Shown: positions 1 to 64,000 of the stretch, piece after piece
Layout: the number at the start of each line of letters is the position of its first letter
Position numbering within the stretch: the first letter of the stretch is position 1
Source: Pontivivens insulae
Lineage (GTDB): Bacteria > Pseudomonadota > Alphaproteobacteria > Rhodobacterales > Rhodobacteraceae
NCBI RefSeq assembly: GCF_900302495.1
Contig: NZ_OMKW01000002.1
Coordinates: forward strand, 186,001-250,000
Reading direction: 5' to 3'
DNA: 64,000 nt
Made by a program: the position numbers and the translations under genes
The notes under the pieces: model-generated
The model's input: the letters and a program-made list of their open reading frames with translations, nothing else
Databases searched by the model: none
Told to the model about the DNA's origin: nothing

Positions 1-1
1 A

Positions 2-1618
2 GCTAAGGAAAAGTCCGAGGCCGAGCTTAAGAAGCTGCGCAATATGCCCCCGATGAGCGCGGAGGCCACCGTTGTGCGCAATTACCTCGACTGGATGCTG
101 TCGATCCCGTGGGGCAAGCGTTCCCGCGTGAAGAAGGATCTGGTGCGCGCGCAGGACGTCCTCGACGCCGATCACTACGGTCTGGAGAAGGTGAAGGAGC
201 GGATTGTCGAATATCTCGCTGTGCAACAGCGCAGCCAGAAGCTGCGTGGCCCGATCCTGTGTCTTGTCGGCCCTCCGGGTGTCGGCAAGACCTCGCTGGG
301 TAAGTCCGTGGCGAAGGCAACGGGACGCGAGTTTATCCGCATCTCGCTTGGCGGCGTGCGCGATGAGTCTGAGATCCGTGGCCATCGCCGGACTTATATC
401 GGTTCCATGCCGGGCAAGATCATCCAGTCAATGAAGAAGGCCAAGACCACCAACCCGCTGATCCTGCTCGATGAAATCGACAAGATGGGCCAGGACTTCC
501 GCGGTGATCCAGCCTCCGCCATGCTCGAGGTGCTCGATCCCGAACAGAACGCCACGTTCAACGACCACTATCTCGAAGTGGACTATGACCTGTCGAACGT
601 GATGTTCCTGACGACAGCGAACTCCTACAACATGCCGCGCCCGCTTCTGGACCGGATGGAGATTATTAGCCTCGCTGGCTACACCGAAGAGGAGAAGGCC
701 GAGATTGCGCGCCGTCACCTCATCGCCAAGCAGGAGAAGGGCCACGGCCTCAAGAAGGGTGAGTTCGAGATCACGGATGAGGCGCTGCGCGACGTCATCC
801 GCCTCTACACCCGCGAGGCGGGCGTGCGGAACCTCGAGCGGGAGATCGCGAAGCTCTGCCGCAAGGCCATCACCAAACTGGTGAAGAAGGAAACGGAGAA
901 GGTCGTGGTCACGCCCGACAACCTGTCTGACTTCCTTGGCGTCAAGCGCTTCAAGTTCGGTCTGGCCGAGGAAGATGATCAGGTTGGTGTCGTTACCGGT
1001 CTTGCCTGGACGGAAGTTGGCGGCGATCTCTTGCAGATCGAGGCGCTGCGCCTTCCGGGTAAGGGCCGGATGAAGACGACCGGTAAGCTGGGCGACGTGA
1101 TGAAGGAGTCGATCGACGCGGCCTCCTCCTACGTCCGCTCCCGCTCGGTCAGCCTTGGCGTCAAACCGCCAGAGTTCGAGAAGCTCGACATCCACGTTCA
1201 CGTGCCTGAGGGTGCGACCCCGAAAGATGGGCCGAGCGCGGGCATCGGTATGGTGACCTCCATCGTCTCCGTCCTGACGCAGATCCCGGTGAAACGGGAT
1301 GTGGCGATGACAGGTGAGGTGACTTTGCGCGGCAACGTGCTGCCCATCGGTGGTCTGAAGGAAAAACTCCTCGCAGCCCTGCGCGGCGGTATCAAAACCG
1401 TTCTGATCCCGAAGGACAACGCGAAGGATTTGGTCGACATTCCCGATAGCGTGAAGAACGGGATGGAGATCATACCGGTCTCAAACGTGACCGAGGTGCT
1501 GGACGTCGCTTTGGTGTCAAAACCAGTCCCGACGGAATGGGATGAAGCGGCTGAGCTGGTCGCCGGAACGGCGGGTGAAGCAGGCGCGATTGATGAGGCT
1601 TCCGCCCGTGCGCATTGA
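2..1618 (+). CDS. lon: Lon ATP-dependent protease (5' truncated by window edge)
   Basis: Homo-oligomeric AAA+ serine protease of cytoplasmic protein quality control. The reading frame is open from base 2, upstream of the first in-window ATG at 44, so the substrate-binding N-domain and probably the true start lie outside the window. Visible are the Walker A motif GPPGVGKT (from about nt 269), a Walker [10 protein letters not shown], the sensor region with a TTAN motif, and the C-terminal peptidase domain with the PKDGPSAG signature whose catalytic Ser codon is at 1235-1237, followed by [10 protein letters not shown] carrying the catalytic Lys. The C-terminal tail after the protease domain is short and acidic. 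A perfect palindrome follows the stop, and an HU gene comes next, the usual lon-hupB order in proteobacteria. Family assignment is certain. Confidence 0.97.
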
Positions 1619-1648
1619 ACCTGGGCATCAGCCTAGGTAGAAAACAGG

Positions 1649-1670
1649 GGCGCGCGATGCATCGCGCGCC
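1649..1670 (+). terminator. Palindromic terminator after lon
   Basis: A perfect 22-nt inverted repeat (11+11, from GGCGCGCG to CGCGCGCC) lies 30 bp after the lon stop and is followed by a short T-rich stretch (TCGATTCTTTT). It separates lon from the HU gene. It could also act only as an mRNA-stabilising hairpin with readthrough. Confidence 0.65.
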
Positions 1671-1698
1671 TCGATTCTTTTGAGGCAGAAGGTGGAAC

Positions 1699-2049
1699 AT
1701 GCGACTGGTGGATGAGATGGAAGCACCCGAACAGGATGAAGCGACAGCCCCCGCCGACCTGCCGGAAATGATCCGCAAGAAGCAGATCGTTGAACAGACG
1801 GCTGAACTGACCGGAATGAGCAAGGGTGAAGTACGGCGCGTGCTGGATGCCGCACTCGGCTACATCCGCGAGACGCTGAATGACGGAAACGACGTCCATT
1901 ATCCGACGCTGGGTAAGATCAAGATCAAGGTTCCAGATCGTGAAGGCGCTAAGCCACAAATCCGTGTTGCGCTGGCAAAGAAATCGCCGGCTGACGCGAG
2001 CGACGAGGGTGATGGTCAACCTGACGACATGTATACGGACGACGAATAA
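1699..2049 (+). CDS. hupB: HU-family DNA-binding protein
   Basis: Small nucleoid protein of the HU/IHF family that bends and compacts DNA as a dimer. The 116-residue product carries the HU core from about residue 25 (IRKKQIVEQTAELTG, then GEVRRVLDAAL and a beta-arm region GKIKIKV). It has a longer acidic N-terminal extension (about 23 residues) and an acidic C-terminal tail (DDMYTDDE), which is less basic than classical HU. The ATG at 1699 has an AAGGTGG-like Shine-Dalgarno at the usual distance. The gene follows lon directly, as hupB does in many proteobacteria, so the symbol rests mainly on synteny. Confidence 0.85.
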   Translation: MRLVDEMEAPEQDEATAPADLPEMIRKKQIVEQTAELTGMSKGEVRRVLDAALGYIRETLNDGNDVHYPTLGKIKIKVPDREGAKPQIRVALAKKSPADASDEGDGQPDDMYTDDE

Positions 2050-2072
2050 ATTCATGTCTGGTGTGGAAATGT

Positions 2073-2100
2073 ATGGCGTCCCGAGTGGGGGCGCCATTTT
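2073..2100 (+). terminator. Rho-independent terminator after the HU gene
   Basis: GC-rich hairpin (ATGGCGTCCC, loop GAGT, GGGGGCGCCAT with one bulge) followed by TTTT, 24 bp beyond the HU stop codon. Confidence 0.7.
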
Positions 2101-2149
2101 GCTTTTCGGGGTAGACGCCACCTTTGCGCTGTCCTAAACCCTCGTATAG

Positions 2150-2225
2150 GGGCGGTTAGCTCAGTTGGTAGAGCAATTCGTTTACACCGAATGGGTCGGG
2201 GGTTCGAACCCCTCACCGCCCACCA
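2150..2225 (+). tRNA. tRNA-Val (anticodon TAC)
   Basis: Full cloverleaf: acceptor stem GGGCGGT/ACCGCCC, D-arm GCTCAGTTGGTAGAGC, anticodon stem ATTCG/CGAAT enclosing loop TTTACAC with TAC at 2183-2185, T-arm GGGGG-TTCGAAC-CCCTC, discriminator A, encoded CCA at 2223-2225. Confidence 0.97.
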
Positions 2226-2349
2226 TTTATCCTCATATTTGCGATCATCTTGGCGAATTCCCGTCTGTCGGCATCGCGTGACAGTAGGGGGCAAAAAAAC
2301 CGAAAATCGCCCTTGTTTCCCACTCCGTCCCACTGATAGACGGGTCAGC

Positions 2350-2439
2350 GGAGACGTGGCCGAGTGGTCGAAGGCGCTCCCCTGCTAAGGGAGTATACCG
2401 GGAACGGTATCGAGGGTTCGAATCCCTTCGTCTCCGCCA
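2350..2439 (+). tRNA. tRNA-Ser (anticodon GCT); attachment target of the island
   Basis: Class II cloverleaf of 90 nt: acceptor stem GGAGACG/CGTCTCC, anticodon stem CTCCC/GGGAG around loop CTGCTAA (anticodon GCT), long variable arm TATACCGGGAACGGTATC, T-arm with TTCGAAT, encoded CCA. Its last 17 nt are part of the 19-bp core duplicated at 21280-21298, so the gene was restored on integration of the neighbouring element. Confidence 0.97.
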
Positions 2440-2441
2440 CT
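2423..2441. repeat. attL core (19-bp direct repeat)
   Basis: TCCCTTCGTCTCCGCCACT spans the T-arm/acceptor 3' half of tRNA-Ser plus CCA and two bases beyond. It is identical to 21280-21298. Flanking bases differ on both sides, so the match is exactly 19 bp. Confidence 0.9.
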
Positions 2442-2542
2442 ATGGCGAAGTTACTGATTTCATGTCTGAATTCTTCAGTGAGCACAAAGGCGCGGGGGTA
2501 ACAGTTACCCACAGCTCCGCTGCTGAGAAGAGGAAGCGAGAC

Positions 2543-3934
2543 ATGAAGTACATCATTCAGCCTCGAGGTCCGGGTACCGCCTATCGGTTTAATATGCGCA
2601 CGCCTTCTGCGCTAAGAGGTTCGGTTGATCCTTCAACCGGTAAAAAGTTTGGTGCCTACATAAAGAGAAGCCTTGGAGGTACACACCATCTCCCTACTGC
2701 CAAGAAGCTCAGAGACGTTAGATTGGCGGAAGTTCGGGAAATGGAGGCTGATGCACTGGTCGGCGAGGCAATTAGAGATCGGTTCAGCGTGGAACGTGCT
2801 GCCGCCTGGGCGGAGGCTCTTCGCAATCAACGGGCACAAGGCGGCCCGGAACGTTATGAACCAGATGTACAGGACTTGATTGAGGAAGAAGCCAGAAACG
2901 CACCTGCAGAACGCAGAGGTACGTTCCAAAGAGTAGCCCTCTCGGGTACGCCATCAATAGCGGATGCAGTAGCCCGTTACCTACATGATCGCCGACCCGG
3001 CAACGGGAATGGGTATGCTCCTTTGAAGAAGACTACCGCGAACGACCTCAAGGTTTCCGTTAGGTACCTCTGCGCATTTATGAAGGGCGACCAAGACACT
3101 TTGTTTTTGGAAGATGTTACATCAGAGTTGATTGCCGAATTTAGGGGAGACTTTCTCCCGGAGCAGACGTCGCCCCGTGCCCCTAGCGGGCTGTCATTGG
3201 CTACGATTGAAAAACTGATTGGGCTGCTTCGTAATCTTTGGAACTGGGCTTTCGAAAGGAAGCTGACCGGGGCGGCAATCGGGAATCCGTTCGATAATCC
3301 GAAAGGCGTTCGCCGGGTTTCGAGAAATACGCAGGCAAAACGTGGAATATTTGAAGCGACTGAAGCCACAAAGATGATGACCGCATTCCCTCGCGGTGAT
3401 CGCCTGGGTGATGTTTTCAGGCTATCTCTTGTAACTGGCGCGCGGTCTGATGAGCTCGCGAAAGTTCTCGTAGACGATGTGGCGGAGGACGGGTCTTGGT
3501 TCAAGATCAACGCAGGAAAAACGGAAAATGCCCAGCGCACGGTACCCGTGCCCGCCATTGCTCGGGAGCTACTTTTGACCCGTGTTCGCCGTGCGAACGA
3601 GGGTAAAGAAACACGTATCTTCCACGAATTTCCTCTCAGGCCAGCAACGGGCAAAGCCTCATCACTTTCTCAGCTATTTACGCGTGAGCGGAGAAATGTT
3701 CTCGGCATTGAAACGGACGGGAGACTAGCGTTTCACTCCCTCAGACATACGTGGCTTACAAAAGCGCGGCAGGCAGGCGTGTCTGCAAGCGATGCCAACG
3801 ACCTTGGTGGGTGGGCTGGAGAGCGCACAAGTTCGAGCACGTACGATCATGGCCTACTCCTAAAGGACCTAACGGAACGGCAAGAAATTATCTCGAAGAG
3901 ATTGGGTGAGGACGGATACTTGTCAGCTTTTTGA
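2543..3934 (+). CDS. Tyrosine recombinase/integrase of the island
   Basis: Phage-type integrase (463 aa from this start) expected to catalyse site-specific recombination at the tRNA-Ser core. The C-terminal catalytic domain shows TGARSDELAKV (catalytic Arg), HSLRHTW (His-x-x-Arg box) and the STYDHG segment with the nucleophilic Tyr. A SAM-like core-binding domain precedes it, and the N-terminus (YIIQPRGPGTAYRFN) resembles the Arm-binding domain of this family. The ATG at 2543 has a GAGGAAG ribosome-binding site. The frame is also open from an ATG at 2462, which would add 27 residues but has a poorer site. Orientation and position beside the tRNA are typical of an island integrase. Confidence 0.93.
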   Translation: MKYIIQPRGPGTAYRFNMRTPSALRGSVDPSTGKKFGAYIKRSLGGTHHLPTAKKLRDVRLAEVREMEADALVGEAIRDRFSVERAAAWAEALRNQRAQGGPERYEPDVQDLIEEEARNAPAERRGTFQRVALSGTPSIADAVARYLHDRRPGNGNGYAPLKKTTANDLKVSVRYLCAFMKGDQDTLFLEDVTSELIAEFRGDFLPEQTSPRAPSGLSLATIEKLIGLLRNLWNWAFERKLTGAAIGNPFDNPKGVRRVSRNTQAKRGIFEATEATKMMTAFPRGDRLGDVFRLSLVTGARSDELAKVLVDDVAEDGSWFKINAGKTENAQRTVPVPAIARELLLTRVRRANEGKETRIFHEFPLRPATGKASSLSQLFTRERRNVLGIETDGRLAFHSLRHTWLTKARQAGVSASDANDLGGWAGERTSSSTYDHGLLLKDLTERQEIISKRLGEDGYLSAF

Positions 3935-4142
3935 TGCCAAATCTATCATGTTCTCGAGGAATATGGCACCTATCGCCGTATTTTCAAAATTTTTTCCCAC
4001 AAGCAGCGGATTAGGTGTCATGTGCACAGTGTTAAATTTCAATACCTAAGGAGAGATCGCGTCACTCTGACGTCACTGACTGTTGGTTCCCGAAAAATCG
4101 AATAAATTCTGGACCTTGAAAATATACAGCCACCTTTTCACA

Positions 4143-4170
4143 TGTTCCTTTATCAGCTGTACAAGGAACA
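4143..4170. promoter_or_regulatory. Dyad overlapping the Shine-Dalgarno of the DUF3102-like gene
   Basis: Perfect 8+8 inverted repeat TGTTCCTT-N12-AAGGAACA. The right arm (4163-4170) contains the AAGGA ribosome-binding site of the ATG at 4174, so the arms pair with it in RNA, or a dimeric repressor could bind in DNA. It does not match the alphaproteobacterial LexA box (GTTC-N7-GTTC). Confidence 0.5.
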
Positions 4171-4173
4171 TCA

Positions 4174-4905
4174 ATGCTCGATGCTGCTTATCAATCCAAA
4201 TTCACCGAAACGACGGTAACGAAGCGGATACCTACCCATAACGTGGCTCTTAAGGAGACCGCGCGGCTTGCCGTGTCGGTCAACAACAAACATCGAGAAG
4301 TCCTACGCTTAGGGCGCACCGCTAAGGAAATCGCTGCCGAGATCGGGGAGGAACTGATCAAGGTGAAACAGAAGTTGGCCCATGGGGAGTTCAAGAAGTG
4401 GGTCGGAGAGGGGAAGGACTGGGGGCACTGCTCTTTCAGTTACCGGACCGCTGCTAAATACATGCAAATCGCTAATGCAAAAGTGCATGACCGTGTACAT
4501 TTCGAAACGTGTTTTTCTATGGACGAGGTTATCAGAGCGAAGCCCAATAAAGAAAAGCGAACGGCCACCCTCGACGATCTGCGGAAGGTGGAGAAATTGA
4601 GGGCCAAGAGGGACGACCCAGCAACTAACGACGCTGAGAGAGATGCCATCCAGGGGAAGCTCGACGACATCGAAGCTGAGTTGGGACCCGTAGAGCCACA
4701 GCCGCGTACGCATGCAATGGGTAATTCAGGTGGTCAAACTGCTCGTCATGCGGTCCGCCTCCGGGCCTGTGCGGTTATGGATAAGGTCGCGCCATCCCTA
4801 ACGGGCAACCCCCGGTCCATGCTCATAAGCGCCCTTATGGTGGCTTACGGAGATACCCCAGAGAAGATTGAAGAGCTCCTTGAGGCTTTGAAAGGAAAAC
4901 GATGA
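4174..4905 (+). CDS. DUF3102-type phage/plasmid protein
   Basis: A 243-residue soluble protein. Residues about 50-115 (AAEIGEELIKVKQKLAHGEF, then FSYRTAAKYMQIA) match the DUF3102 pattern known from phages, plasmids and islands, where the biochemical function is unknown. A charged, helical middle (about 125-170) is followed by a C-terminal segment rich in short helices (MLISALMVAYGDTPEKIEELLEAL). The ATG at 4174 is preceded by AAGGA within a perfect dyad, suggesting control of translation or transcription. A possible regulatory or replication-related role is inferred only from context. Family assignment is by motif memory, not by a search. Confidence 0.7.
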   Translation: MLDAAYQSKFTETTVTKRIPTHNVALKETARLAVSVNNKHREVLRLGRTAKEIAAEIGEELIKVKQKLAHGEFKKWVGEGKDWGHCSFSYRTAAKYMQIANAKVHDRVHFETCFSMDEVIRAKPNKEKRTATLDDLRKVEKLRAKRDDPATNDAERDAIQGKLDDIEAELGPVEPQPRTHAMGNSGGQTARHAVRLRACAVMDKVAPSLTGNPRSMLISALMVAYGDTPEKIEELLEALKGKR

Positions 4906-4985
4906 AAGATCTAGCAACGATTACCCAAGCAAACACCTGTATTCGGAACGAGGAGATTGTGCCTCAGGACGAACTGAGGTGCTGA
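4902..4985 (+). CDS. Possible 27-codon leaderless mini-gene
   Basis: An ATG overlaps the stop codon of the preceding gene (ATGA, 4902-4905) and AAAGGAAAACG gives a good ribosome-binding site. The product would be 27 residues (MKDLATITQANTC at the start) with no recognisable motif. Translational coupling is plausible, but an ORF this short has little statistical support. Confidence 0.25.
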   Translation: MKDLATITQANTCIRNEEIVPQDELRC

Positions 4986-5025
4986 CTAAAGGACCAAATC
5001 AAACACACTTTCAAAAATAACTGGA

Positions 5026-5454
5026 ATGGAGCATCTGGTGGCCCTTGTTAAAGCCCGGACGTTTGGCGTCATCCAAGACACCACCACAAACACATACGTA
5101 CGCTGGATGCGGGACGGGAGCCGCCAGGTGCCATTCTTGGCAGTACAAGACTGCTTTCGATTTATTGGCATTCAGAGAACTGACGCCCCCAACGGTCCAC
5201 GGATTAGGGCACGCGTCCGTGGGGCGGAGACGTGCCTGTTCTTGAGGAAGAATTATCGTAAGGGCGGAAAGCAAGTTATCTTGGGCATACCAGCCACTAA
5301 TGTCCTGCACATTGATGCAGCATTCCCAATTGAACGAAAAAACGAACTTCAACGCGAGCTAATCAGGCTTTGCCTGTTTCTAATAGAACACGGCCCAAAC
5401 GTACTATTGGAACCCTATTTTATTTCATCAGAAAAATTTGAGAGGCCAAGATAA
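5026..5454 (+). CDS. Hypothetical protein (142 aa)
   Basis: Not recognised. The product has alternating charged and hydrophobic segments (VRWMRDGSRQVPFLAVQDCF; LIRLCLFLIEHGPNVLLEPY), no signal peptide, no clear membrane helix and no motif I can name. The ribosome-binding site before the ATG is weak (GGA directly upstream), so the start may be internal. It lies between the DUF3102-type gene and a 17-G tract, on the same strand as its neighbours. The frame is open for 429 bp but codon use is unremarkable. Confidence 0.45.
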   Translation: MEHLVALVKARTFGVIQDTTTNTYVRWMRDGSRQVPFLAVQDCFRFIGIQRTDAPNGPRIRARVRGAETCLFLRKNYRKGGKQVILGIPATNVLHIDAAFPIERKNELQRELIRLCLFLIEHGPNVLLEPYFISSEKFERPR

Positions 5455-5481
5455 ATATAAGTGTACCGCTAGTCCCCCCGT

Positions 5482-5498
5482 GGGGGGGGGGGGGGGGG
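5482..5498. repeat. Homopolymeric G17 tract
   Basis: Seventeen consecutive G bases directly after CCCCCCGT, so the C6 and G tracts can also pair as a hairpin. It lies 28 bp after the stop of the 142-aa gene. Tracts like this are prone to slippage and to sequencing length error. Confidence 0.95.
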
Positions 5499-5634
5499 CT
5501 ACGCCCCAAGAAAATCCACCTTTGGAAAAGCTCCATAAGTGCAATAAAAACAATGTCTTGACTGATAATTTTGGTTGTGGGAACGGTATTGGGACGCAGT
5601 CGTTGTGGCTGCGCTTAACCAAAAGGTGGTGACC

Positions 5635-5781
5635 ATGATTATCTTAGACCTTCGCATCGGGCGTTTCTCTTTTTTAGTTACGAAAGAGACTAGCGCCATG
5701 CCTTCGCGAGTATTCGCCATTGAACCCGAAGGCTTGATCATCGACGTTCCGCACGCCTGCATCATGCTTACTGTGGAATAA
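5635..5781 (+). CDS. Small hypothetical protein (48 aa)
   Basis: The ATG at 5635 is preceded by AAAGGTGG at 6 nt spacing, a better ribosome-binding site than most on this island. The product has 48 residues (starts MIILDLRIGRFSFLV, ends IMLTVE) with no known motif. The frame also runs open from 5575, but those codons precede the strong site. It shares the string GACCATGATTATC with the start of the resolvase gene 279 bp downstream, so the two may use a related translation-initiation region. Coding status is uncertain. Confidence 0.4.
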   Translation: MIILDLRIGRFSFLVTKETSAMPSRVFAIEPEGLIIDVPHACIMLTVE

Positions 5782-5913
5782 TGAGGCCTTCCAAATAGAC
5801 CAAGGCTGTGTGGGAAGTGAGTTTGGCTACCCAATAACCTCCCAATAGGGTGGTTTTCATATTTTGGTAAGCAATTCCCAAATGTCTATAGATACTAAAT
5901 GGAGAAAACGACC

Positions 5914-6492
5914 ATGATTATCGGATACGCCCGCACATCTACGCTAGACCAGCTTGCAGGTTTAGAGGGGCAACACCGGGACCTACGTGCCGCCGGGTGT
6001 GAAAAGATATTCAGTGAGCAGGTGTCATCCGTGGACGCTAAAGCACGCAAACAACTAGCTGATGCGTTGGACTTCTTGCGAGAGGGTGACACCCTCGTCG
6101 TGACGAAGCTTGACCGATTGGCGCGCTCGGTGTCGCATCTGCTGGCGGTTTTGGAGACTGTTGTGGCAAAGGGTGCAGCGCTGCGCATTCTATCGACTGG
6201 CATCGACACAGGCACCGCGACGGGGAAGTTGATGTTGACTGTTCTGGGTAGCGTCGCGGAGTTCGAGCGGTCAATCATGCTTGAGAGGCAGCGCGAGGGC
6301 ATTGCCAAAGCGAAGGCGGAGGGACGGTATGTTGGTCGCAAGCCCACCGCCCGAGCAAAGACGAAAGACATCTTAAGACTAGCCCACGGCGGAATGAAGC
6401 CGTTGGATATCGCGGATGCTTTGGGGGTCGGGAAGTCAAGTGTCTACCGCATCCTAAGCGAGCAGAGGCACAACGCTCAATTGCGCCAATGA
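5914..6492 (+). CDS. Serine recombinase, resolvase/invertase family
   Basis: Site-specific recombinase of the small serine (Tn3 resolvase/DNA invertase) type, 192 aa. The N-terminal catalytic domain begins MIIGYARTST with the nucleophilic Ser at residue 9. It continues with LVVTKLDRLARS, which carries the conserved Arg pair, and GKLMLTVLGSVAEFERS before the long E-helix. The C-terminus (PLDIADALGVGKSSVYRIL) is a Hin-type helix-turn-helix. The ATG at 5914 has GGAG 8-9 nt upstream. An in-frame ATG at 5899 lacks a site. It may resolve multimers of the excised element or invert a segment; no invertible flanks are obvious. The upstream gap has CCCAATA repeats that could be part of a res site. Confidence 0.92.
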   Translation: MIIGYARTSTLDQLAGLEGQHRDLRAAGCEKIFSEQVSSVDAKARKQLADALDFLREGDTLVVTKLDRLARSVSHLLAVLETVVAKGAALRILSTGIDTGTATGKLMLTVLGSVAEFERSIMLERQREGIAKAKAEGRYVGRKPTARAKTKDILRLAHGGMKPLDIADALGVGKSSVYRILSEQRHNAQLRQ

Positions 6493-7501
6493 CCGAACAC
6501 CCAGTTGCCAGGCAGCCTTACGGAGTTATCAGAGCCAAAACACAAACAACTTCTACTTCTGTGAAGTAGGACTGCCTACCTTGTGCTCCAAGCGAGCAAG
6601 CACAGAGATTTATGATTAACCCCCATACTTGAAATAAGTAAGCCAAACGTGAGTGGCCCACCGTACCGGCACTGAAGGATTGCCCGTACAGTGCAGCCAA
6701 GCGGCGACAGGACGGTCGCACCGGAGCAGGTGTGATGTTTACTCCGTCTATCCTTTCTTCATTATGACCCATAGAGGACGCTTCGGGTATTGAATTGGCC
6801 ACCATTTCGGACGAGAAATTTGGCCAGACTAGGGAGGATTGAGGCTATCCTTAAGCACAATCTTAAGTCTGAGATGAAAATCATTGCCTACAGCGGTCAG
6901 TGGTGAATTCCGACGTCAGTGTCCTGATGGGTGAGGCAGTGCTTTTTGCCATACTGTGACAATCTGACAAATGAGAGTAACTCTAACAGACCATGCACCA
7001 CCATCAGACTAAGATGGCGCTTTAATTCCGCTCGGTGAGATCGAATTTGCTTCGGTAGGCAGCACAACAACAAAAAAAGACGTTGGGCTACACGTAGAGG
7101 TAACTTCATCTCCTTGGGTCTTCCCAAGGGCAAAGCCCAGCGTGATCGCTGCATGTGAAGCTGACCTGCTGGTGGCTCCATAACGTGCTCCCAGATACTC
7201 TGCGTGCATTCAGCAAAAACAACTTCACAGTTCATCGCTATTGCCTGTCTGCTGAGTCAGCCAAGGCGAAGTTCTTCACTTTCAGCCTAACCCTTCATGC
7301 TCCCTTACGGTCTCCCTTTTGGGTGACCCCCTAAAGGTGTCCCTTTCACAGACTACAGGTTTACGGCGGCGACCTCTTAGGAGCTAATTAGTTACTTATT
7401 TTCAATAACTTGCGAGCCAGCCACTTTTGGGTTGGGGCAAATGGTTCGCACTTCCCTTGGCCCTCATGGCCCAATTAACACAGCAAGCACAAGGAATTGC
7501 T
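6493..7501. other. Gene-poor stretch of about 1 kb
   Basis: No ORF here has a convincing ribosome-binding site or motif. It contains a short dyad (CTACTTC/GAAGTAG near 6553-6570), a near-perfect hairpin GGTCTCCC-TTTT-GGGTGACC at 7309-7328, and on the minus strand a cluster of AAGGGA-like strings (7285-7345). It probably includes promoters for the ATPase gene downstream and decayed sequence. Confidence 0.5.
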
Positions 7502-8818
7502 ATGCTTTACCCAGATCGAACCAAGCACACTGTCATCATCGACAGACCTTGCGGCACCGGGAAGACCACGGAAATGTTGGCTTCCCTCACACCCACCAAA
7601 AAATATCTCTTAGTCACGCCCCTTCTCACTGAGATCGAGCGGTTCCAGAACGATGCCCCTAATGGTGTCGAGATCACTGCCCCAACGGACGGAAAAGGAC
7701 CAAAGCTCATCCAGTTGGAGAAGATGCTCGAAGAAGGCCAGTCCGTGGCGATCACCCACAAGCTCTTTTTCATGACGCTCCGCTTGGCCCACCTCATGGC
7801 CGACTACCACATCATCATAGATGAGGCCCCTAACCCGGTCACTTGTATCAACACCATCGACGCCGAAGCATTCGAGGAAGCAATCGTGGGAGGTGGATAT
7901 GCGACCATCTGTCCAGAGACCAAGCAGGTCATGCCCACAGACAGGTGGCGTAAGTGGCAGCGCGAGACCACAGACAGCGACGGTGAGCCGACATACTCAA
8001 GCAGGCTGCATCCAGACATCTACAAGCCAGCCGTTCAGGGCCAGCTTCATGTGGACGACAAGGGTGTATTCGCTGTGGCGACCCCGAACCAAGTCCTATT
8101 GGCAGGGAAGTCCCTGACTGTGATGACCTTCCTCAGCGAGGGCACATACATTCACGCCTATCTCCGCATGATCTCCAAGGGTAACCCCAAAGCTGATTTC
8201 GAGTTGCAGCGTGAAGGCACGGTTGAGTGGCTCAAGCAGGCACACTCTCTGGTCTCTATCCAAAACCTGTCCCTCCCAACTAGCGTGAGCCTGTCGTTCT
8301 CCAAACAGACGCGGCGCTCGGGTGAGAAGAACTGCAAGGCCATCGGCAACTCCCTTAAGAAACTGATGGAGCGGCGATGGAGGGGTGTGAACAGGCAAGA
8401 CATCATACTCACCTGTGCCCGCGACAAGTGGTTCGAAGATCGCAAGGGGCGCTATGCGGGCCAGTGGGCGAAACACTCCCGGTTATTTGGCAGAGATTAT
8501 GGCAAGGGCGGTGTGCATTGGCTCCCGAACAAGACCCGAGGGACAAACGACTACAGACACGCGAGCCACGTCATCTACCTTTATGCGATGTCCCCGAACC
8601 CAATGGTCCAGAACTTCCTCGGGGTCTCAGGGCAGGCCTTTTCTGACGCATATGCGCTGAGCGAGATGGTCCAGTTCATCTGGCGAACCCGTGTCCGTGA
8701 CGGAAAGTCCATCACTGTGGCCATCCCTGACAAGCGCATGAAGGCTATCCTTTCGGATTGGCTAAATAGCGCAATTGAGGGCACCGACGACTTCCCTGTG
8801 ATCGACGCCGCAGCCTAA
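7502..8818 (+). CDS. Phage-type SF2 helicase-like ATPase
   Basis: A 438-residue P-loop protein. Walker A is PCGTGKT (residues 16-22), the DEAD-box-like motif II is IIIDEAP (residues 104-110), and [10 protein letters not shown] fits motif Ib. Near the C-terminus, [16 protein letters not shown] has the spacing of an arginine-finger motif VI. This layout is that of a compact SF2 helicase or translocase as found in phages and satellites; the substrate is unknown. The ATG at 7502 has AAGGA 6 nt upstream. The frame is open from 7427, but those extra 25 residues have no ribosome-binding site. Higher GC and regular codon use match the gp16-like gene downstream, suggesting a common phage origin. Confidence 0.7.
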
Positions 8819-9028
8819 CACAACCTCAAGTCCCCCTAGCGACCACCGTTAGATGCGCTCTATGCGCACCTACAAGAGGTATCTCAAACAGAAGCCTATG
8901 AACCCCCAAAAACCAACGCACCCCGTTCGATCCGCCCGTTGTGTTGTCTACGTCGACGGCAACCACCGCAATCACTGCCCCAACAGTCTTGCAAACGAGC
9001 GAGGAGGCACCCACCGAAAGGAAACATC

Positions 9029-9415
9029 ATGGTCGACCAAAGGAAGTGGCTGACAGCACAAGAGTTCTATGGAACGCAGACCGACCCAATGAGAGGCAAG
9101 CGGCGCGAGCGTAGGGCCAGACCCGCCAATGAGGTCCGTGATCTAATTCTCTCCCTCATTTCGCTTGATGAGATGACGGAGGCGGTGGAGCGTGATGGAA
9201 AGCTCTCCGAGGAAGTAACTCGAGAAAATGGGGCTTTTCGAACTGTCCGAATTCGCACCGATTTAATTGCCTTCATTTCGGTCCTTCGCAGACGCCACCA
9301 CCATCACGAGGGGTATGATCTCTCTCTCGCAACCGTGCTCTCGCTGATGGCTCTTTACGGCATCAGGGGGCTGCTTGTGATGGACAAGTTCAAGCCCATC
9401 AAACCAACGACATAA
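9029..9415 (+). CDS. Hypothetical phage-type protein (128 aa)
   Basis: Not recognised. A basic N-terminal half (KRRERRARPANEV) is followed by an amphipathic region, a His-rich stretch (RRRHHHHEGYD) and a hydrophobic C-terminal helix (LSLATVLSLMALYGIRGLLV). AAAGGAAA before the ATG at 9029 decides the start, although the frame continues upstream to 8939. It sits between the SF2 ATPase and the gp16-like gene on the same strand and is followed by a hairpin. It could be a small DNA-binding or regulatory phage protein, which is a guess. Confidence 0.6.
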   Translation: MVDQRKWLTAQEFYGTQTDPMRGKRRERRARPANEVRDLILSLISLDEMTEAVERDGKLSEEVTRENGAFRTVRIRTDLIAFISVLRRRHHHHEGYDLSLATVLSLMALYGIRGLLVMDKFKPIKPTT

Positions 9416-9445
9416 CCCCGCTTCAAGGCAAAGCTAATCTGGCGA

Positions 9446-9469
9446 GCCGTCTATCGATTGGTAGGCGGC
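9446..9469 (+). terminator. Hairpin terminator before the gp16-like gene
   Basis: GCCGTCTATC-GATT-GGTAGGCGGC forms a 10-bp stem with two G-T/U pairs, followed by a weak T-rich run (TTTGCTGTTT). It lies 30 bp after the 128-aa gene. Confidence 0.55.
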
Positions 9470-9515
9470 TTTGCTGTTTCTGCCGCCCTACTCCCCTGAA
9501 TTTTAGGAACACTCC

Positions 9516-12500
9516 ATGGAAATCCCAACATCCCCTAACCCCATCCTGGGGCTAATTCGTGCTGCCGAAACATCACGCGGCTACGATGACTATTATCTAG
9601 GCTCCTTGATTGAGCCACCAATCCCGCCCACTCAAATGACCATCAGACAAGTTCAGGAGTGGCAGGAGCGTTCCATCGGGGCGGGGTCTCCGTCTTCGGC
9701 CATCGGTGGCTACCAGCAAATCAGCGGAACACTTGATGAAGTTGTCCAACAACTAAACCTAACCGGTGATGAACTCTTCGATGAAGAACTACAGGACCGC
9801 ATGGCGATGCACCTTTTGGCACGCCGTGGGTACAACGACTGGGTCTCCGGTAACATCACCGATCAACAGTTCCATCAGAACCTTTCGATGGAGTGGGCTG
9901 CGTTACCTGCCGCTACGTTTGACCGCAATGGGCGACCCGCAGAGGGACAGAGCTTCTATGCCGATGACGGCTTGAATGCCTCCACGATCACCTCAGGGGA
10001 CGTTCTACAGGCACTTGAGGCTGCCCGCACAGGCGGAACATTCGAGCTTGGAGATGCATCCCCATCGGGGGAGCCTGAGCCGTCTCAGTACGAGGCGGCA
10101 CTCTCGGACATCACACCCATGTCGAACCTTGAGGAGCGCGCTATCGACGCCGTTGAGCGCACCCCTGTGGCCTCCTTTGTCACAATCGCCCAAGAGAGGG
10201 ACTTCACAGCTCAACAGGAGGCCGAGACGCCTTCTTGGTGGGACGCTTCGCGTATGGCGGTGAATGAGGAGTGGATTGGTACGAACGTGGCGCGGCAGAT
10301 GGGTCGCCCTGAGTTCACCCCAGACCGCAACTTCAGGCTCACTGAAGAACTCTGGACGGAGGTTACCGACGGCCTCGGTGAGGTGTACCATGAGGGTCTT
10401 CACTCAGCGACTTCTGAGGCGCACCTCCGGGCGCTCTCTGACCAGCTCCGCCGGGAGCAACAGATTGACGAAGACCTCGCGGGCCTCGGTTGGGGTGGTA
10501 CGGGTCTGCGCCTAGGTGCAGCAATCCTAGACCCGGTCGCAATCGGCGTATCCGTGGCAACCGAGGGCATCGCCGCTCCTGTGATCTACGGGGCTAAGGT
10601 GAGCCGCATCGGGCGCATGCTCCGGGCTGGTATAGTCTCAGGCACGGTCAGCGGCGGTATTGATGGATACCTCGCGACACAGGACCAGACGATGGATTGG
10701 GATGATGTTGCCGTTTCTGCGGCTGCAGGTTTCGTCATCGGGGGTGCCATTGGTGGCCTCCGGGGTCGCACTCCTGAGGATCGCGAGATGGCCGCAGCTC
10801 TCCAGAGGGCCGAGGGTGACAACATCAACCGGGCCTTCAACGGAGGAACTGTAGATGGCTCCTTAGGCGCAGCTCGGGTCCCCCAAGAGGCATCCCTGAC
10901 GCCCGCCCAAACGGTGGCCGCTGAGAGTGCGGGCGCTCCGACAGCTGCGATGGCCAGTGCTCGTATCGACCGCTCGGCTGTCCTAAAGAGCTCTGAGAGT
11001 GACGTCATGCGTCGTCTTGGGGCAGGGCTCGTCGAAGACGGTGTAGGCAATTCAGATCGCTCCACCAACCGGTTCTCCGTTTCGGAACTCGTGGCGCGGG
11101 AAGAGCGTGTTCGACTGGGCCGCTTCTATCGCACCTACAACTCCGCCTACCGGGATTGGCTGAAAGATCAAGGACGGCGTCTGTTCTGGCAGCATGGCGT
11201 TAACGAGCGCGCTGAGTTCAATCGTCAGGTGTCCCTAGCGGTGCGGCGGGAGATTGACGCCCCCACCAATAAGCACATCGCCCGTGTTGCCGGACAGATG
11301 AAGCAGGAGTTCGCTGACCTACTCGAGTTCGGGAAGCAGATGGGCATCCGAGGCTTCGACGACATCAAGGCCAACCACAACTACATGGTTCGTCGCCACC
11401 GTATCGACCGCCTCGACGATCTCGTTGGTGAGTTCGGAGGAGGTGCTGTCACCAAGATGGTGGCTGAGAGCATCCGTAAGGCGAACCGAAAGTGGCGAAA
11501 TGCCAACCCCGGAAGGGCCATGGCGGTAGACGAGATCGACTATGAGGACGCCCTCAAGGTCGCTGATAGCTACATCAAGAGTATCCGTTCTCGGCGCTAC
11601 GGGGAGTTCAACCTGAACCGAGCCCTCGCGGGCCAGGATATGGAGACCCTGAAGATGATGTTGGACGATGCCGGTTTGTCCTCCGCTGAGGTTACCCGCA
11701 TCACCGACAGCGTTCGCATGACGAGAGACACCGCTGAGCAGGGCCGCATTGGCAACGCGAAGTGGCGGCTGGACCTCGACGAGACACATCGGGAGAAGAT
11801 GTATCCGCTGAATGGCGGGAACGCCCGAGAGGTCGGGATTGAGGACTTCCTTGAGAACGACGCCGAACAGCTGTTCTCTCAATATGTCCGTTCGGTGACC
11901 GCTGCGGGGCACATGGAGGATTTCCTGAAAGAGTTCCGTGTAAGGGACGCTGAGGGGAACTTACCGCTGCACGCTCCGTCCTTCGAGACTGTGAAGGGGT
12001 ACATTGCGGCTGAGGCTGGGGAGAAGGGTATAAGCCCCCGAAAGCTGAACTCAGAACTCCGCGTTCTCGATCACACCTACAAGCTCATCAACGGCATCGC
12101 TATCGAAGGTGCTTCGAGCATCCGAACTGCCGCGCGTATGCTGCGGGATTACAACTTTTCGCGGATTGGTGGACAGTTGGGTGTCGCTCAGTTGGCTGAG
12201 GTGGGTAACATCTTGGGTAACGGTGGCCTTCGGGTTCTCATGCAGAACTTACCAGCTCTTCGCAAGATATTCGCGAACGCCAAGACGGGCACCTTCAAGG
12301 ATGACTTCCTTAATGAGATAGAGGCGATCTGGGGCTTCGGCACCGACCTCGAGCGGATGAACATGTCCGCGATCTACGATGAGGGAGGGGCTGTCGAGGA
12401 GGCTACGCGCTTCCAGAGATTGGACCATGGTCTGCAGCGAGCCAAACGGTTCACTGTGGTCGGCTCCGGCATGGGCCATGTCAATATGGTGCTTCAACGT

Positions 12501-13367
12501 CTCAACGCTCGAGTTCTCGTTCAGCGGTTCATGGATGACGCAACGGGTCGTCGTGGGATCAACCCTAACCGGCTCCGTGTCATGGGGGTCTCTGAAGAGA
12601 TGCACCCGCGTATTCAGGCGCAGCTGGCAAAGCATGTTGACCAAAGCTCCGGCCTTCTCGGTAAGAAGGTTCAGCGTATCAACATTGAGAAGTGGGACGA
12701 CCTCGACGCTAAGAACGCGTTCATCAACGGTGTTGATCGGTGGGCTAAACGCTCCATCCAAGAGAACGACATCGGGAACATGCCGGACTTCATGAGCTAT
12801 GAACTCGGTAAGACCATTGGGCAGTTCCGATCCTTCATGATGGCGGCATACGTCAAACAGACCCTCGCTGGACTTCACAACCGCGACTGGGAGACCTTCT
12901 CGGCCTTCGCCACGTCGATGTTCTTCGGCGGGCTCTTCTACGCCGCTCAGCAGTCCATCAACTCGTATGGAAGGGACGACCGTGAGGAGTTCCTCGAACA
13001 GCGCTTGAACCCTCAGGCACTCGCTGAGGCTGCGTTTCAGCGTGCAGCGTTCTCGTCTGTCCTGCCGCTTGGGTTTGACACCCTGCGTGAAGGTGCTGGT
13101 CTCGATCCGATCTTCGATTTCCGCTCGTCAGGTTTGCTCGGTGGCGGCGGTCCTGTCGGCGCAGCGCTCGGGAACCCCACGGGAGACCTGATCGACGGCG
13201 TGTTCCGCGCAACTGGGGGTGCCGCTCAAGGTGCCTTCAACAGTAACTACGACTTCTCTGAAAGGGACGCTCAGGCAATCGCTAAGGTGGCCCTCTTCCA
13301 GAATATGTTCGGTGTTCGAAACATCATCTCGGTGATCACTGGTACGTTCCCACAGCATTCAAGATGA
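9516..13367 (+). CDS. T7 gp16-like internal virion (ejection) protein with muramidase-like N-domain
   Basis: Intact 1283-codon gene. Residues about 8-170 look like a lytic muramidase module: AAETSRGYDDYY with a candidate catalytic Glu at residue 18, then SSAIGGYQQISGTL, a pattern of lambda-endolysin/GH104-type folds. A Gly/Ala-rich hydrophobic region follows (about 320-410: GLRLGAAILDPVAIGVSV and a second GGAIGG stretch). The rest is a long, mainly helical region of the kind found in internal virion protein D of T7-like podoviruses, whose overall size (about 1300 aa) and N-terminal murein-cleaving domain it shares. In T7 this protein is ejected to build the trans-envelope DNA channel. AGGAAC precedes the ATG. 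No other virion genes are present. Confidence 0.72.
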   Translation: MEIPTSPNPILGLIRAAETSRGYDDYYLGSLIEPPIPPTQMTIRQVQEWQERSIGAGSPSSAIGGYQQISGTLDEVVQQLNLTGDELFDEELQDRMAMHLLARRGYNDWVSGNITDQQFHQNLSMEWAALPAATFDRNGRPAEGQSFYADDGLNASTITSGDVLQALEAARTGGTFELGDASPSGEPEPSQYEAALSDITPMSNLEERAIDAVERTPVASFVTIAQERDFTAQQEAETPSWWDASRMAVNEEWIGTNVARQMGRPEFTPDRNFRLTEELWTEVTDGLGEVYHEGLHSATSEAHLRALSDQLRREQQIDEDLAGLGWGGTGLRLGAAILDPVAIGVSVATEGIAAPVIYGAKVSRIGRMLRAGIVSGTVSGGIDGYLATQDQTMDWDDVAVSAAAGFVIGGAIGGLRGRTPEDREMAAALQRAEGDNINRAFNGGTVDGSLGAARVPQEASLTPAQTVAAESAGAPTAAMASARIDRSAVLKSSESDVMRRLGAGLVEDGVGNSDRSTNRFSVSELVAREERVRLGRFYRTYNSAYRDWLKDQGRRLFWQHGVNERAEFNRQVSLAVRREIDAPTNKHIARVAGQMKQEFADLLEFGKQMGIRGFDDIKANHNYMVRRHRIDRLDDLVGEFGGGAVTKMVAESIRKANRKWRNANPGRAMAVDEIDYEDALKVADSYIKSIRSRRYGEFNLNRALAGQDMETLKMMLDDAGLSSAEVTRITDSVRMTRDTAEQGRIGNAKWRLDLDETHREKMYPLNGGNAREVGIEDFLENDAEQLFSQYVRSVTAAGHMEDFLKEFRVRDAEGNLPLHAPSFETVKGYIAAEAGEKGISPRKLNSELRVLDHTYKLINGIAIEGASSIRTAARMLRDYNFSRIGGQLGVAQLAEVGNILGNGGLRVLMQNLPALRKIFANAKTGTFKDDFLNEIEAIWGFGTDLERMNMSAIYDEGGAVEEATRFQRLDHGLQRAKRFTVVGSGMGHVNMVLQRLNARVLVQRFMDDATGRRGINPNRLRVMGVSEEMHPRIQAQLAKHVDQSSGLLGKKVQRINIEKWDDLDAKNAFINGVDRWAKRSIQENDIGNMPDFMSYELGKTIGQFRSFMMAAYVKQTLAGLHNRDWETFSAFATSMFFGGLFYAAQQSINSYGRDDREEFLEQRLNPQALAEAAFQRAAFSSVLPLGFDTLREGAGLDPIFDFRSSGLLGGGGPVGAALGNPTGDLIDGVFRATGGAAQGAFNSNYDFSERDAQAIAKVALFQNMFGVRNIISVITGTFPQHSR

Positions 13368-13436
13368 TGCCTCTCAGATATGAGTGGCTCGAAATTTCCC
13401 AAAAATAAAGGTCAAGCAGAAAGGTAGAAGACTATC

Positions 13437-13898
13437 ATGACCACAGAAATAACGATCCACACGGATGGATGCTGCAAGGGCAACCCAGGAAGAGGCGGCT
13501 ATGCTGCAGTAGTGCGCCGCCGCGAAGGTGGTGTGGAAGTCAAGAAGCGAGTTGTCAAAGGTTCTTCTGGCCTCACGACGAACAACCAAATGGAACTGAT
13601 GGCAGCGATATCTGGCCTAAGTCAAATCAGGAGAGACGAACAATCAAAGGTTATTGTATTCTCTGATAGCCAGTATCTCGTGCTTGGCATGAATGAGCGC
13701 CTTATGAAATGGCAAAAAAATAATTGGCGCACTGCCTCAGGAAAGCCTGTAAAAAATCAGGCGCATTGGGAGAGGCTTTTGACCGTCGCTTCTGGGCTTT
13801 CTGTAGAGTGGCGATGGGTGCAGGGCCATAGTGGCGACCCTCTCAACGAAGAGGCAGATTTGCTCGCAAACGCGGCAGCTAGCTGTGTAAAAAGTTGA
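13437..13898 (+). CDS. rnhA: Ribonuclease HI
   Basis: Cleaves the RNA strand of RNA-DNA hybrids, with a two-metal active site. The 153-aa product has the type I fold signatures: IHTDGCCKGNPG (first Asp), NNQMELMAAI (Glu), VFSDSQYL (second Asp), a basic handle (KWQKNNWRTASGKPVKNQAHW) and WVQGHSGDPLNEEADLLAN with the His and last Asp. All catalytic acids are present. An AAAGG site precedes the ATG. It is probably a second copy beside a chromosomal rnhA. On a phage-derived element it would remove Okazaki or R-loop RNA. A strong terminator follows. Confidence 0.93.
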   Translation: MTTEITIHTDGCCKGNPGRGGYAAVVRRREGGVEVKKRVVKGSSGLTTNNQMELMAAISGLSQIRRDEQSKVIVFSDSQYLVLGMNERLMKWQKNNWRTASGKPVKNQAHWERLLTVASGLSVEWRWVQGHSGDPLNEEADLLANAAASCVKS

Positions 13899-13912
13899 AT
13901 AGCAAACTCATT

Positions 13913-13942
13913 CGACCCCGCTTGTGAATGCGAGCGGGGTCG
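13913..13942 (+). terminator. Strong terminator after RNase HI
   Basis: Perfect 10-bp stem CGACCCCGCT / AGCGGGGTCG with a 10-nt loop, followed by CAGTGTTTTG. It marks the end of the phage-like block. The next 200 bp are markedly AT-rich. Confidence 0.75.
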
Positions 13943-14181
13943 CAGTGTTTTGCAAAGACGTAATACTATTCATGGATGAGGGGACTTTGGGTTATATTTT
14001 TTGAAAAATCATAAATATTTGAATATATGAGTAAATCGAATAAATTTGAATTAATTTTAACTTTGATCATTTCTAAATATGTATTTGAGTGATTTGAGGC
14101 TACAGGCGCATTCATGCTGCTAGTATTTTCCACGGGGAGTTCGATCACTCCTAGTAAAACCAAATTTATGGAGGTTCCAGA

Positions 14182-15291
14182 GTGGGTGAGAATATGCGTG
14201 ATATCAGCTTCGCAACGTTCAATTTGTATAATCTCCAAGTGCCGGGGGGTATTACCTATGACAGCAATAAGCCTACTATCCCAGACACGGAAGCGGGGCT
14301 TGCTGAATATCGACGAAAGATCGAATGGACTGCTGCACAACTTGTTCGGCTTGATGCAGAGGTTATCGGATTTCAGGAGCTTTGGTCGAGACAAGCGCTA
14401 ATCGATGCATTTGAGGCGGCAGGGCTTATTGACCAGTACGATCTTGTTGCTCGGGATGCTCCGGGCCGAGGCCGACCGCAAGTAGCCTTGGCCGTGCGGA
14501 AGGACCGTAAGGGCGACAGCCAACTATTGCCTGGAGCTTCGTGGCAGTCGAAGTTTCCCGAGAACTATAAGTTTGAGAAAGTTCGTGAAACTGAAGGCGC
14601 GCAGGAGGAGGTTACAATCACATTGAGTGAGTTTTCTCGTCCAGTATTGCAGGCGCAGATACAGGCCGAGGGTCGAAGCCCAAAGCCCCCGGTCGTCACG
14701 GTTTATGTTGCACATCTGAAATCAAAGGGGCCAGCGCGCGTAAGTTTTGCACAACCTAGGCCTGAAATTCTGAATGACTATCCGAACATTGCTAAGGGCA
14801 CTTTGTCTCACGTTCGGCGTGTAATAGAGGCGGGCGCACTGCGAGCAATATTGGACGAAGTAATGGTATCAGAAGATAAGGATGCCTTGTCACCCGTCGT
14901 GGTGTTGGGTGATCTAAATGACGGAACTTTGTCGATTACAAATGAGTTAATATCTGACCAGCCCAGCTACCGGGTTATTGAGAAGAGTACGGCTGGGCTA
15001 TCTTCAAATAAGGGCCTGTATTCCGCTGAACGACTACAGCAGCTCAGATCGATGCGTCACGTGTACTACACGTATATATTTAAAAATAAGCTTGAGAGCC
15101 TAGACCACATCCTGGTATCTGAGGAGTTCTACGATCACTCGAGGAAGCGGCATTGGAGCTTCCGTGAAATGGAGGTCTTCAACGATCATGTCGGTCGATC
15201 AGAGGACAAGGCGGAAGGTGCCGGTGATCACGGTGTCGTACGGGCATGCTTTGACTGGAATCCTATGCCGAAGGAAATCAAGACCGTTTAG
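14182..15291 (+). CDS. Endonuclease/exonuclease/phosphatase (EEP) family protein
   Basis: A 369-aa protein with a complete EEP (DNase I-like) active site: FATFN (Asn 14), VIGFQE (Glu 66), VAHLKSK (His), VVVLGDLND (Asp and Asn), LDHILVS and GAGDHGVV (final Asp-His pair). EEP enzymes cleave phosphodiester or phosphomonoester bonds in nucleic acids or small molecules using Mg. No signal peptide, so a cytoplasmic role is likely. The GTG at 14182 has GGAGG 7 nt upstream, better than the ATG at 14194. An AT-rich promoter region precedes it. It lies upstream of an SF1 helicase and a DUF2290-like gene on the same strand, which suggests a defence nuclease, although a 766-bp gap separates it from the helicase. 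Confidence 0.85.
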   Translation: MGENMRDISFATFNLYNLQVPGGITYDSNKPTIPDTEAGLAEYRRKIEWTAAQLVRLDAEVIGFQELWSRQALIDAFEAAGLIDQYDLVARDAPGRGRPQVALAVRKDRKGDSQLLPGASWQSKFPENYKFEKVRETEGAQEEVTITLSEFSRPVLQAQIQAEGRSPKPPVVTVYVAHLKSKGPARVSFAQPRPEILNDYPNIAKGTLSHVRRVIEAGALRAILDEVMVSEDKDALSPVVVLGDLNDGTLSITNELISDQPSYRVIEKSTAGLSSNKGLYSAERLQQLRSMRHVYYTYIFKNKLESLDHILVSEEFYDHSRKRHWSFREMEVFNDHVGRSEDKAEGAGDHGVVRACFDWNPMPKEIKTV

Positions 15292-16057
15292 GCGTGCAAA
15301 GTGTCAAGAGCGCCCGGCCAATAGCGACTTTCTTGCTGATTTGGCACATCTCAACTCTAATCTGGTTTTTCAATAGTGTCCTTTCCTGAAGTCGATTTTT
15401 AGCAGTGTTACCGTTTCCGCTGTCAGCCGAGATAGAAACAATCGAAGGCCCGACTAGTGAAAAGCACAGCCTATTCAACGTTGTTTCGAAATAAGTCGCG
15501 CATTTTGTATGCTAGGTCTCAAGCAGGGCTGTCACCGCTGCTAAAGCGCGCTGATCGGCAAAGCCCGGCGGCTCGTTTTGCGACTTGCGTTTGGCTGAGC
15601 CGAGGTGCTGCTCTGGTCGCTGGTTCTGAGCGAAGCCCCTGACGGCGCTCGTCTCTAGGGCCTGCTCCCGGCTGGCTCAGTTGGTTTGCTGTTCAGGAGC
15701 AAAGCAGATGGTCATTCACAAATTGGACAAGCAGACCTTCGCTGCAAATGGGAAGGTTTTAGCATTTCCTGGGCGGAGAGCGGACCTTCGCTACATCCTG
15801 CGCTAAGGGCTGAGGTGCGCCGGTTCCGGACGTTGAAGCTTGATCGGGCGCTTCAAAGTAGATGTTTGTCCGGCATTGGGATGCTGAGGCGCAGCCCGAA
15901 ATCGGAGAGATTTGGTTCAATCATATGAAAACGTTGGTCGGCGCGGTACTAGTAAGCTGTTGGTACTTGGGGTTAGTAAGAGCTAGTACCGCTTAAAAGT
16001 GGGCTAGTTCGCATCCAGCAATCAGAGCTTTTTTTGAGAAAGCGAGACTAGAAACAA
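15292..16057. other. Gene-free gap between the EEP nuclease and helicase genes
   Basis: No ORF above 80 codons and none with a credible start. It contains two copies of a GC(A/G)GACCTTCGCT(G/A)C string (15731-15745 and 15780-15794), which may be remnants of a degraded gene or intergenic repeat, and a long-armed inverted repeat at 15943-15992 just before the helicase gene. Confidence 0.5.
15943..15992. promoter_or_regulatory. Inverted repeat upstream of the helicase gene
   Basis: Perfect 10-bp arms GCGGTACTAG and CTAGTACCGC separated by 30 bp, with a further GGTACT and two TTAGTAAG/AGTAAG strings inside. The right arm ends 65 bp before the helicase ATG. This is compatible with an operator bound by a dimer, or a leader hairpin. 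Confidence 0.5.
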
Positions 16058-18154
16058 ATGCCGCTAGAATTTATCCCAGTCCGTTCAGACTATGAGGCAC
16101 ACCCCCACATTGATCACGTCATCCGGCTCCTCCGAGATAGTGCTGATGAACTCGGGGCTGATGGTGGTGTCCTTTATTATGGCTGGCCCCAAATCTCAGA
16201 CTATGATGCGACCGTGCATCAAGTGGACTTGGCTCTAGTCAGCTCCACGTGTGGTTTGGTTCTTATACGGTGCCTTGCCAATCCAGATCTCGAAAATCTC
16301 GCTAGAGCCGACGCCAGCATTTCTCAAGCAGCCGCTAGTTCTGAATCGCAGTTGTTGAAAAGTGGGCTTCTGCGAAAACGTCGCAAACTAGTTTTCGACG
16401 TCATCCCAATTTTGTACTCTCCGGGCTGTGATCCAAACGGTGATATGGAGGCCGAAGTAGCGTCCACTGAAGAAGCGCTCTTAGATGGGATAGAGGCTGT
16501 ATCTGTCCACCAGCTTTCGGTTGATGAAGTGGCTGAAGTTCGTTCAATATTGGAGGGAGCAAAGGCTCTCGGACGCCCGAACCGACGGAAGATAGAAGAC
16601 CCCGAACAGCAAGCTTTAGGTGTCGCGCTGAGCAAACTTGAAGAAGAGATAGCCAGTTTTGACTCTTCGCAACGGAACGTTGCGCTTACAAACCTGAATT
16701 GCCCTCAGAGAATCAGAGGGCTAGCAGGCTCAGGGAAAACGGTCATTTTGGCTATGAAGGCTGCGATGGCACATATTGAAAATCCTGACGCGCAAATCTT
16801 GTTTACTTACTTCACTAGAAGCCTAAGAGATACGGTTATCCGAATGATAACAAGGTTTTATCGGCACTTCGCTGAAGGTGAGCCAAATTGGGACAGAATA
16901 GACGTCCGGCACGGTTGGGGTAGGCGAGACACACCTGGTGTATACCGAGATCTGTCTATGAGGCTCGGCAGAACCCCTCTTTCATTTATGGACGCAAAGG
17001 GGCGGGCCGACCCGTTTGATTATGTCTGCAAAGAGCTAATGGGTTCTGCGTCGATACAAGAGTACTATGATCTGATTTTGATAGATGAAGGACAGGATTT
17101 TCCAGATGGCTTCTATCAAATGTGTTTTCACTTGGCGAAGGGTCCACGTGATAACAAGCAGATCGTCTGGGCTTATGATGAGTTGCAAAATATCTTTAAC
17201 GTAGAAGTTCGCTCTCCAGAGACGCTTTTCGGGTCCGACACCGACGGAGAACCAAATATTTCACTCGCCAGGTCACTACCAGAGTATGCAGAAACAAACG
17301 ATTTTGTTTTGCAAAAATGCTATCGAAATCAGAAGAACGTTCTGGTTCTCGCTCATGCAATCGGCTTTGGGTTATATGGGCAACCGGTCCAGATGCTTCA
17401 AAACAAAGAGCATTGGGAAGACGTGGGATACGATGTAATTTCTGGAGGTTTCGCCACTGACGACGAGATTATTGTTGAGCGACCCGGTCGAAACAGCCCA
17501 ACAAGCCTGGAACACGTCAACGGCTTCGATCTCATCAAGTACGACGCCTACGCGAACCTTTCGGAAGAAGTTGCGGCCTGTGCTCAAAAAGTAGATGCGT
17601 TTGTCAAAGCGGGGTTGGAACCGCACGACATTATGGTCATCGCCATCGACGATAGATCAGCACGCCAGTATCTGAACGAGCTTTCAGCGACGTTGGCCAC
17701 GCTTGGCTATCAAAGCAACAATATCATTGCTGATAAGTACAACGAACCGCCCTTCCTGATAGAAGGAAAAGTCACCATGAGCACAGTGCACCGAGCGAAA
17801 GGAAACGAGGCGGCGGTTGTGATTGTATTGGGGTGCGACGCTGTAAACCTAATATCCCGAACTGGCCGCAATCGCCTATTCACTGCCTTTACACGTTCCA
17901 AAGCTTGGCTATGCATTTCGGGCTACGAAAGCTCTTCCAGTTATCAAAGGCTTATGGGAGAAGTCGGCACAGCCTTGGCGAACTGCCCTCGCATGGTTTT
18001 TACGATGCCTGATGTTGATCAGATCGAGTTGATCCAAAGGGACTTGAGAGACAAAGACAGTAAGCTCCTTGAGGCAAAAATTCAAATTGATAAGGTGAAA
18101 GACGAACTCGGCCTCACTGATGATGATCTTTTCTCTGTGATTGACCGGGACTAG
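16058..18154 (+). CDS. UvrD-like SF1 helicase with degenerate nuclease-like N-domain
   Basis: A 698-aa protein. The helicase core has Walker A GLAGSGKT (residues 221-228), motif Ia-like ILFTYFTRSL, Walker B LILIDEGQDF (339-348), motif III WAYDELQNIF, motif IV CYRNQKNVL, motif V STVHRAKGNE and motif VI FTAFTRSKAWL. All are typical of UvrD/Rep-type helicases. Residues 1-175 resemble the NERD/PD-(D/E)xK arrangement (VDLALVSSTCGLVLI), but the place of the catalytic E-x-K reads R-C-L, so nuclease activity there is doubtful. The gene ends 5 bp before the DUF2290-like gene. Ribosome-binding site is weak. Such helicases occur in many antiphage systems, and this role is inferred. Confidence 0.87.
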   Translation: MPLEFIPVRSDYEAHPHIDHVIRLLRDSADELGADGGVLYYGWPQISDYDATVHQVDLALVSSTCGLVLIRCLANPDLENLARADASISQAAASSESQLLKSGLLRKRRKLVFDVIPILYSPGCDPNGDMEAEVASTEEALLDGIEAVSVHQLSVDEVAEVRSILEGAKALGRPNRRKIEDPEQQALGVALSKLEEEIASFDSSQRNVALTNLNCPQRIRGLAGSGKTVILAMKAAMAHIENPDAQILFTYFTRSLRDTVIRMITRFYRHFAEGEPNWDRIDVRHGWGRRDTPGVYRDLSMRLGRTPLSFMDAKGRADPFDYVCKELMGSASIQEYYDLILIDEGQDFPDGFYQMCFHLAKGPRDNKQIVWAYDELQNIFNVEVRSPETLFGSDTDGEPNISLARSLPEYAETNDFVLQKCYRNQKNVLVLAHAIGFGLYGQPVQMLQNKEHWEDVGYDVISGGFATDDEIIVERPGRNSPTSLEHVNGFDLIKYDAYANLSEEVAACAQKVDAFVKAGLEPHDIMVIAIDDRSARQYLNELSATLATLGYQSNNIIADKYNEPPFLIEGKVTMSTVHRAKGNEAAVVIVLGCDAVNLISRTGRNRLFTAFTRSKAWLCISGYESSSSYQRLMGEVGTALANCPRMVFTMPDVDQIELIQRDLRDKDSKLLEAKIQIDKVKDELGLTDDDLFSVIDRD

Positions 18155-18159
18155 AGGCC

Positions 18160-18864
18160 GTGAACAAGCAGGATTTCCAAAAGAGCATTCGCGCCTCTTG
18201 GGCACTTCTATACGACCGTTTGGGAATTGGGGAGGCGTGCATATCAAACCACTCACTAGATCCCAATCGTGACTTTAACGAAGTTGCTCTTGAGCCTGAA
18301 TCGACGTACGTTTCGATCTACCAGACTGCAGTTTCTCTCTCCTACTACAATTCCATGATGTTCGACGATGCGATGTTTCAGTTCAGCTGGACCTCATCGG
18401 AAAAATGGCGTCTAGCATACTTTCCAAATCCTTGGATCACTGGGGTTGAATCCGCAATCCGCCAACAATCAAAGGCCAAAAAAATGGTGGAGACAGGAGA
18501 TATAAGCTACGAGGACTTTGCAGACATTGTTGGCTCGTTTGAGTTGGTAAACGCTGTACCATGTATCAGATATGAATATGATCTCGAAGCACGCAGACCT
18601 GTATTACACCCTGCTGCACACCTTCACATCGGTCGCCACACTGAGAACCGGTGGTCTGTCGAAAGAAGATTAACTCCACTTGCCTTTACAATGATGATCG
18701 CCAAGCAGTATTACCCCTCAGCTTGGGAAGCACATAGCACGTTTGCAGGTTTCGAGAGTGAGCAATGTGTGGATCTTTCATTCGTCGATGAATTAGCTCG
18801 GTGCCACCAAGTACCAGACATCCCACATCCTGAACCGAGACAGCTGTGCTTTACGACCAGGTAG
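18160..18864 (+). CDS. DUF2290-like protein, helicase partner
   Basis: A 234-aa soluble protein starting with GTG five bases after the helicase stop, hence co-translated with it. The C-terminal half has HPAAHLHIGRH followed by RRLTPLAFTMMIAKQYYPSAW, a His-rich and aromatic pattern I associate with DUF2290 proteins, a family of unknown function commonly found beside helicases. The N-terminal half carries a FDDAMFQFSW segment and an acidic region. There is no membrane segment and no known catalytic motif. The tight coupling suggests it is an obligate partner, for example a sensor or effector. Family assignment is by pattern only. Confidence 0.6.
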   Translation: MNKQDFQKSIRASWALLYDRLGIGEACISNHSLDPNRDFNEVALEPESTYVSIYQTAVSLSYYNSMMFDDAMFQFSWTSSEKWRLAYFPNPWITGVESAIRQQSKAKKMVETGDISYEDFADIVGSFELVNAVPCIRYEYDLEARRPVLHPAAHLHIGRHTENRWSVERRLTPLAFTMMIAKQYYPSAWEAHSTFAGFESEQCVDLSFVDELARCHQVPDIPHPEPRQLCFTTR

Positions 18865-19386
18865 TTGGTGCAAATGCGAGCGATCATTGGCGAGTTTGAT
18901 CCTTTTCAATGAAGGTGGGAAGGACGCTAAGCTCCATTCCACCTTGGAAACCACTACCATCACTAGACGAAGTTAGTACTAGGCGTGCGGTAAAAAATCT
19001 GTTTTTGGTAAGTGGCCGAACTCATTATGTATTTTCGAATATATCGTTGATTTTGCGGGAACTTTCGAACTCTTTCCTGCAACGAACTTCTTTTTTCGCC
19101 CAGGGTGATGACCGGCCATGTCCGATTTGGTGCTGGGTTCTGACGTTCGGTCGGTTGGTTGGTTGCAAATGTTCGGTATGGGCCGTCACCATCGTGGACT
19201 TGGCGCTGTGTCATTTCAGCATGGCGCTCTGCGGCCAATATCTCCTGTGGGCACAAACCCACCAAATGCTGCAAGCCGCACGGAAGTCAGCATTGCGAGT
19301 GATACAGCCTTTGCGTTCAAATGGCAGACCTCCAATCAATTCAGTCAAAACCGTTATTTGGGCAGTGGGTTGGTCCTTAGAGAAGT
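18865..19386. other. Gap between convergent cargo genes
   Basis: About 520 bp with no credible gene. The only long frame (18909-19388, plus strand) lacks a ribosome-binding site and encodes a low-complexity, Cys/Trp-rich product, as expected of non-coding DNA. Confidence 0.5.
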
Positions 19387-19413
19387 GAGAGGTGTAGGCC
19401 AAATACACCTCTC
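19387..19413. terminator. Hairpin between convergent genes
   Basis: Perfect 10-bp stem GAGAGGTGTA / TACACCTCTC with loop GGCCAAA, 5 bp beyond the stop of the minus-strand coiled-coil gene. No strong T-run on either side, so it may work with Rho or as a stabiliser. Confidence 0.6.
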
Positions 19414-19418
19414 ATAAA

Positions 19419-20717
19419 TCAGCTCTTATTGACCACCTTTTCCACTATCTCTGTCACGCCATCCGACACTTTTTCCACGATTGTCTTCATGGAACCTTCG
19501 TCTAGTTTCACCTGCTTGTTTCGCCCGGTGGCGTTCTGTTGTCCAAACATGCGCCGAACCAACTCAGCTTTGATCGCCTGTTGTTCGTCTTTTTCCAGGC
19601 TGGCGATAAATGGGTCCAACGCCTTCGTTTCGAGCGCGTATGACCGCAACAGCTTTTCGTTGTCGCGGTGCAGCTTTGATTGTCTTGAGGTGTAACCCGC
19701 TGCCACAAGGAACACCGCTGTAAGTGATGAAGCTGTGATGATTTCGGGCCAATTCAAACCACCTGCCGTTGTCGTGCTGAAACCGGACCAATACTTAACG
19801 CCTAGCCAAATGATAGCGGCAGCAAGGCAGGCCAGAGAAATCCACCGCCAACGGTTAGCCTCAGCTTTTTCTTCACCTGCGCTCGTTTGATACCCCCCCG
19901 CCACGCTATCGCGACCTACCAACTTATGAATCTCGCGTATAGACGCATGTTTTTCCTTCACGTCCGCCAACGTTTCTTCGCCAATCACCTTGAATGCATC
20001 CAGAGTGTCTTGCAGTTTGTCCGCCTGCGTCGTGGCAATCTCGTTCTGTTGAGACTCAACAGTGGTCTTCCATTCGGTCAAAAATTCGTCAAACTTCGTA
20101 TCCCGCTCTATTTGTGCGTCTGAATGCTGTTGCGCTTGTGCGGTCTGCATTTCGGTAAAGTCGTACTGCCATTCTGCCAGCTTATCATTCGCTGTAGTAT
20201 CTAGGCCGTCGAGAGTTTGCTCCAATGACGCCGCCTTTTCTCTGACTGCGGAAAGTTCTGCTTCGTGTTTCGTGAAGCGCTGATTAGTCTCGTTTGCAGT
20301 TGATTCCATCGAAGCCGCAAATGATGCGAACGCCTTCTGAGCGTTTGAGACAGACTCTTGTGCTTCTTGGGGGCGTGACATGCCCGCAAGGCTGAAAATT
20401 TGGGGTGCGTACTGTGTTGCGTGGTCGTTCGCCGTCCGAAGCTGATTCACAGCCTTTTGGGTTGAGTATGCCCTTAGCTGGTTCAGCACTTGCCCGTTAA
20501 AATGCTGATGAATCTGGTCGAGCAATTGCTTGGGATAAAAGTCTGGGTCTAGTCCCGCGACCACTGCCCGCAGAGTCCCTAGAACATTCCTAAGCCGCCG
20601 CCGTTCATCCCCAAATTCAGCGTCGGTGTTGTCGACCTCACTAGCCAAGTATTCGTCAGCTTGATTTAGTAGCTGGTGGATCGGGTGTTCATCAAATTCG
20701 TCAGACCAGCGGGACAC
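19419..20717 (-). CDS. Coiled-coil membrane protein, unknown function
   Basis: A 432-aa protein from the GTG at 20717, which has AAGGA 7 nt upstream. The frame is open to a TTG at 20750 without a site. Residues about 105-270 form a long heptad-rich coiled coil (QRFTKHEAELSAVREKAASL and following). Two membrane helices follow (WISLACLAAAIIWLGVKYW and ITASSLTAVFLVAAGYTS), then a charged cytoplasmic tail ending in amphipathic VSDGVTEIVEKVVNKS. It is inner-membrane anchored with both large domains probably cytoplasmic. It is the only minus-strand gene of the island and sits at its right end, opposite the helicase block. A role as membrane sensor or effector in defence is possible but unproven. 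Confidence 0.72.
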   Translation of the reverse strand: MSRWSDEFDEHPIHQLLNQADEYLASEVDNTDAEFGDERRRLRNVLGTLRAVVAGLDPDFYPKQLLDQIHQHFNGQVLNQLRAYSTQKAVNQLRTANDHATQYAPQIFSLAGMSRPQEAQESVSNAQKAFASFAASMESTANETNQRFTKHEAELSAVREKAASLEQTLDGLDTTANDKLAEWQYDFTEMQTAQAQQHSDAQIERDTKFDEFLTEWKTTVESQQNEIATTQADKLQDTLDAFKVIGEETLADVKEKHASIREIHKLVGRDSVAGGYQTSAGEEKAEANRWRWISLACLAAAIIWLGVKYWSGFSTTTAGGLNWPEIITASSLTAVFLVAAGYTSRQSKLHRDNEKLLRSYALETKALDPFIASLEKDEQQAIKAELVRRMFGQQNATGRNKQVKLDEGSMKTIVEKVSDGVTEIVEKVVNKS

Positions 20718-21279
20718 TATAAAGTCCTTCAATTCGCGCAGTTGATACAAGATATAGGCGAATTTGTGCTCAACTCCAAGGTACGGTGTGGGGCTAGGGC
20801 GGTAGGAGTAGTGCTTTCAGGCAGCGCTAACATACGGAGTGCTCATTTGGCGGCGTTGCAGCTGACCGCTGCGACTTTGAATCTTCACTTCAGGTCTACC
20901 AATTTAGCGATGGGTCGAAACCAGCAATTCAATCAGAACTTTTCAAAGTCCGCTTCGTCCCGCATAGCTTCACTCTGATCGATCAAATGCACAGCACCGA
21001 AGCGAATGTCGGGCATGGGAAACCGCCGCGCACTATAGACCCTCTGCCCGAATTTCGGCTTAGGATCGCATCGCGATTTCTAAAATTGGCGTCAAAGCGG
21101 GCGGGGTGAACTGTAATTTTCCTAGTGACACGACGTCCAGTTGAGCACGTCCATTGGTCGTTGAATTTGTGTATTTTATCGAGGGTAACAGTTGTTGAGT
21201 GCGGTGATACCCACTCTCAAATATATATTATTATGTATTTACAGCGGCTTGAATTGATCTTAAATCATCCGATAAAGTT
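20718..21279. other. Right-end non-coding stretch of the island
   Basis: About 560 bp without a supported gene. It should hold the promoter of the minus-strand coiled-coil gene and integrase arm sites next to attR. I see no clear repeats apart from the core itself. Confidence 0.45.
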
Positions 21280-21298
21280 TCCCTTCGTCTCCGCCACT
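21280..21298. repeat. attR core (19-bp direct repeat)
   Basis: Identical to 2423-2441 at the 3' end of tRNA-Ser. One base separates it from the bchO stop codon (TAA on the minus strand, 21300-21302), so in the unoccupied chromosome tRNA-Ser and bchO would be convergent with 3 bp between them. Confidence 0.9.
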
Positions 21299-21299
21299 T

Positions 21300-22157
21300 T
21301 TATTTTGATCTCTGGCCTATTTGACCGCTTCGAACGAAGTTGGCGGCCAGATCTGGCGCCTCTTCATGAAGCAAGTGCCCGACGTCTTGAGCGTACTCGC
21401 ATGCTGCGTTCGCTAATCGGTGCGCGAGTTGCTCTGACGTTCTGGGCGGTACCGCTTTATCCAGATTACCTACCAAGAACCGGCATTGCGTTTCGATCTG
21501 CTGGACGATCGCGCGCAGTTCGGCGAGGTTCCATTGCGCCATCATCGCAAGTGTTGCCTCCACATGTGCGGGTTGGGACACGAGATGTTGGTAGCAGGAC
21601 AAGCCCTCTGCGCTGATCGTACTGCCTGTGCCCTCGATCAAACGTTGCACGTTGCGTTTGGAGCCAGCGAGCCGTGAAAAAGTACCGGCGACGAATGGAT
21701 TGAGGGTCAGTGCCTTGGCCATCATCGGAAAAAAGAGGCCTGCCAGACCTTCGAACTCTGCAAAGGCACCGTTGATTCCGACGATCTCGCGCGGCTGCTG
21801 CGGCAGGCAGGTCGACAGCCGCAGCGCGATTGCAGCCCCCGCAGAGTGTCCGACAATCAATTGCGGGGTGAGGTCAAGCGAGGCGCAAAGCGCGGCAATG
21901 TCCTCTGCCATGGCGCTCAGACCACAGCGCCCGCGCGTGCCCAGTTGTGTGAAGCCCTGACCGGGAAGATCCACGGCGACAAGATCGAAATGATCCGCAA
22001 GACGGCTCATCAACGGGGCAAAGCTGTGGGTTGAGGCGCCGGCCCCGTGCAACAACAGCGCTGTCGGGCCTTGGCCCATGCGCTGAATGTGCCAGCGGTG
22101 TGGCGCGCTTTCAATGAACAGGCTGTGCGCGCGATGCGGCCAATCTGCCGGGGTCAT
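21300..22157 (-). CDS. bchO: BchO, alpha/beta hydrolase of the magnesium chelatase operon
   Basis: A 285-aa alpha/beta-hydrolase encoded with bchD and bchI in purple bacteria. Its exact role in bacteriochlorophyll synthesis is unresolved; it is sometimes listed as a putative Mg-chelatase accessory protein. Visible are the oxyanion HGAGAST segment, the nucleophile elbow VGHSAGAA and a C-terminal GHLLHEEAP with the catalytic His. Length is normal, so the island that ends 1 bp beyond its stop did not truncate it. Its ATG overlaps the bchD stop by 4 nt (ATGA), making it the last gene of the crtA-bchI-bchD-bchO unit. Confidence 0.92.
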   Translation of the reverse strand: MTPADWPHRAHSLFIESAPHRWHIQRMGQGPTALLLHGAGASTHSFAPLMSRLADHFDLVAVDLPGQGFTQLGTRGRCGLSAMAEDIAALCASLDLTPQLIVGHSAGAAIALRLSTCLPQQPREIVGINGAFAEFEGLAGLFFPMMAKALTLNPFVAGTFSRLAGSKRNVQRLIEGTGSTISAEGLSCYQHLVSQPAHVEATLAMMAQWNLAELRAIVQQIETQCRFLVGNLDKAVPPRTSEQLAHRLANAACEYAQDVGHLLHEEAPDLAANFVRSGQIGQRSK

Positions 22158-23770
22158 GTCGGTCTCAGTGCAGCTGTGACCGCCTCCGTCAAGCGGGCCG
22201 CGTCAGCGCGCGGCATGGGCAGGTAGGTTGCGCGAAGCGCGATGCTTAAGTCGCGCGCCGAGGCTTGCGGGCGGTGCGCTGTGTCGATGACAAGTGCGGG
22301 CCAGCCAGCCCGGGCTATTTCCTTTGCTGCGTTCTCGCTGTCTTCACGGGCTGTGGCGCGTCCCGGTTCTCCGCTCAATGAGATGTTGCCCTTGCCGTCG
22401 GTTAACAGAATGAGGGTTGGACTCATTCCCCGGCTTGCACTTTGCCCAGCGAGGGTCGCGCTGAGCATCAGACCCGAGGCAAGCGGTGTTCCGCCCCCGC
22501 CTGCAAGGCCCTGCAAGCTACGTTTTGCCGCGACCAGCGCGCGTGTGGGGGAAAGCACCAATTCTGCATTTTCTCCGCGGAAGGCAATGAGAGCGACGTG
22601 ATCACGTCTGGCGTAGGCCTCGGCCAACAATTGCTCGACAGCACCTTTCGCCTCTGCCAGGCGTGCCATAGCTGTGGAGGCGGAGGCATCGACGCCGAAG
22701 ATCAACAGGCGGTCGGAACGCTCCTCGAACCGGCGCAATCGCAAATCTGTCGGCCGGATCAGCACCTTTGGTCCGTGCGGTTGGGCTTCCCGTCGGATCG
22801 TTTGCCATGGCGCTGCCATCCTTAGCGTGGCCACAAGATCCAGCCTGTCCCCTTGACCGGGCCTGCCCGGTCTTGCCGGCAGGGGCCGTCCACGCCGGTT
22901 GCCTTTCTTGCGCGCGCCTGCGCCTGCTCCTTTGGCACCGCGATGGGCGCGGGCCGTCAGCCGTGTGAGGAGTTCTGGCGGGAGTTGCGCCTTGATCGCG
23001 TCGAGCAGGATATCGTCCGGGATGGCGTCAGCCGTCCGGGGGCGCTCTACTTCGGCATCGGAGTCTGGATCCGGCGGCGGCGGTGCCTGTTCCTGCTCCT
23101 CCTCCATCGCCGGGATTTGCCGGGCGCGCGGCAGGAGGACCAGCTCGGCTGCGCGGATGATTTCAGCCTCTGTGGTCTCTGACTGACCTACGAGGCGGGC
23201 AAGGCCACGCGCGGCATTCACCGCTTGGAGAGGTGCGCGCAAGCCTGCGATGCCAAGACGTGCGGCGAGTAGCGTCAAATCGCCAAGCTGCTCTGCCGAG
23301 ATACTGGCCGTTGGCACCGTGCTGTTGCGCAGCTTAATCGTGTCTGCGCGTGAACCATCCAGATCGATATGGAAGGCCAGCCTGTCAGAAAGGGCAGGGT
23401 GCAGGGTTTCGTCATCTTCCCCCTCATCCAAGGCGATGATCGCCCCCAACTCGCCTTTGTCGAGCGCTGTGGCGAGTCGCGCGCTGAGGGCCGAATCGAC
23501 GCGTTCGGCCATCGAGAGAATGAGGATTGCCGAAGGTGAGACCAGGCCGGGTTGGCGCACCTCGCGCCCCTCGGCGAGGGTCGCAACAACATCAAGGGCC
23601 CCAAACAGCGCAGCGTCGTCGGTTGCTGGCGTGATCTTGCGCGCGTGGGGGAATATCTGCCGGATCGTTTGAAGCACTCTATCGCGCGCGGGCCCCACCC
23701 TTGCGCGCAGGACGAGCCCACCAAAGGTCTGGGGCGATTGCGCAAACAGGCTGAGCGCGTCGGCGATCAT
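22154..23770 (-). CDS. bchD: Magnesium chelatase subunit D
   Basis: AAA+/integrin-I-domain subunit that with BchI forms the ATPase ring driving Mg insertion by BchH into protoporphyrin IX. The 538-aa product has a degenerate AAA+ N-terminal half, a Pro/acidic linker (EQAPPPPDPDSD) in the middle, and a C-terminal von Willebrand-like domain with the MIDAS motif DASAST. The ATG at 23770 is 4 nt after the bchI stop and gives an N-terminus MIADALSLFAQSP. An upstream extension of the frame overlaps bchI and is not conserved. The first part of the operon is transcribed from the crtA side. Confidence 0.94.
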   Translation of the reverse strand: MIADALSLFAQSPQTFGGLVLRARVGPARDRVLQTIRQIFPHARKITPATDDAALFGALDVVATLAEGREVRQPGLVSPSAILILSMAERVDSALSARLATALDKGELGAIIALDEGEDDETLHPALSDRLAFHIDLDGSRADTIKLRNSTVPTASISAEQLGDLTLLAARLGIAGLRAPLQAVNAARGLARLVGQSETTEAEIIRAAELVLLPRARQIPAMEEEQEQAPPPPDPDSDAEVERPRTADAIPDDILLDAIKAQLPPELLTRLTARAHRGAKGAGAGARKKGNRRGRPLPARPGRPGQGDRLDLVATLRMAAPWQTIRREAQPHGPKVLIRPTDLRLRRFEERSDRLLIFGVDASASTAMARLAEAKGAVEQLLAEAYARRDHVALIAFRGENAELVLSPTRALVAAKRSLQGLAGGGGTPLASGLMLSATLAGQSASRGMSPTLILLTDGKGNISLSGEPGRATAREDSENAAKEIARAGWPALVIDTAHRPQASARDLSIALRATYLPMPRADAARLTEAVTAALRPT

Positions 23771-23774
23771 CGCT

Positions 23775-24782
23775 CTAGCCGAACAGTTCGGCGACGGCGC
23801 GTTCAACACGCAGGGCTGACCCCGCATCATCCAGCGGATCGCGGCGCAGGCGGTGGCTGAGTGCGGCTGGAGCAATCCGTGCGATATGGGTGCGGTTCAG
23901 CGCGGTATCACCCTGGAAAGCGGCCAGCGCACGCGCGGTGCGCAACAGGGTCAACTCTCCGCGCAGTCCATCAGAGCCAAGAGCCACGCAAAGGCGGGCA
24001 CAATCCTCAAGCACGTCATCTGGTGTCTTAATATCGGCAAGTGTGGCGCGCGCGGCCAGGATTGCCTTGCGCAGCTTGGTATCCTGAGCGCGCCACCGTT
24101 TCATAAAGGCAGCTTTGTCCGTCTCGTACGCATCACGGCGCTTGATGACTTCCACACGTTGTCCAATGTCACTCGGTGATCCGACATCGACGGAGAGGCC
24201 GAACCGGTCGAGAAGCTGTGGGCGCAGTTCACCCTCTTCCGGGTTGCCCGAGCCGACGAGCACGAACCGGGCGTCATGGCGGATAGATAGCCCCTCACGC
24301 TCCACAACATTTACGCCGGATTGCGCTACGTCCAGCAGCAAGTCGACAATGTGATCTTCCAGCAAGTTTGCTTCGTCGATGTAGAGATATCCGCGATTGG
24401 CACGGGCCAGCAGGCCCGGTTCAAATGCCTTCTCCCCCTGCGTCAGCGCACGTTCGATATCGAGCGCACCTGTCACCCGGTCCTCAGTCGCACCCAATGG
24501 CAGATCGATCACGGGCGCGGGGCGGGACTTCAGGGACTTTCCGGGATGTTGTGCGCAATGAGGGCAGGTGCCCGGCAGGGTCGCGCAGTTGTATGGACAG
24601 CCGTCAACAGCCTCTATGGAGGGCAGGAGCGCGGCCAATGCACGGACGGCTGTTGATTTCCCTGTTCCGCGATCACCAAAAATCAGCACACCGCCGATGC
24701 CGGGATCAATCGCCGTCAGGACCAAGGCCTGTTTCATCTCGTCCTGACCGACAATGGCGGTAAAGGGAAACGGTTGTGTCAT
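23775..24782 (-). CDS. bchI: Magnesium chelatase ATPase subunit I
   Basis: AAA+ ATPase of magnesium chelatase, 335 aa, the family's usual length. It has Walker A GDRGTGKS (residues 36-43), a Cys-containing insertion ([15 protein letters not shown]) typical of BchI, Walker B YIDEANLL, and the sensor region [13 protein letters not shown]. The ATG at 24782 overlaps the crtA stop (ATGA). The frame is open upstream through crtA, but those residues are out-of-frame translation of crtA. Cytoplasmic. Confidence 0.96.
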
Positions 24783-25507
24783 CGTGTCTGGTCTTTCGGC
24801 AGGTCGAGATGGGTCAGCGGCGTCGGTCCGGGCCAGGGGCCTGACCATTGGCCGATCTCCCCGCTGATGCGAAAGCGGGCGTAGAGCTCTTCGGCAAACC
24901 AATTGCCAGCGCGCACTGCGCGGATTGCTTCGGCATGGGGGCCATCGACGCGCGCAAATGCCGCCATGGATTGGGTGTCTGGCCAGATGGAGAAGGTGAT
25001 CTGGTGCAGCCATGGCACCTCTCCGATGCCGATTTTGAACAGGCGGTTCTGATCGGCGCCGATCACGGCACTGATCGCAGGCACTTTTTGCCAGAACTTG
25101 AGCAGGACAGACGGTTTTATCGTGGCACGGGTCAAGGCCACGACCGGTCCTGCCGGATTGGCTGCAACTCGAAAGGGCTGCTGCGCATCCCATTCCCCGC
25201 GCACCGACGTCGGGTCGAGGAATACTGTCCACTGCTCATTCGCGCGCGTGCGAAACCTGCGGAAAACTGGCGCCGTTTCGATGGCGCGCCGGGCGGTTTG
25301 CCGATCAGGCCAAACAGCCAAAATGCCGTACACCGCCGTATTTGGCACAGGTGTGAAGCCCTCACCGCTACCGGAGCCGAGCAATTTATGAAAACCGATC
25401 CCCTCGACGCGCCGTAACGCACGGCGTGCCAGCCCCATCTGCGCAAAGGCCCAGAGCCGCGCGCCGAGGCTATCAAAGCGGTGCAAGGTGAGGGTTACGG
25501 TGTCGAT
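24779..25507 (-). CDS. crtA: Spheroidene monooxygenase CrtA (apparent ATC start)
   Basis: Oxygen-dependent enzyme that converts spheroidene to spheroidenone. The 242-aa reading from 25507 matches the family length of about 240. It begins IDTVTLTLHRFDSLGARLW, which aligns with the known CrtA N-terminus (M-x-TVSL...RFE-LGARLW) so that the family's initiator Met falls on an ATC codon. A perfect GTAGGAG ribosome-binding site lies 7 nt before that ATC. The only canonical in-frame starts are TTG codons at 25549, 25561 and 25567, with no comparable site; those codons overlap or lie beyond the PpsR operator. First gene of the minus-strand crtA-bchI-bchD-bchO operon. Confidence 0.9.
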   Translation of the reverse strand: MDTVTLTLHRFDSLGARLWAFAQMGLARRALRRVEGIGFHKLLGSGSGEGFTPVPNTAVYGILAVWPDRQTARRAIETAPVFRRFRTRANEQWTVFLDPTSVRGEWDAQQPFRVAANPAGPVVALTRATIKPSVLLKFWQKVPAISAVIGADQNRLFKIGIGEVPWLHQITFSIWPDTQSMAAFARVDGPHAEAIRAVRAGNWFAEELYARFRISGEIGQWSGPWPGPTPLTHLDLPKDQTR

Positions 25508-25530
25508 GGAACGGCTCCTACGGCGCAGTC

Positions 25531-25548
25531 TGTCTTCATATCCTGACA
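25531..25548. promoter_or_regulatory. PpsR operator (crtA/crtI region, site 1)
   Basis: Exact TGT-N12-ACA (TGTCTTCATATCCTGACA), 24 bp upstream of the proposed crtA start. Confidence 0.85.
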
Positions 25549-25615
25549 ATATAGCCGCCAATGGCAATGTTTTTGAAGGCAGTGAAAGGTTTACCTGTCA
25601 ATTTTCTGCTTTAGG

Positions 25616-25633
25616 TGTAAATTTAGAGTGACA
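25616..25633. promoter_or_regulatory. PpsR operator (crtA/crtI region, site 2)
   Basis: Exact TGT-N12-ACA (TGTAAATTTAGAGTGACA) extended to GTGT...ACAC, ending 15 bp before the crtI ATG. It lies 85 bp from site 1, consistent with looped repression of both divergent promoters. Confidence 0.87.
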
Positions 25634-25648
25634 CCTAGGGGAGACCTC

Positions 25649-27193
25649 ATGCTAACGCGCGTTGATCCACATACTGATCTTGAGACCGGGTCTGACACCC
25701 GCCCTCCGGCGATCGTGATTGGCGCAGGGTTCGGTGGGCTCGCCGCCGCGATGCGGCTTGGTGCCAAAGGCTATCGCGTCACGGTCATTGATCGCCTCGA
25801 TATGGTTGGTGGTCGGGCAAGTTCGATTACCAAGGCGGGTCATCGGTTCGATCTGGGGCCAACCATTGTAACAGTCCCGCAGGTCTTTCGGGAACTTTGG
25901 CAGGCGACGGGCCGCCGCTTTGACGACTATGTCGATCTGACCGCACTCGACCCGTTCTATGAGATCCGCTGGCCTGATGGCTCCCATTTCACGGCGTCCG
26001 GTTCGACGGAGGCCATGCGTGCCGAGGTTGAACGGCTCTCCCCTGGTGATCTGAAGGGCTATGACAGGTTTCTCAAGGACAGTGAGCGGCGCTATGCGTT
26101 CGGGTTTGAGGATCTGGGCCGCCGGTCGATGCACAAGCTTTGGGATTTGATCAAAGTCTTGCCGACATTTGGAATGTTGCGCGCGGATCGCTCGGTTCTG
26201 AGCCATGCGAAACGCCGTGTTCGCGACAAACGATTGCAGATGGCGCTGAGCTTTCATCCACTCTTCATCGGTGGCGATCCGATGCATGTCACCTCAATGT
26301 ATATTCTGGTGAGTTATCTCGAGAAACAGTTCGGCGTTCATTATGCGCAAGGTGGGGCAGGGGCCATCGCCCTGGCCATGGCGCGCGTCATCCAAGAGCA
26401 GGGCGGACGGCTGATGCTGGACACTGAGGTGAGTGAAATCACCACCGACGGAGACCGTGTGAGCGGTGTGCGACTGGCCGATGGCGACACGTTGCGTGCC
26501 GGTTTGGTCGTCTCGAATGCGGATGCCGGTCACACCTATCTCAAAACACTGAAATGCAAGAAAAAACGCTGGACGGATCGACGGCTCAAATCGCGGACAC
26601 GCTGGTCCATGGGCCTTTTCGTATGGTATTTCGGCACGAAGGGTACATCCGATATGTGGCCGGGTGCGGGCCATCATACAATCCTGAACGGTCCGCGTTA
26701 CGAAGGGCTGCTCAATGACATTTTCATCAAGGGCAAGCTTGCTGATGATATGAGCCTCTATGTCCATCGGCCCTCGGTGACTGATCCGAGCGTTGCGCCT
26801 GATGGCGACGATACCTTCTACGCTTTGTCGCCTGTGCCGCATCTTGGTCATAAGGACCCGGTCAATTGGGCGCAGGAGGCGGAAAGCTACAGGCAGAAGG
26901 TGCAGGCCGTATTGGAAGAGCAGCTTTTGCCGGGTCTTGGCGATCATCTGACAGCGCAGCACATTCTGACCCCCGCGGATTTTGAGACGCGCTACCTGTC
27001 TCCATTTGGCAGCGCGTTCTCAATTGAGCCGCGCATTTTGCAGAGCGCCTGGTTCCGCCCGCACAATATCTCCGAAGAAATCGAAGGTCTCTATCTCGTG
27101 GGTGCCGGCACCCATCCCGGTGCGGGCCTGCCAGGCGTTATCGCTTCGGCCGAGGTGTTGGGCAGTTTGGTGCCGGAGGCCGTCGCACGATGA
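25649..27193 (+). CDS. crtI: Phytoene desaturase CrtI
   Basis: FAD-dependent desaturase that converts phytoene to neurosporene (three steps) in spheroidene producers; membrane-associated. The 514-aa product has the dinucleotide-binding motif IVIGAGFGGLAAA (residues 22-34), the family sequence GGRAS with FDLGPT downstream, and the C-terminal bacterial-desaturase signature YLVGAGTHPGAGLPGV. The ATG at 25649 has GGGGAG at good distance; a GTG at 25628 lies inside the PpsR operator and is rejected. It overlaps crtB by 4 nt (ATGA). Confidence 0.96.
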   Translation: MLTRVDPHTDLETGSDTRPPAIVIGAGFGGLAAAMRLGAKGYRVTVIDRLDMVGGRASSITKAGHRFDLGPTIVTVPQVFRELWQATGRRFDDYVDLTALDPFYEIRWPDGSHFTASGSTEAMRAEVERLSPGDLKGYDRFLKDSERRYAFGFEDLGRRSMHKLWDLIKVLPTFGMLRADRSVLSHAKRRVRDKRLQMALSFHPLFIGGDPMHVTSMYILVSYLEKQFGVHYAQGGAGAIALAMARVIQEQGGRLMLDTEVSEITTDGDRVSGVRLADGDTLRAGLVVSNADAGHTYLKTLKCKKKRWTDRRLKSRTRWSMGLFVWYFGTKGTSDMWPGAGHHTILNGPRYEGLLNDIFIKGKLADDMSLYVHRPSVTDPSVAPDGDDTFYALSPVPHLGHKDPVNWAQEAESYRQKVQAVLEEQLLPGLGDHLTAQHILTPADFETRYLSPFGSAFSIEPRILQSAWFRPHNISEEIEGLYLVGAGTHPGAGLPGVIASAEVLGSLVPEAVAR

Positions 27194-28203
27194 TCAACAC
27201 AGCCGACCTCGACCATTGTCGGGAGGCGATCCGTCATGGGTCGCGCTCCTTTTACACGGCCTCGCTTCTTCTGCCGCGAGAAGTGAGGGACCCTGCGTTG
27301 GCGCTTTACGCCTTTTGCAGGCTGGCTGATGATGCGGTGGATTTGACGGATGAGAAGGCGGCCTCGGTCCTTGCGCTGCGGGATCGGTTGGATCTTGCCT
27401 ATGCCGGAACGCCACGGGACACGCCGGCCGACCGCGCCTTTGCCGCAATGGTGGCCGAGCATGATCTTCCGCGCGCGTTGCCCGACGCGCTGCTGGAAGG
27501 CTTTGCCTGGGATGCGGAAGAGCGGCGCTATGCGACGATTGCCGATGTCCATGCCTATTCCGCGCGTGTCGCCTCGGCTGTTGGGGCGATGATGTGTGTC
27601 TTGATGGGCGTGCGTGAGGCCGATGCATTGGCCCGAGCCTGTGATCTCGGCGTCGCGATGCAGCTGACCAACATTGCCCGTGACGTGGGCGAGGATGCGC
27701 GGGCCGGGCGGCTCTATCTGCCGACCGATTGGATGACCGAGGCCGGGATCGACCCCGATGCATTCCTGGCAAATCCAGTTCCCGGAACGGAGATCGCAAG
27801 CGTCACCCGGCGCATGTTGGTCGAGGCGGATCGGCTCTATCGCAGAGCGACGTCGGGAATTCAGGTGTTGCCGGCTCGGTGTCGCCCCGGGATATTCGCC
27901 GCGCGCCACATCTATGCGGGGATCGGTACCAATCTGCGGCGCGCGGGATATGACAATATCACCTATCGGGCGCGGACGAGCACTGCTACGAAGCTGGGCT
28001 TGCTGGTCATTGCGCTGGGACGTTCAGGGGCAAGTGTCATTATGCCCCGGCGGTCGGTCTTGCATGCCCGACCTTTGGCTGAGACCGCATTTCTGGTCGA
28101 GGCTGCTGCCAGTCGGACCCAAGACATTGATCGCTCCGCCAGCCTGATGGATATTTTCGCGACCTTGGAAAATCAGAAGAATGCCACAGGTTCTCTATCC
28201 TGA
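27190..28203 (+). CDS. crtB: Phytoene synthase CrtB
   Basis: Condenses two geranylgeranyl diphosphates to phytoene, the first committed carotenoid step. The 337-aa product has the two Asp-rich motifs of the squalene/phytoene synthase family: LADDAVD near residue 45 and NIARDVGEDARAGRLYLP in the middle. Start codon overlaps the crtI stop (ATGA), so the two are translationally coupled. tspO follows 21 bp downstream. Confidence 0.96.
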   Translation: MINTADLDHCREAIRHGSRSFYTASLLLPREVRDPALALYAFCRLADDAVDLTDEKAASVLALRDRLDLAYAGTPRDTPADRAFAAMVAEHDLPRALPDALLEGFAWDAEERRYATIADVHAYSARVASAVGAMMCVLMGVREADALARACDLGVAMQLTNIARDVGEDARAGRLYLPTDWMTEAGIDPDAFLANPVPGTEIASVTRRMLVEADRLYRRATSGIQVLPARCRPGIFAARHIYAGIGTNLRRAGYDNITYRARTSTATKLGLLVIALGRSGASVIMPRRSVLHARPLAETAFLVEAAASRTQDIDRSASLMDIFATLENQKNATGSLS

Positions 28204-28224
28204 CGTGACAAGGAACGCGGCAAG

Positions 28225-28683
28225 ATGGACATTCTGACCTTCGCAATCTTCTTTGCTGCATGCTGTGCGGCGGCCAGCACTGGAATGCTGTTCGAGCCGG
28301 GGGATTGGTATGATCGCCTCGACAAACCTGCGTGGAACCCGCCGAAATGGGCTTTTCCTGTCGCGTGGACCATCCTCTACATCGTGATCGCGATTGCCGC
28401 GGCGCGGGTGGCCTATCAGGGCGCAACACAAGCCCTTGCGTTCTGGGCATTGCAGATTGCGCTGAATACCCTCTGGACTCCAATTTTCTTCGGGCTCAAA
28501 CGACTGAAGGCGGGCTTGATCGCTATCATTTGCCTTTGGCTCGCTGTGCTTGCCACGACATTGGCCTTTTTCAGTGTCGATGAGCTGGCCGGTTGGCTTT
28601 TCGTGCCATACCTACTTTGGGTGAGCTATGCCGCTGCGCTGAACGCGTCGCTGTTGCAGCGCAATGGGGACCAGCCCGCCTGA
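28225..28683 (+). CDS. tspO: TspO/MBR outer-membrane regulator protein
   Basis: A 152-aa Trp-rich membrane protein with five predicted helices. Conserved features are WYDRLDKPAWNPPKW after helix 1, WTILYIVIAIAAARV, and ALNTLWTPIFFGLK. In Rhodobacter, TspO sits in the outer membrane, binds porphyrins and modulates photosynthesis gene expression in response to oxygen, possibly by tetrapyrrole efflux. It is the last gene of crtIB-tspO, the usual position. It converges with crtC (26 bp between stops). Confidence 0.93.
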   Translation: MDILTFAIFFAACCAAASTGMLFEPGDWYDRLDKPAWNPPKWAFPVAWTILYIVIAIAAARVAYQGATQALAFWALQIALNTLWTPIFFGLKRLKAGLIAIICLWLAVLATTLAFFSVDELAGWLFVPYLLWVSYAAALNASLLQRNGDQPA

Positions 28684-28709
28684 AGTCTCTGCTCGCGGTC
28701 CGGCAGCGC

Positions 28710-29651
28710 TTAGCTGTTGTGAGACCATCTACGCCGTCGCGGCACTCGCACCGCCAGCATTGGTTTCAACAGGGGCGACGCAAAGCGGCGCAGGTCGAGC
28801 GCCTCGTGAACTCCGACGCATCGCGTGCCGCCGATATGCGTCTCGATCGCCGAGCGGGTATAGAATGGGGCGTCCAGCATGGGCCTGACCTGGTGCGGGC
28901 AATGTCCGTCATCGCAGCGTGTCTCGCGACGCATCGCCCATAGCGATCTTGGCAGCTGCGTCTTAGCGGGTGCCTCAATTTGGTTGACCGATCCGTCCGG
29001 GCCAAACTGCAAGGCGACTGCCAGTTCAGAGCCATCCCTGCGCGTCGCGTCATAGAACGCGGTTGTTCCGTTCTGGCAAGGCAGTCGCGCCCAGGTCCAA
29101 TAATCGAAATCATCCTCAAGTGCCCGCACGCCGAAATTGGCGTCAAAATAGCCATGGCCTGTCCAGTTCCAGCCGGGCCTGTTCAGGGCAACGTCGATCC
29201 GCGCGGTGGGTGCGAATGGTCGCCAAATATGCGTGCCATCCTCAGCAAGCGGAACTTCGACAGACGTGACAGCGCTTGGCGTCACGGTGACCGTGCCACG
29301 TACGCGCTGGGCGTGCGGTGTCGATATCTCGTCAATCTCAATGACGAGGCGGTCACCGTCCCAATTGAAGCTCGACGGGCCGACCTGCAATCGGTCCGGC
29401 GACAGACGCAATGCCTCCGATCCCCGGTCCGTCATGGTCCAGCGTCCGCCCTTGCCATAGGTTGCGACATTGATACAGCAATTGTTTTCTGGGTCGCGTC
29501 TGCCGCTCCAGCGGTACCAAGGCGAAAAGACCGATCCGATGAATCCGATGATCGAAATGCCCTTGGTGCCGTCCTCTGTCAGGCCGTCGACATACCACCA
29601 TGCATAGCCGTCTGGCGGAACGTCGATGTCGAAGCAAGGTCGCTCAAGATC
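28710..29651 (-). CDS. crtC: Carotenoid 1,2-hydratase CrtC (start codon unresolved)
   Basis: Adds water across the 1,2 double bond of neurosporene and related carotenoids. Conserved sequence begins at PCFDIDVPPDGYAWWYVDG and continues with SVFSPWYRWSGRRDPEN, GRWTMTDRG and, near the C-terminus, TPMLDAPFYTRS and VHEALDLRRFASP. The frame is open far upstream into crtD, yet contains no ATG, GTG or TTG between about 29930 and the ATG of WTMTDRG near 29440, which lies inside the conserved core. The boundary given here is the approximate start of homology. An ATC at 29627 or another non-standard codon, coupled to crtD translation, is possible. It overlaps the crtD 3' end by about 70 nt. Confidence 0.88.
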   Translation of the reverse strand, partial: DLERPCFDIDVPPDGYAWWYVDGLTEDGTKGISIIGFIGSVFSPWYRWSGRRDPENNCCINVATYGKGGRWTMTDRGSEALRLSPDRLQVGPSSFNWDGDRLVIEIDEISTPHAQRVRGTVTVTPSAVTSVEVPLAEDGTHIWRPFAPTARIDVALNRPGWNWTGHGYFDANFGVRALEDDFDYWTWARLPCQNGTTAFYDATRRDGSELAVALQFGPDGSVNQIEAPAKTQLPRSLWAMRRETRCDDGHCPHQVRPMLDAPFYTRSAIETHIGGTRCVGVHEALDLRRFASPLLKPMLAVRVPRRRRWSHNS

Positions 29652-31099
29652 GCCTCTGCCGCGTGCTGGCCGGAACGGGTTGCCATCGGAATCCCCGGTC
29701 CCGGATGCACGCCGCCCCCAGCCAGATAAAGCCCCTTGATCCGGCTGCGTGCGGTCGCTCGGGCGAAGCTGGCCATCGTCCCATGTGGGCTGCGCCCGTA
29801 AAGGGAACCGTCGGTCGCGGGAAAGGCCTTCGCGAAGTCCGCCGGGGTCGAGACTGCGTTCAGATCGGGTTGCGGATCGAAACTCAGGCCGAAACGCGCC
29901 AGAGTTGGGAAGATCGCTGTCGGACATGGCGGGGACTCCTGTCTGGTCTGGCTGAGCGGGGGCGCATTCGCGATGATCTCGAACCGTTCGAGGTCGCCGG
30001 GTGGGCTGTCGGCCAGCCTGTCTTGCGCACAGATGTAGAGGGTTGGGTCGCTTGGTATCTTCCCAGCGGCAAGATCCCGAAACTCTGATAGCGGGTCGCG
30101 CCCGAATAGGACGTTGTGATGGGCGAGCTCCAGGCCGTTGGCACGGGCCGCAAAGCTCCACACTCGGGCCGAAAGAGCCCGCGGTGAAGCTGCGTTACGT
30201 CGGACAGCCCCGCGCGCCCTTTGCCCCAACGCGCCCTGATGCAGCGCGGCAGGATCACCATTGAAGACCACAATATCTGCGTGTTGCGTGCTGCCATCAC
30301 GTGTTTTGAGCCCGACGCAGCGGTCGCCCTCAAACAACAACTCGTCGATATGCGACCCGAAGGTGAACCGCGCGCCGCGTGCCTCGGCAAGTTGGGTGAG
30401 CGTCACTGCCAATTTGTGCATACCGCCGCGAATAGCCCAAACCCCTGCTGCCTCTGCCTGCCAGATCAGGGCGAGCAAGGCGGGCGAGGCCAGAGGAGAG
30501 CCTCCGACGTACGTCGCATATCGTCCGAACAGTTGGCGCAGCCTTGGATCGTCAAAGCGTGCCGCGAGTGCACTGGCGAGGGTGGCGCCGGGTCGTAAGG
30601 CGCGCGCCATAACGCTGGGCGCGCTCAGGACTGGAGAGATGAGAGAGGAGAGACGAATACGGGGCGCGTCCATGACGGGTGCGCGAAACCGGTCAAACAG
30701 GATGGAAGTTTCCGCGCTGAACCGCTCAAACTGTTGCGCAGCGCGTGACCCAGCAAAAGCGTCTATGGCGCGGGCATTCGTCGCGAGGTCATTGGTCAGA
30801 TCCAGTGTTGACCCGTCCGGCCACCAGTGCCGCGCCACAACGCGATCCGCAACAAGATCAAGATGGGTGTCGAGACGCTCTCCGACGGATGCGAACAGTT
30901 CCTCAAAAACAGTGCGAAGCGTAAACACGGTGGGTCCCGCATCCACTGGCCCGGCCGCGCTGGGAAGCGTGCGCATCTTTCCGCCGGGTCCCGGATGCCG
31001 ATCGTGAACCGTCACATCGCATCCTGCGTGCGCCAATCGCAACGCCGCCGCCAATCCGCCCAAGCCTGCCCCAATGATCAGGACGCGCGGCCGCGTCAT
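29579..31099 (-). CDS. crtD: Methoxyneurosporene dehydrogenase CrtD
   Basis: FAD-dependent C3,4-desaturase of the CrtI family acting on 1-hydroxylated, methoxylated carotenoids. The 506-aa product begins MTRPRVLIIGAGLGGLAAAL (FAD-binding) with GPGGKMRTL next. The C-terminal signature is GLYLAGGGVHPGPGIPM. The ATG at 31099 has AAAGG 7 nt upstream; the longer frame to 31150 overlaps the PpsR operators and is rejected. The last about 20 codons run past the family's usual end and overlap crtC. Confidence 0.94.
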   Translation of the reverse strand: MTRPRVLIIGAGLGGLAAALRLAHAGCDVTVHDRHPGPGGKMRTLPSAAGPVDAGPTVFTLRTVFEELFASVGERLDTHLDLVADRVVARHWWPDGSTLDLTNDLATNARAIDAFAGSRAAQQFERFSAETSILFDRFRAPVMDAPRIRLSSLISPVLSAPSVMARALRPGATLASALAARFDDPRLRQLFGRYATYVGGSPLASPALLALIWQAEAAGVWAIRGGMHKLAVTLTQLAEARGARFTFGSHIDELLFEGDRCVGLKTRDGSTQHADIVVFNGDPAALHQGALGQRARGAVRRNAASPRALSARVWSFAARANGLELAHHNVLFGRDPLSEFRDLAAGKIPSDPTLYICAQDRLADSPPGDLERFEIIANAPPLSQTRQESPPCPTAIFPTLARFGLSFDPQPDLNAVSTPADFAKAFPATDGSLYGRSPHGTMASFARATARSRIKGLYLAGGGVHPGPGIPMATRSGQHAAEAILSDLASTSTFRQTAMHGGMSTA

Positions 31100-31143
31100 T
31101 GCGGAGCCTTTGCGAGCAGGGCGTTTGACATGTGCATGCAATC

Positions 31144-31161
31144 TGTCCACTGTAGTTTACA
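31144..31161. promoter_or_regulatory. PpsR operator (crtD/crtE region, site 1)
   Basis: Exact TGT-N12-ACA (TGTCCACTGTAGTTTACA), 24 bp from site 2 start to start, between the divergent crtD and crtE. Confidence 0.85.
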
Positions 31162-31167
31162 GTATTT

Positions 31168-31185
31168 TGTCTGATATATTGGACA
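31168..31185. promoter_or_regulatory. PpsR operator (crtD/crtE region, site 2)
   Basis: Exact TGT-N12-ACA (TGTCTGATATATTGGACA), 22 bp before the crtE ATG. Tandem arrangement with site 1 is typical of PpsR targets. Confidence 0.87.
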
Positions 31186-31207
31186 ATAGCAATTGGGGAG
31201 TGATTGT

Positions 31208-32077
31208 ATGCCGACCCACGCCAGAATCGAGACAGCCATAGCTGCAGCGCTTGCGCGTCACCGTCGGGGTCGGCATCCCGGGCGCCTTGCGGATGCGCTG
31301 GAGCATGCCGTGCTGCCCGGTGGTGCGCGGATCCGGCCGACGATCTGTCTGTCAGTCGCGCGGGCCTGTGGCGACGATGCGCCAGAGCTTTCGACCGCGG
31401 CGGCCGCAGCAATCGAGCTGATGCATTGTGCCAGCCTCGTCCACGATGATCTGCCAGTTTTTGATGACGCGGACATTCGGCGCGGCAAACCTTCGGTTCA
31501 CAAGGCTTACGGGCAGGCGCTTGCCATTCTGACCGGCGATACCCTGATCATTCAGGCCTATGACGCGTTGGCCGAAGCATCGCTCTCCGATCCGTATCGC
31601 GGCATCCAGCTCTCACGCACACTGACCCGTTATAGCGGCATGCCCTACGGGATATGTGCGGGGCAGGCTTGGGAAAGTGAGGCTCAAGTCGATCTGCACG
31701 CTTATCACATGGCCAAGACCGGCGCACTGTTCATGGCGGCAACGACCATGGGCGCGATTGCAGCTGGCGAGGATCCGGAGCCGTGGATCGAACTGGGCGC
31801 GCGGATTGGCGAGGCATTTCAGGTCGCGGACGATTTGCGCGACGCGATTATGACGCAGGACGAGCTCGGCAAACCGGTTGGCCAGGACGAGGCGCATGAC
31901 CGCCCCAGTGCCGTCGCGCAATACGGTATCGAGGGTGCCACCCGGCGTCTTGATGATATCTTGGGCGGCGCGATTGCTTCGATCCCGTCCTGCCCGGGGG
32001 AAGCGCAGCTTTGCGAAATGGTGCGCGCTCAAGCCCAAATGATCATGCCGGTGTCCCTTGACCAACGCGCTGGCTGA
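31208..32077 (+). CDS. crtE: Geranylgeranyl diphosphate synthase CrtE
   Basis: Prenyl transferase making GGPP from IPP and allylic diphosphates for carotenoids and the bacteriochlorophyll tail. The 289-aa product has the first Asp-rich motif DDLPVFDDAD and the second DDLRDAI, plus GGARIRP for substrate binding. The ATG at 31208 has a GGGGAG site. PpsR operators lie directly upstream. It overlaps crtF by 20 nt if crtF starts at TTG 32058. Confidence 0.96.
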   Translation: MPTHARIETAIAAALARHRRGRHPGRLADALEHAVLPGGARIRPTICLSVARACGDDAPELSTAAAAAIELMHCASLVHDDLPVFDDADIRRGKPSVHKAYGQALAILTGDTLIIQAYDALAEASLSDPYRGIQLSRTLTRYSGMPYGICAGQAWESEAQVDLHAYHMAKTGALFMAATTMGAIAAGEDPEPWIELGARIGEAFQVADDLRDAIMTQDELGKPVGQDEAHDRPSAVAQYGIEGATRRLDDILGGAIASIPSCPGEAQLCEMVRAQAQMIMPVSLDQRAG

Positions 32078-33191
32078 TCCCGCACCTGCCAAGCGAACGA
32101 GCTTGCGGGAGCGGTTCTTGCGATGGCGGAACCGGACCATTGCGTCGGCTGATTTTCAAAGCTGGGCGATCTCTAACCCGCTGACGCGCCGGATTGCCAG
32201 GCGCGACGCGGCGCGGGTTTATGATCTCGTCTCCGGCTTTGTCTATTCCCAGACCTTGCTCGCCTGTGTGCAGCTGGATCTATTCTCGCGCATAGGGGAG
32301 GGAACGGCTGAGATCGGCCAACTGGCCCGCAGCACCGATATTCCACCCGAACGAATGGAGCGGCTCTGCCAGGCTGCTGCTGCACTAGATTTGTTGGAGC
32401 GGGCAGGCACTCGCCGTTATCGGTTGGGGCGGCTTGGGGCGGCGATATGTGGCGTTCCTGGCCTTGATGACATGATACGGCATCACGCGATGTTCTATCG
32501 GGATATCGCTGATCCGGTCGCGCTGATGCGCGGTGAGACGGCACCGGAGCTGGCGCAATTTTGGCCCTACGTCTTCGGGCAATCCGGGGTGACGGATCAG
32601 AGCGTGGCTCAGACGTATTCCGGCCTGATGACCTCATCCCAGACGCTGGTGTCAGAGGAAACATTGCGCGCGATAGACTTGTCCGGTGTACAACGTCTGC
32701 TGGATGTCGGCGGAGGGACTGGCGCTTTCCTGAAAGCTGTCGGTCAGAGTTGGCCCGGGGTTGAGCGGCACCTATTTGATCTGCCGCACGTTGTGGCAAC
32801 TGTCGGTGATCCTGATCTAACCGTTCATTCGGGGAGCTTTCGGGATGATCCTCTTCCGCGCGGCCACGACGCGTGCAGCCTGATCCGTGTTCTATACGAC
32901 CACGATGATGACACGGTGCGCGCACTGCTTGCGCAATGCCATGACGCGTTGCCGCCGGGTGGCCGCATCTTGGTCAGTGAGCCGATGGCGGGCGGTGAAC
33001 ATCCCAACAAAGCTGGTGACGCCTACTTCGGCTTTTACACGCTCGCCATGACGACGGGTCGTCCGCGCAGCGCAGCGCGACATTCAGAGCTGTTGGCCGA
33101 GGCGGGTTTCGCATCCATCGAAATACTGCGCACCGCGCGTCCGTTCATCACAGGCGTGATCACGGCGCGTCGCCCCAAGGCGTCAATCTAA
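32058..33191 (+). CDS. crtF: Hydroxyneurosporene O-methyltransferase CrtF
   Basis: SAM-dependent methyltransferase forming the C1 methoxy group of spheroidene-type carotenoids. The 377-aa product has an N-terminal dimerisation region with winged-helix character (about 60-130), the SAM-binding LDVGGGTGAFLKAVG in the centre, and ILVSEPMAGG near the active site. No ATG lies between the crtE stop and the conserved start, so the TTG at 32058 inside crtE is chosen. Its ribosome-binding site is weak and coupling to crtE is likely. Confidence 0.92.
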   Translation: MTNALADPAPAKRTSLRERFLRWRNRTIASADFQSWAISNPLTRRIARRDAARVYDLVSGFVYSQTLLACVQLDLFSRIGEGTAEIGQLARSTDIPPERMERLCQAAAALDLLERAGTRRYRLGRLGAAICGVPGLDDMIRHHAMFYRDIADPVALMRGETAPELAQFWPYVFGQSGVTDQSVAQTYSGLMTSSQTLVSEETLRAIDLSGVQRLLDVGGGTGAFLKAVGQSWPGVERHLFDLPHVVATVGDPDLTVHSGSFRDDPLPRGHDACSLIRVLYDHDDDTVRALLAQCHDALPPGGRILVSEPMAGGEHPNKAGDAYFGFYTLAMTTGRPRSAARHSELLAEAGFASIEILRTARPFITGVITARRPKASI

Positions 33192-33192
33192 G

Positions 33193-33198
33193 TTGACA
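33193..33198 (+). promoter_or_regulatory. Candidate -35 element of the bchC promoter
   Basis: Consensus TTGACA immediately upstream of the first bchC PpsR site. A -10 around 33216 (TAAGCT at 17 bp spacing) is only a weak match and would lie within the operator, as expected for competition between PpsR and polymerase. Confidence 0.4.
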
Positions 33199-33206
33199 TA
33201 TATCAA

Positions 33207-33224
33207 TGTAACTCTAAGCTGACA
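33207..33224. promoter_or_regulatory. PpsR operator (bchC, site 1)
   Basis: Exact TGT-N12-ACA (TGTAACTCTAAGCTGACA), 31 bp start-to-start from site 2. Confidence 0.88.
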
Positions 33225-33237
33225 TACAAGTGATTGA

Positions 33238-33255
33238 TGTCTGAAATTTCTGACA
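33238..33255. promoter_or_regulatory. PpsR operator (bchC, site 2)
   Basis: Exact TGT-N12-ACA (TGTCTGAAATTTCTGACA), 23 bp before the bchC ATG. It controls the bchCXYZ-puf superoperon. Confidence 0.88.
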
Positions 33256-33278
33256 CCTAATCTGAGGGAAGTATCAAT

Positions 33279-34223
33279 ATGACACTGCATACCAATGCTA
33301 TCGTACTGGAAGGGCCGAGAAATCTCAGCCTTCAGTCGATTGCAATGGATGCGCCGGATGTAGGTGACGCTGTCGTTGCGATTCGGCACTCAGGTGTTTC
33401 AACCGGAACCGAAAAGTTGTTCTGGAGCGGGGACATGCCGCCATTTCCGGGCATGGGATATCCGCTCGTTCCCGGCTACGAGGCTGTCGGAGAGGTTGTC
33501 GAGCTACGCGGTACGAATTCGCTGCGCGTTGGCGACACCGTCTTTGTGCCAGGGGCCAGTTGCTACGGTCCCGTTAAGGGGCTATTTGGCGCTGCGGCCT
33601 CGACACTGACAACGAAGGCCGAGCGCCTTATTCCCGTTGATCCAGGGATGGGCGCCGAGGGTGCTTTGCTCGCACTGGCCGCCACGGCCCGGCATGCGAT
33701 GGCCGGATTGCGCTGCGAATTGCCCGAACTGATTGTGGGCCATGGTGTCGTCGGACGTTTGCTCGCACGTCTTGCGATCGCTGCGGGGGCAAAGCCCGTG
33801 GTTTGGGAGATTGAGCCGAGCCGCATGCACGGCCAAGAGGGTTATGAGGTTCTGCGCCCGGAAGATGATCCGCGTCGCGACTACACCTGCATCTACGACG
33901 CAACCGGCGACGCCAAATTGATCGAAAGCCTGATCGGACGGTTGGCCAAAGGCGGCGAGCTTGTGCTGTGTGGCTTTTATCCCGAGCCGATCTCCTTCGC
34001 ATTTCCGCTGGCCTTCATGAAGGAAGCACGTCTGCGCATCGCAGCGGAGTGGACACCTGATGACCTGGCTGCCACGCGAAATTTGATTGAGGGCGGTCTG
34101 CTGAGTCTTTCCGGCCTGATTACGCATCGCCGTCCGGCTCATGCGGCGAAAGAAGGTTACGAAACAGCATTTTACGATTCTTCGTGCCTCAAAATGATCC
34201 TCGACTGGGAAGGCGACGCATGA
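33279..34223 (+). CDS. bchC: Bacteriochlorophyllide a dehydrogenase BchC
   Basis: Oxidises the C3 hydroxyethyl group to acetyl late in bacteriochlorophyll a synthesis. The 314-aa product is a shortened MDR-type (zinc-alcohol-dehydrogenase-like) protein with the start [14 protein letters not shown], the [21 protein letters not shown] region and a nucleotide-binding part around [21 protein letters not shown] site precedes the ATG. The stop overlaps bchX (ATGA). First gene of the superoperon, under two PpsR sites. Confidence 0.95.
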
Positions 34224-35236
34224 CCTTAGACGTTCCAAATCTGCGCGACGATGCCATGGAAACGCACCACGACCGCCTTCGCGCGGAAGCGGCGGAGCCG
34301 ACGCTGGAAGTGCCTCAGGCAGAGCCGACGTCGAAGACCCAGATCATCGCGATCTACGGCAAAGGTGGCATCGGTAAGTCTTTCACGCTCGCCAATCTTA
34401 GCCACATGATGGCCGAGCAGGGAAAGCGCGTGCTTCTGATTGGATGTGACCCGAAGTCGGACACGACCTCGCTGCTCTTCGGGGGGAAGGCGTGCCCGAC
34501 GATCATCGAGACATCGACCCGCAAGAAGCTTGCCGGTGAAGAGGTCCAGATCGGCGACGTTTGTTTCAAGCGCGGCGGCGTCTATGCGATGGAGCTGGGT
34601 GGCCCTGAAGTGGGTCGCGGCTGTGGCGGGCGCGGGATCATTCACGGGTTCGAGCTGCTGGAAAAACTCGGCTTCCACGACTGGGATTTCGACTACGTCC
34701 TGCTCGATTTTCTGGGCGACGTGGTCTGCGGTGGCTTCGGCCTGCCAATCGCGCGGGACATGGCGCAGAAGGTGATCCTCGTCGCGTCAAACGATCTTCA
34801 GTCGCTCTACGTGGCCAACAATGTCTGCTCTGCCGTGGAGTATTTCCGCAAGATGGGTGGCAATGTGGGCGTCGCGGGCCTCGTCATCAACAAAGATGAT
34901 GGTACGGGCGAGGCTGCAGCTTTTGCCGAAGCGGTCGATATTCCGATCCTTGCAGCCATTCCGCAGGATGACGATCTGCGCAAGAAATCAGCGAACTACC
35001 AGATCGTCGGCTCTATGGAGAGCCAGTGGGGCCCGCTCTTCGCCGAGTTGGGTGTGCAGGTCGCCGATGCGCCGCCGATGCGCCCGGAGCCGCTCGATCA
35101 GGACGGCCTGCTGGGCCTCTTCGACAGTAAGGATACCGGCGGCGATGTCGTGTTGGTGCCGGCCACCGATGAAGACATGCGCGGTAAGAACGCCGCACCA
35201 AAGCAGAGCCTTGAGGTCGTTTATGACAACGTCTGA
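34220..35236 (+). CDS. bchX: Chlorophyllide a reductase iron protein BchX
   Basis: Nitrogenase-Fe-protein-like homodimeric ATPase that feeds electrons to BchYZ for reduction of the B ring. The 338-aa product has Walker [10 protein letters not shown], switch regions, and the two [4Fe-4S] ligands in GRGCGGRG and DVVCGGFG. It carries an N-terminal extension of about 40 residues before the P-loop domain, as usual in BchX versus BchL. The ATG at 34220 overlaps the bchC stop and has GGAAGG upstream. Confidence 0.96.
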
Positions 35237-36773
35237 CGGGCATACGGATCGGGGGCGCGAAACCCCGGATCAGGTACAGACCACTTCGGCAGTGGATGCC
35301 GAAGGGATGGGCTGTGCGTCCACATCAGAGATGGAACGCGCAGCGCGGGAGGCCGGGCAGTCCGAGCTTCTCGACCAATATGCCGCCGACTATCCGACGG
35401 GCCCCCATGATAAACCGCAGAGCATGTGCCCGGCCTTTGGCAGCCTGCGCGTGGGCTTGCGGATGCGCCGTGTTGCGACCGTGCTGAGCGGGTCGGCGTG
35501 CTGCGTTTATGGCCTGACCTTCGTGAGCCATTTCTACGGGGCGCGCCGCTCGGTCGGCTATGTGCCGTTCAACTCTGAGACGCTTGTGACCGGCAAGCTG
35601 TTCGAGGATATCCGCGATGCGGTGCACGCGCAGGCGGATCCGGAGAAATACGACGCTATCGTTGTGACCAACCTGTGCGTGCCCACAGCCAGCGGGGTGC
35701 CGCTGCGCCTGTTGCCCGATGAGATCAACGGTGTGCGCATCGTCGGCATCGACGTGCCGGGCTTTGGCATTCCGACCCATGCGGAAGCCAAGGACGTGCT
35801 TGCGGGTGCCATGCTCAATTATGCACGGCAGGAGATTGAGGCTGGACCCGTCGCTGCTCCCGAAGCGGGGATGAGTGACCGTCCCACAGTCAGTTTGTTG
35901 GGTGAGATGTTCCCGGCTGATCCGGTGATGATCGGCGCGATGTTGGCCCCGATGGGTCTTGCTGCGGGGCCGGTCGTTCCGTGCCGTGAATGGCGCGAAC
36001 TCTATTCCGCGCTCGATTGTGGCGCGGTAGCGGCCATCCATCCTTTCTATACTGCGGCAGTGCGAGAGTTTCAGGCCGCCGGACGACCCGTTATCGGTTC
36101 GGCGCCTGTCGGTCTGGACGGCACGGCAGACTGGCTTGCGGCGATCGGTGACGCGTTTGCATCGTCTGCGGATGCCGTTGCCGCCTCACAAAACGCCTTT
36201 CTGCCAGCGATCAAGGGCGCGCTGGCAGGTGCGCGGATTGAGGGGACGATCACGTTGTCGGGTTATGAGGGATCGGAGCTTCTCGTGGCACGCTTGCTCA
36301 TCGAGAGTGGTGCGCAGGTCCCTTATGTCGGTACGGCCTGTGCCGCGTCACCCTGGTCCGCTGCCGATCGGGAGTGGCTTGAGGCGCGTGGCGTGAAGGT
36401 GAAATTCCGTGCGTCGCTGGAGGATGATCTCGCGGCGATGGAAGGCGTGAAGCCGGACCTGGCCATCGGCACAACACCGGTTGTGCAAAAGGCCAAGGAG
36501 TTGGGTGTTCCCTCGCTCTATTTTACCAACCTCATCTCCGCACGGCCATTGATGGGGCCGGCTGGTGCAGGCTCCCTTCAACAGGTCGTCAATGCGGCGA
36601 TGGGCAATCGGGACCGCATGGCGTCGATGAAGGCTTTCTTCGAGGGCGTGGGCACCGGGGATACTGCGGGCGTCTGGGAAGGCGCTCCAAACCTGCGCCC
36701 CGATTTCCGTGCGGCGCATCAAAAGAAACTCGACAAACAGGCGAGGGCGGCAAAGGCCGCCGAGATGATATGA
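35223..36773 (+). CDS. bchY: Chlorophyllide a reductase subunit BchY
   Basis: NifD-like subunit of chlorophyllide a reductase (BchX-BchY-BchZ). The 516-aa product begins MTTSDGHTD, with the conserved [18 protein letters not shown] and [10 protein letters not shown] Cys regions that bind the [4Fe-4S] cluster shared with BchZ, and [14 protein letters not shown]. The ATG at 35223 lies inside the bchX 3' end (14-nt overlap) with GAGG upstream. The much longer open frame from 34821 is antisense-free overlap with bchX and not real. Confidence 0.95.
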
Positions 36774-36861
36774 ACATCGCAGGATCTCATATCTCGCCGC
36801 TTGGCGGAAAAGCGACTGGCGCAAGCCATATGCGGACGCCTGGTCGGGCATGTTCACGACC

Positions 36862-36878
36862 GGGGGCTTCGCGCCCCC
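36862..36878. repeat. GGGGGC/GCCCCC stem of a Rhodobacteraceae-type intergenic repeat
   Basis: GGGGGC-TTCGC-GCCCCC hairpin followed by AGACCCCCGCGAGGTATTTT. This matches the general pattern of short palindromic repeats scattered in Rhodobacteraceae intergenic regions (recalled, not searched). It lies between bchY and bchZ and is read through in the bchZ frame. Confidence 0.6.
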
Positions 36879-36924
36879 AGACCCCCGCGAGGTATTTTCC
36901 GAGCAAAGTGGCGGGGGTGTGTCC

Positions 36925-38403
36925 ATGCTGATCCAGGATCACGATCGCGCAGGCGGATATTGGGGCGCGGTCTACGCGTTCTGCGCAGCGAAGGGCCTGC
37001 AGGTTGTTGTCGATGGTCCGGTCGGCTGTGAGAACCTGCCTGTCACGTCCGTTCTGCATTACACTGATGGCCTTCCACCCCATGAGCTGCCCATCGTTGT
37101 CACCGGATTGGGTGAGGAAGAGTTGGGGCGCGACGGGACCGAAGGTGCGATGAAGCGCGCCTGGGATACACTTGATCCGGCGTTGCCTGCCGTTGTCGTC
37201 ACCGGTTCGATTGCAGAAATGATCGGCGGCGGCGTCACGCCGATGGGTACGAACATCCAGCGCTTCCTGCCCCGGACAATCGACGAGGATCAGTGGGAAG
37301 CCGCTGACCGTGCGATGACCTGGATCTTCACCGAATTCGGAATGACCAAGGGCCGGATGCCGCGTGAGAAGAAGCGCGAAGAGGGGGCAAAGCCCCGGGT
37401 CAACATCCTCGGGCCCATGTATGGCACGTTCAACATGCCCTCCGATCTTGCAGAGATCCGTCGATTGGTCGAGGGGATCGGCGCCGAGATCAACATGGTC
37501 ATGCCGCTGGGCGCCCATGTTGCGGAAATGCGCGACCTGGTGAATGCCGATGTGAATGTCGTGATGTATCGCGAGTTCGGACGTGGTCTGTGCGAGGTGC
37601 TGAACAAGCCCTATCTGCAAGCGCCCATCGGCGTGGACAGCACTACGCGGTTCCTGCGCACTTTGGGGTCGCTGCTCGACCTTGATCCTGAGCCCTTCAT
37701 TGAGCGCGAAAAGCATTCGACGCTGAAGCCCGTCTGGGATCTTTGGCGATCGGTCACGCAGGACTTCTTTGCGACGGCGTCTTTCGCGGTGGTTGCGAAC
37801 GAGACCTATACGCGGGGCATTCGCGCCTATCTCGAAGATGAACTGGGCCTGCCCTGTGCGATCGCCACACCACGTGTCGCCGGTCGGAAGACCGACAATG
37901 ATGCCGTGCGGTCCTTGATTCACGCAAAGCGGCCGCTGGTCGTGCTCGGGTCGATAAACGAAAAGATGTATCTGGCCGAGATGGGCGGCGGCCACGGCCC
38001 CCAGCCCACCTACATCCCCGCAAGCTTCCCCGGGGCTGCGATCCGGCGCGCCACGGGCACGCCCTTCATGGGGTATGCGGGGGCGACCTATCTGCTTCAG
38101 GAAGTGTGTAACGGCCTGTTCGACGCTCTGTTCCACATTCTGCCGCTTGCATCCGAAATGGACAGCGCTGCGGCGACCCCCACCACATTGCGCCGCGACC
38201 TACCCTGGGACGCTGACGCACAGGCGCTGCTCGACCGGATCGTGGCTGAGCACCCCGTCCTTACCCGAATTTCTGCGGCGAAGAGCCTGCGTGACGCTGC
38301 CGAGCGTGCCGCACTCGAAGCCGGAGAGGCGCGCGTTGATCGCGCGACCGTCGCCGCCCTGCGCCCTGCCGGGGCCGTTTCAACCGAAGGAGAAACCCCA
38401 TGA
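36925..38403 (+). CDS. bchZ: Chlorophyllide a reductase subunit BchZ
   Basis: NifK-like subunit of chlorophyllide a reductase. The 492-aa product from the ATG at 36925 begins [19 protein letters not shown], matching the family N-terminus. It then has [19 protein letters not shown] with the cluster-ligating Cys. The frame is open to an ATG at 36850, but that part translates an intergenic repeat. Ends in an ATGA overlap with pufQ, placing puf directly under bchC transcription. Confidence 0.95.
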
Positions 38404-38630
38404 CCATCGAGAGCACTGGTTCCCCGCAGGACTTTGCCCGCCGCCGCCGAGCGCGCGGTCTGGAATACTCCATCTACTTTTCGCTGATCCTGGCACTTGC
38501 CCTGCCGGTGGCGCTTTTGCAGTGGGCATCGGCCCTCGTAAGGCCAGCACCGCTGGTCGCAGAGCGGGGCGTTCTGCGCCACGCCTGGTGCACCGCGGCA
38601 GAGATCACGCCCAGAATTTTCTCTGCATGA
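38400..38630 (+). CDS. pufQ: PufQ
   Basis: Small membrane protein of the puf operon that stimulates bacteriochlorophyll synthesis and assembly, possibly as a tetrapyrrole carrier. The 76-aa product has a basic N-terminus ([10 protein letters not shown]) and one membrane helix (about residues 24-46, [20 protein letters not shown]). It overlaps bchZ by 4 nt. The position between bchZ and pufB is the standard one; sequence conservation of this family is weak, so context carries much of the call. Confidence 0.88.
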
Positions 38631-38650
38631 GCAGGGAACCCGTCATTCGC

Positions 38651-38666
38651 ACTGTCTTCGGACAGT
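38651..38666 (+). other. RNA hairpin, pufQ-pufB intergenic (1)
   Basis: Perfect 6-bp stem ACTGTC/GACAGT closing a stable TTCG tetraloop. Confidence 0.7.
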
Positions 38667-38673
38667 CGGATAC

Positions 38674-38701
38674 CCGATGCGGGGGTTCAGCCCGCATTCG
38701 G
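38674..38701 (+). other. RNA hairpin, pufQ-pufB intergenic (2)
   Basis: CCGATGCGGG ... CCCGCATTCGG, a 10-bp stem with one bulged T, 49 bp before the pufB ATG. Together with hairpin 1 it probably forms the 5' processed end protecting the pufBA mRNA. Confidence 0.7.
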
Positions 38702-38750
38702 TACCGCCGTGGGTCGCACGGCAACAGTCTAACTGTCCGGAGGAAAGTTT

Positions 38751-38900
38751 ATGGCTGATTCAACTGACCTGTCCTTCACGGGTCTCACCGACGAGCAGGC
38801 GCAAGAACTGCACGACGTGTACATGAGCGGCTTGATCCTGTTTTCAGGCATCGCAGTCGTCGCTCATCTCGCCGTGTTTATCTGGCGTCCGTGGTTCTGA
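38751..38900 (+). CDS. pufB: LH1 antenna beta polypeptide
   Basis: Core antenna beta subunit, 49 aa. N-terminal cytoplasmic part with [19 protein letters not shown], single membrane helix, and the axial His for B875 bacteriochlorophyll in [23 protein letters not shown] is an excellent ribosome-binding site. Followed 13 bp later by pufA. Flanked by RNA hairpins that would stabilise the pufBA segment. Confidence 0.97.
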
Positions 38901-38913
38901 GGAGGATTGAAGC

Positions 38914-39069
38914 ATGAGCAAGTTCTACAAGATCTGGCTGATCTTTGATCCGCGTCGCGTTTTCGTGGCGCAGGGGGTCTTCCTCTTCCTGCTGGCAGCG
39001 ATGATTCACCTCGTCCTGCTCAGCACCGACCACTACAACTGGTTCGAACTCGCCGCGATGGCCGAGTGA
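38914..39069 (+). CDS. pufA: LH1 antenna alpha polypeptide
   Basis: Core antenna alpha subunit, 51 aa. N-terminal [21 protein letters not shown], membrane helix [16 protein letters not shown] with the bacteriochlorophyll-binding His, and a short periplasmic end with YNWF. GGAGGAT ribosome-binding site. A long GC-rich hairpin separates it from pufL. Confidence 0.97.
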
Positions 39070-39128
39070 TCGCGCCCGGTCTTCGGGCCGGACCACGATC
39101 TCCTACCAGTTTCAAAGAACCGCTGCGG

Positions 39129-39158
39129 GCGGGCGACAGGAACAGTCCTGCCGCCCGC
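39129..39158 (+). other. RNA hairpin between pufA and pufL
   Basis: GCGGGCGACAGGA / TCCTGCCGCCCGC, 13-nt arms with one mismatch, loop ACAG. It corresponds in position to the pufA-pufL hairpins that in Rhodobacter block 3'-5' decay of pufBA mRNA and so raise LH1 over reaction centre. A smaller CCGG-rich stem lies at about 39072-39095. Confidence 0.75.
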
Positions 39159-39228
39159 GGCAATCCAACAAGACGATGACGGCGAGCCTCGCGTCGCCGC
39201 GCGCGCCGTCAAACGTGGAGAAAACGCT

Positions 39229-40068
39229 ATGGCCATGCTCAGTTTCGAAAAGAAATATCGCGTCCGGGGCGGGACGCTGATTGGCGGCGACCTGTTCGAT
39301 TTCTGGGTCGGTCCGTTTTATGTAGGCTTTTTCGGAGTAACGACGGCATTCTTTGCCGCGCTCGGAACGATCCTCATTTTCTGGGGCGCTGCCCTGCAGG
39401 GAACGTTCAATCCCTGGCTCATCAATATTGCGCCACCCGATATTTCATACGGGCTGGGTCTCGCGCCGCTGGCCGAAGGTGGGTTGTGGCAGATCATTAC
39501 GATCTGTGCACTCGGCGCCTTCATCAGCTGGGCGCTGCGCGAGGTTGAGATCAGCCGCAAGCTCGGCATCGGATATCATGTCCCTGTCGCCTTCAGCTTT
39601 GCGATCTTCGCCTATGCGACGCTTGTTGTGTTCCGTCCGATGCTGCTGGGGGCTTGGGGGCACGCGTTCCCATACGGGATCTTCAGTCACCTCGATTGGG
39701 TGTCGAACACGGGGTATGCCTATCTGCACTTCCACTACAATCCCGCACATATGCTCGCTGTGACGTTCTTCTTCACGACGACCTTCGCGCTGGCTTTGCA
39801 TGGAGCGCTGATCCTGTCTGCTGCCAACCCTGAGAAGGGTGAGGAAGCCAAGACGCCGGATCATGAAGATACATTCTTCCGGGATTACATCGGCTACTCC
39901 GTCGGCACCTTGGGCATTCACCGCGTGGGGCTGCTGCTCGCGCTCAATGCCGGGTTCTGGTCGGCAATCTGCATCATCATCTCAGGCCCTGTGTGGACCA
40001 AGGGCTGGCCCGAGTGGTGGAACTGGTGGCTTGAGCTGCCGATCTGGCCCGGTCAGGGAGGACTTTGA
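39229..40068 (+). CDS. pufL: Reaction centre L subunit
   Basis: Five-helix membrane subunit of the type II reaction centre, 279 aa. N-terminal [17 protein letters not shown], then [10 protein letters not shown], the special-pair region [24 protein letters not shown] with the bacteriochlorophyll-ligating His residues, and [20 protein letters not shown] with the iron ligands. It closely resembles the Rhodobacter L subunit throughout. pufM follows after 3 bp. Confidence 0.98.
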
Positions 40069-40071
40069 GCC

Positions 40072-41043
40072 ATGGCTGAGTATCAAAATATCTTCAATCA
40101 GATCCAGGTTCAGGGTCCAGTCGAATGGGGCATGGACAATGACGAAGGACTCGCCAGCGAGCGTGGAGGGCCGACCGGTTTCTCCCGGCTGCTGGGGGCC
40201 ATTGGCAACGCACAGCTCGGTCCAATCCATTTGGGCTGGTTCGGGATCATCTCGCTGATCACCGGAACGCTTGCCATCAACATTATCGGGTTTTCGATGC
40301 TGGCGCAGGTCGGTTGGTCGATCCCGGAATTCCTGCGGCAAGGCTTCTGGCTGGCGCTTGAGCCTCCGGGACCTGAATATGGGCTGACCGTGATGCCGCC
40401 GCTCAATGAAGGGGGCGCCTATCTGATCTGTTCGTTCCTGTTGCTCGTCTCTGTCATGGCTTTCTGGGCCCGGGCGTGGGAACTGGCGGCGAAACAAAAG
40501 ATGGGCAAGCACGTCTTCTGGGCTTTTGGTGCGGCGATCTGGCTGTTTCTTGTGCTGGGCCTGTTCCGCCCCATCCTGATGGGCTCCTGGGCGGAGGCTG
40601 TGCCCTATGGCATCTTCCCGCACCTCGATTGGACCACTGCGTTCTCCATTCGATACGGTAATCTCTACTACAACCCGTTCCACGCGCTTTCGATCGTGTT
40701 CCTTTATGGATCGGTTCTGCTGTTTGCCATGCACGGCGCGACGATCCTCGCCGTCACGCGCCTCGGCGGTGATCGCGAGCTGGAGCAGATCTACGATCGC
40801 GGCACGGCGACCGAGCGTGCGGCACTCTTCTGGCGCTGGACCATGGGCTTCAACGCCACGATGGAGGGCATTCACCGCTGGGCGTGGTGGTTTGCGGTGC
40901 TCACCCCGATCACGGGCGGCATTGGCATCCTTCTGACAGGAACCGTCGTCGACAACTGGTATCTGTGGGCCATCGAGCACCATTTCGCTCCGGCCTATGA
41001 CGGTGCCTATGGCTACGAAGCCTACCAGGCGGGAGGGAACTGA
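40072..41043 (+). CDS. pufM: Reaction centre M subunit
   Basis: Five-helix M subunit, 323 aa. Conserved [38 protein letters not shown] with the special-pair His downstream (NPFHALSI), and [19 protein letters not shown] containing the iron-binding His. The C-terminus runs past EHHFAP to a Gly/Tyr-rich tail, as in PufC-containing species. One base separates its stop from the pufC ATG. Confidence 0.98.
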
Positions 41044-41044
41044 G

Positions 41045-42154
41045 ATGTTCAACTTCAAATGGTATAACAAGTGGGTCGAAGATAATCCGACCAACGTGTT
41101 TGGACCTGCGATTGTGATCGGTGTGGTTGGGGCAGGGGTCTTTGCGGCCGCCCTGATCGTAACCTGGGGCAATCCGATCCCGACCGAAACCCAGCAAACC
41201 GGGCCGCGTGGCACGGGGATGGGCGTGGTCGAATTTGTCTCTGACATCGAAGCTGGAGAGGCGACGCCTGAAATGGTCGCCTACTTCTCGGAAGAACCCT
41301 ATGAGGTATTCGAGGATGAGCCGCTGGCTGGCGATATCTATGAGAATGTCCAGGTGCTCGGCAACGTGCCGGACGGCAACTTCAACCGTCTGATGGCAGC
41401 AATGACCGAGTGGGTCAGCCCAGAGCAAGGCTGCGCCTACTGCCACGGAGAGGAAGGCAACTTCGCCTCTGACGAGTACTATCCCAAGGTCGTTGCCCGT
41501 CGCATGATCCAGATGACCCAGTCTATTAACGAGAACTGGAACATCCATGTCGGGGAAGAGGTGGGCGTCAACTGCTACACCTGCCACCGTGGACAGAATG
41601 TGCCTGAGGGGATCTGGTTCGACCTCACCCCTATCAATGAGGTTGTCGAAGGCTGGGCTGCTGTCCAGAACCGCGCAACGTCGTTGAGTGGTTCGACCTC
41701 TCTGCCCTCAGACGCTTTGAGCGTGTTCCTCGCAGACTATGGCGTAATCGCCGTGCATGATCTGGAGCCGCGCGTGTCCGGCACGCCTGGGGTCGAGGTC
41801 GCGTCCATTCAGGATACGGAGCGGACCTATAGCCTGATGAACTATTTCTCGAATTCGTTGGGTGTGAACTGCACGTTCTGTCACAACACCAATGCGTTCT
41901 ATGACTACGATCAGGTGACGCCGCAGCATGGCACGGCGCAGCTGGGGATAGCGATGGTTCAGGAGTTGAACCTCGACTATCTCATCCCGTTGGCGGACGT
42001 GTATCCGGCTGAACGGCTCGGACCGGTTCACGCCGATGCGCCGAAGGCGGCATGTCGGACATGCCACCTTGGTCAACAGCAACCACTTGGTGGGATGGAC
42101 ATGGTCTCCGACTGGCCAGAGCTCGCGTCAAGCGAGGCCCCTGTCTACGAATAA
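41045..42154 (+). CDS. pufC: Tetraheme reaction centre cytochrome c subunit PufC
   Basis: Periplasmic electron donor to the photo-oxidised special pair. The 369-aa product has one N-terminal membrane helix (residues about 20-42, FGPAIVIGVVGAGVFAAALI) and four C-x-x-C-H heme motifs: CAYCH, CYTCH, CTFCH and CRTCH. No lipobox Cys follows the helix, so it is probably anchored by the uncleaved helix rather than by a lipid. Preferred ATG at 41045; upstream codons overlap pufM. Last gene of puf, followed by two terminators; there is no pufX. Confidence 0.97.
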   Translation: MFNFKWYNKWVEDNPTNVFGPAIVIGVVGAGVFAAALIVTWGNPIPTETQQTGPRGTGMGVVEFVSDIEAGEATPEMVAYFSEEPYEVFEDEPLAGDIYENVQVLGNVPDGNFNRLMAAMTEWVSPEQGCAYCHGEEGNFASDEYYPKVVARRMIQMTQSINENWNIHVGEEVGVNCYTCHRGQNVPEGIWFDLTPINEVVEGWAAVQNRATSLSGSTSLPSDALSVFLADYGVIAVHDLEPRVSGTPGVEVASIQDTERTYSLMNYFSNSLGVNCTFCHNTNAFYDYDQVTPQHGTAQLGIAMVQELNLDYLIPLADVYPAERLGPVHADAPKAACRTCHLGQQQPLGGMDMVSDWPELASSEAPVYE

Positions 42155-42160
42155 GGGATC

Positions 42161-42191
42161 GGGCCGGGGCGGAAACGCTCCGGCCCTTTTT
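42161..42191 (+). terminator. Rho-independent terminator of the puf operon
   Basis: GGGCCGGGGCG-GAAA-CGCTCCGGCCC stem followed by TTTTT, 6 bp after the pufC stop. Confidence 0.93.
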
Positions 42192-42266
42192 CGTCCAGTC
42201 CTGTAGCGTGCGGGACTGGTAGGTCTGTCGGTCTTTTCTACTCCCCTTTTCCACCGACAGATCGTT

Positions 42267-42302
42267 GCGCCGGGTTCCGCTGCCGCGGGCCCGGCGCTTT
42301 TT
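42267..42302 (+). terminator. Second terminator downstream of puf
   Basis: GCGCCGGG ... CCCGGCGC (8-bp stem) followed by TTTTT. It backs up the first terminator and insulates the convergent idi operon. The remaining bases to 42459 contain no gene. Confidence 0.75.
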
Positions 42303-42459
42303 GTCGCCTCCGGCCGGAGTGCGTTCCTTCGCATCACTTTGGCGGCAACGCTGGTTGAGAGGGGGGAAGGCGAAGAAGTGCCAGCACTAAGCAACGCAAG
42401 TGCCCCGTGCGCTCTGTTGGATTGCGCAGCGACAGCCTTTACCGCATTGCAAAGGGGGA

Positions 42460-42987
42460 TCAGACCGGGCCAAAGATCCCGGCGACATGCTCTTCGAGGT
42501 AAATGCGAAGCCATGGTGTGTAGCTCATCGGAGACGCCGTAATATCGGCCCGCAGCTCGTCCAGCGTCATCCAGCGCACCTCTGCAACTTCGTCTGGATT
42601 CAAATCCATCGGAAGCGAGGCGTCGGTCTCGGCCACGAAAATGTCCACGACTTCATGTTCCGTCAGACCGCCGCCGACATCTGCGCGGTATTCGACAGTC
42701 TTACGATAGTCCGGCGTCAGCCCCCGGATGCCCAATTCGTCATCGAGCCGTCGGATCGCGCAGGTCAGCGGATCCTCTTCCCAATGTGGATGGGTACAAC
42801 AGGTGTTCGCCCACTGTCCGGGCGTGTGATATTTGTGCAGGGCGCGCCGTTGCATAAGAATGCGTCCGTCCGCGACCACGAAGACGGAGACCGCCGGGTG
42901 GCGCAGGCCGCGTTGGTGCACGTCGAGCTTTCCCCGGGCGACCAGCGTGCCATTCTCCCAAGCGGGTATCCGAATTTCCGTGTTCAT
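42460..42987 (-). CDS. idi: Isopentenyl-diphosphate isomerase (type 1)
   Basis: Nudix-fold enzyme that interconverts IPP and DMAPP, supplying prenyl units for carotenoids and the phytyl tail. The 175-aa product shows the active-site stretch GQWANTCCTHPHWEE with the catalytic Cys and metal ligands, and RRLDDELGI of the Nudix box. It overlaps bchP by 4 nt as the last gene of the ppaA-ppsR-bchG-bchP unit. Confidence 0.95.
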   Translation of the reverse strand: MNTEIRIPAWENGTLVARGKLDVHQRGLRHPAVSVFVVADGRILMQRRALHKYHTPGQWANTCCTHPHWEEDPLTCAIRRLDDELGIRGLTPDYRKTVEYRADVGGGLTEHEVVDIFVAETDASLPMDLNPDEVAEVRWMTLDELRADITASPMSYTPWLRIYLEEHVAGIFGPV

Positions 42988-44159
42988 GATGTCGCCCTGA
43001 GGATGCCAGTCAGATGCCCGATATTCTTGAGCATGATCTTCAGATGCGCCATGGGACGGGCACGAACAAGCTTCTTGTTCATATAGGCCTCGAAGGTGAG
43101 GCGCTGAACGTCCAGGTCATGACACAGAGACACGAAGCGTTCGCGCCGTTCGTCTGACTTGTAATAGGCGTCCTGCATTGCGCCGAGCACTTTGAACACT
43201 GTCTTGTGCTCTCGCATGAACAGTTTGCGGGCGATGGCGAGTTTCGCGGGATTTTCGCTTGCCAAACAGGCCATTGCAGCCTCAGCCGCGCAATCGCCGC
43301 CAACCATAGCGTAGTAAATGCCTTCACCAGACGACGGGGCCACGACCCCTGCCGCGTCACCAGCCAGCACCACGTCGCGCCCATTGTCCCATCGGTCGAG
43401 GGGTTTGAGCGGGATCGGCGCGCCCTCGCGACGTATTGTCTCACAGCTTTCTAACCCGGCGGCGCGACGCAGATCGGCTGTCGCGGCCTTCAAGTCGACG
43501 CCGGGCACCTGAGTGCCCATGCCGACGCTGGCCTGCGGCCCATGGGGAAAAACCCAGCCATAAAAATCGGGTGAGATTTGCCCGTCATAGATCACGTCAC
43601 ATCGGGCCGGATCGTAATCTTCGGATTGAGGGGAGGCGATGATTTCATGATAGGCAATCACGTAGGGGATCGTGTCGCCGCCTGGAACCTCGCTGCGCGC
43701 TACGTTTGAGCGGGCGCCATCTGCGCCGATAACGATTTTGCCGCTGATCCGCTTTTCCTGACCGCTGGCCTTTTCACGATAGACAACGCTGGGGCCGGCT
43801 GCGTCCCTTTCAATTCGAAGATAGGTGCCGGTCAGACGCTCCGCGCCATGGGTCTCGGCCCGCACTCGCAGGAATTCATCGAAATGCTCGCGGTCCACCA
43901 TTCCGACATATCCGTTCTCGATCGCGATATCGACCTTGCGCGCCGTGGGTGAAATCATGCGCGCGGTATTGATCCGTGCGACCAGCTGGTGATCGGGGAT
44001 GTCAAAATCCCGCACGAGCCGCGGTGGAATTGCGCCACCACATGGCTTGATGCGGCCGTCCCGGTCCAAGAGCGCCACGGTGCGTCCCTCGCGTGCCAGC
44101 CGGGACGCTGCTGTGGCCCCGGACGGTCCTCCCCCAACGACGATCACATCATATTGCAT
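42984..44159 (-). CDS. bchP: Geranylgeranyl reductase BchP
   Basis: FAD-dependent reductase that saturates the geranylgeranyl tail of bacteriochlorophyll to phytyl. The 391-aa product begins MQYDVIVVGGGPSGATAASRL (FAD-binding) with PCGGAIPPRLV, and has VVLAGDAAGVVAPSSGEGIYY in the second FAD motif. The ATG at 44159 has GGGAG upstream at 8 nt; a GTG at 44165 is too close to that site. The stop of the preceding MFS gene lies within this leader. Confidence 0.95.
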   Translation of the reverse strand: MQYDVIVVGGGPSGATAASRLAREGRTVALLDRDGRIKPCGGAIPPRLVRDFDIPDHQLVARINTARMISPTARKVDIAIENGYVGMVDREHFDEFLRVRAETHGAERLTGTYLRIERDAAGPSVVYREKASGQEKRISGKIVIGADGARSNVARSEVPGGDTIPYVIAYHEIIASPQSEDYDPARCDVIYDGQISPDFYGWVFPHGPQASVGMGTQVPGVDLKAATADLRRAAGLESCETIRREGAPIPLKPLDRWDNGRDVVLAGDAAGVVAPSSGEGIYYAMVGGDCAAEAAMACLASENPAKLAIARKLFMREHKTVFKVLGAMQDAYYKSDERRERFVSLCHDLDVQRLTFEAYMNKKLVRARPMAHLKIMLKNIGHLTGILRATS

Positions 44160-44161
44160 GC

Positions 44162-45451
44162 TCACTCTCCCGGTACGAGTTGTGGGGCCGTTGGTCGGCT
44201 TGGGGCATCAATGACACGCCAGGCCATGATGGCGGCGGCCAGGAACAAGAAGGCTTCGACAATGAAGACAGTCGCAAAGGCTGTACCCGGTGCGGGCAAC
44301 AGGGCGCGCATCACGTCGACGGCGAGCGCCCCGGCCAAACCGCCGAACCCTGCCGCAAGGGCTTGCGCAGCACCCCACAGACCCATCCGCGTACCTTCCC
44401 GCGCGCTGCGGCCCTCACTGGCGAGTTGCATCATCGTGCCAATCGCTGCCACGGCGAACGCGCCGTTGGCAGCGCCCAAAAGGACCGTCAAGGGAAGGAG
44501 AGGTGCGCCGGGCCCCATGGGCGCGATGGCTGCAATCGCGAGAAGGGCAGCAGCGGAGGCGATGCAGCCCCCTGTCACCCATGTGCGCAATGCGCCAATG
44601 CGAAGCCCACTTGCGGCAATCCCAACCAGCAACATGCCGACAAAGACACCGCCATTCTGTGCGCCAGAAAGGGTGGTCGATTGGCCGGGTGTGAATGCAA
44701 AGACCAACCCGGCATAGGGCTCAAGGATCAGCTCCTGCATGAAATAGGCGGTCATCGACAGAAAAACGAAAAGGGTGAAGCGCCGTGCGCGCGGTTCGGC
44801 CCAAATCTCTGCCAGGCCTTGGCGGAACGGGACATCCGCTCTGTCGCTGACAGGCTTTGCCAATCCGCGTTCGATTCCCATGATTGCGAGGACGGTCAGG
44901 ACAAGCGCAGCACCCGCGACACCTGCGGAGATCACGAAGAGGCGCATTGGCGTATATGGATCGATCAAACTGCCGACCACACCCGCCGTCACAGCGATGC
45001 CGGCGATCATCATCAGCCAGGTGACCATTGCGGCAGCGGCCCGCCGTCGTGGTGCCGTGGAACTCGCCAAAAGGGCAAGAACAGACGTTCCCGACGCGCC
45101 GACACCCAGCCCGATCATGGCATAGGCGAGAACCGAAATGCCCAGCCCCAGCACAAAGCTGTTTGCGAAAAGTGCTACGGCCGCACTGGCGAGCGCTGCG
45201 CCCAGTCCAAGAATGGCGATGCCGCCGATGATCCACGGGGTGCGCCGTCCACCCATGTCCGAGAAAAAGCCCATGGTCGGGCGGCTGATCTGAATGCCGT
45301 AATGCAGCGCCACCAGAAAGCCCGGCAAGACGGCGGGTAACGCCAACTCAACGACCATCAACCTATTCAGTGTGGAGGTGGTCAGGACAACGATTGATCC
45401 CAGAGCCATCTGGATCAATCCCAGCCGAATGATGGACAGCCAGGTCAGCAT
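44162..45451 (-). CDS. PucC-family MFS transporter between bchG and bchP
   Basis: A 429-aa membrane protein with about 12 helices, of the PucC/LhaA branch of the major facilitator superfamily (conserved early RLGLIQMALGSIVVLTTSTLNR and later MQELILEPYAGLVFAFTPGQ). In Rhodobacter the same slot holds a PucC-like gene (called ORF428 or bch2), thought to help deliver pigments or assemble light-harvesting complexes. It overlaps bchG by one base at 45451 and leads into bchP. Function is inferred from family and position. Confidence 0.92.
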   Translation of the reverse strand: MLTWLSIIRLGLIQMALGSIVVLTTSTLNRLMVVELALPAVLPGFLVALHYGIQISRPTMGFFSDMGGRRTPWIIGGIAILGLGAALASAAVALFANSFVLGLGISVLAYAMIGLGVGASGTSVLALLASSTAPRRRAAAAMVTWLMMIAGIAVTAGVVGSLIDPYTPMRLFVISAGVAGAALVLTVLAIMGIERGLAKPVSDRADVPFRQGLAEIWAEPRARRFTLFVFLSMTAYFMQELILEPYAGLVFAFTPGQSTTLSGAQNGGVFVGMLLVGIAASGLRIGALRTWVTGGCIASAAALLAIAAIAPMGPGAPLLPLTVLLGAANGAFAVAAIGTMMQLASEGRSAREGTRMGLWGAAQALAAGFGGLAGALAVDVMRALLPAPGTAFATVFIVEAFLFLAAAIMAWRVIDAPSRPTAPQLVPGE

Positions 45452-46356
45452 CAGAGCGCCTCCATCCCGCGCAGGGCGAACGCTGCGACCATCATGCCGG
45501 ATACGTAAAGGCTTACACCTGTTGCATTATACCAAGGCGCCAACGCCTTGGGATCGCCCAGCATCCTGCGCATCGCAAGCAGTTGCAAAAGCAGCGCGAT
45601 CGCGATGGCGACGGCAAAGATCGGTGCGCCCCATGCAAAAAGCAGCACGAGCACGACAGCCTGAGGGACCGCCATGATGCAGCAAGCAACCCTCGCCGCG
45701 CGCTCAGGGCCGAGGCGAACGGGCAGAGAATTCACGCCCATCTGGCGGTCCCCTTCCAACGCTTTGAAATCGTTCAGGGTCATGATGCCATGTGCGCCGA
45801 TGGCGTAGAGTGCTGCGATGATCAGGATCGGTGTCGAGGGCAACGTCGCGCTCAATACCGCTGCCCCTGTGAACCAGGGCAGGCCCTCATAGCACAAACC
45901 GACCAATCCTGGGCCAAGCCACCCGGACCGCTTTAGCCGAACCGGCTCCGCCGAATAGGCCCACGCGCACAGAACTGCGACAATCGTCGCGACGAAACCC
46001 CATGTGCCAAGGAACCATCCCACGATCAGCGAAAGGGCAGACATGGCAAGCGCGACCCAAAGACCCCAGTGGCCGGGAACGCGTCCTGAGGGGATCGGGC
46101 GATCCGGCTCGTTGATCGCATCAACGTGACGATCGCACCAATCATTGGCCGCCTGACTCATCCCGCAGACAATGGGCCCTGCCAGGGCGATCCCCAGCAC
46201 GAGCTGCGGCCAATGGCCTGAAAAAGCAACGCCGGACGACACCGCACCGCACAAAAATGCCCACATCGGCGGAAACCATGTGATCGGTTTGATCAGGGTC
46301 AGCAAAGCCGCGGGATCCGGCCAGCGCCGAACATATCTCTCAGACGTGACACTCAT
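45451..46356 (-). CDS. bchG: Bacteriochlorophyll synthase (geranylgeranyl/phytyl transferase)
   Basis: UbiA-family integral membrane prenyltransferase attaching geranylgeranyl diphosphate to bacteriochlorophyllide a. The 301-aa product has the first Asp-rich motif ANDWCDRHVDAINEPDRPIPSGR and the second ALEGDRQMGVNSLPV, with about eight helices. Start ATG at 46356. Downstream of ppsR by 44 bp. Confidence 0.96.
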   Translation of the reverse strand: MSVTSERYVRRWPDPAALLTLIKPITWFPPMWAFLCGAVSSGVAFSGHWPQLVLGIALAGPIVCGMSQAANDWCDRHVDAINEPDRPIPSGRVPGHWGLWVALAMSALSLIVGWFLGTWGFVATIVAVLCAWAYSAEPVRLKRSGWLGPGLVGLCYEGLPWFTGAAVLSATLPSTPILIIAALYAIGAHGIMTLNDFKALEGDRQMGVNSLPVRLGPERAARVACCIMAVPQAVVLVLLFAWGAPIFAVAIAIALLLQLLAMRRMLGDPKALAPWYNATGVSLYVSGMMVAAFALRGMEAL

Positions 46357-46400
46357 GGTGTCAGTCTAGCCTTACAGGTAGATTGGGAACAAGCTGAAAC

Positions 46401-47819
46401 TCAGCTCTCGTCGGCGCGTTTCAGTAAATCGAACTTACGCAATTTGACATAAAGGCTCTGACGCGAGAGGCCCAGCATCTCTGCCGCTGCGACACGGTTG
46501 TCGTTGGTCAGGTCCAGCGCCGTTTCGATGCACAGACGCTCAATCACATCGGTCGTTTCCGCCACGATGTCGCGCAGAGGGGATGACCCGACAAGCTCCA
46601 TGACACCGCGATCCCCTTCGGGGGAGGGCTGCGCCTCTCGCAGAGTTTCCGTGCGGGCCGTCGGGCGGATCACGAAGCCAAAGCCGCTCGGCGTTCCCCG
46701 CTCAAGAGCGACCGCGGCGACATCGACAGGCGTTTCCTTGCCAAACTTACCGCTAAGACGCATCGTATAGACGCGCATCTTGCCTTGTCGTTCGGCGTGT
46801 TCAAGCAGCACTTTTTGATCAATGCCACCTCGGGCGAGGTAGTCCGCAATGAATAGCCCTCGCACATCACCGATCTGGGTCTCGTCCACCAAGCTGAGGA
46901 AGGCCTCATTCGCCAGGCGAATAACACCGCGCGGATCGGTGAAGATTACGGCGTCGCTACCAAGTGTAAACAATTGCCGCAGCGAGGTGTCGAGCTGTTC
47001 GGCCACCCCGGATTCCGGCGCAATCTCACGGATCGAGACTTTCAGCATCCTGTCGGATCCTGCACGGAACATTACGGCGCCCAACAAGACATCTTCTGAA
47101 CCGCGGCGAATGGTTGCGCGCACCCAATCCGCTGGAGCACTTGCGCCCGACCGGCTTTGCAGCTGACCCAGCAGCGCATTGCGACCCGACGTGTTGAAAA
47201 CCTGATCGAATGCCGCGTTTTGCAGTGACTTCTTATCCGTGTGCAGCGCGTGCGCCGCCGCCCCATTCAGATCTACGATCCGCCCGGTTTCAAGATTGAC
47301 GAATATCACCGCCTGTTCAGTCATTTCGAGCAGAACGCGGTAGCGAGTTTCGGTTTGCTGGAACGTCTCGAACTCACGTTCCAACGACATCTGCGCCGTG
47401 ATCAGCTGTTGTTGCACTTCGGCCAGTGCGCGCAAGTCTCGGCCCAGCAGCAATAGCTCATCATTCACGCCACTATCGGTGATGGCGTAGCGAACCGGGA
47501 ATTCCCAAGACGCGTTGTCGGCGTGGTTCAGTTCGATAGGGCGATAGCCCTGCCGGTCGCCAGCTTCGATCTGCGGCATCCGACGGTCAAACTTGTCGAT
47601 ACTTTCTGGTGTCAGGAACTCACGCAAATTCCGATCAACCCAATGGTCGAGCAGGCCGAGGGAGCGTGCATGTGGGCCAACCGCGATCCCCGTGATCTTG
47701 CCCGCGCGATCCACCGACATGCAGATGTCGCAGGCAGAGGCGACAATGCTCTGCACCGCATTCGGGTCGATGGACGGGCCGCGCCCGTCATTCCAACGCA
47801 TCTCTTCCGTGACTGTCAA
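46401..47819 (-). CDS. ppsR: Photosynthesis repressor PpsR (CrtJ)
   Basis: Redox and light-responsive repressor of bch, crt and puc genes binding TGT-N12-ACA. The 472-aa product has an N-terminal region, a Gln-rich linker helix (AEVQQQLITAQMSLEREFE), two PAS domains (about 155-270 and 280-390) and a C-terminal Fis-type helix-turn-helix (RVAAAEMLGLSRQSLYVKL). Cysteines occur only at 30, 33 and 430. The last matches the Cys in the helix-turn-helix of Rhodobacter PpsR, whereas the internal partner (C251 there) is absent. The TTG at 47819 has GGGGA upstream at a suitable distance; the first ATG (47801) is crowded by its site. Confidence 0.95.
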   Translation of the reverse strand: MTVTEEMRWNDGRGPSIDPNAVQSIVASACDICMSVDRAGKITGIAVGPHARSLGLLDHWVDRNLREFLTPESIDKFDRRMPQIEAGDRQGYRPIELNHADNASWEFPVRYAITDSGVNDELLLLGRDLRALAEVQQQLITAQMSLEREFETFQQTETRYRVLLEMTEQAVIFVNLETGRIVDLNGAAAHALHTDKKSLQNAAFDQVFNTSGRNALLGQLQSRSGASAPADWVRATIRRGSEDVLLGAVMFRAGSDRMLKVSIREIAPESGVAEQLDTSLRQLFTLGSDAVIFTDPRGVIRLANEAFLSLVDETQIGDVRGLFIADYLARGGIDQKVLLEHAERQGKMRVYTMRLSGKFGKETPVDVAAVALERGTPSGFGFVIRPTARTETLREAQPSPEGDRGVMELVGSSPLRDIVAETTDVIERLCIETALDLTNDNRVAAAEMLGLSRQSLYVKLRKFDLLKRADES

Positions 47820-47835
47820 AGATCAGGTCCCCGCT

Positions 47836-48684
47836 TCACGGCGCTTCTCCAACATCGCGTTCATCGTTCCGTTCCATCTGCGACCGGAACCCGCAGAATT
47901 TCATAACTTCCCGCGGATTGGAACTGACCAAGTCCACGCCTGTACTGTCCGCGACATCGAGGTTCTGGCGCGTAATCGCACCCCCAAGTATGACAGGTCC
48001 TATGTCCCTATTCCATTCTCGCATCAATTCAACAAGTTTTTGGATGGGATCAACGAGTTTGTGACTTCCTGCGGAAATGCCAATCATGGAATAGCGTTCT
48101 TCGTCGATTAGCGCCGAGACTTCCTCTGCCGAATGGGCGATGGACATATGGACCCGAAGGCCATGTTTGCGGAATTGATTGGCTGCAATGAAGGCGCCGA
48201 GACTGTGTTGCTCCTCGGCCGGTACGATCATCAGCGCGCGGTGGCCGAGCGGGATCGCGGTGCCGCGATAGTCATAGTCGGTGAGCGCTGCTGAACGAAT
48301 GATATCGTTTAGACGTGAGGAGCCGACGCTGACTTCGGCAAACCCCAGATAGTCATCCGCCCAATCCGCGCCCAGCATCTCCGCCGCGAAGGGGACGTAA
48401 ACATCCATAAGTTCCCGCTGTCCAACACCGCTGGCACCGATTTTGGCAAGGATCTGGGTGTAGGCACTTTCGTCAGGCGAGATCAGCGCAGCGCAAAATG
48501 CCGATACGTGTTCTGCCTTTGTCGTCCCGATTGAAAGATCATCACGCCGGGCGACTTTGGACAGCGCCTGACGGGCGAGCGCGATCACATCGCGCCGCCT
48601 GCCGCCGGGGGAACCCCCGTTGCCGCTAAATCCGGGTCCGTCCAATGCCGTCTCCCAATCTCGGGCGGTTGGTCCGCCCTGCAT
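47836..48684 (-). CDS. ppaA: PpaA/AerR cobalamin-binding antirepressor
   Basis: Regulator that antagonises PpsR in a light- and oxygen-dependent way through a bound B12. The 282-aa product has a variable N-terminal part and a C-terminal B12-binding-like fold with EEQHSLGAFIAANQFRKHG (the SCHIC-type H/W variant near the cobalamin) and PVILGGAITRQN. The usual ppaA-ppsR pair, 16 bp apart. The start ATG at 48684 has AGGATC upstream. Two PpsR sites lie in front of it. Confidence 0.92.
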   Translation of the reverse strand: MQGGPTARDWETALDGPGFSGNGGSPGGRRRDVIALARQALSKVARRDDLSIGTTKAEHVSAFCAALISPDESAYTQILAKIGASGVGQRELMDVYVPFAAEMLGADWADDYLGFAEVSVGSSRLNDIIRSAALTDYDYRGTAIPLGHRALMIVPAEEQHSLGAFIAANQFRKHGLRVHMSIAHSAEEVSALIDEERYSMIGISAGSHKLVDPIQKLVELMREWNRDIGPVILGGAITRQNLDVADSTGVDLVSSNPREVMKFCGFRSQMERNDERDVGEAP

Positions 48685-48733
48685 GTTGATCCTACACCAT
48701 ACCGTCGCGGAGTGTGAGTCCTTTTGACGGCAA

Positions 48734-48751
48734 TGTCAGTTCAGTTTGACA
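48734..48751. promoter_or_regulatory. PpsR operator (ppaA side, site 1)
   Basis: Exact TGT-N12-ACA (TGTCAGTTCAGTTTGACA), 50 bp upstream of the ppaA ATG; autoregulatory. Confidence 0.86.
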
Positions 48752-48759
48752 GTAATTTT

Positions 48760-48777
48760 TGTCCTGAAAGTCTGACA
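48760..48777. promoter_or_regulatory. PpsR operator (ppaA side, site 2)
   Basis: Exact TGT-N12-ACA (TGTCCTGAAAGTCTGACA), 26 bp start-to-start from site 1. Confidence 0.86.
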
Positions 48778-48854
48778 GAAATCTCGGATGTAGGCCAATA
48801 TTCATTAGGGTCCAGGGCCAATTCCCTGGTCGCGCGCCAGCGTAAATACAATAC

Positions 48855-48872
48855 TGTAAGTCAAGGTTGACA
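48855..48872. promoter_or_regulatory. PpsR operator (bchF side)
   Basis: Exact TGT-N12-ACA (TGTAAGTCAAGGTTGACA), 54 bp before the bchF ATG. Its right end contains TTGACA, usable as a -35 with TACGGT 18 bp downstream. A near-miss second site (TGT-N12-ACG, 48877-48894) follows. Confidence 0.86.
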
Positions 48873-48925
48873 CATTTGTCAGGCGACGGGTACGGTTTCA
48901 GAACGCTTGAGTGAAAGGACAGTTT

Positions 48926-52184
<3,259 letters not shown>

Positions 52185-55100
52185 TACCGGCATAAATGCG
52201 GGGTACCGCGTGGTGATCATCACCCTCGACGCGCATGCGGCGGGCCCAGCTGCGCGGGCGCAGGACGCGCTGGCGCGGGATTTTCCGGGCGTCTCGGTTT
52301 CTGTCCACGCGGCTGCGGAATGGGGTGAAAGCGGTGGCGCGCTTGACCGGGCGCGTGAGGCGGTCGCCACAGCTGATATCGTGATTGCAAATCTGCTCTT
52401 CCTCGAAGAGCACGTGAAGGCGATTGCCCCGGCGATCGCTGCGCGACGCGAAGATGCAGATGCCGTCGTTGGGTGCATCGCCGCGGGCGAGATTGTGAAT
52501 CTGACCAAGCTGGGTGGGCTCGACATGAGCCAACCGGCAAGTGGTGTGATGGCACTGCTCAAGCGGTTGCGCGGCTCAAAGAAGCCATCCGGGGCCAGCG
52601 GCGAAAAGCAGATGGCGATGTTGCGCCGCCTGCCGCGTATCCTGAAGTTCATTCCGGGAAAGGCGCAGGACCTTCGCGCCTATTTCCTGGCCATGCAGTA
52701 CTGGCTTGGCGGGTCGGACGACAATGTCGAAGCCTTGGTTCGCTTTCTGATCTCACGCTATGCGACGCCGGACGACTGGCGGGGCGGTACGGTACCTGCG
52801 CCTGTCGAATATCCCGATACCGGTCTCTACCATCCTGCGTTGTCAGAGCGCATTGTGACCGATGCGGCTGCGTTGCCACGCACGGGCACCAAGGGGACCG
52901 TCGGCCTTCTGTTGATGCGGTCCTATGTGCTGGCCGGTGACACCGCGCACTATGATGCGGTGATCGAGGCCCTTGAGGCACGGGGGCTGAACGTCATTCC
53001 GGCCTTCGCTGCCGGGCTGGACGGGCGGCCTGCGATCAGTGCCTATCATCAGGACAAGGTGGACACTCTCGTTTCGCTGACCGGGTTCAGTCTGGTCGGC
53101 GGGCCAGCCTATAATGACAGTGCGGCGGCGCAGGACACGCTGGCCACGCTGGATGTTCCCTACATTGCGGCGCATCCGCTTGAGTTTCAAACGCTGCGCC
53201 AGTGGTCCGAAAGCGCCTCCGGCCTCGGTCCGGTTGAGACGACGATGCTGATTGCGCTGCCTGAGATTGACGGGGCGACGAACCCGATTGTGTTCGGTGG
53301 TCGTCACGGGCAATTGGGCTGCGATGGGTGTGCCCATCGCTGCACAGCCCGCGGCCTGCTGAAAGAAATGGCCCCGTGTCACGAGCGGATCGACCTGCTG
53401 GCGCGCAAGGTTGAAAAGCAGGTTCATCGGCGTCGGGCGGAACTGGCGACGCGCAAGGTCGGCATCGTGCTTTACGGGTTCCCGCCGAATGCCGGTGCGA
53501 TCGGAACGGCGGCTTATCTGGGCGTGTTTGAGAGCCTTCACAACGTGCTGCTCGCCATGAAGGCGGATGGCTACACACTGAATGTGCCAGACACTGTCGA
53601 CGATTTGCGCGCGGCGGTCCTTGCTGGCAATTCGGCCCAATACGGGCAGGAGGCCAATGTCGCAGCATGCGTGCCAGCCTCCGACATCGTAAGCGCTGAG
53701 CCACACTTGGCTGAGATTGAGGCGCAGTGGGGCCCGGCACCTGGCAAGATTCAAAGCAATGGGCGCGAGGTTTTCGTGCTGGGCGTGGATCTCGGCAATG
53801 TCTTTGTCGGGGTGCAGCCTGCGTTTGGATATGAGGGCGATCCGATGCGGTTGCTCTTTGAAAGCGGGTTCGCACCCACCCACGCGTTTTCCACTTTTTA
53901 TCGCTGGCTGCGCGACAGCTATCGTGCCGACACCTTGCTGCATTTCGGGATGCACGGCGCGTTGGAATTCATGCCGGGCAAACAGGCCGGTACGGGCGCG
54001 GCCTGCTGGCCGGACCGTCTGATCGGCGACATGCCGAATGTATATCTCTATGCCGCCAACAACCCCTCCGAGGCGACATTGGCCAAGCGGCGGTCAGGGG
54101 CTGTCATTGTCAGCCACCTGACCCCGCCGCTTGCGAAGGCAGGCCTTTACAAGGGACTGCTCGAATTACGGGAGAGCCTGGACCGGTGGCGCGGGCTGGA
54201 GCCCGGGGCGGCAGAGGCAGTTGAACTTGAAGAGCTGATCGCAACTCAGGCCGAGGCCGTTGATATGAGCGGCGCGCCAGAAACCCTGTGGCTTCAATTG
54301 CTTGAAGTCGAAGACGCACTGATGACCGATGGTCTGCATGTCGTCGGACGACCGATGACCACGGATCAACGCGCAGCACATCTGGACGTTGTGGCCGACC
54401 AGGATGACGACACGCTGGCGCGGATCGATCTCGAACTACAGCACGACAGCGAGACGCCTGCGTTGCTGCGCGCGTTGCGGGGACAGTTCATTCGACCTGT
54501 CGCCGGTGGTGACTTGATCCGAAATCCCGACATTCTGCCTACAGGGCGAAACATGCATGCGTTTGATCCATTCCGCATGCCAACGGCCTTTGCGATGGCC
54601 GATGGCGCCCGGCAAATGGAAAAGCTGCTGGCCACGCATCCGGTCTTGCCTCGGTCCATCGCCCTCGTGCTTTGGGGGTCGGACAACATCAAATCAGACG
54701 GTGGTCCGATTGCGCAGGCGCTCGCGCTGATGGGGGCGCAACCGCGCTTTGACAGTTTCGGACGACTGGCTGGAGCGGATTTGATCCCGCTCGCTGAACT
54801 GGGCCGCCCGCGCATCGATGTGGTCATGACCCTCTCGGGCATTTTTCGTGACCTGCTTCCATTGCAGACGAAGCTGCTGGCGGAAGCCGCATGGCTCGCT
54901 GCAAGTGCCGATGAACCACTCGAGATGAATTTCATTCGGGCGCATGCGCTGGCCTACGCTGAGAAGATGGACGTCGATCTAAAGACAGCGGCCCTTCGCG
55001 TGTTTTCGAATGCGGAAGGGGCTTATGGCTCGAACGTGAACCAGTTGGTCGATGCCGGTGCGTGGGAGGCAGAGGATGAGCTTGCCGACGCCTATGAGGC

Positions 55101-55718
55101 GCGGAAGTGCTTTGCTTACGGAACAGATGGGAAACCAGCACGGCAATCTGAATTGCTCAAAACGGCGCTGACGGATGTGGACGTTGCCTATCAGAACCTC
55201 GAAAGCGTCGAACTGGGCGTCACGTCCGTTGATCACTACTTCGACACGCTCGGCGGTATTTCGCGTGCGGTTAAGCGCGCGAAGGGGGCCGAAGCGGAGG
55301 TCTATATCGGCGACCAGACGCGCGGCGACGGCAAGGTGCGCAAGTTGTCCGACCAGATTGCTCTGGAAAGCCGCGCCCGCACGTTGAACCCGAAATTCTA
55401 CGAAGGCCTGCTGAAACATGGGCATGAAGGCGTTCGCCAGATTGAGGCGCATGTGACCAACACGCTGGGTTGGTCTGCGACGACAGGACAGGTCGATCCG
55501 AGCATCTATGCGCGGTTGAGCGAAACATTTGTCTTGGATGAGGAGATGCGCCGCCGATTGGCTGATCTCAATCCGGCCGCCTCTGCACGGATGGCAAATC
55601 GTCTGCTCGAAGCACATGAGCGGGAGTACTGGCAGCCCGATGCTGAGACGCTGGAAGCTTTGCAGCAAGGGGCTGACGAGCTTGAGGATCACCTCGAAGG
55701 CATAGGAGTGGCAGCGCA

Positions 55719-56777
<1,059 letters not shown>

Positions 56778-56778
<1 letters not shown>

Positions 56779-57473
56779 TGTCTGACCAATCGTCCCACAA
56801 CTATCTGGACACGCGCGCGCGGCTTGAGACGTATTTCGACAAGACCGCAAGTCAGACCTGGGCTGCGCTGACCTCCGATGCGCCGGTTAGCAAGATTCGT
56901 GCAACGGTGCGCGCCGGGCGTGATGAAATGCGCGCGATGCTGCTCGATGCATTGCCCGCCGATCTGAGCGGTGCGCGGGTGCTCGATGCTGGCGCAGGGG
57001 CAGGGCAGATGAGTTTTGAGCTGGCCGCACGGGGTGCGGAGGTTGTGGCCGTCGATATCTCCCCATCGCTGCTTGAGGTTGCGCGCAAGCGGATGCCTGC
57101 CGAGTTTGCGGACAAGATCAGTTTTCATGCGGGCGACATGTTGGATCCCGTGCATGGCCGCTTTGACTATGCGATCGCGATGGACAGTGTGATCCACTAC
57201 CGCGCACCCGACATGGCGCGGATGCTGGGGGAGCTGGCCCCACGCGTCTGGCAGAAAATCGCATTCACGATTGCACCGCAGACACCGATGCTCAGCGCGA
57301 TGCATGTGGCGGGCAAGGCGTTCCCCCGGTCCGACAGGTCGCCCGCGATCATCCCGATATCTGAAAACCGGCTGCGCCTGGAGCTCGCCAAAATCACAGA
57401 GCGCGAGTTGCGTAAGATCGGCCGTGTGCACACGGGCTTCTACATCTCTCAGGCGATGGAGGTGTGTGCGTGA
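56778..57473 (+). CDS. bchM: Magnesium-protoporphyrin O-methyltransferase BchM
   Basis: SAM-dependent methyltransferase adding the 13-propionate methyl ester to Mg-protoporphyrin IX. The 231-aa product has the SAM-binding VLDAGAGAGQMSFELA motif and, further on, VAVDISPSLLEVARKR. The ATG at 56778 overlaps the bchL stop by one base. Its stop overlaps lhaA (GTGA). Confidence 0.96.
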
Positions 57474-58906
57474 GCAAAGAGCGTCATCCGTTGACCCAAT
57501 TCGGAATGAACCTGCTTCCCTTCGCGGATGCGGCATCCGAAGGGTTGCCGATGACGCGTCTTCTGCGCCTGTCTCTGTTTCAGGTGAGCGTCGGCATGGC
57601 GAGTGTCATGCTGCTTGGCACATTGAACCGGGTGATGATCGTGGAGCTTGGCGTCATGGCGTGGCTCGTCGCGATCATGGTGGCGCTGCCAGTGCTTGTG
57701 GCACCGTTCCGCGCGTTGCTCGGGTTCCGCTCCGATACCCACCGCTCCGCAATCGGTTGGCGGCGCGTGCCCTTTATCTGGTTTGGCACGCTCTGGCAGT
57801 TTGGCGGACTTGCGATCATGCCCTTTGCATTGATTGTACTTTCCGGAGACCAGACACTTGGCCCGGCCTGGGCGGGCGAGGCATTGGCCGCGCTTTGTTT
57901 CTTGATGACCGGGCTTGGCTTGCACATGACACAAACCGCCGGATTGGCGCTGGCGGCCGATCAGGCGGATGATGCCACGCGCGCACGCGTCGTTTCACTG
58001 CTCTATGTGATGTTCCTTGTCGGGATGGGTGTCTCGGCCCTGATCGTTGGTGGCCTGCTCGCTGACTTTTCGAAACTGCGGCTCATCCAGGTTGTGCAGG
58101 GCACTGCGGTTGTCACCATTGTTCTCAACCTTCTGGCCCTTTGGAAGCAGGAGCGGATGCGCCCGACAACTGCGGCAGAGCGGGCACAGCCGCGGCCCGG
58201 ATTTGCGGACGCGTGGCGTGACTATGCCGCGGGTGGTCAGGCGGGTCGGCTTCTCGCGGTCGTGGCCTTGGGAACACTCGCCTTTTCAATGCAGGACGTG
58301 CTGCTGGAGCCTTATGGCGGAGAAATCCTGGGCCTAAGCGTTGCCGCGACAACAGTTTTGACTGCGATGTGGGCCTTTGGCGCGCTGATCGGCTTTGGCC
58401 TTGCCGCACGGTGGCTCACCGCAGGTTTGCCGCCCGAACGGATGGCAGCCCGCGGGGTCATGATTGGGATTGCGGCGTTCTCTTTGGTTATCTTTGCTGA
58501 GCCGATGCAGATCGCGGCGCTCTATTTTGCCGGTGCTGCGGGCATCGGTTTGGGTGCGGGCCTGTTTGCAGTTGCCACGCTCACCGCTGCTATGAACATG
58601 CCGGTCCAGGGCCTGGCCGGTCGCGGCTTGGCACTTGGCGCCTGGGGTGCGGCACAGGCAACGGCTGCGGGCCTTGGCATCGCGCTGGGTGGTGGCTTAC
58701 GCGACATTGTTGATCAGGCGGCGAGGGCCGGCGCTCTGGGCGATGTACTCAACACGCCCGCGACTGGGTACTCCTTTGTTTATCATGCGGAAATCGGACT
58801 TCTGTTCATAACGCTTATCGCTATCGGGCCGCTGGTTGCGCGTCCGACTCTTTCAACCACCACAGGGGAGCGTGGCCGCATCGGCCTCGCGGAATTCCCC
58901 AGCTAA
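57470..58906 (+). CDS. lhaA: LhaA, PucC-family LH1 assembly protein
   Basis: MFS-type membrane protein (478 aa, about 12 helices) required for LH1 assembly in Rhodobacter, where it sits between bchM and puhA as here. Conserved segments are FQVSVGMASVMLLGTLNRVM early, MQDVLLEPYGGEILGLSV in the middle and LGAWGAAQATAAG late. The GTG at 57470 has GGAGGT upstream and overlaps the bchM stop (GTGA). Confidence 0.95.
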   Translation: MSKERHPLTQFGMNLLPFADAASEGLPMTRLLRLSLFQVSVGMASVMLLGTLNRVMIVELGVMAWLVAIMVALPVLVAPFRALLGFRSDTHRSAIGWRRVPFIWFGTLWQFGGLAIMPFALIVLSGDQTLGPAWAGEALAALCFLMTGLGLHMTQTAGLALAADQADDATRARVVSLLYVMFLVGMGVSALIVGGLLADFSKLRLIQVVQGTAVVTIVLNLLALWKQERMRPTTAAERAQPRPGFADAWRDYAAGGQAGRLLAVVALGTLAFSMQDVLLEPYGGEILGLSVAATTVLTAMWAFGALIGFGLAARWLTAGLPPERMAARGVMIGIAAFSLVIFAEPMQIAALYFAGAAGIGLGAGLFAVATLTAAMNMPVQGLAGRGLALGAWGAAQATAAGLGIALGGGLRDIVDQAARAGALGDVLNTPATGYSFVYHAEIGLLFITLIAIGPLVARPTLSTTTGERGRIGLAEFPS

Positions 58907-58928
58907 CCCTTCATGGGAGGACTGACCA

Positions 58929-59690
58929 ATGACTGATACAATCGTTGGAAACATAGATTTCGCGCAGGTTGCTCTCTACCTGTTCTGGATCTTCTTCGCC
59001 GGTCTCGTGATCTATCTTCAGCGCGAAAATCAGCGCGAAGGCTATCCGCTGGTCAATGATGATGAGCAAGAAAGCGCGGCTGTCGCGTTGCTTCCGCCAC
59101 TGCCAGAGAAGACTTTCAAGCTGCCCCATGGGCGTGGTGAATCCATCCCCGAGCGTCAGCCCGAGCGGGATGATATGGACAAGGTTCTGGCCCGCACCGG
59201 TCACGCTGAGGGCATGCCCTTCGAGCCGACAGGCGATCCGATGGCTGATGGTGTTGGTCCGGCAAGCTGGGCTCCGCGCCGCGATGTGCCGGAGCTGGAT
59301 GGCAAAGGTCACCCCAAGATCATTCCCATGCGCTTGGCCGAGGCGTTTTCGATCTCCTTTGGCCGCGATCCGCGTGGTTTGCCTGTGCAGGCCGCAGATG
59401 GTGCTGTCGTCGGCACCGTGACCGATATGTGGATTGATGAGCCTGAGCAGCTGGTCCGGTATCTGGAAGCAGAGCTTGAGACCGGTGGCAAAGTGCTGGT
59501 GCCAATGCCGTTGGCACGCATTCGATCCAACCGGGTCAGCATCCATTCGCTCTACGGTGCTCAGTTCGCAGGTATCCCGCGCACGGCAGCGGATGCTCAG
59601 GTCACCATGCTCGAGGAAGAGAAGATCTGTGCCTACTACTGTGGCGGCAAGCTCTACGCTGATCCGGCACGCCAGGCCCCGCAACTCTGA
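58929..59690 (+). CDS. puhA: Reaction centre H subunit
   Basis: H subunit capping the cytoplasmic face of the reaction centre and assisting proton entry to QB. The 253-aa product has one N-terminal membrane helix (about residues 11-31, VALYLFWIFFAGLVIYLQ) followed by RENQREGYPL. The globular PRC-barrel domain contains GTVTDMWIDEPEQLVRYLE and AGIPRTAADAQVTMLEEEKI. GGGAGG precedes the ATG. Confidence 0.97.
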   Translation: MTDTIVGNIDFAQVALYLFWIFFAGLVIYLQRENQREGYPLVNDDEQESAAVALLPPLPEKTFKLPHGRGESIPERQPERDDMDKVLARTGHAEGMPFEPTGDPMADGVGPASWAPRRDVPELDGKGHPKIIPMRLAEAFSISFGRDPRGLPVQAADGAVVGTVTDMWIDEPEQLVRYLEAELETGGKVLVPMPLARIRSNRVSIHSLYGAQFAGIPRTAADAQVTMLEEEKICAYYCGGKLYADPARQAPQL

Positions 59691-59705
59691 CCGAAAGGCG
59701 CGCCC

Positions 59706-60335
59706 ATGCCCCATGATGATTTCGAGATCGAGCCGGTAAACGGCCTGCCCGAAACGCCCCCAGAGGGGGAGCGCATCCTGTGGCAGGGCGCACCGAATGC
59801 GTGGGCGTTGGCCCGTGATGCGCTCAACCTCTACTGGGTTATGGGGTATTTTGTGGTCCTGTGCCTTTGGCGCGCCGTGGTGGTCGCGCCAGAGCTGGGA
59901 TGGGGCGGGGCGCTTGCCTCTGGTTCATCCTTTCTCATTCTCGGTGCAATCGCCTGCGCCATTTTGCTGGTCATCGCCATCGTTCAGGCGCGGGCCACGG
60001 TCTATACGATCACGAATAAGCGTGTCGCGATGCGGATCGGGGCGGCGCTGAACGTAACGCTGAACCTGCCATACCGCTGGATCGGTTCGGCGGATCTGTC
60101 GCAAAAGCGTGACGGCACCGGGACAATCGCGTTGAGCACGATGGGGCAAACGCGGTTGAGCTATCTGGTGTGCTGGCCCCATGTGCGGCCTTGGCGGTTC
60201 GCGCCAACACAGCCAGCGCTGAGATCTATTCCAAACGCTCAAATGGTTGCGGAATTGCTGGCTGATGCGGCTCAGACACAGCTGATTCAGCAGACGCAGC
60301 CGCAGGGCGACAATGCCCTCGTCGCGGCGGAGTGA
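59706..60335 (+). CDS. puhB: Photosynthetic complex assembly protein PuhB
   Basis: A 209-aa membrane protein needed for efficient reaction-centre assembly. Two or three membrane helices (about residues 40-60 and 65-95, including SFLILGAIACAILLVIAIV) precede a bacterial PH-like domain beginning ARATVYTITNKRVAMRIG. It is directly downstream of puhA, as in Rhodobacter. Start ATG at 59706. Confidence 0.94.
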   Translation: MPHDDFEIEPVNGLPETPPEGERILWQGAPNAWALARDALNLYWVMGYFVVLCLWRAVVVAPELGWGGALASGSSFLILGAIACAILLVIAIVQARATVYTITNKRVAMRIGAALNVTLNLPYRWIGSADLSQKRDGTGTIALSTMGQTRLSYLVCWPHVRPWRFAPTQPALRSIPNAQMVAELLADAAQTQLIQQTQPQGDNALVAAE

Positions 60336-60340
60336 AGACG

Positions 60341-60820
60341 ATGGCAATGACATCTCAACAGATGCGCGAAGACCGGGAAATGGTGCCCCGCATTTTGATC
60401 CGGGCGGTCGGCCTGCTGCTCGCGGCCTGTCTTGGCATCGCAGTTTACGCGCGGGTCACCGATCAGCCGCTCGTGTCTCAATGGCCCGAAATCGAAGTGG
60501 TTGAGGAACAGACCGTGCGCATCTTCGCAGAGATGAGTGGCGCGGCGCGGGTCTTCAACACGAACGGCGAATTGGTGGCCGACCTCAGCGCGGAGGAGGG
60601 CGGCTTCATTGCCGGTGTGACCCGTGCGATGGCCCGCGAGCGTTTGAAATTCGACGTCGCCTCGGATGCGCCGGTGCGCATCGTCCGCTTTGCGGATGGG
60701 CGTCTTGGGCTGCGCGATGACCTCTCTGGGTGGCGCGTGGAACTGTTGGGCTTCGGTGTGGACAACACTGCAGCTTTCGACCGGTTGCTGCGTGCGGCAA
60801 CGGCATTGGAACAAGGCTAG
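60341..60820 (+). CDS. puhC: Photosynthetic complex assembly protein PuhC
   Basis: A 159-aa protein with one membrane helix near residues 17-40 (ILIRAVGLLLAACLGIAVYA) and a periplasmic domain (VRIFAEMSGAARVFNTNGE). PuhC affects LH1 and reaction-centre organisation in Rhodobacter capsulatus. The ATG at 60341 has GGAG 8 nt upstream. A GTG at 60332 overlapping the puhB stop is an alternative. Identified mostly by position and by weak family resemblance. Confidence 0.9.
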   Translation: MAMTSQQMREDREMVPRILIRAVGLLLAACLGIAVYARVTDQPLVSQWPEIEVVEEQTVRIFAEMSGAARVFNTNGELVADLSAEEGGFIAGVTRAMARERLKFDVASDAPVRIVRFADGRLGLRDDLSGWRVELLGFGVDNTAAFDRLLRAATALEQG

Positions 60821-60835
60821 GGAAGGAGACTGAAA

Positions 60836-61132
60836 ATGGGAGTTTTCACCAGACGTAGGGAAGACGCGCCCTGCACCGTCGTGGTGTCGCACCGCTTTGA
60901 GGAACTGTCGGCACATGTTCGGTTCAACAACGGTGCAGTCGTCTATCCGGGCGATGAGGTTCAGGTGCTCGGCCCAGAGATCATGGCGCCCTATGGCGAG
61001 GTTGTAAGCGAGGATCGGACTGCGGTCATAATCCGTGCCAGTGCAATCGAACGCCTCTGGACGCGCCTGACAGGCGATTTCGAGTTCATGGAGCTGTGCG
61101 AGTTCAGCTTCTCTGACGAGGTGCTGACATGA
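60836..61132 (+). CDS. Conserved small protein between puhC and acsF
   Basis: A 98-aa soluble protein starting MGVFTRRREDAPCTVVVSHR and containing VVYPGDEVQVLGPEIM, which suggests a small beta-rich fold. It is in the slot where R. capsulatus has the short puhD (ORF55) between puhC and acsF, but it is nearly twice as long, so identity with PuhD is uncertain. It overlaps acsF by 4 nt (ATGA). An AGGAGA ribosome-binding site precedes the ATG. A role with AcsF or in complex assembly is suggested only by the coupling. Confidence 0.82.
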   Translation: MGVFTRRREDAPCTVVVSHRFEELSAHVRFNNGAVVYPGDEVQVLGPEIMAPYGEVVSEDRTAVIIRASAIERLWTRLTGDFEFMELCEFSFSDEVLT

Positions 61133-62253
61133 ACATCCAGACGACACATTCCGCCGATGCCAGCACGGTTGAGGAAGCGCTGGCCGCCGACAATCAGGGC
61201 GCCGTGGTCGACAGCGAGGGCGCAACCGCGCTCGCGATGCAGAACACGTTGCTGACGCCGCGCTTTTACACCACCGATTTTGACGAGATGGATGCCATCG
61301 ACGTGTCCCCCGTCCGGGAGGATTGGGACAAGCTGATCGGTCAGATGAAGGCGGATCCGAACAAGGGCCACTTCAAAAAGAACGAAGACTGGGACCACGT
61401 GGATTGGGAGGGTATGGAGCCCGCGCTGAAACGCGAGTTCATCGACTTCCTGGTTTCCTCCTGCACGGCTGAATTTTCGGGCTGTGTGCTTTACAAGGAG
61501 ATGAAGCGGCGCGGTTCAAATGATGACATCGTGACGCTGTTCCAGCTGATGGCGCGGGACGAGGCACGGCATGCGGGCTTCATCAACGATGCGCTGCGCG
61601 AGGCCGGGGTTTCGGTCAATTTGGGCTTTCTGACCCAGAAGAAGAAGTACACTTATTTCCGGCCGAAATTCATCTACTACGCCACCTATCTATCGGAAAA
61701 GATTGGATATGCACGCTATATAACCATCTTCCGTCATCTGGAGGAAAATCCGCAGCACCGCTTCCACCCGATTTTCAAATGGTTCCGGGAATGGTGCAAT
61801 GACGAGTTTTCTCATGGTGAGGCCTTTGCGCTGTTGATGAAGACCGATCCAAAGCTGACATCGGGTCGGAATGTGTGGTGGATCAAGTTTTTCCTCACCG
61901 CGGTCTACGGCACGATGTATGTGCGTGATCATCAGCGTCCCGAATTCCACAAAGCGCTTGGCGTCGATCCCGATTGGTACGCCTATGAGGTGTTCAAGAA
62001 GACCTCCGATATCTCAAAGCAGGTCTTCCCGATCACGCTCGACATTGATCATCCCCGGTGGCAGCCAACGTTGGAGCGTCTGCAACGGGCCAATGTTGAC
62101 CTTGCCGCAGCAGAGAAAAAGACCGGTTTGGCGCGTATCTGGGGCAAGGCGGGCGGCTCGGCCCGCGCGGCACTGGCGTTCATCGGACTGTTCACCATCC
62201 CTGTCAAAAGACACACGGTTCCCGTGCAAACCCGGCTGGAGCCTGCCTATTGA
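61129..62253 (+). CDS. acsF: Aerobic Mg-protoporphyrin IX monomethyl ester oxidative cyclase AcsF
   Basis: Oxygen-dependent diiron enzyme forming the isocyclic ring E. The 374-aa product has the two E-x-x-H-type diiron sites: SGCVLYKEMKRR with MARDEARHAGF, and WCNDEFSHGEAFALL. Using AcsF rather than the anaerobic BchE fits an aerobic phototroph. Overlaps the 98-aa gene upstream and puhE downstream (TGATG). Confidence 0.96.
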   Translation: MNIQTTHSADASTVEEALAADNQGAVVDSEGATALAMQNTLLTPRFYTTDFDEMDAIDVSPVREDWDKLIGQMKADPNKGHFKKNEDWDHVDWEGMEPALKREFIDFLVSSCTAEFSGCVLYKEMKRRGSNDDIVTLFQLMARDEARHAGFINDALREAGVSVNLGFLTQKKKYTYFRPKFIYYATYLSEKIGYARYITIFRHLEENPQHRFHPIFKWFREWCNDEFSHGEAFALLMKTDPKLTSGRNVWWIKFFLTAVYGTMYVRDHQRPEFHKALGVDPDWYAYEVFKKTSDISKQVFPITLDIDHPRWQPTLERLQRANVDLAAAEKKTGLARIWGKAGGSARAALAFIGLFTIPVKRHTVPVQTRLEPAY

Positions 62254-63086
62254 TGCTGGGCCCTGTCGGCATAGCCGCCCTTGTGGCCATTTTCGCGTGG
62301 TGGTTTTCCACCGGCGCGATTTTGGTGCTCGTGCGGCTGGCCGACCGTCTGGGCGGGCGCGCGCATTTGCGGGCGACGTTGTTGTGCTTGCCTTTTCTGG
62401 CCGGTGGGTGGTGGGCGCTGATCGCGGGTTCAGGTGGAACCAGCGTTGCGCACGTCTATGCCGGGTTCCTTGGCGCGTTGGCGGTTTGGGGATGGTTTGA
62501 ACTCGCTTTTTTAACCGGGATTATCACCGGACCACATATGCGGCCGTGCCCTCCAAACGTACCAGAATGGGAGCGTTTTATCCGAGCATGGGGCACGATC
62601 GCTTATTCGGAGATTGCTCTGCTCGGCTCTCTCCTGCTGCTGGGCGTTCTGGTTTGGAATGAACCGAACAGTTTTGGGCTTTGGACGTTTGCGGTGCTGT
62701 TTTTCGCCCGGATCAGCGCAAAGCTGAACGTCTATCTGGGAGTCCCCAACATCAACTTCGAATTTTTGCCCGCGCCAATGCGGCACCTTGGAAGCCATTT
62801 CCGCGTGGCTCCGATGAACGCACTCTTCCCCGTCGCGATCACAGTTATGACGCTGGCGACAGGATGTTTCATTGAGCGCGTGATAGCGCTCGAGGGTGCT
62901 CATGAGATAGGGTTCACGCTTTTGGCAGCGCTCACCGCGCTGGCTGCTCTCGAACACTGGGCGATGGTTCTGCCGCTGCAGGACGCAAAACTTTGGCGCT
63001 GGATGCTGGCGCTGATGGAAACAACCGGGCGTCAGGACGCCCCCACGACAAGAACACGACCAAGCGAGGACCGACATGGATTTTGA
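62253..63086 (+). CDS. puhE: Photosynthetic complex assembly protein PuhE (DUF3623)
   Basis: A 277-aa integral membrane protein with about seven helices, known as photosynthetic complex assembly protein 2 in annotations. Conserved [15 protein letters not shown] and [19 protein letters not shown] segments are visible. The ATG at 62253 overlaps the acsF stop by one base. Its end overlaps hemA by 11 nt, as in Rhodobacter. Confidence 0.94.
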
Positions 63087-64000
63087 AGCGCTTTTCCAAG
63101 ACCAGCTCGATGCGTTGAAGCAAGAGGGCAACTATCGCGTCTTCGCCGACCTCGAACGCCATTGCGGCAGTTTCCCCAGGGCGACCAACCGAAATGAGGG
63201 AGAGACGAGGGACGTCACTGTCTGGTGCTCGAACGATTATCTTGGCATGGGGCAGAATGATAAGGTCCTATCAGCGATGGAGCAGACCTTGCGCGAGTGT
63301 GGCGCAGGGGCAGGTGGAACCCGCAACATCTCCGGCACAAATCACCATCATCTGTTGCTGGAGCAGGAGCTTGCTGACTTGCACGGCAAGGATGATGCGT
63401 TGCTTTTCACCTCTGGCTACGTTTCCAACTGGGCAGCCCTTTCAACACTGGGTGCGCGCCTGCCAGGCGCGGTGATCCTCTCAGATGCGCTGAACCACGC
63501 CTCCATGATCGAAGGCATGCGGCATTCGCGGGCTAACAAGAAGATCTGGACCCACAATGATCCCGAAGATCTGCGACGGAAGTTGGCGGAATGTGATCCG
63601 GATGCACCCAAGATTGTCGCCTTTGAGAGCGTCTATTCCATGGATGGCGATATCGCACCGATTGCGGAGATTTGCGACGTCGCGGATGAGTTCGGGGCGA
63701 TGACTTATCTCGATGAGGTCCATGCGGTTGGGCTCTACGGTCCGCGTGGCGGCGGTGTGGCGGAGCAGGAGGGGTTGATGGACCGTATCACCCTGATCGA
63801 AGGCACATTGGGCAAGGCGTTTGGCGTGATGGGCGGCTATATCACGGGCTCGACCGCGCTCTGCGATTTCATTCGGTCTTTTGCGTCGGGCTTTATCTTC
63901 ACAACAGCCCTGCCGCCTGCGGTCGCGGCCGGTGCCACAGCGTCGATCCGCCATCTGAAGGTCAGCCGGTTCGAGCGGGCGCAACAGGCCCGTCGCGTGG
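63076..64000 (+). CDS. hemA: 5-aminolevulinate synthase (3' truncated by window edge)
   Basis: PLP enzyme condensing glycine and succinyl-CoA, the first step of tetrapyrrole synthesis. The first 308 codons are present. They include [42 protein letters not shown] and [14 protein letters not shown] with the Schiff-base Lys. The ATG at 63076 follows GAGGACCG. It overlaps the puhE 3' end. The frame runs off the window without a stop. Its place after puhE is the standard one in the cluster. Confidence 0.97.

Follow-up and report, generated by a model that had tools for sequence, protein, structure and literature searches.

Comparative Evidence for Recurrent AUU, AUC or AUA Start Codons in crtA, a Carotenoid Ketolase Gene

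Organization of the crtA Locus

The window (the whole stretch of 64,000 nucleotides that was analysed) carries crtA between bchI and the divergent gene crtI, with the following features, all numbered along the window:

23775–24782, minus strand: bchI, a relative of the magnesium-chelatase subunit of PDB 1g8p
24779–25507, minus strand: crtA, spheroidene monooxygenase, read from ATC, 242 residues plus stop
25505–25507, minus strand: ATC, proposed start codon of crtA, column 1 of the family
25515–25521, minus strand: GTAGGAG, Shine-Dalgarno (SD) sequence of crtA, 7 nt (CCGTTCC) 5′ of the ATC
25531–25548, minus strand: proximal TGT-N12-ACA operator of the PpsR/CrtJ type, by motif, 23 nt before the crtA ATC
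25547–25567, minus strand: rival in-frame TTG codons (25567–25565, 25561–25559 and 25549–25547), judged unused
25548–25577, minus strand: promoter-like TTCAAA-18-TATATT, with 9 of 12 consensus matches (0.2 such sites expected by shuffling)
25616–25633, minus strand: distal TGT-N12-ACA operator, by motif, adjoining the divergent crtI start
25649–27193, plus strand: crtI, divergent, with ATG 25649 chosen by eye (TIGR02734, 624.6 bits on the longer open reading frame)

By its family profile, the crtA product is the spheroidene monooxygenase CrtA, for which ketolation of spheroidene is predicted. It scores 357 bits with the NCBIfam model NF045923, above the curated cut-off of 300, and matches profile positions 2–225 of 226. 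Positions 2–225 correspond to residues 22–243 of the open reading frame taken from TTG 25567, and profile position 1 corresponds to residue 21, which is the ATC at 25507. The alignment of relatives, whose CrtA proteins are 39–68% identical to that of the window, likewise puts the first residue of the family on this ATC, which is followed by GAC ACC GTA ACC CTC. A preliminary description of this DNA had aligned the family's initiator with an ATC lying 7 nt after a GTAGGAG, and the coordinates, the alignment of relatives and NF045923 all agree with that placement. A Pfam search gave no match at 0.001, and Rfam found two tRNAs and nothing else in the 64-kb window.

The nearest in-frame stop 5′ of the ATC is TGA 25600–25598, and between the two, ATG, GTG and TTG codons are limited to the TTGs at 25567, 25561 and 25549. 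The preliminary description held that the only canonical in-frame starts are TTGs at or beyond the operator; this is correct upstream, where there are three such codons and TTG 25549 overlaps the proximal operator, but it overlooks a further in-frame TTG at 25486, seven codons 3′ of the ATC. The −10 box of the promoter-like site covers part of TTG 25549 and, if the site is real, the consensus match would place the start of the crtA transcript near 25541, and the three upstream TTGs would all lie outside it.

The TGT-N12-ACA element, which we take to be the PpsR/CrtJ motif, is found at most 140 nt from the start in 68 of 70 loci with an AUU, AUC or AUA codon (hereafter AUH) in the start column and in 50 of 53 ATG loci, and in 40 of these 68 and 29 of these 50 the nearest copy is 15–25 nt upstream of the start. 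A CTTTCC block is conserved about 16–21 nt upstream of the proximal operator when 49 AUH loci are aligned on the operator. On the other side of the intergenic region, the arrangement is mirrored: 15 nt separate the distal operator from the crtI ATG at 25649, and AGGGGAG at 25637–25643 precedes that ATG.

At its 3′ end, the crtA stop is overlapped by 4 nt (ATGA, 24779–24782) by the bchI ATG (24782–24780), and the same −4 spacing occurs in 124 of the 157 loci with bchI found downstream. Translation of bchI could possibly be coupled to a weakly started crtA through this overlap. As an explanation of the start type, the operon arrangement was considered and rejected: bchI was found downstream in 58 of 70 AUH and 99 of 109 other crtA loci, and the 4-nt overlap is present in 45/58 and 79/99 of them, respectively, so that the crtA start type is independent of the overlap.

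AUH Codons Recur in the Start Column of crtA Relatives

The crtA loci of relatives were compared; the family sample, with one genome per genus, covers 150 genomes out of 166 that have a crtA match, the rest being weaker matches or falling outside the matches listed. Identical crtA 5′ regions were collapsed to give 179 distinct rows, with near-identical rows retained, and a distant paralogue outside the E-value limit (L017) was left out. In the column aligned with the window ATC, these 179 loci have 53 ATG, 44 ATT, 21 ATC, 5 ATA, 9 GTG, 3 TTG and 44 other codons; AUH thus accounts for 70 of them. Where another codon occupies the column, a canonical start lies one codon upstream in 30 loci and further up in 14. 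Counted with one genome per genus (n = 150), the column holds 53 AUH, 47 ATG, 8 GTG, 3 TTG and 39 other codons. The preliminary description called AUC initiation very rare, which fits bacteria generally but not crtA, with AUH in 53 of the 150 genera examined.

In the genus of the window, crtA is present in two of four genomes, and the same-genus genome G001 (locus L003) has ATC in the column with no canonical alternative. Named isolates with ATC are Palleronia pelagia, P. salina and Jannaschia seohaensis; those with ATT are Tranquillimonas alkanivorans, Phycocomes zhengii and four Pseudotabrizicola species; and those with ATA are Tabrizicola rongguiensis and Litoreibacter roseus, in which an in-frame ATG lies 4 and 7 codons upstream. 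Among these isolates, only Jannaschia seohaensis (DSM 25227) is without any upstream canonical codon. A class-wide search of 386 genomes yielded five with a crtA match, three of them outside the family; L194 and L195 from this search have ATG in the column and L193 has TTG one codon upstream.

Canonical starts are found in some further settings. The genome G078, which we take to be R. sphaeroides (it shares an identical TspO with that species' PDB entry), has a crtA (L192) with ATG and AGGAGG, and annotated plasmid copies of crtA (six examined of eight records matched) start with ATG, GTG or TTG. The BchI of PDB 1g8p, presumably that of R. capsulatus, was sought among the loci and not found, the best identity being 84.6%. 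In a second genome, G118, whose TspO shares 87% identity with the G078 protein, crtI (L189) shows no ATG, GTG or TTG from its in-frame stop to the conserved block; the tblastn match there is in two pieces, and a further non-canonical start, a frameshift or a fault in the assembly could each account for this.

The start types were placed on a quick LG+G4 tree of 178 rows, from which, as from the energy tests below, L056 (Saprospiraceae) was left out. The crtA reading frame extends over at least 225 residues in all 178 rows. Furthermore, dN/dS is 0.19–0.22 in three pairs of AUH crtA genes, all within Pseudotabrizicola, and 0 in a near-identical Palleronia AUH pair. Parsimony requires 29 switches between AUH and non-AUH starts, where 200 shuffles gave 55 on average and never fewer than 45, and the AUH start is therefore inherited, yet often changed. 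There are 23 changes between AUH and ATG and 23 among ATT, ATC and ATA. Together, these observations make the AUH start of crtA look like a real, repeatedly evolved weak start and not a sequencing error.

Start Codon or Internal Isoleucine

An isoleucine codon in this column could in principle be internal to a longer protein, but five tests, counting the open frames and dN/dS values above as one, agree that it looks like a start codon. In 26 of the 179 crtA loci, there is no ATG, GTG or TTG between the in-frame stop and the conserved N terminus; all 26 are AUH loci, and 24 of them also lack CTG. Applied to the neighbouring genes of the same loci, the same rule picks out 1 of 171 crtI and 0 of 174 bchI genes (Fisher p = 2e-7 and 1e-8). 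The codons in the column are also unlike isoleucine codons elsewhere: the ratio ATT:ATC:ATA is 44:21:5 in the start column versus 169:531:62 for the other isoleucine codons in these genes (first 225; p = 5e-13), so that ATC makes up 531 of 762 isoleucine codons elsewhere and ATT 44 of 70 in the column. Four-base SD matches in the AUH loci are concentrated just before the column, with 109 at −13 to −10 versus 7 over −40 to −16.

An upstream in-frame ATG, GTG or TTG is retained in 44 of the 70 AUH loci, at most 15 codons away in 32. Since the window is one of these 44, its locus alone is not decisive. The density of ATG, GTG and TTG upstream of the AUH codon is 0.053, 0.051 and 0.057 in the three frames, and stops are met in 31, 27 and 27 of the 70 loci by frame, in frame as often as out; with both measures equal across frames, the upstream frame looks non-coding.

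These data bear on where else CrtA synthesis might begin. Initiation at an upstream TTG, most likely 25549, would give CrtA an N-terminal extension of 14–20 residues; the TTGs are canonical, in frame and uninterrupted, some upstream canonical codon is kept in the majority of AUH loci, and TTG 25549 has some computed pairing with the anti-SD (−4.8 kcal/mol, versus −0.3 for each of TTG 25567 and TTG 25561). We regard such a start as improbable, because all three TTGs pair more weakly with the anti-SD than does the SD before the ATC (−6.5 kcal/mol), upstream canonical codons occur in AUH loci at no more than chance density and are absent altogether from the 26 loci above, SD matches are scarce at the corresponding distances, the upstream sequences are not alike among crtA relatives, the promoter-like −10 box overlaps TTG 25549, and NF045923 begins at the ATC. 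A start within the conserved region, at TTG 25486, is highly improbable: this codon is canonical and in frame, and GTG is the fourth codon in 17 of 70 AUH loci, but initiation there would drop the conserved first residues and would take place 28 nt after the SD. Furthermore, 19 AUH loci have no canonical start either upstream or in the next 8 codons, and SD-supported downstream canonical codons occur in just 2 of 70 (L132 and L143). Counting both directions, an SD-supported canonical codon elsewhere within −60 to +25 codons is found in 14 of the 70 AUH loci, for example in L032, where GTG directly precedes ATT.

The window comes from a 10-contig assembly, and the preliminary description named a misread ATG as a refuting case. 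That ATC stands for ATG through a sequencing or assembly error is nevertheless extremely unlikely, given that AUH occupies the same column at 69 other distinct loci, among them the ATC of the same-genus L003, and that Palleronia pelagia, Jannaschia seohaensis (both ATC) and four Pseudotabrizicola species (ATT), among other isolates, show AUH independently. Initiation at the ATC itself, as the preliminary description proposed, is strongly supported by the comparison with relatives.

SD Pairing Strengthens as the Start Codon Weakens

An SD 4 nt or longer, with a spacing of 3–10, precedes 65 of 70 AUH starts, 6 of 7 TTG, 17 of 22 GTG and 34 of 79 ATG starts (AUH versus AUG, p = 3e-11); five of the 70 AUH codons have no SD of 4 nt before them. 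Mean SD pairing follows the same order, at −5.55 kcal/mol for AUG (79 loci), −7.19 for GUG (22), −7.72 for UUG (6) and −8.50 for AUH (70), the AUH group being stronger than AUG (p = 3e-10) and than GUG and UUG (p = 0.01). SD pairing therefore strengthens as the crtA start codon weakens. The window itself, at −6.5 kcal/mol for its SD duplex with the anti-SD, is weaker than the AUH mean of −8.5.

The relation also appears in comparisons on the tree. In 27 path-disjoint AUH/AUG pairs on the best tree, SD pairing is stronger on the AUH side in 21.6 and on the AUG side in 5.4 (means of 200 draws), with a median p of 6e-4 (range 1e-6 to 0.02), a test that leans on partly unsupported branches of the quick LG+G4 tree. 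Restricted to supported branches, which leave 6 pairs, 2.8 favour a stronger AUH SD, 0.2 go against it and 3 are equal (means), and the difference is not significant. Among the neighbouring genes, an SD of 4 nt is less frequent before AUG-type crtA (34 of 79) than before bchI (112 of 174; p = 0.002), and still less frequent before crtI (31 of 170 at the nearest start). The scarcity relative to bchI would suit a low set point of CrtA synthesis, but the even lower figure for crtI tempers this.

A Model for Initiation at the crtA AUC

Comparison supports the position of the start, its recurrence across genera, the trade-off between SD and start codon and the existence of 26 loci without a canonical alternative. 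On these grounds, we consider it highly likely that CrtA synthesis begins at AUC 25507 with initiator tRNA, helped by a compensating SD. In this model, the GUAGGAG sequence would hold the 30S subunit on the crtA mRNA, and initiator tRNA-fMet would pair with the first two positions of AUC, so that CrtA would begin with Met and not Ile; infC and pcnB are the precedents for Met at AUH starts. IF3 would act against the third-position mismatch and so make AUH codons poor starts, and the well-spaced SD would partly offset this weakness, so that the ketolase encoded by the first gene of the crtA-bchI operon would presumably be made at a low but real level. The enzyme whose synthesis would be limited in this way is described as an oxygen-dependent carotenoid ketolase (PMC10604819). 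It is plausible that the weak AUC start keeps CrtA synthesis low, as the preliminary description suggested and in agreement with the outputs of AUU and AUA sites in S. aureus given below, and the model further predicts that CrtA expression falls as IF3 rises, as for infC. The ATG with AGGAGG of G078 and the canonical starts of the plasmid copies speak against a simple account. The Met first residue, the low output, the dependence on IF3 and any benefit to the cell are what we infer from this mechanism.

Whether such a start is useful is a separate question. It is quite possible, though short of an even chance, that the AUH start is real but non-adaptive, little CrtA being needed and start mutations being nearly neutral. 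This would be compatible with AUC initiation and a rival only to its usefulness, and it fits both the 29 AUH/other changes on the tree and the fact that AUH interchanges with ATG as frequently as ATT, ATC and ATA do with one another. Pure neutrality, however, predicts neither the ordering of SD strength by start weakness nor the paired contrasts. Rather more tentatively, the crtA start may be an evolvable dial at a low CrtA set point, reached either with AUG and a weak SD or with AUH and a strong SD, with lineages moving back and forth between them. In AUH lineages, CrtA synthesis would then depend on IF3 activity and on the supply of ribosomes as well. If the dial reading were true, a translational layer would be added to carotenoid control.

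For initiation at AUH in crtA more generally, there is a practical consequence: a gene finder that accepts ATG, GTG and TTG only would misplace the crtA start in 26 loci, and possibly in all 70. As the gene of a metabolic enzyme that seems to be AUH-started in about one third of the genera examined, with numerous switches and an SD trade-off that can be measured, crtA also offers a natural experiment on the co-evolution of start codon and SD.

Comparison with Known Systems

Among the matches listed in the open-licence literature, there is no report of a non-canonical crtA start. To our knowledge, conserved AUU, AUC or AUA starts are known for just a handful of bacterial genes in the literature covered. 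Among the closest known cases is infC, which has an AUH start like crtA but encodes IF3 itself and is autoregulated. Of 30 infC loci from the same bacterial family, 28 could be anchored (L197–L225 except L203; L196 and L203 were mis-anchored and left out), and every one of these has ATA as its start; in 16 of the 28, no canonical codon precedes it over 40 codons or as far as the stop. The window's own genome (L249, G000:C5) has an infC with ATA and no canonical codon back to the stop. With infC as a positive control, starting with ATA both in the family and in this genome, these bacteria very probably do initiate at AUH codons. Furthermore, the infC codon is ATA in every anchored locus, whereas the crtA column varies among ATT, ATC, ATA, ATG, GTG and TTG. 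Elsewhere, the infC start is given as AUU in E. coli (PMC1780047) and AUA in S. aureus (PMC13009471).

Other known cases differ from crtA in different ways. In E. coli, the AUU start of pcnB is described as limiting synthesis of the enzyme (cited in PMC1780047 and PMC13009471); it is described for that species, and no recurrent switching is reported for it in the literature covered. In S. aureus, the non-canonical starts of ccpN (AUA) and cvfC1 (AUU) are described as conserved and as preceded by a strong, extended SD, and the reporter output of AUU and AUA sites is put at about 10% of that of AUG in poor medium, rising for ccpN to as much as 30% in rich medium (PMC13009471). Those starts were shown experimentally, whereas the crtA start is supported by comparison, but across many genera and with a varying codon. 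A weaker start codon accompanied by a stronger SD, as in crtA, is likewise described for GUG and UUG starts by Belinky et al., 2017 (PMC5622118). In the same survey, 36 groups of close genomes gave one AUG-to-AUU switch among 61,358 ancestral AUG starts (PMC5622118), against 23 AUH/ATG changes in the crtA family, counted on a much deeper tree and not the same kind of rate. The mechanism of AUH initiation is a known one, of which crtA appears to be a new, widespread and evolutionarily labile example, and what stands out in crtA is scale and lability.
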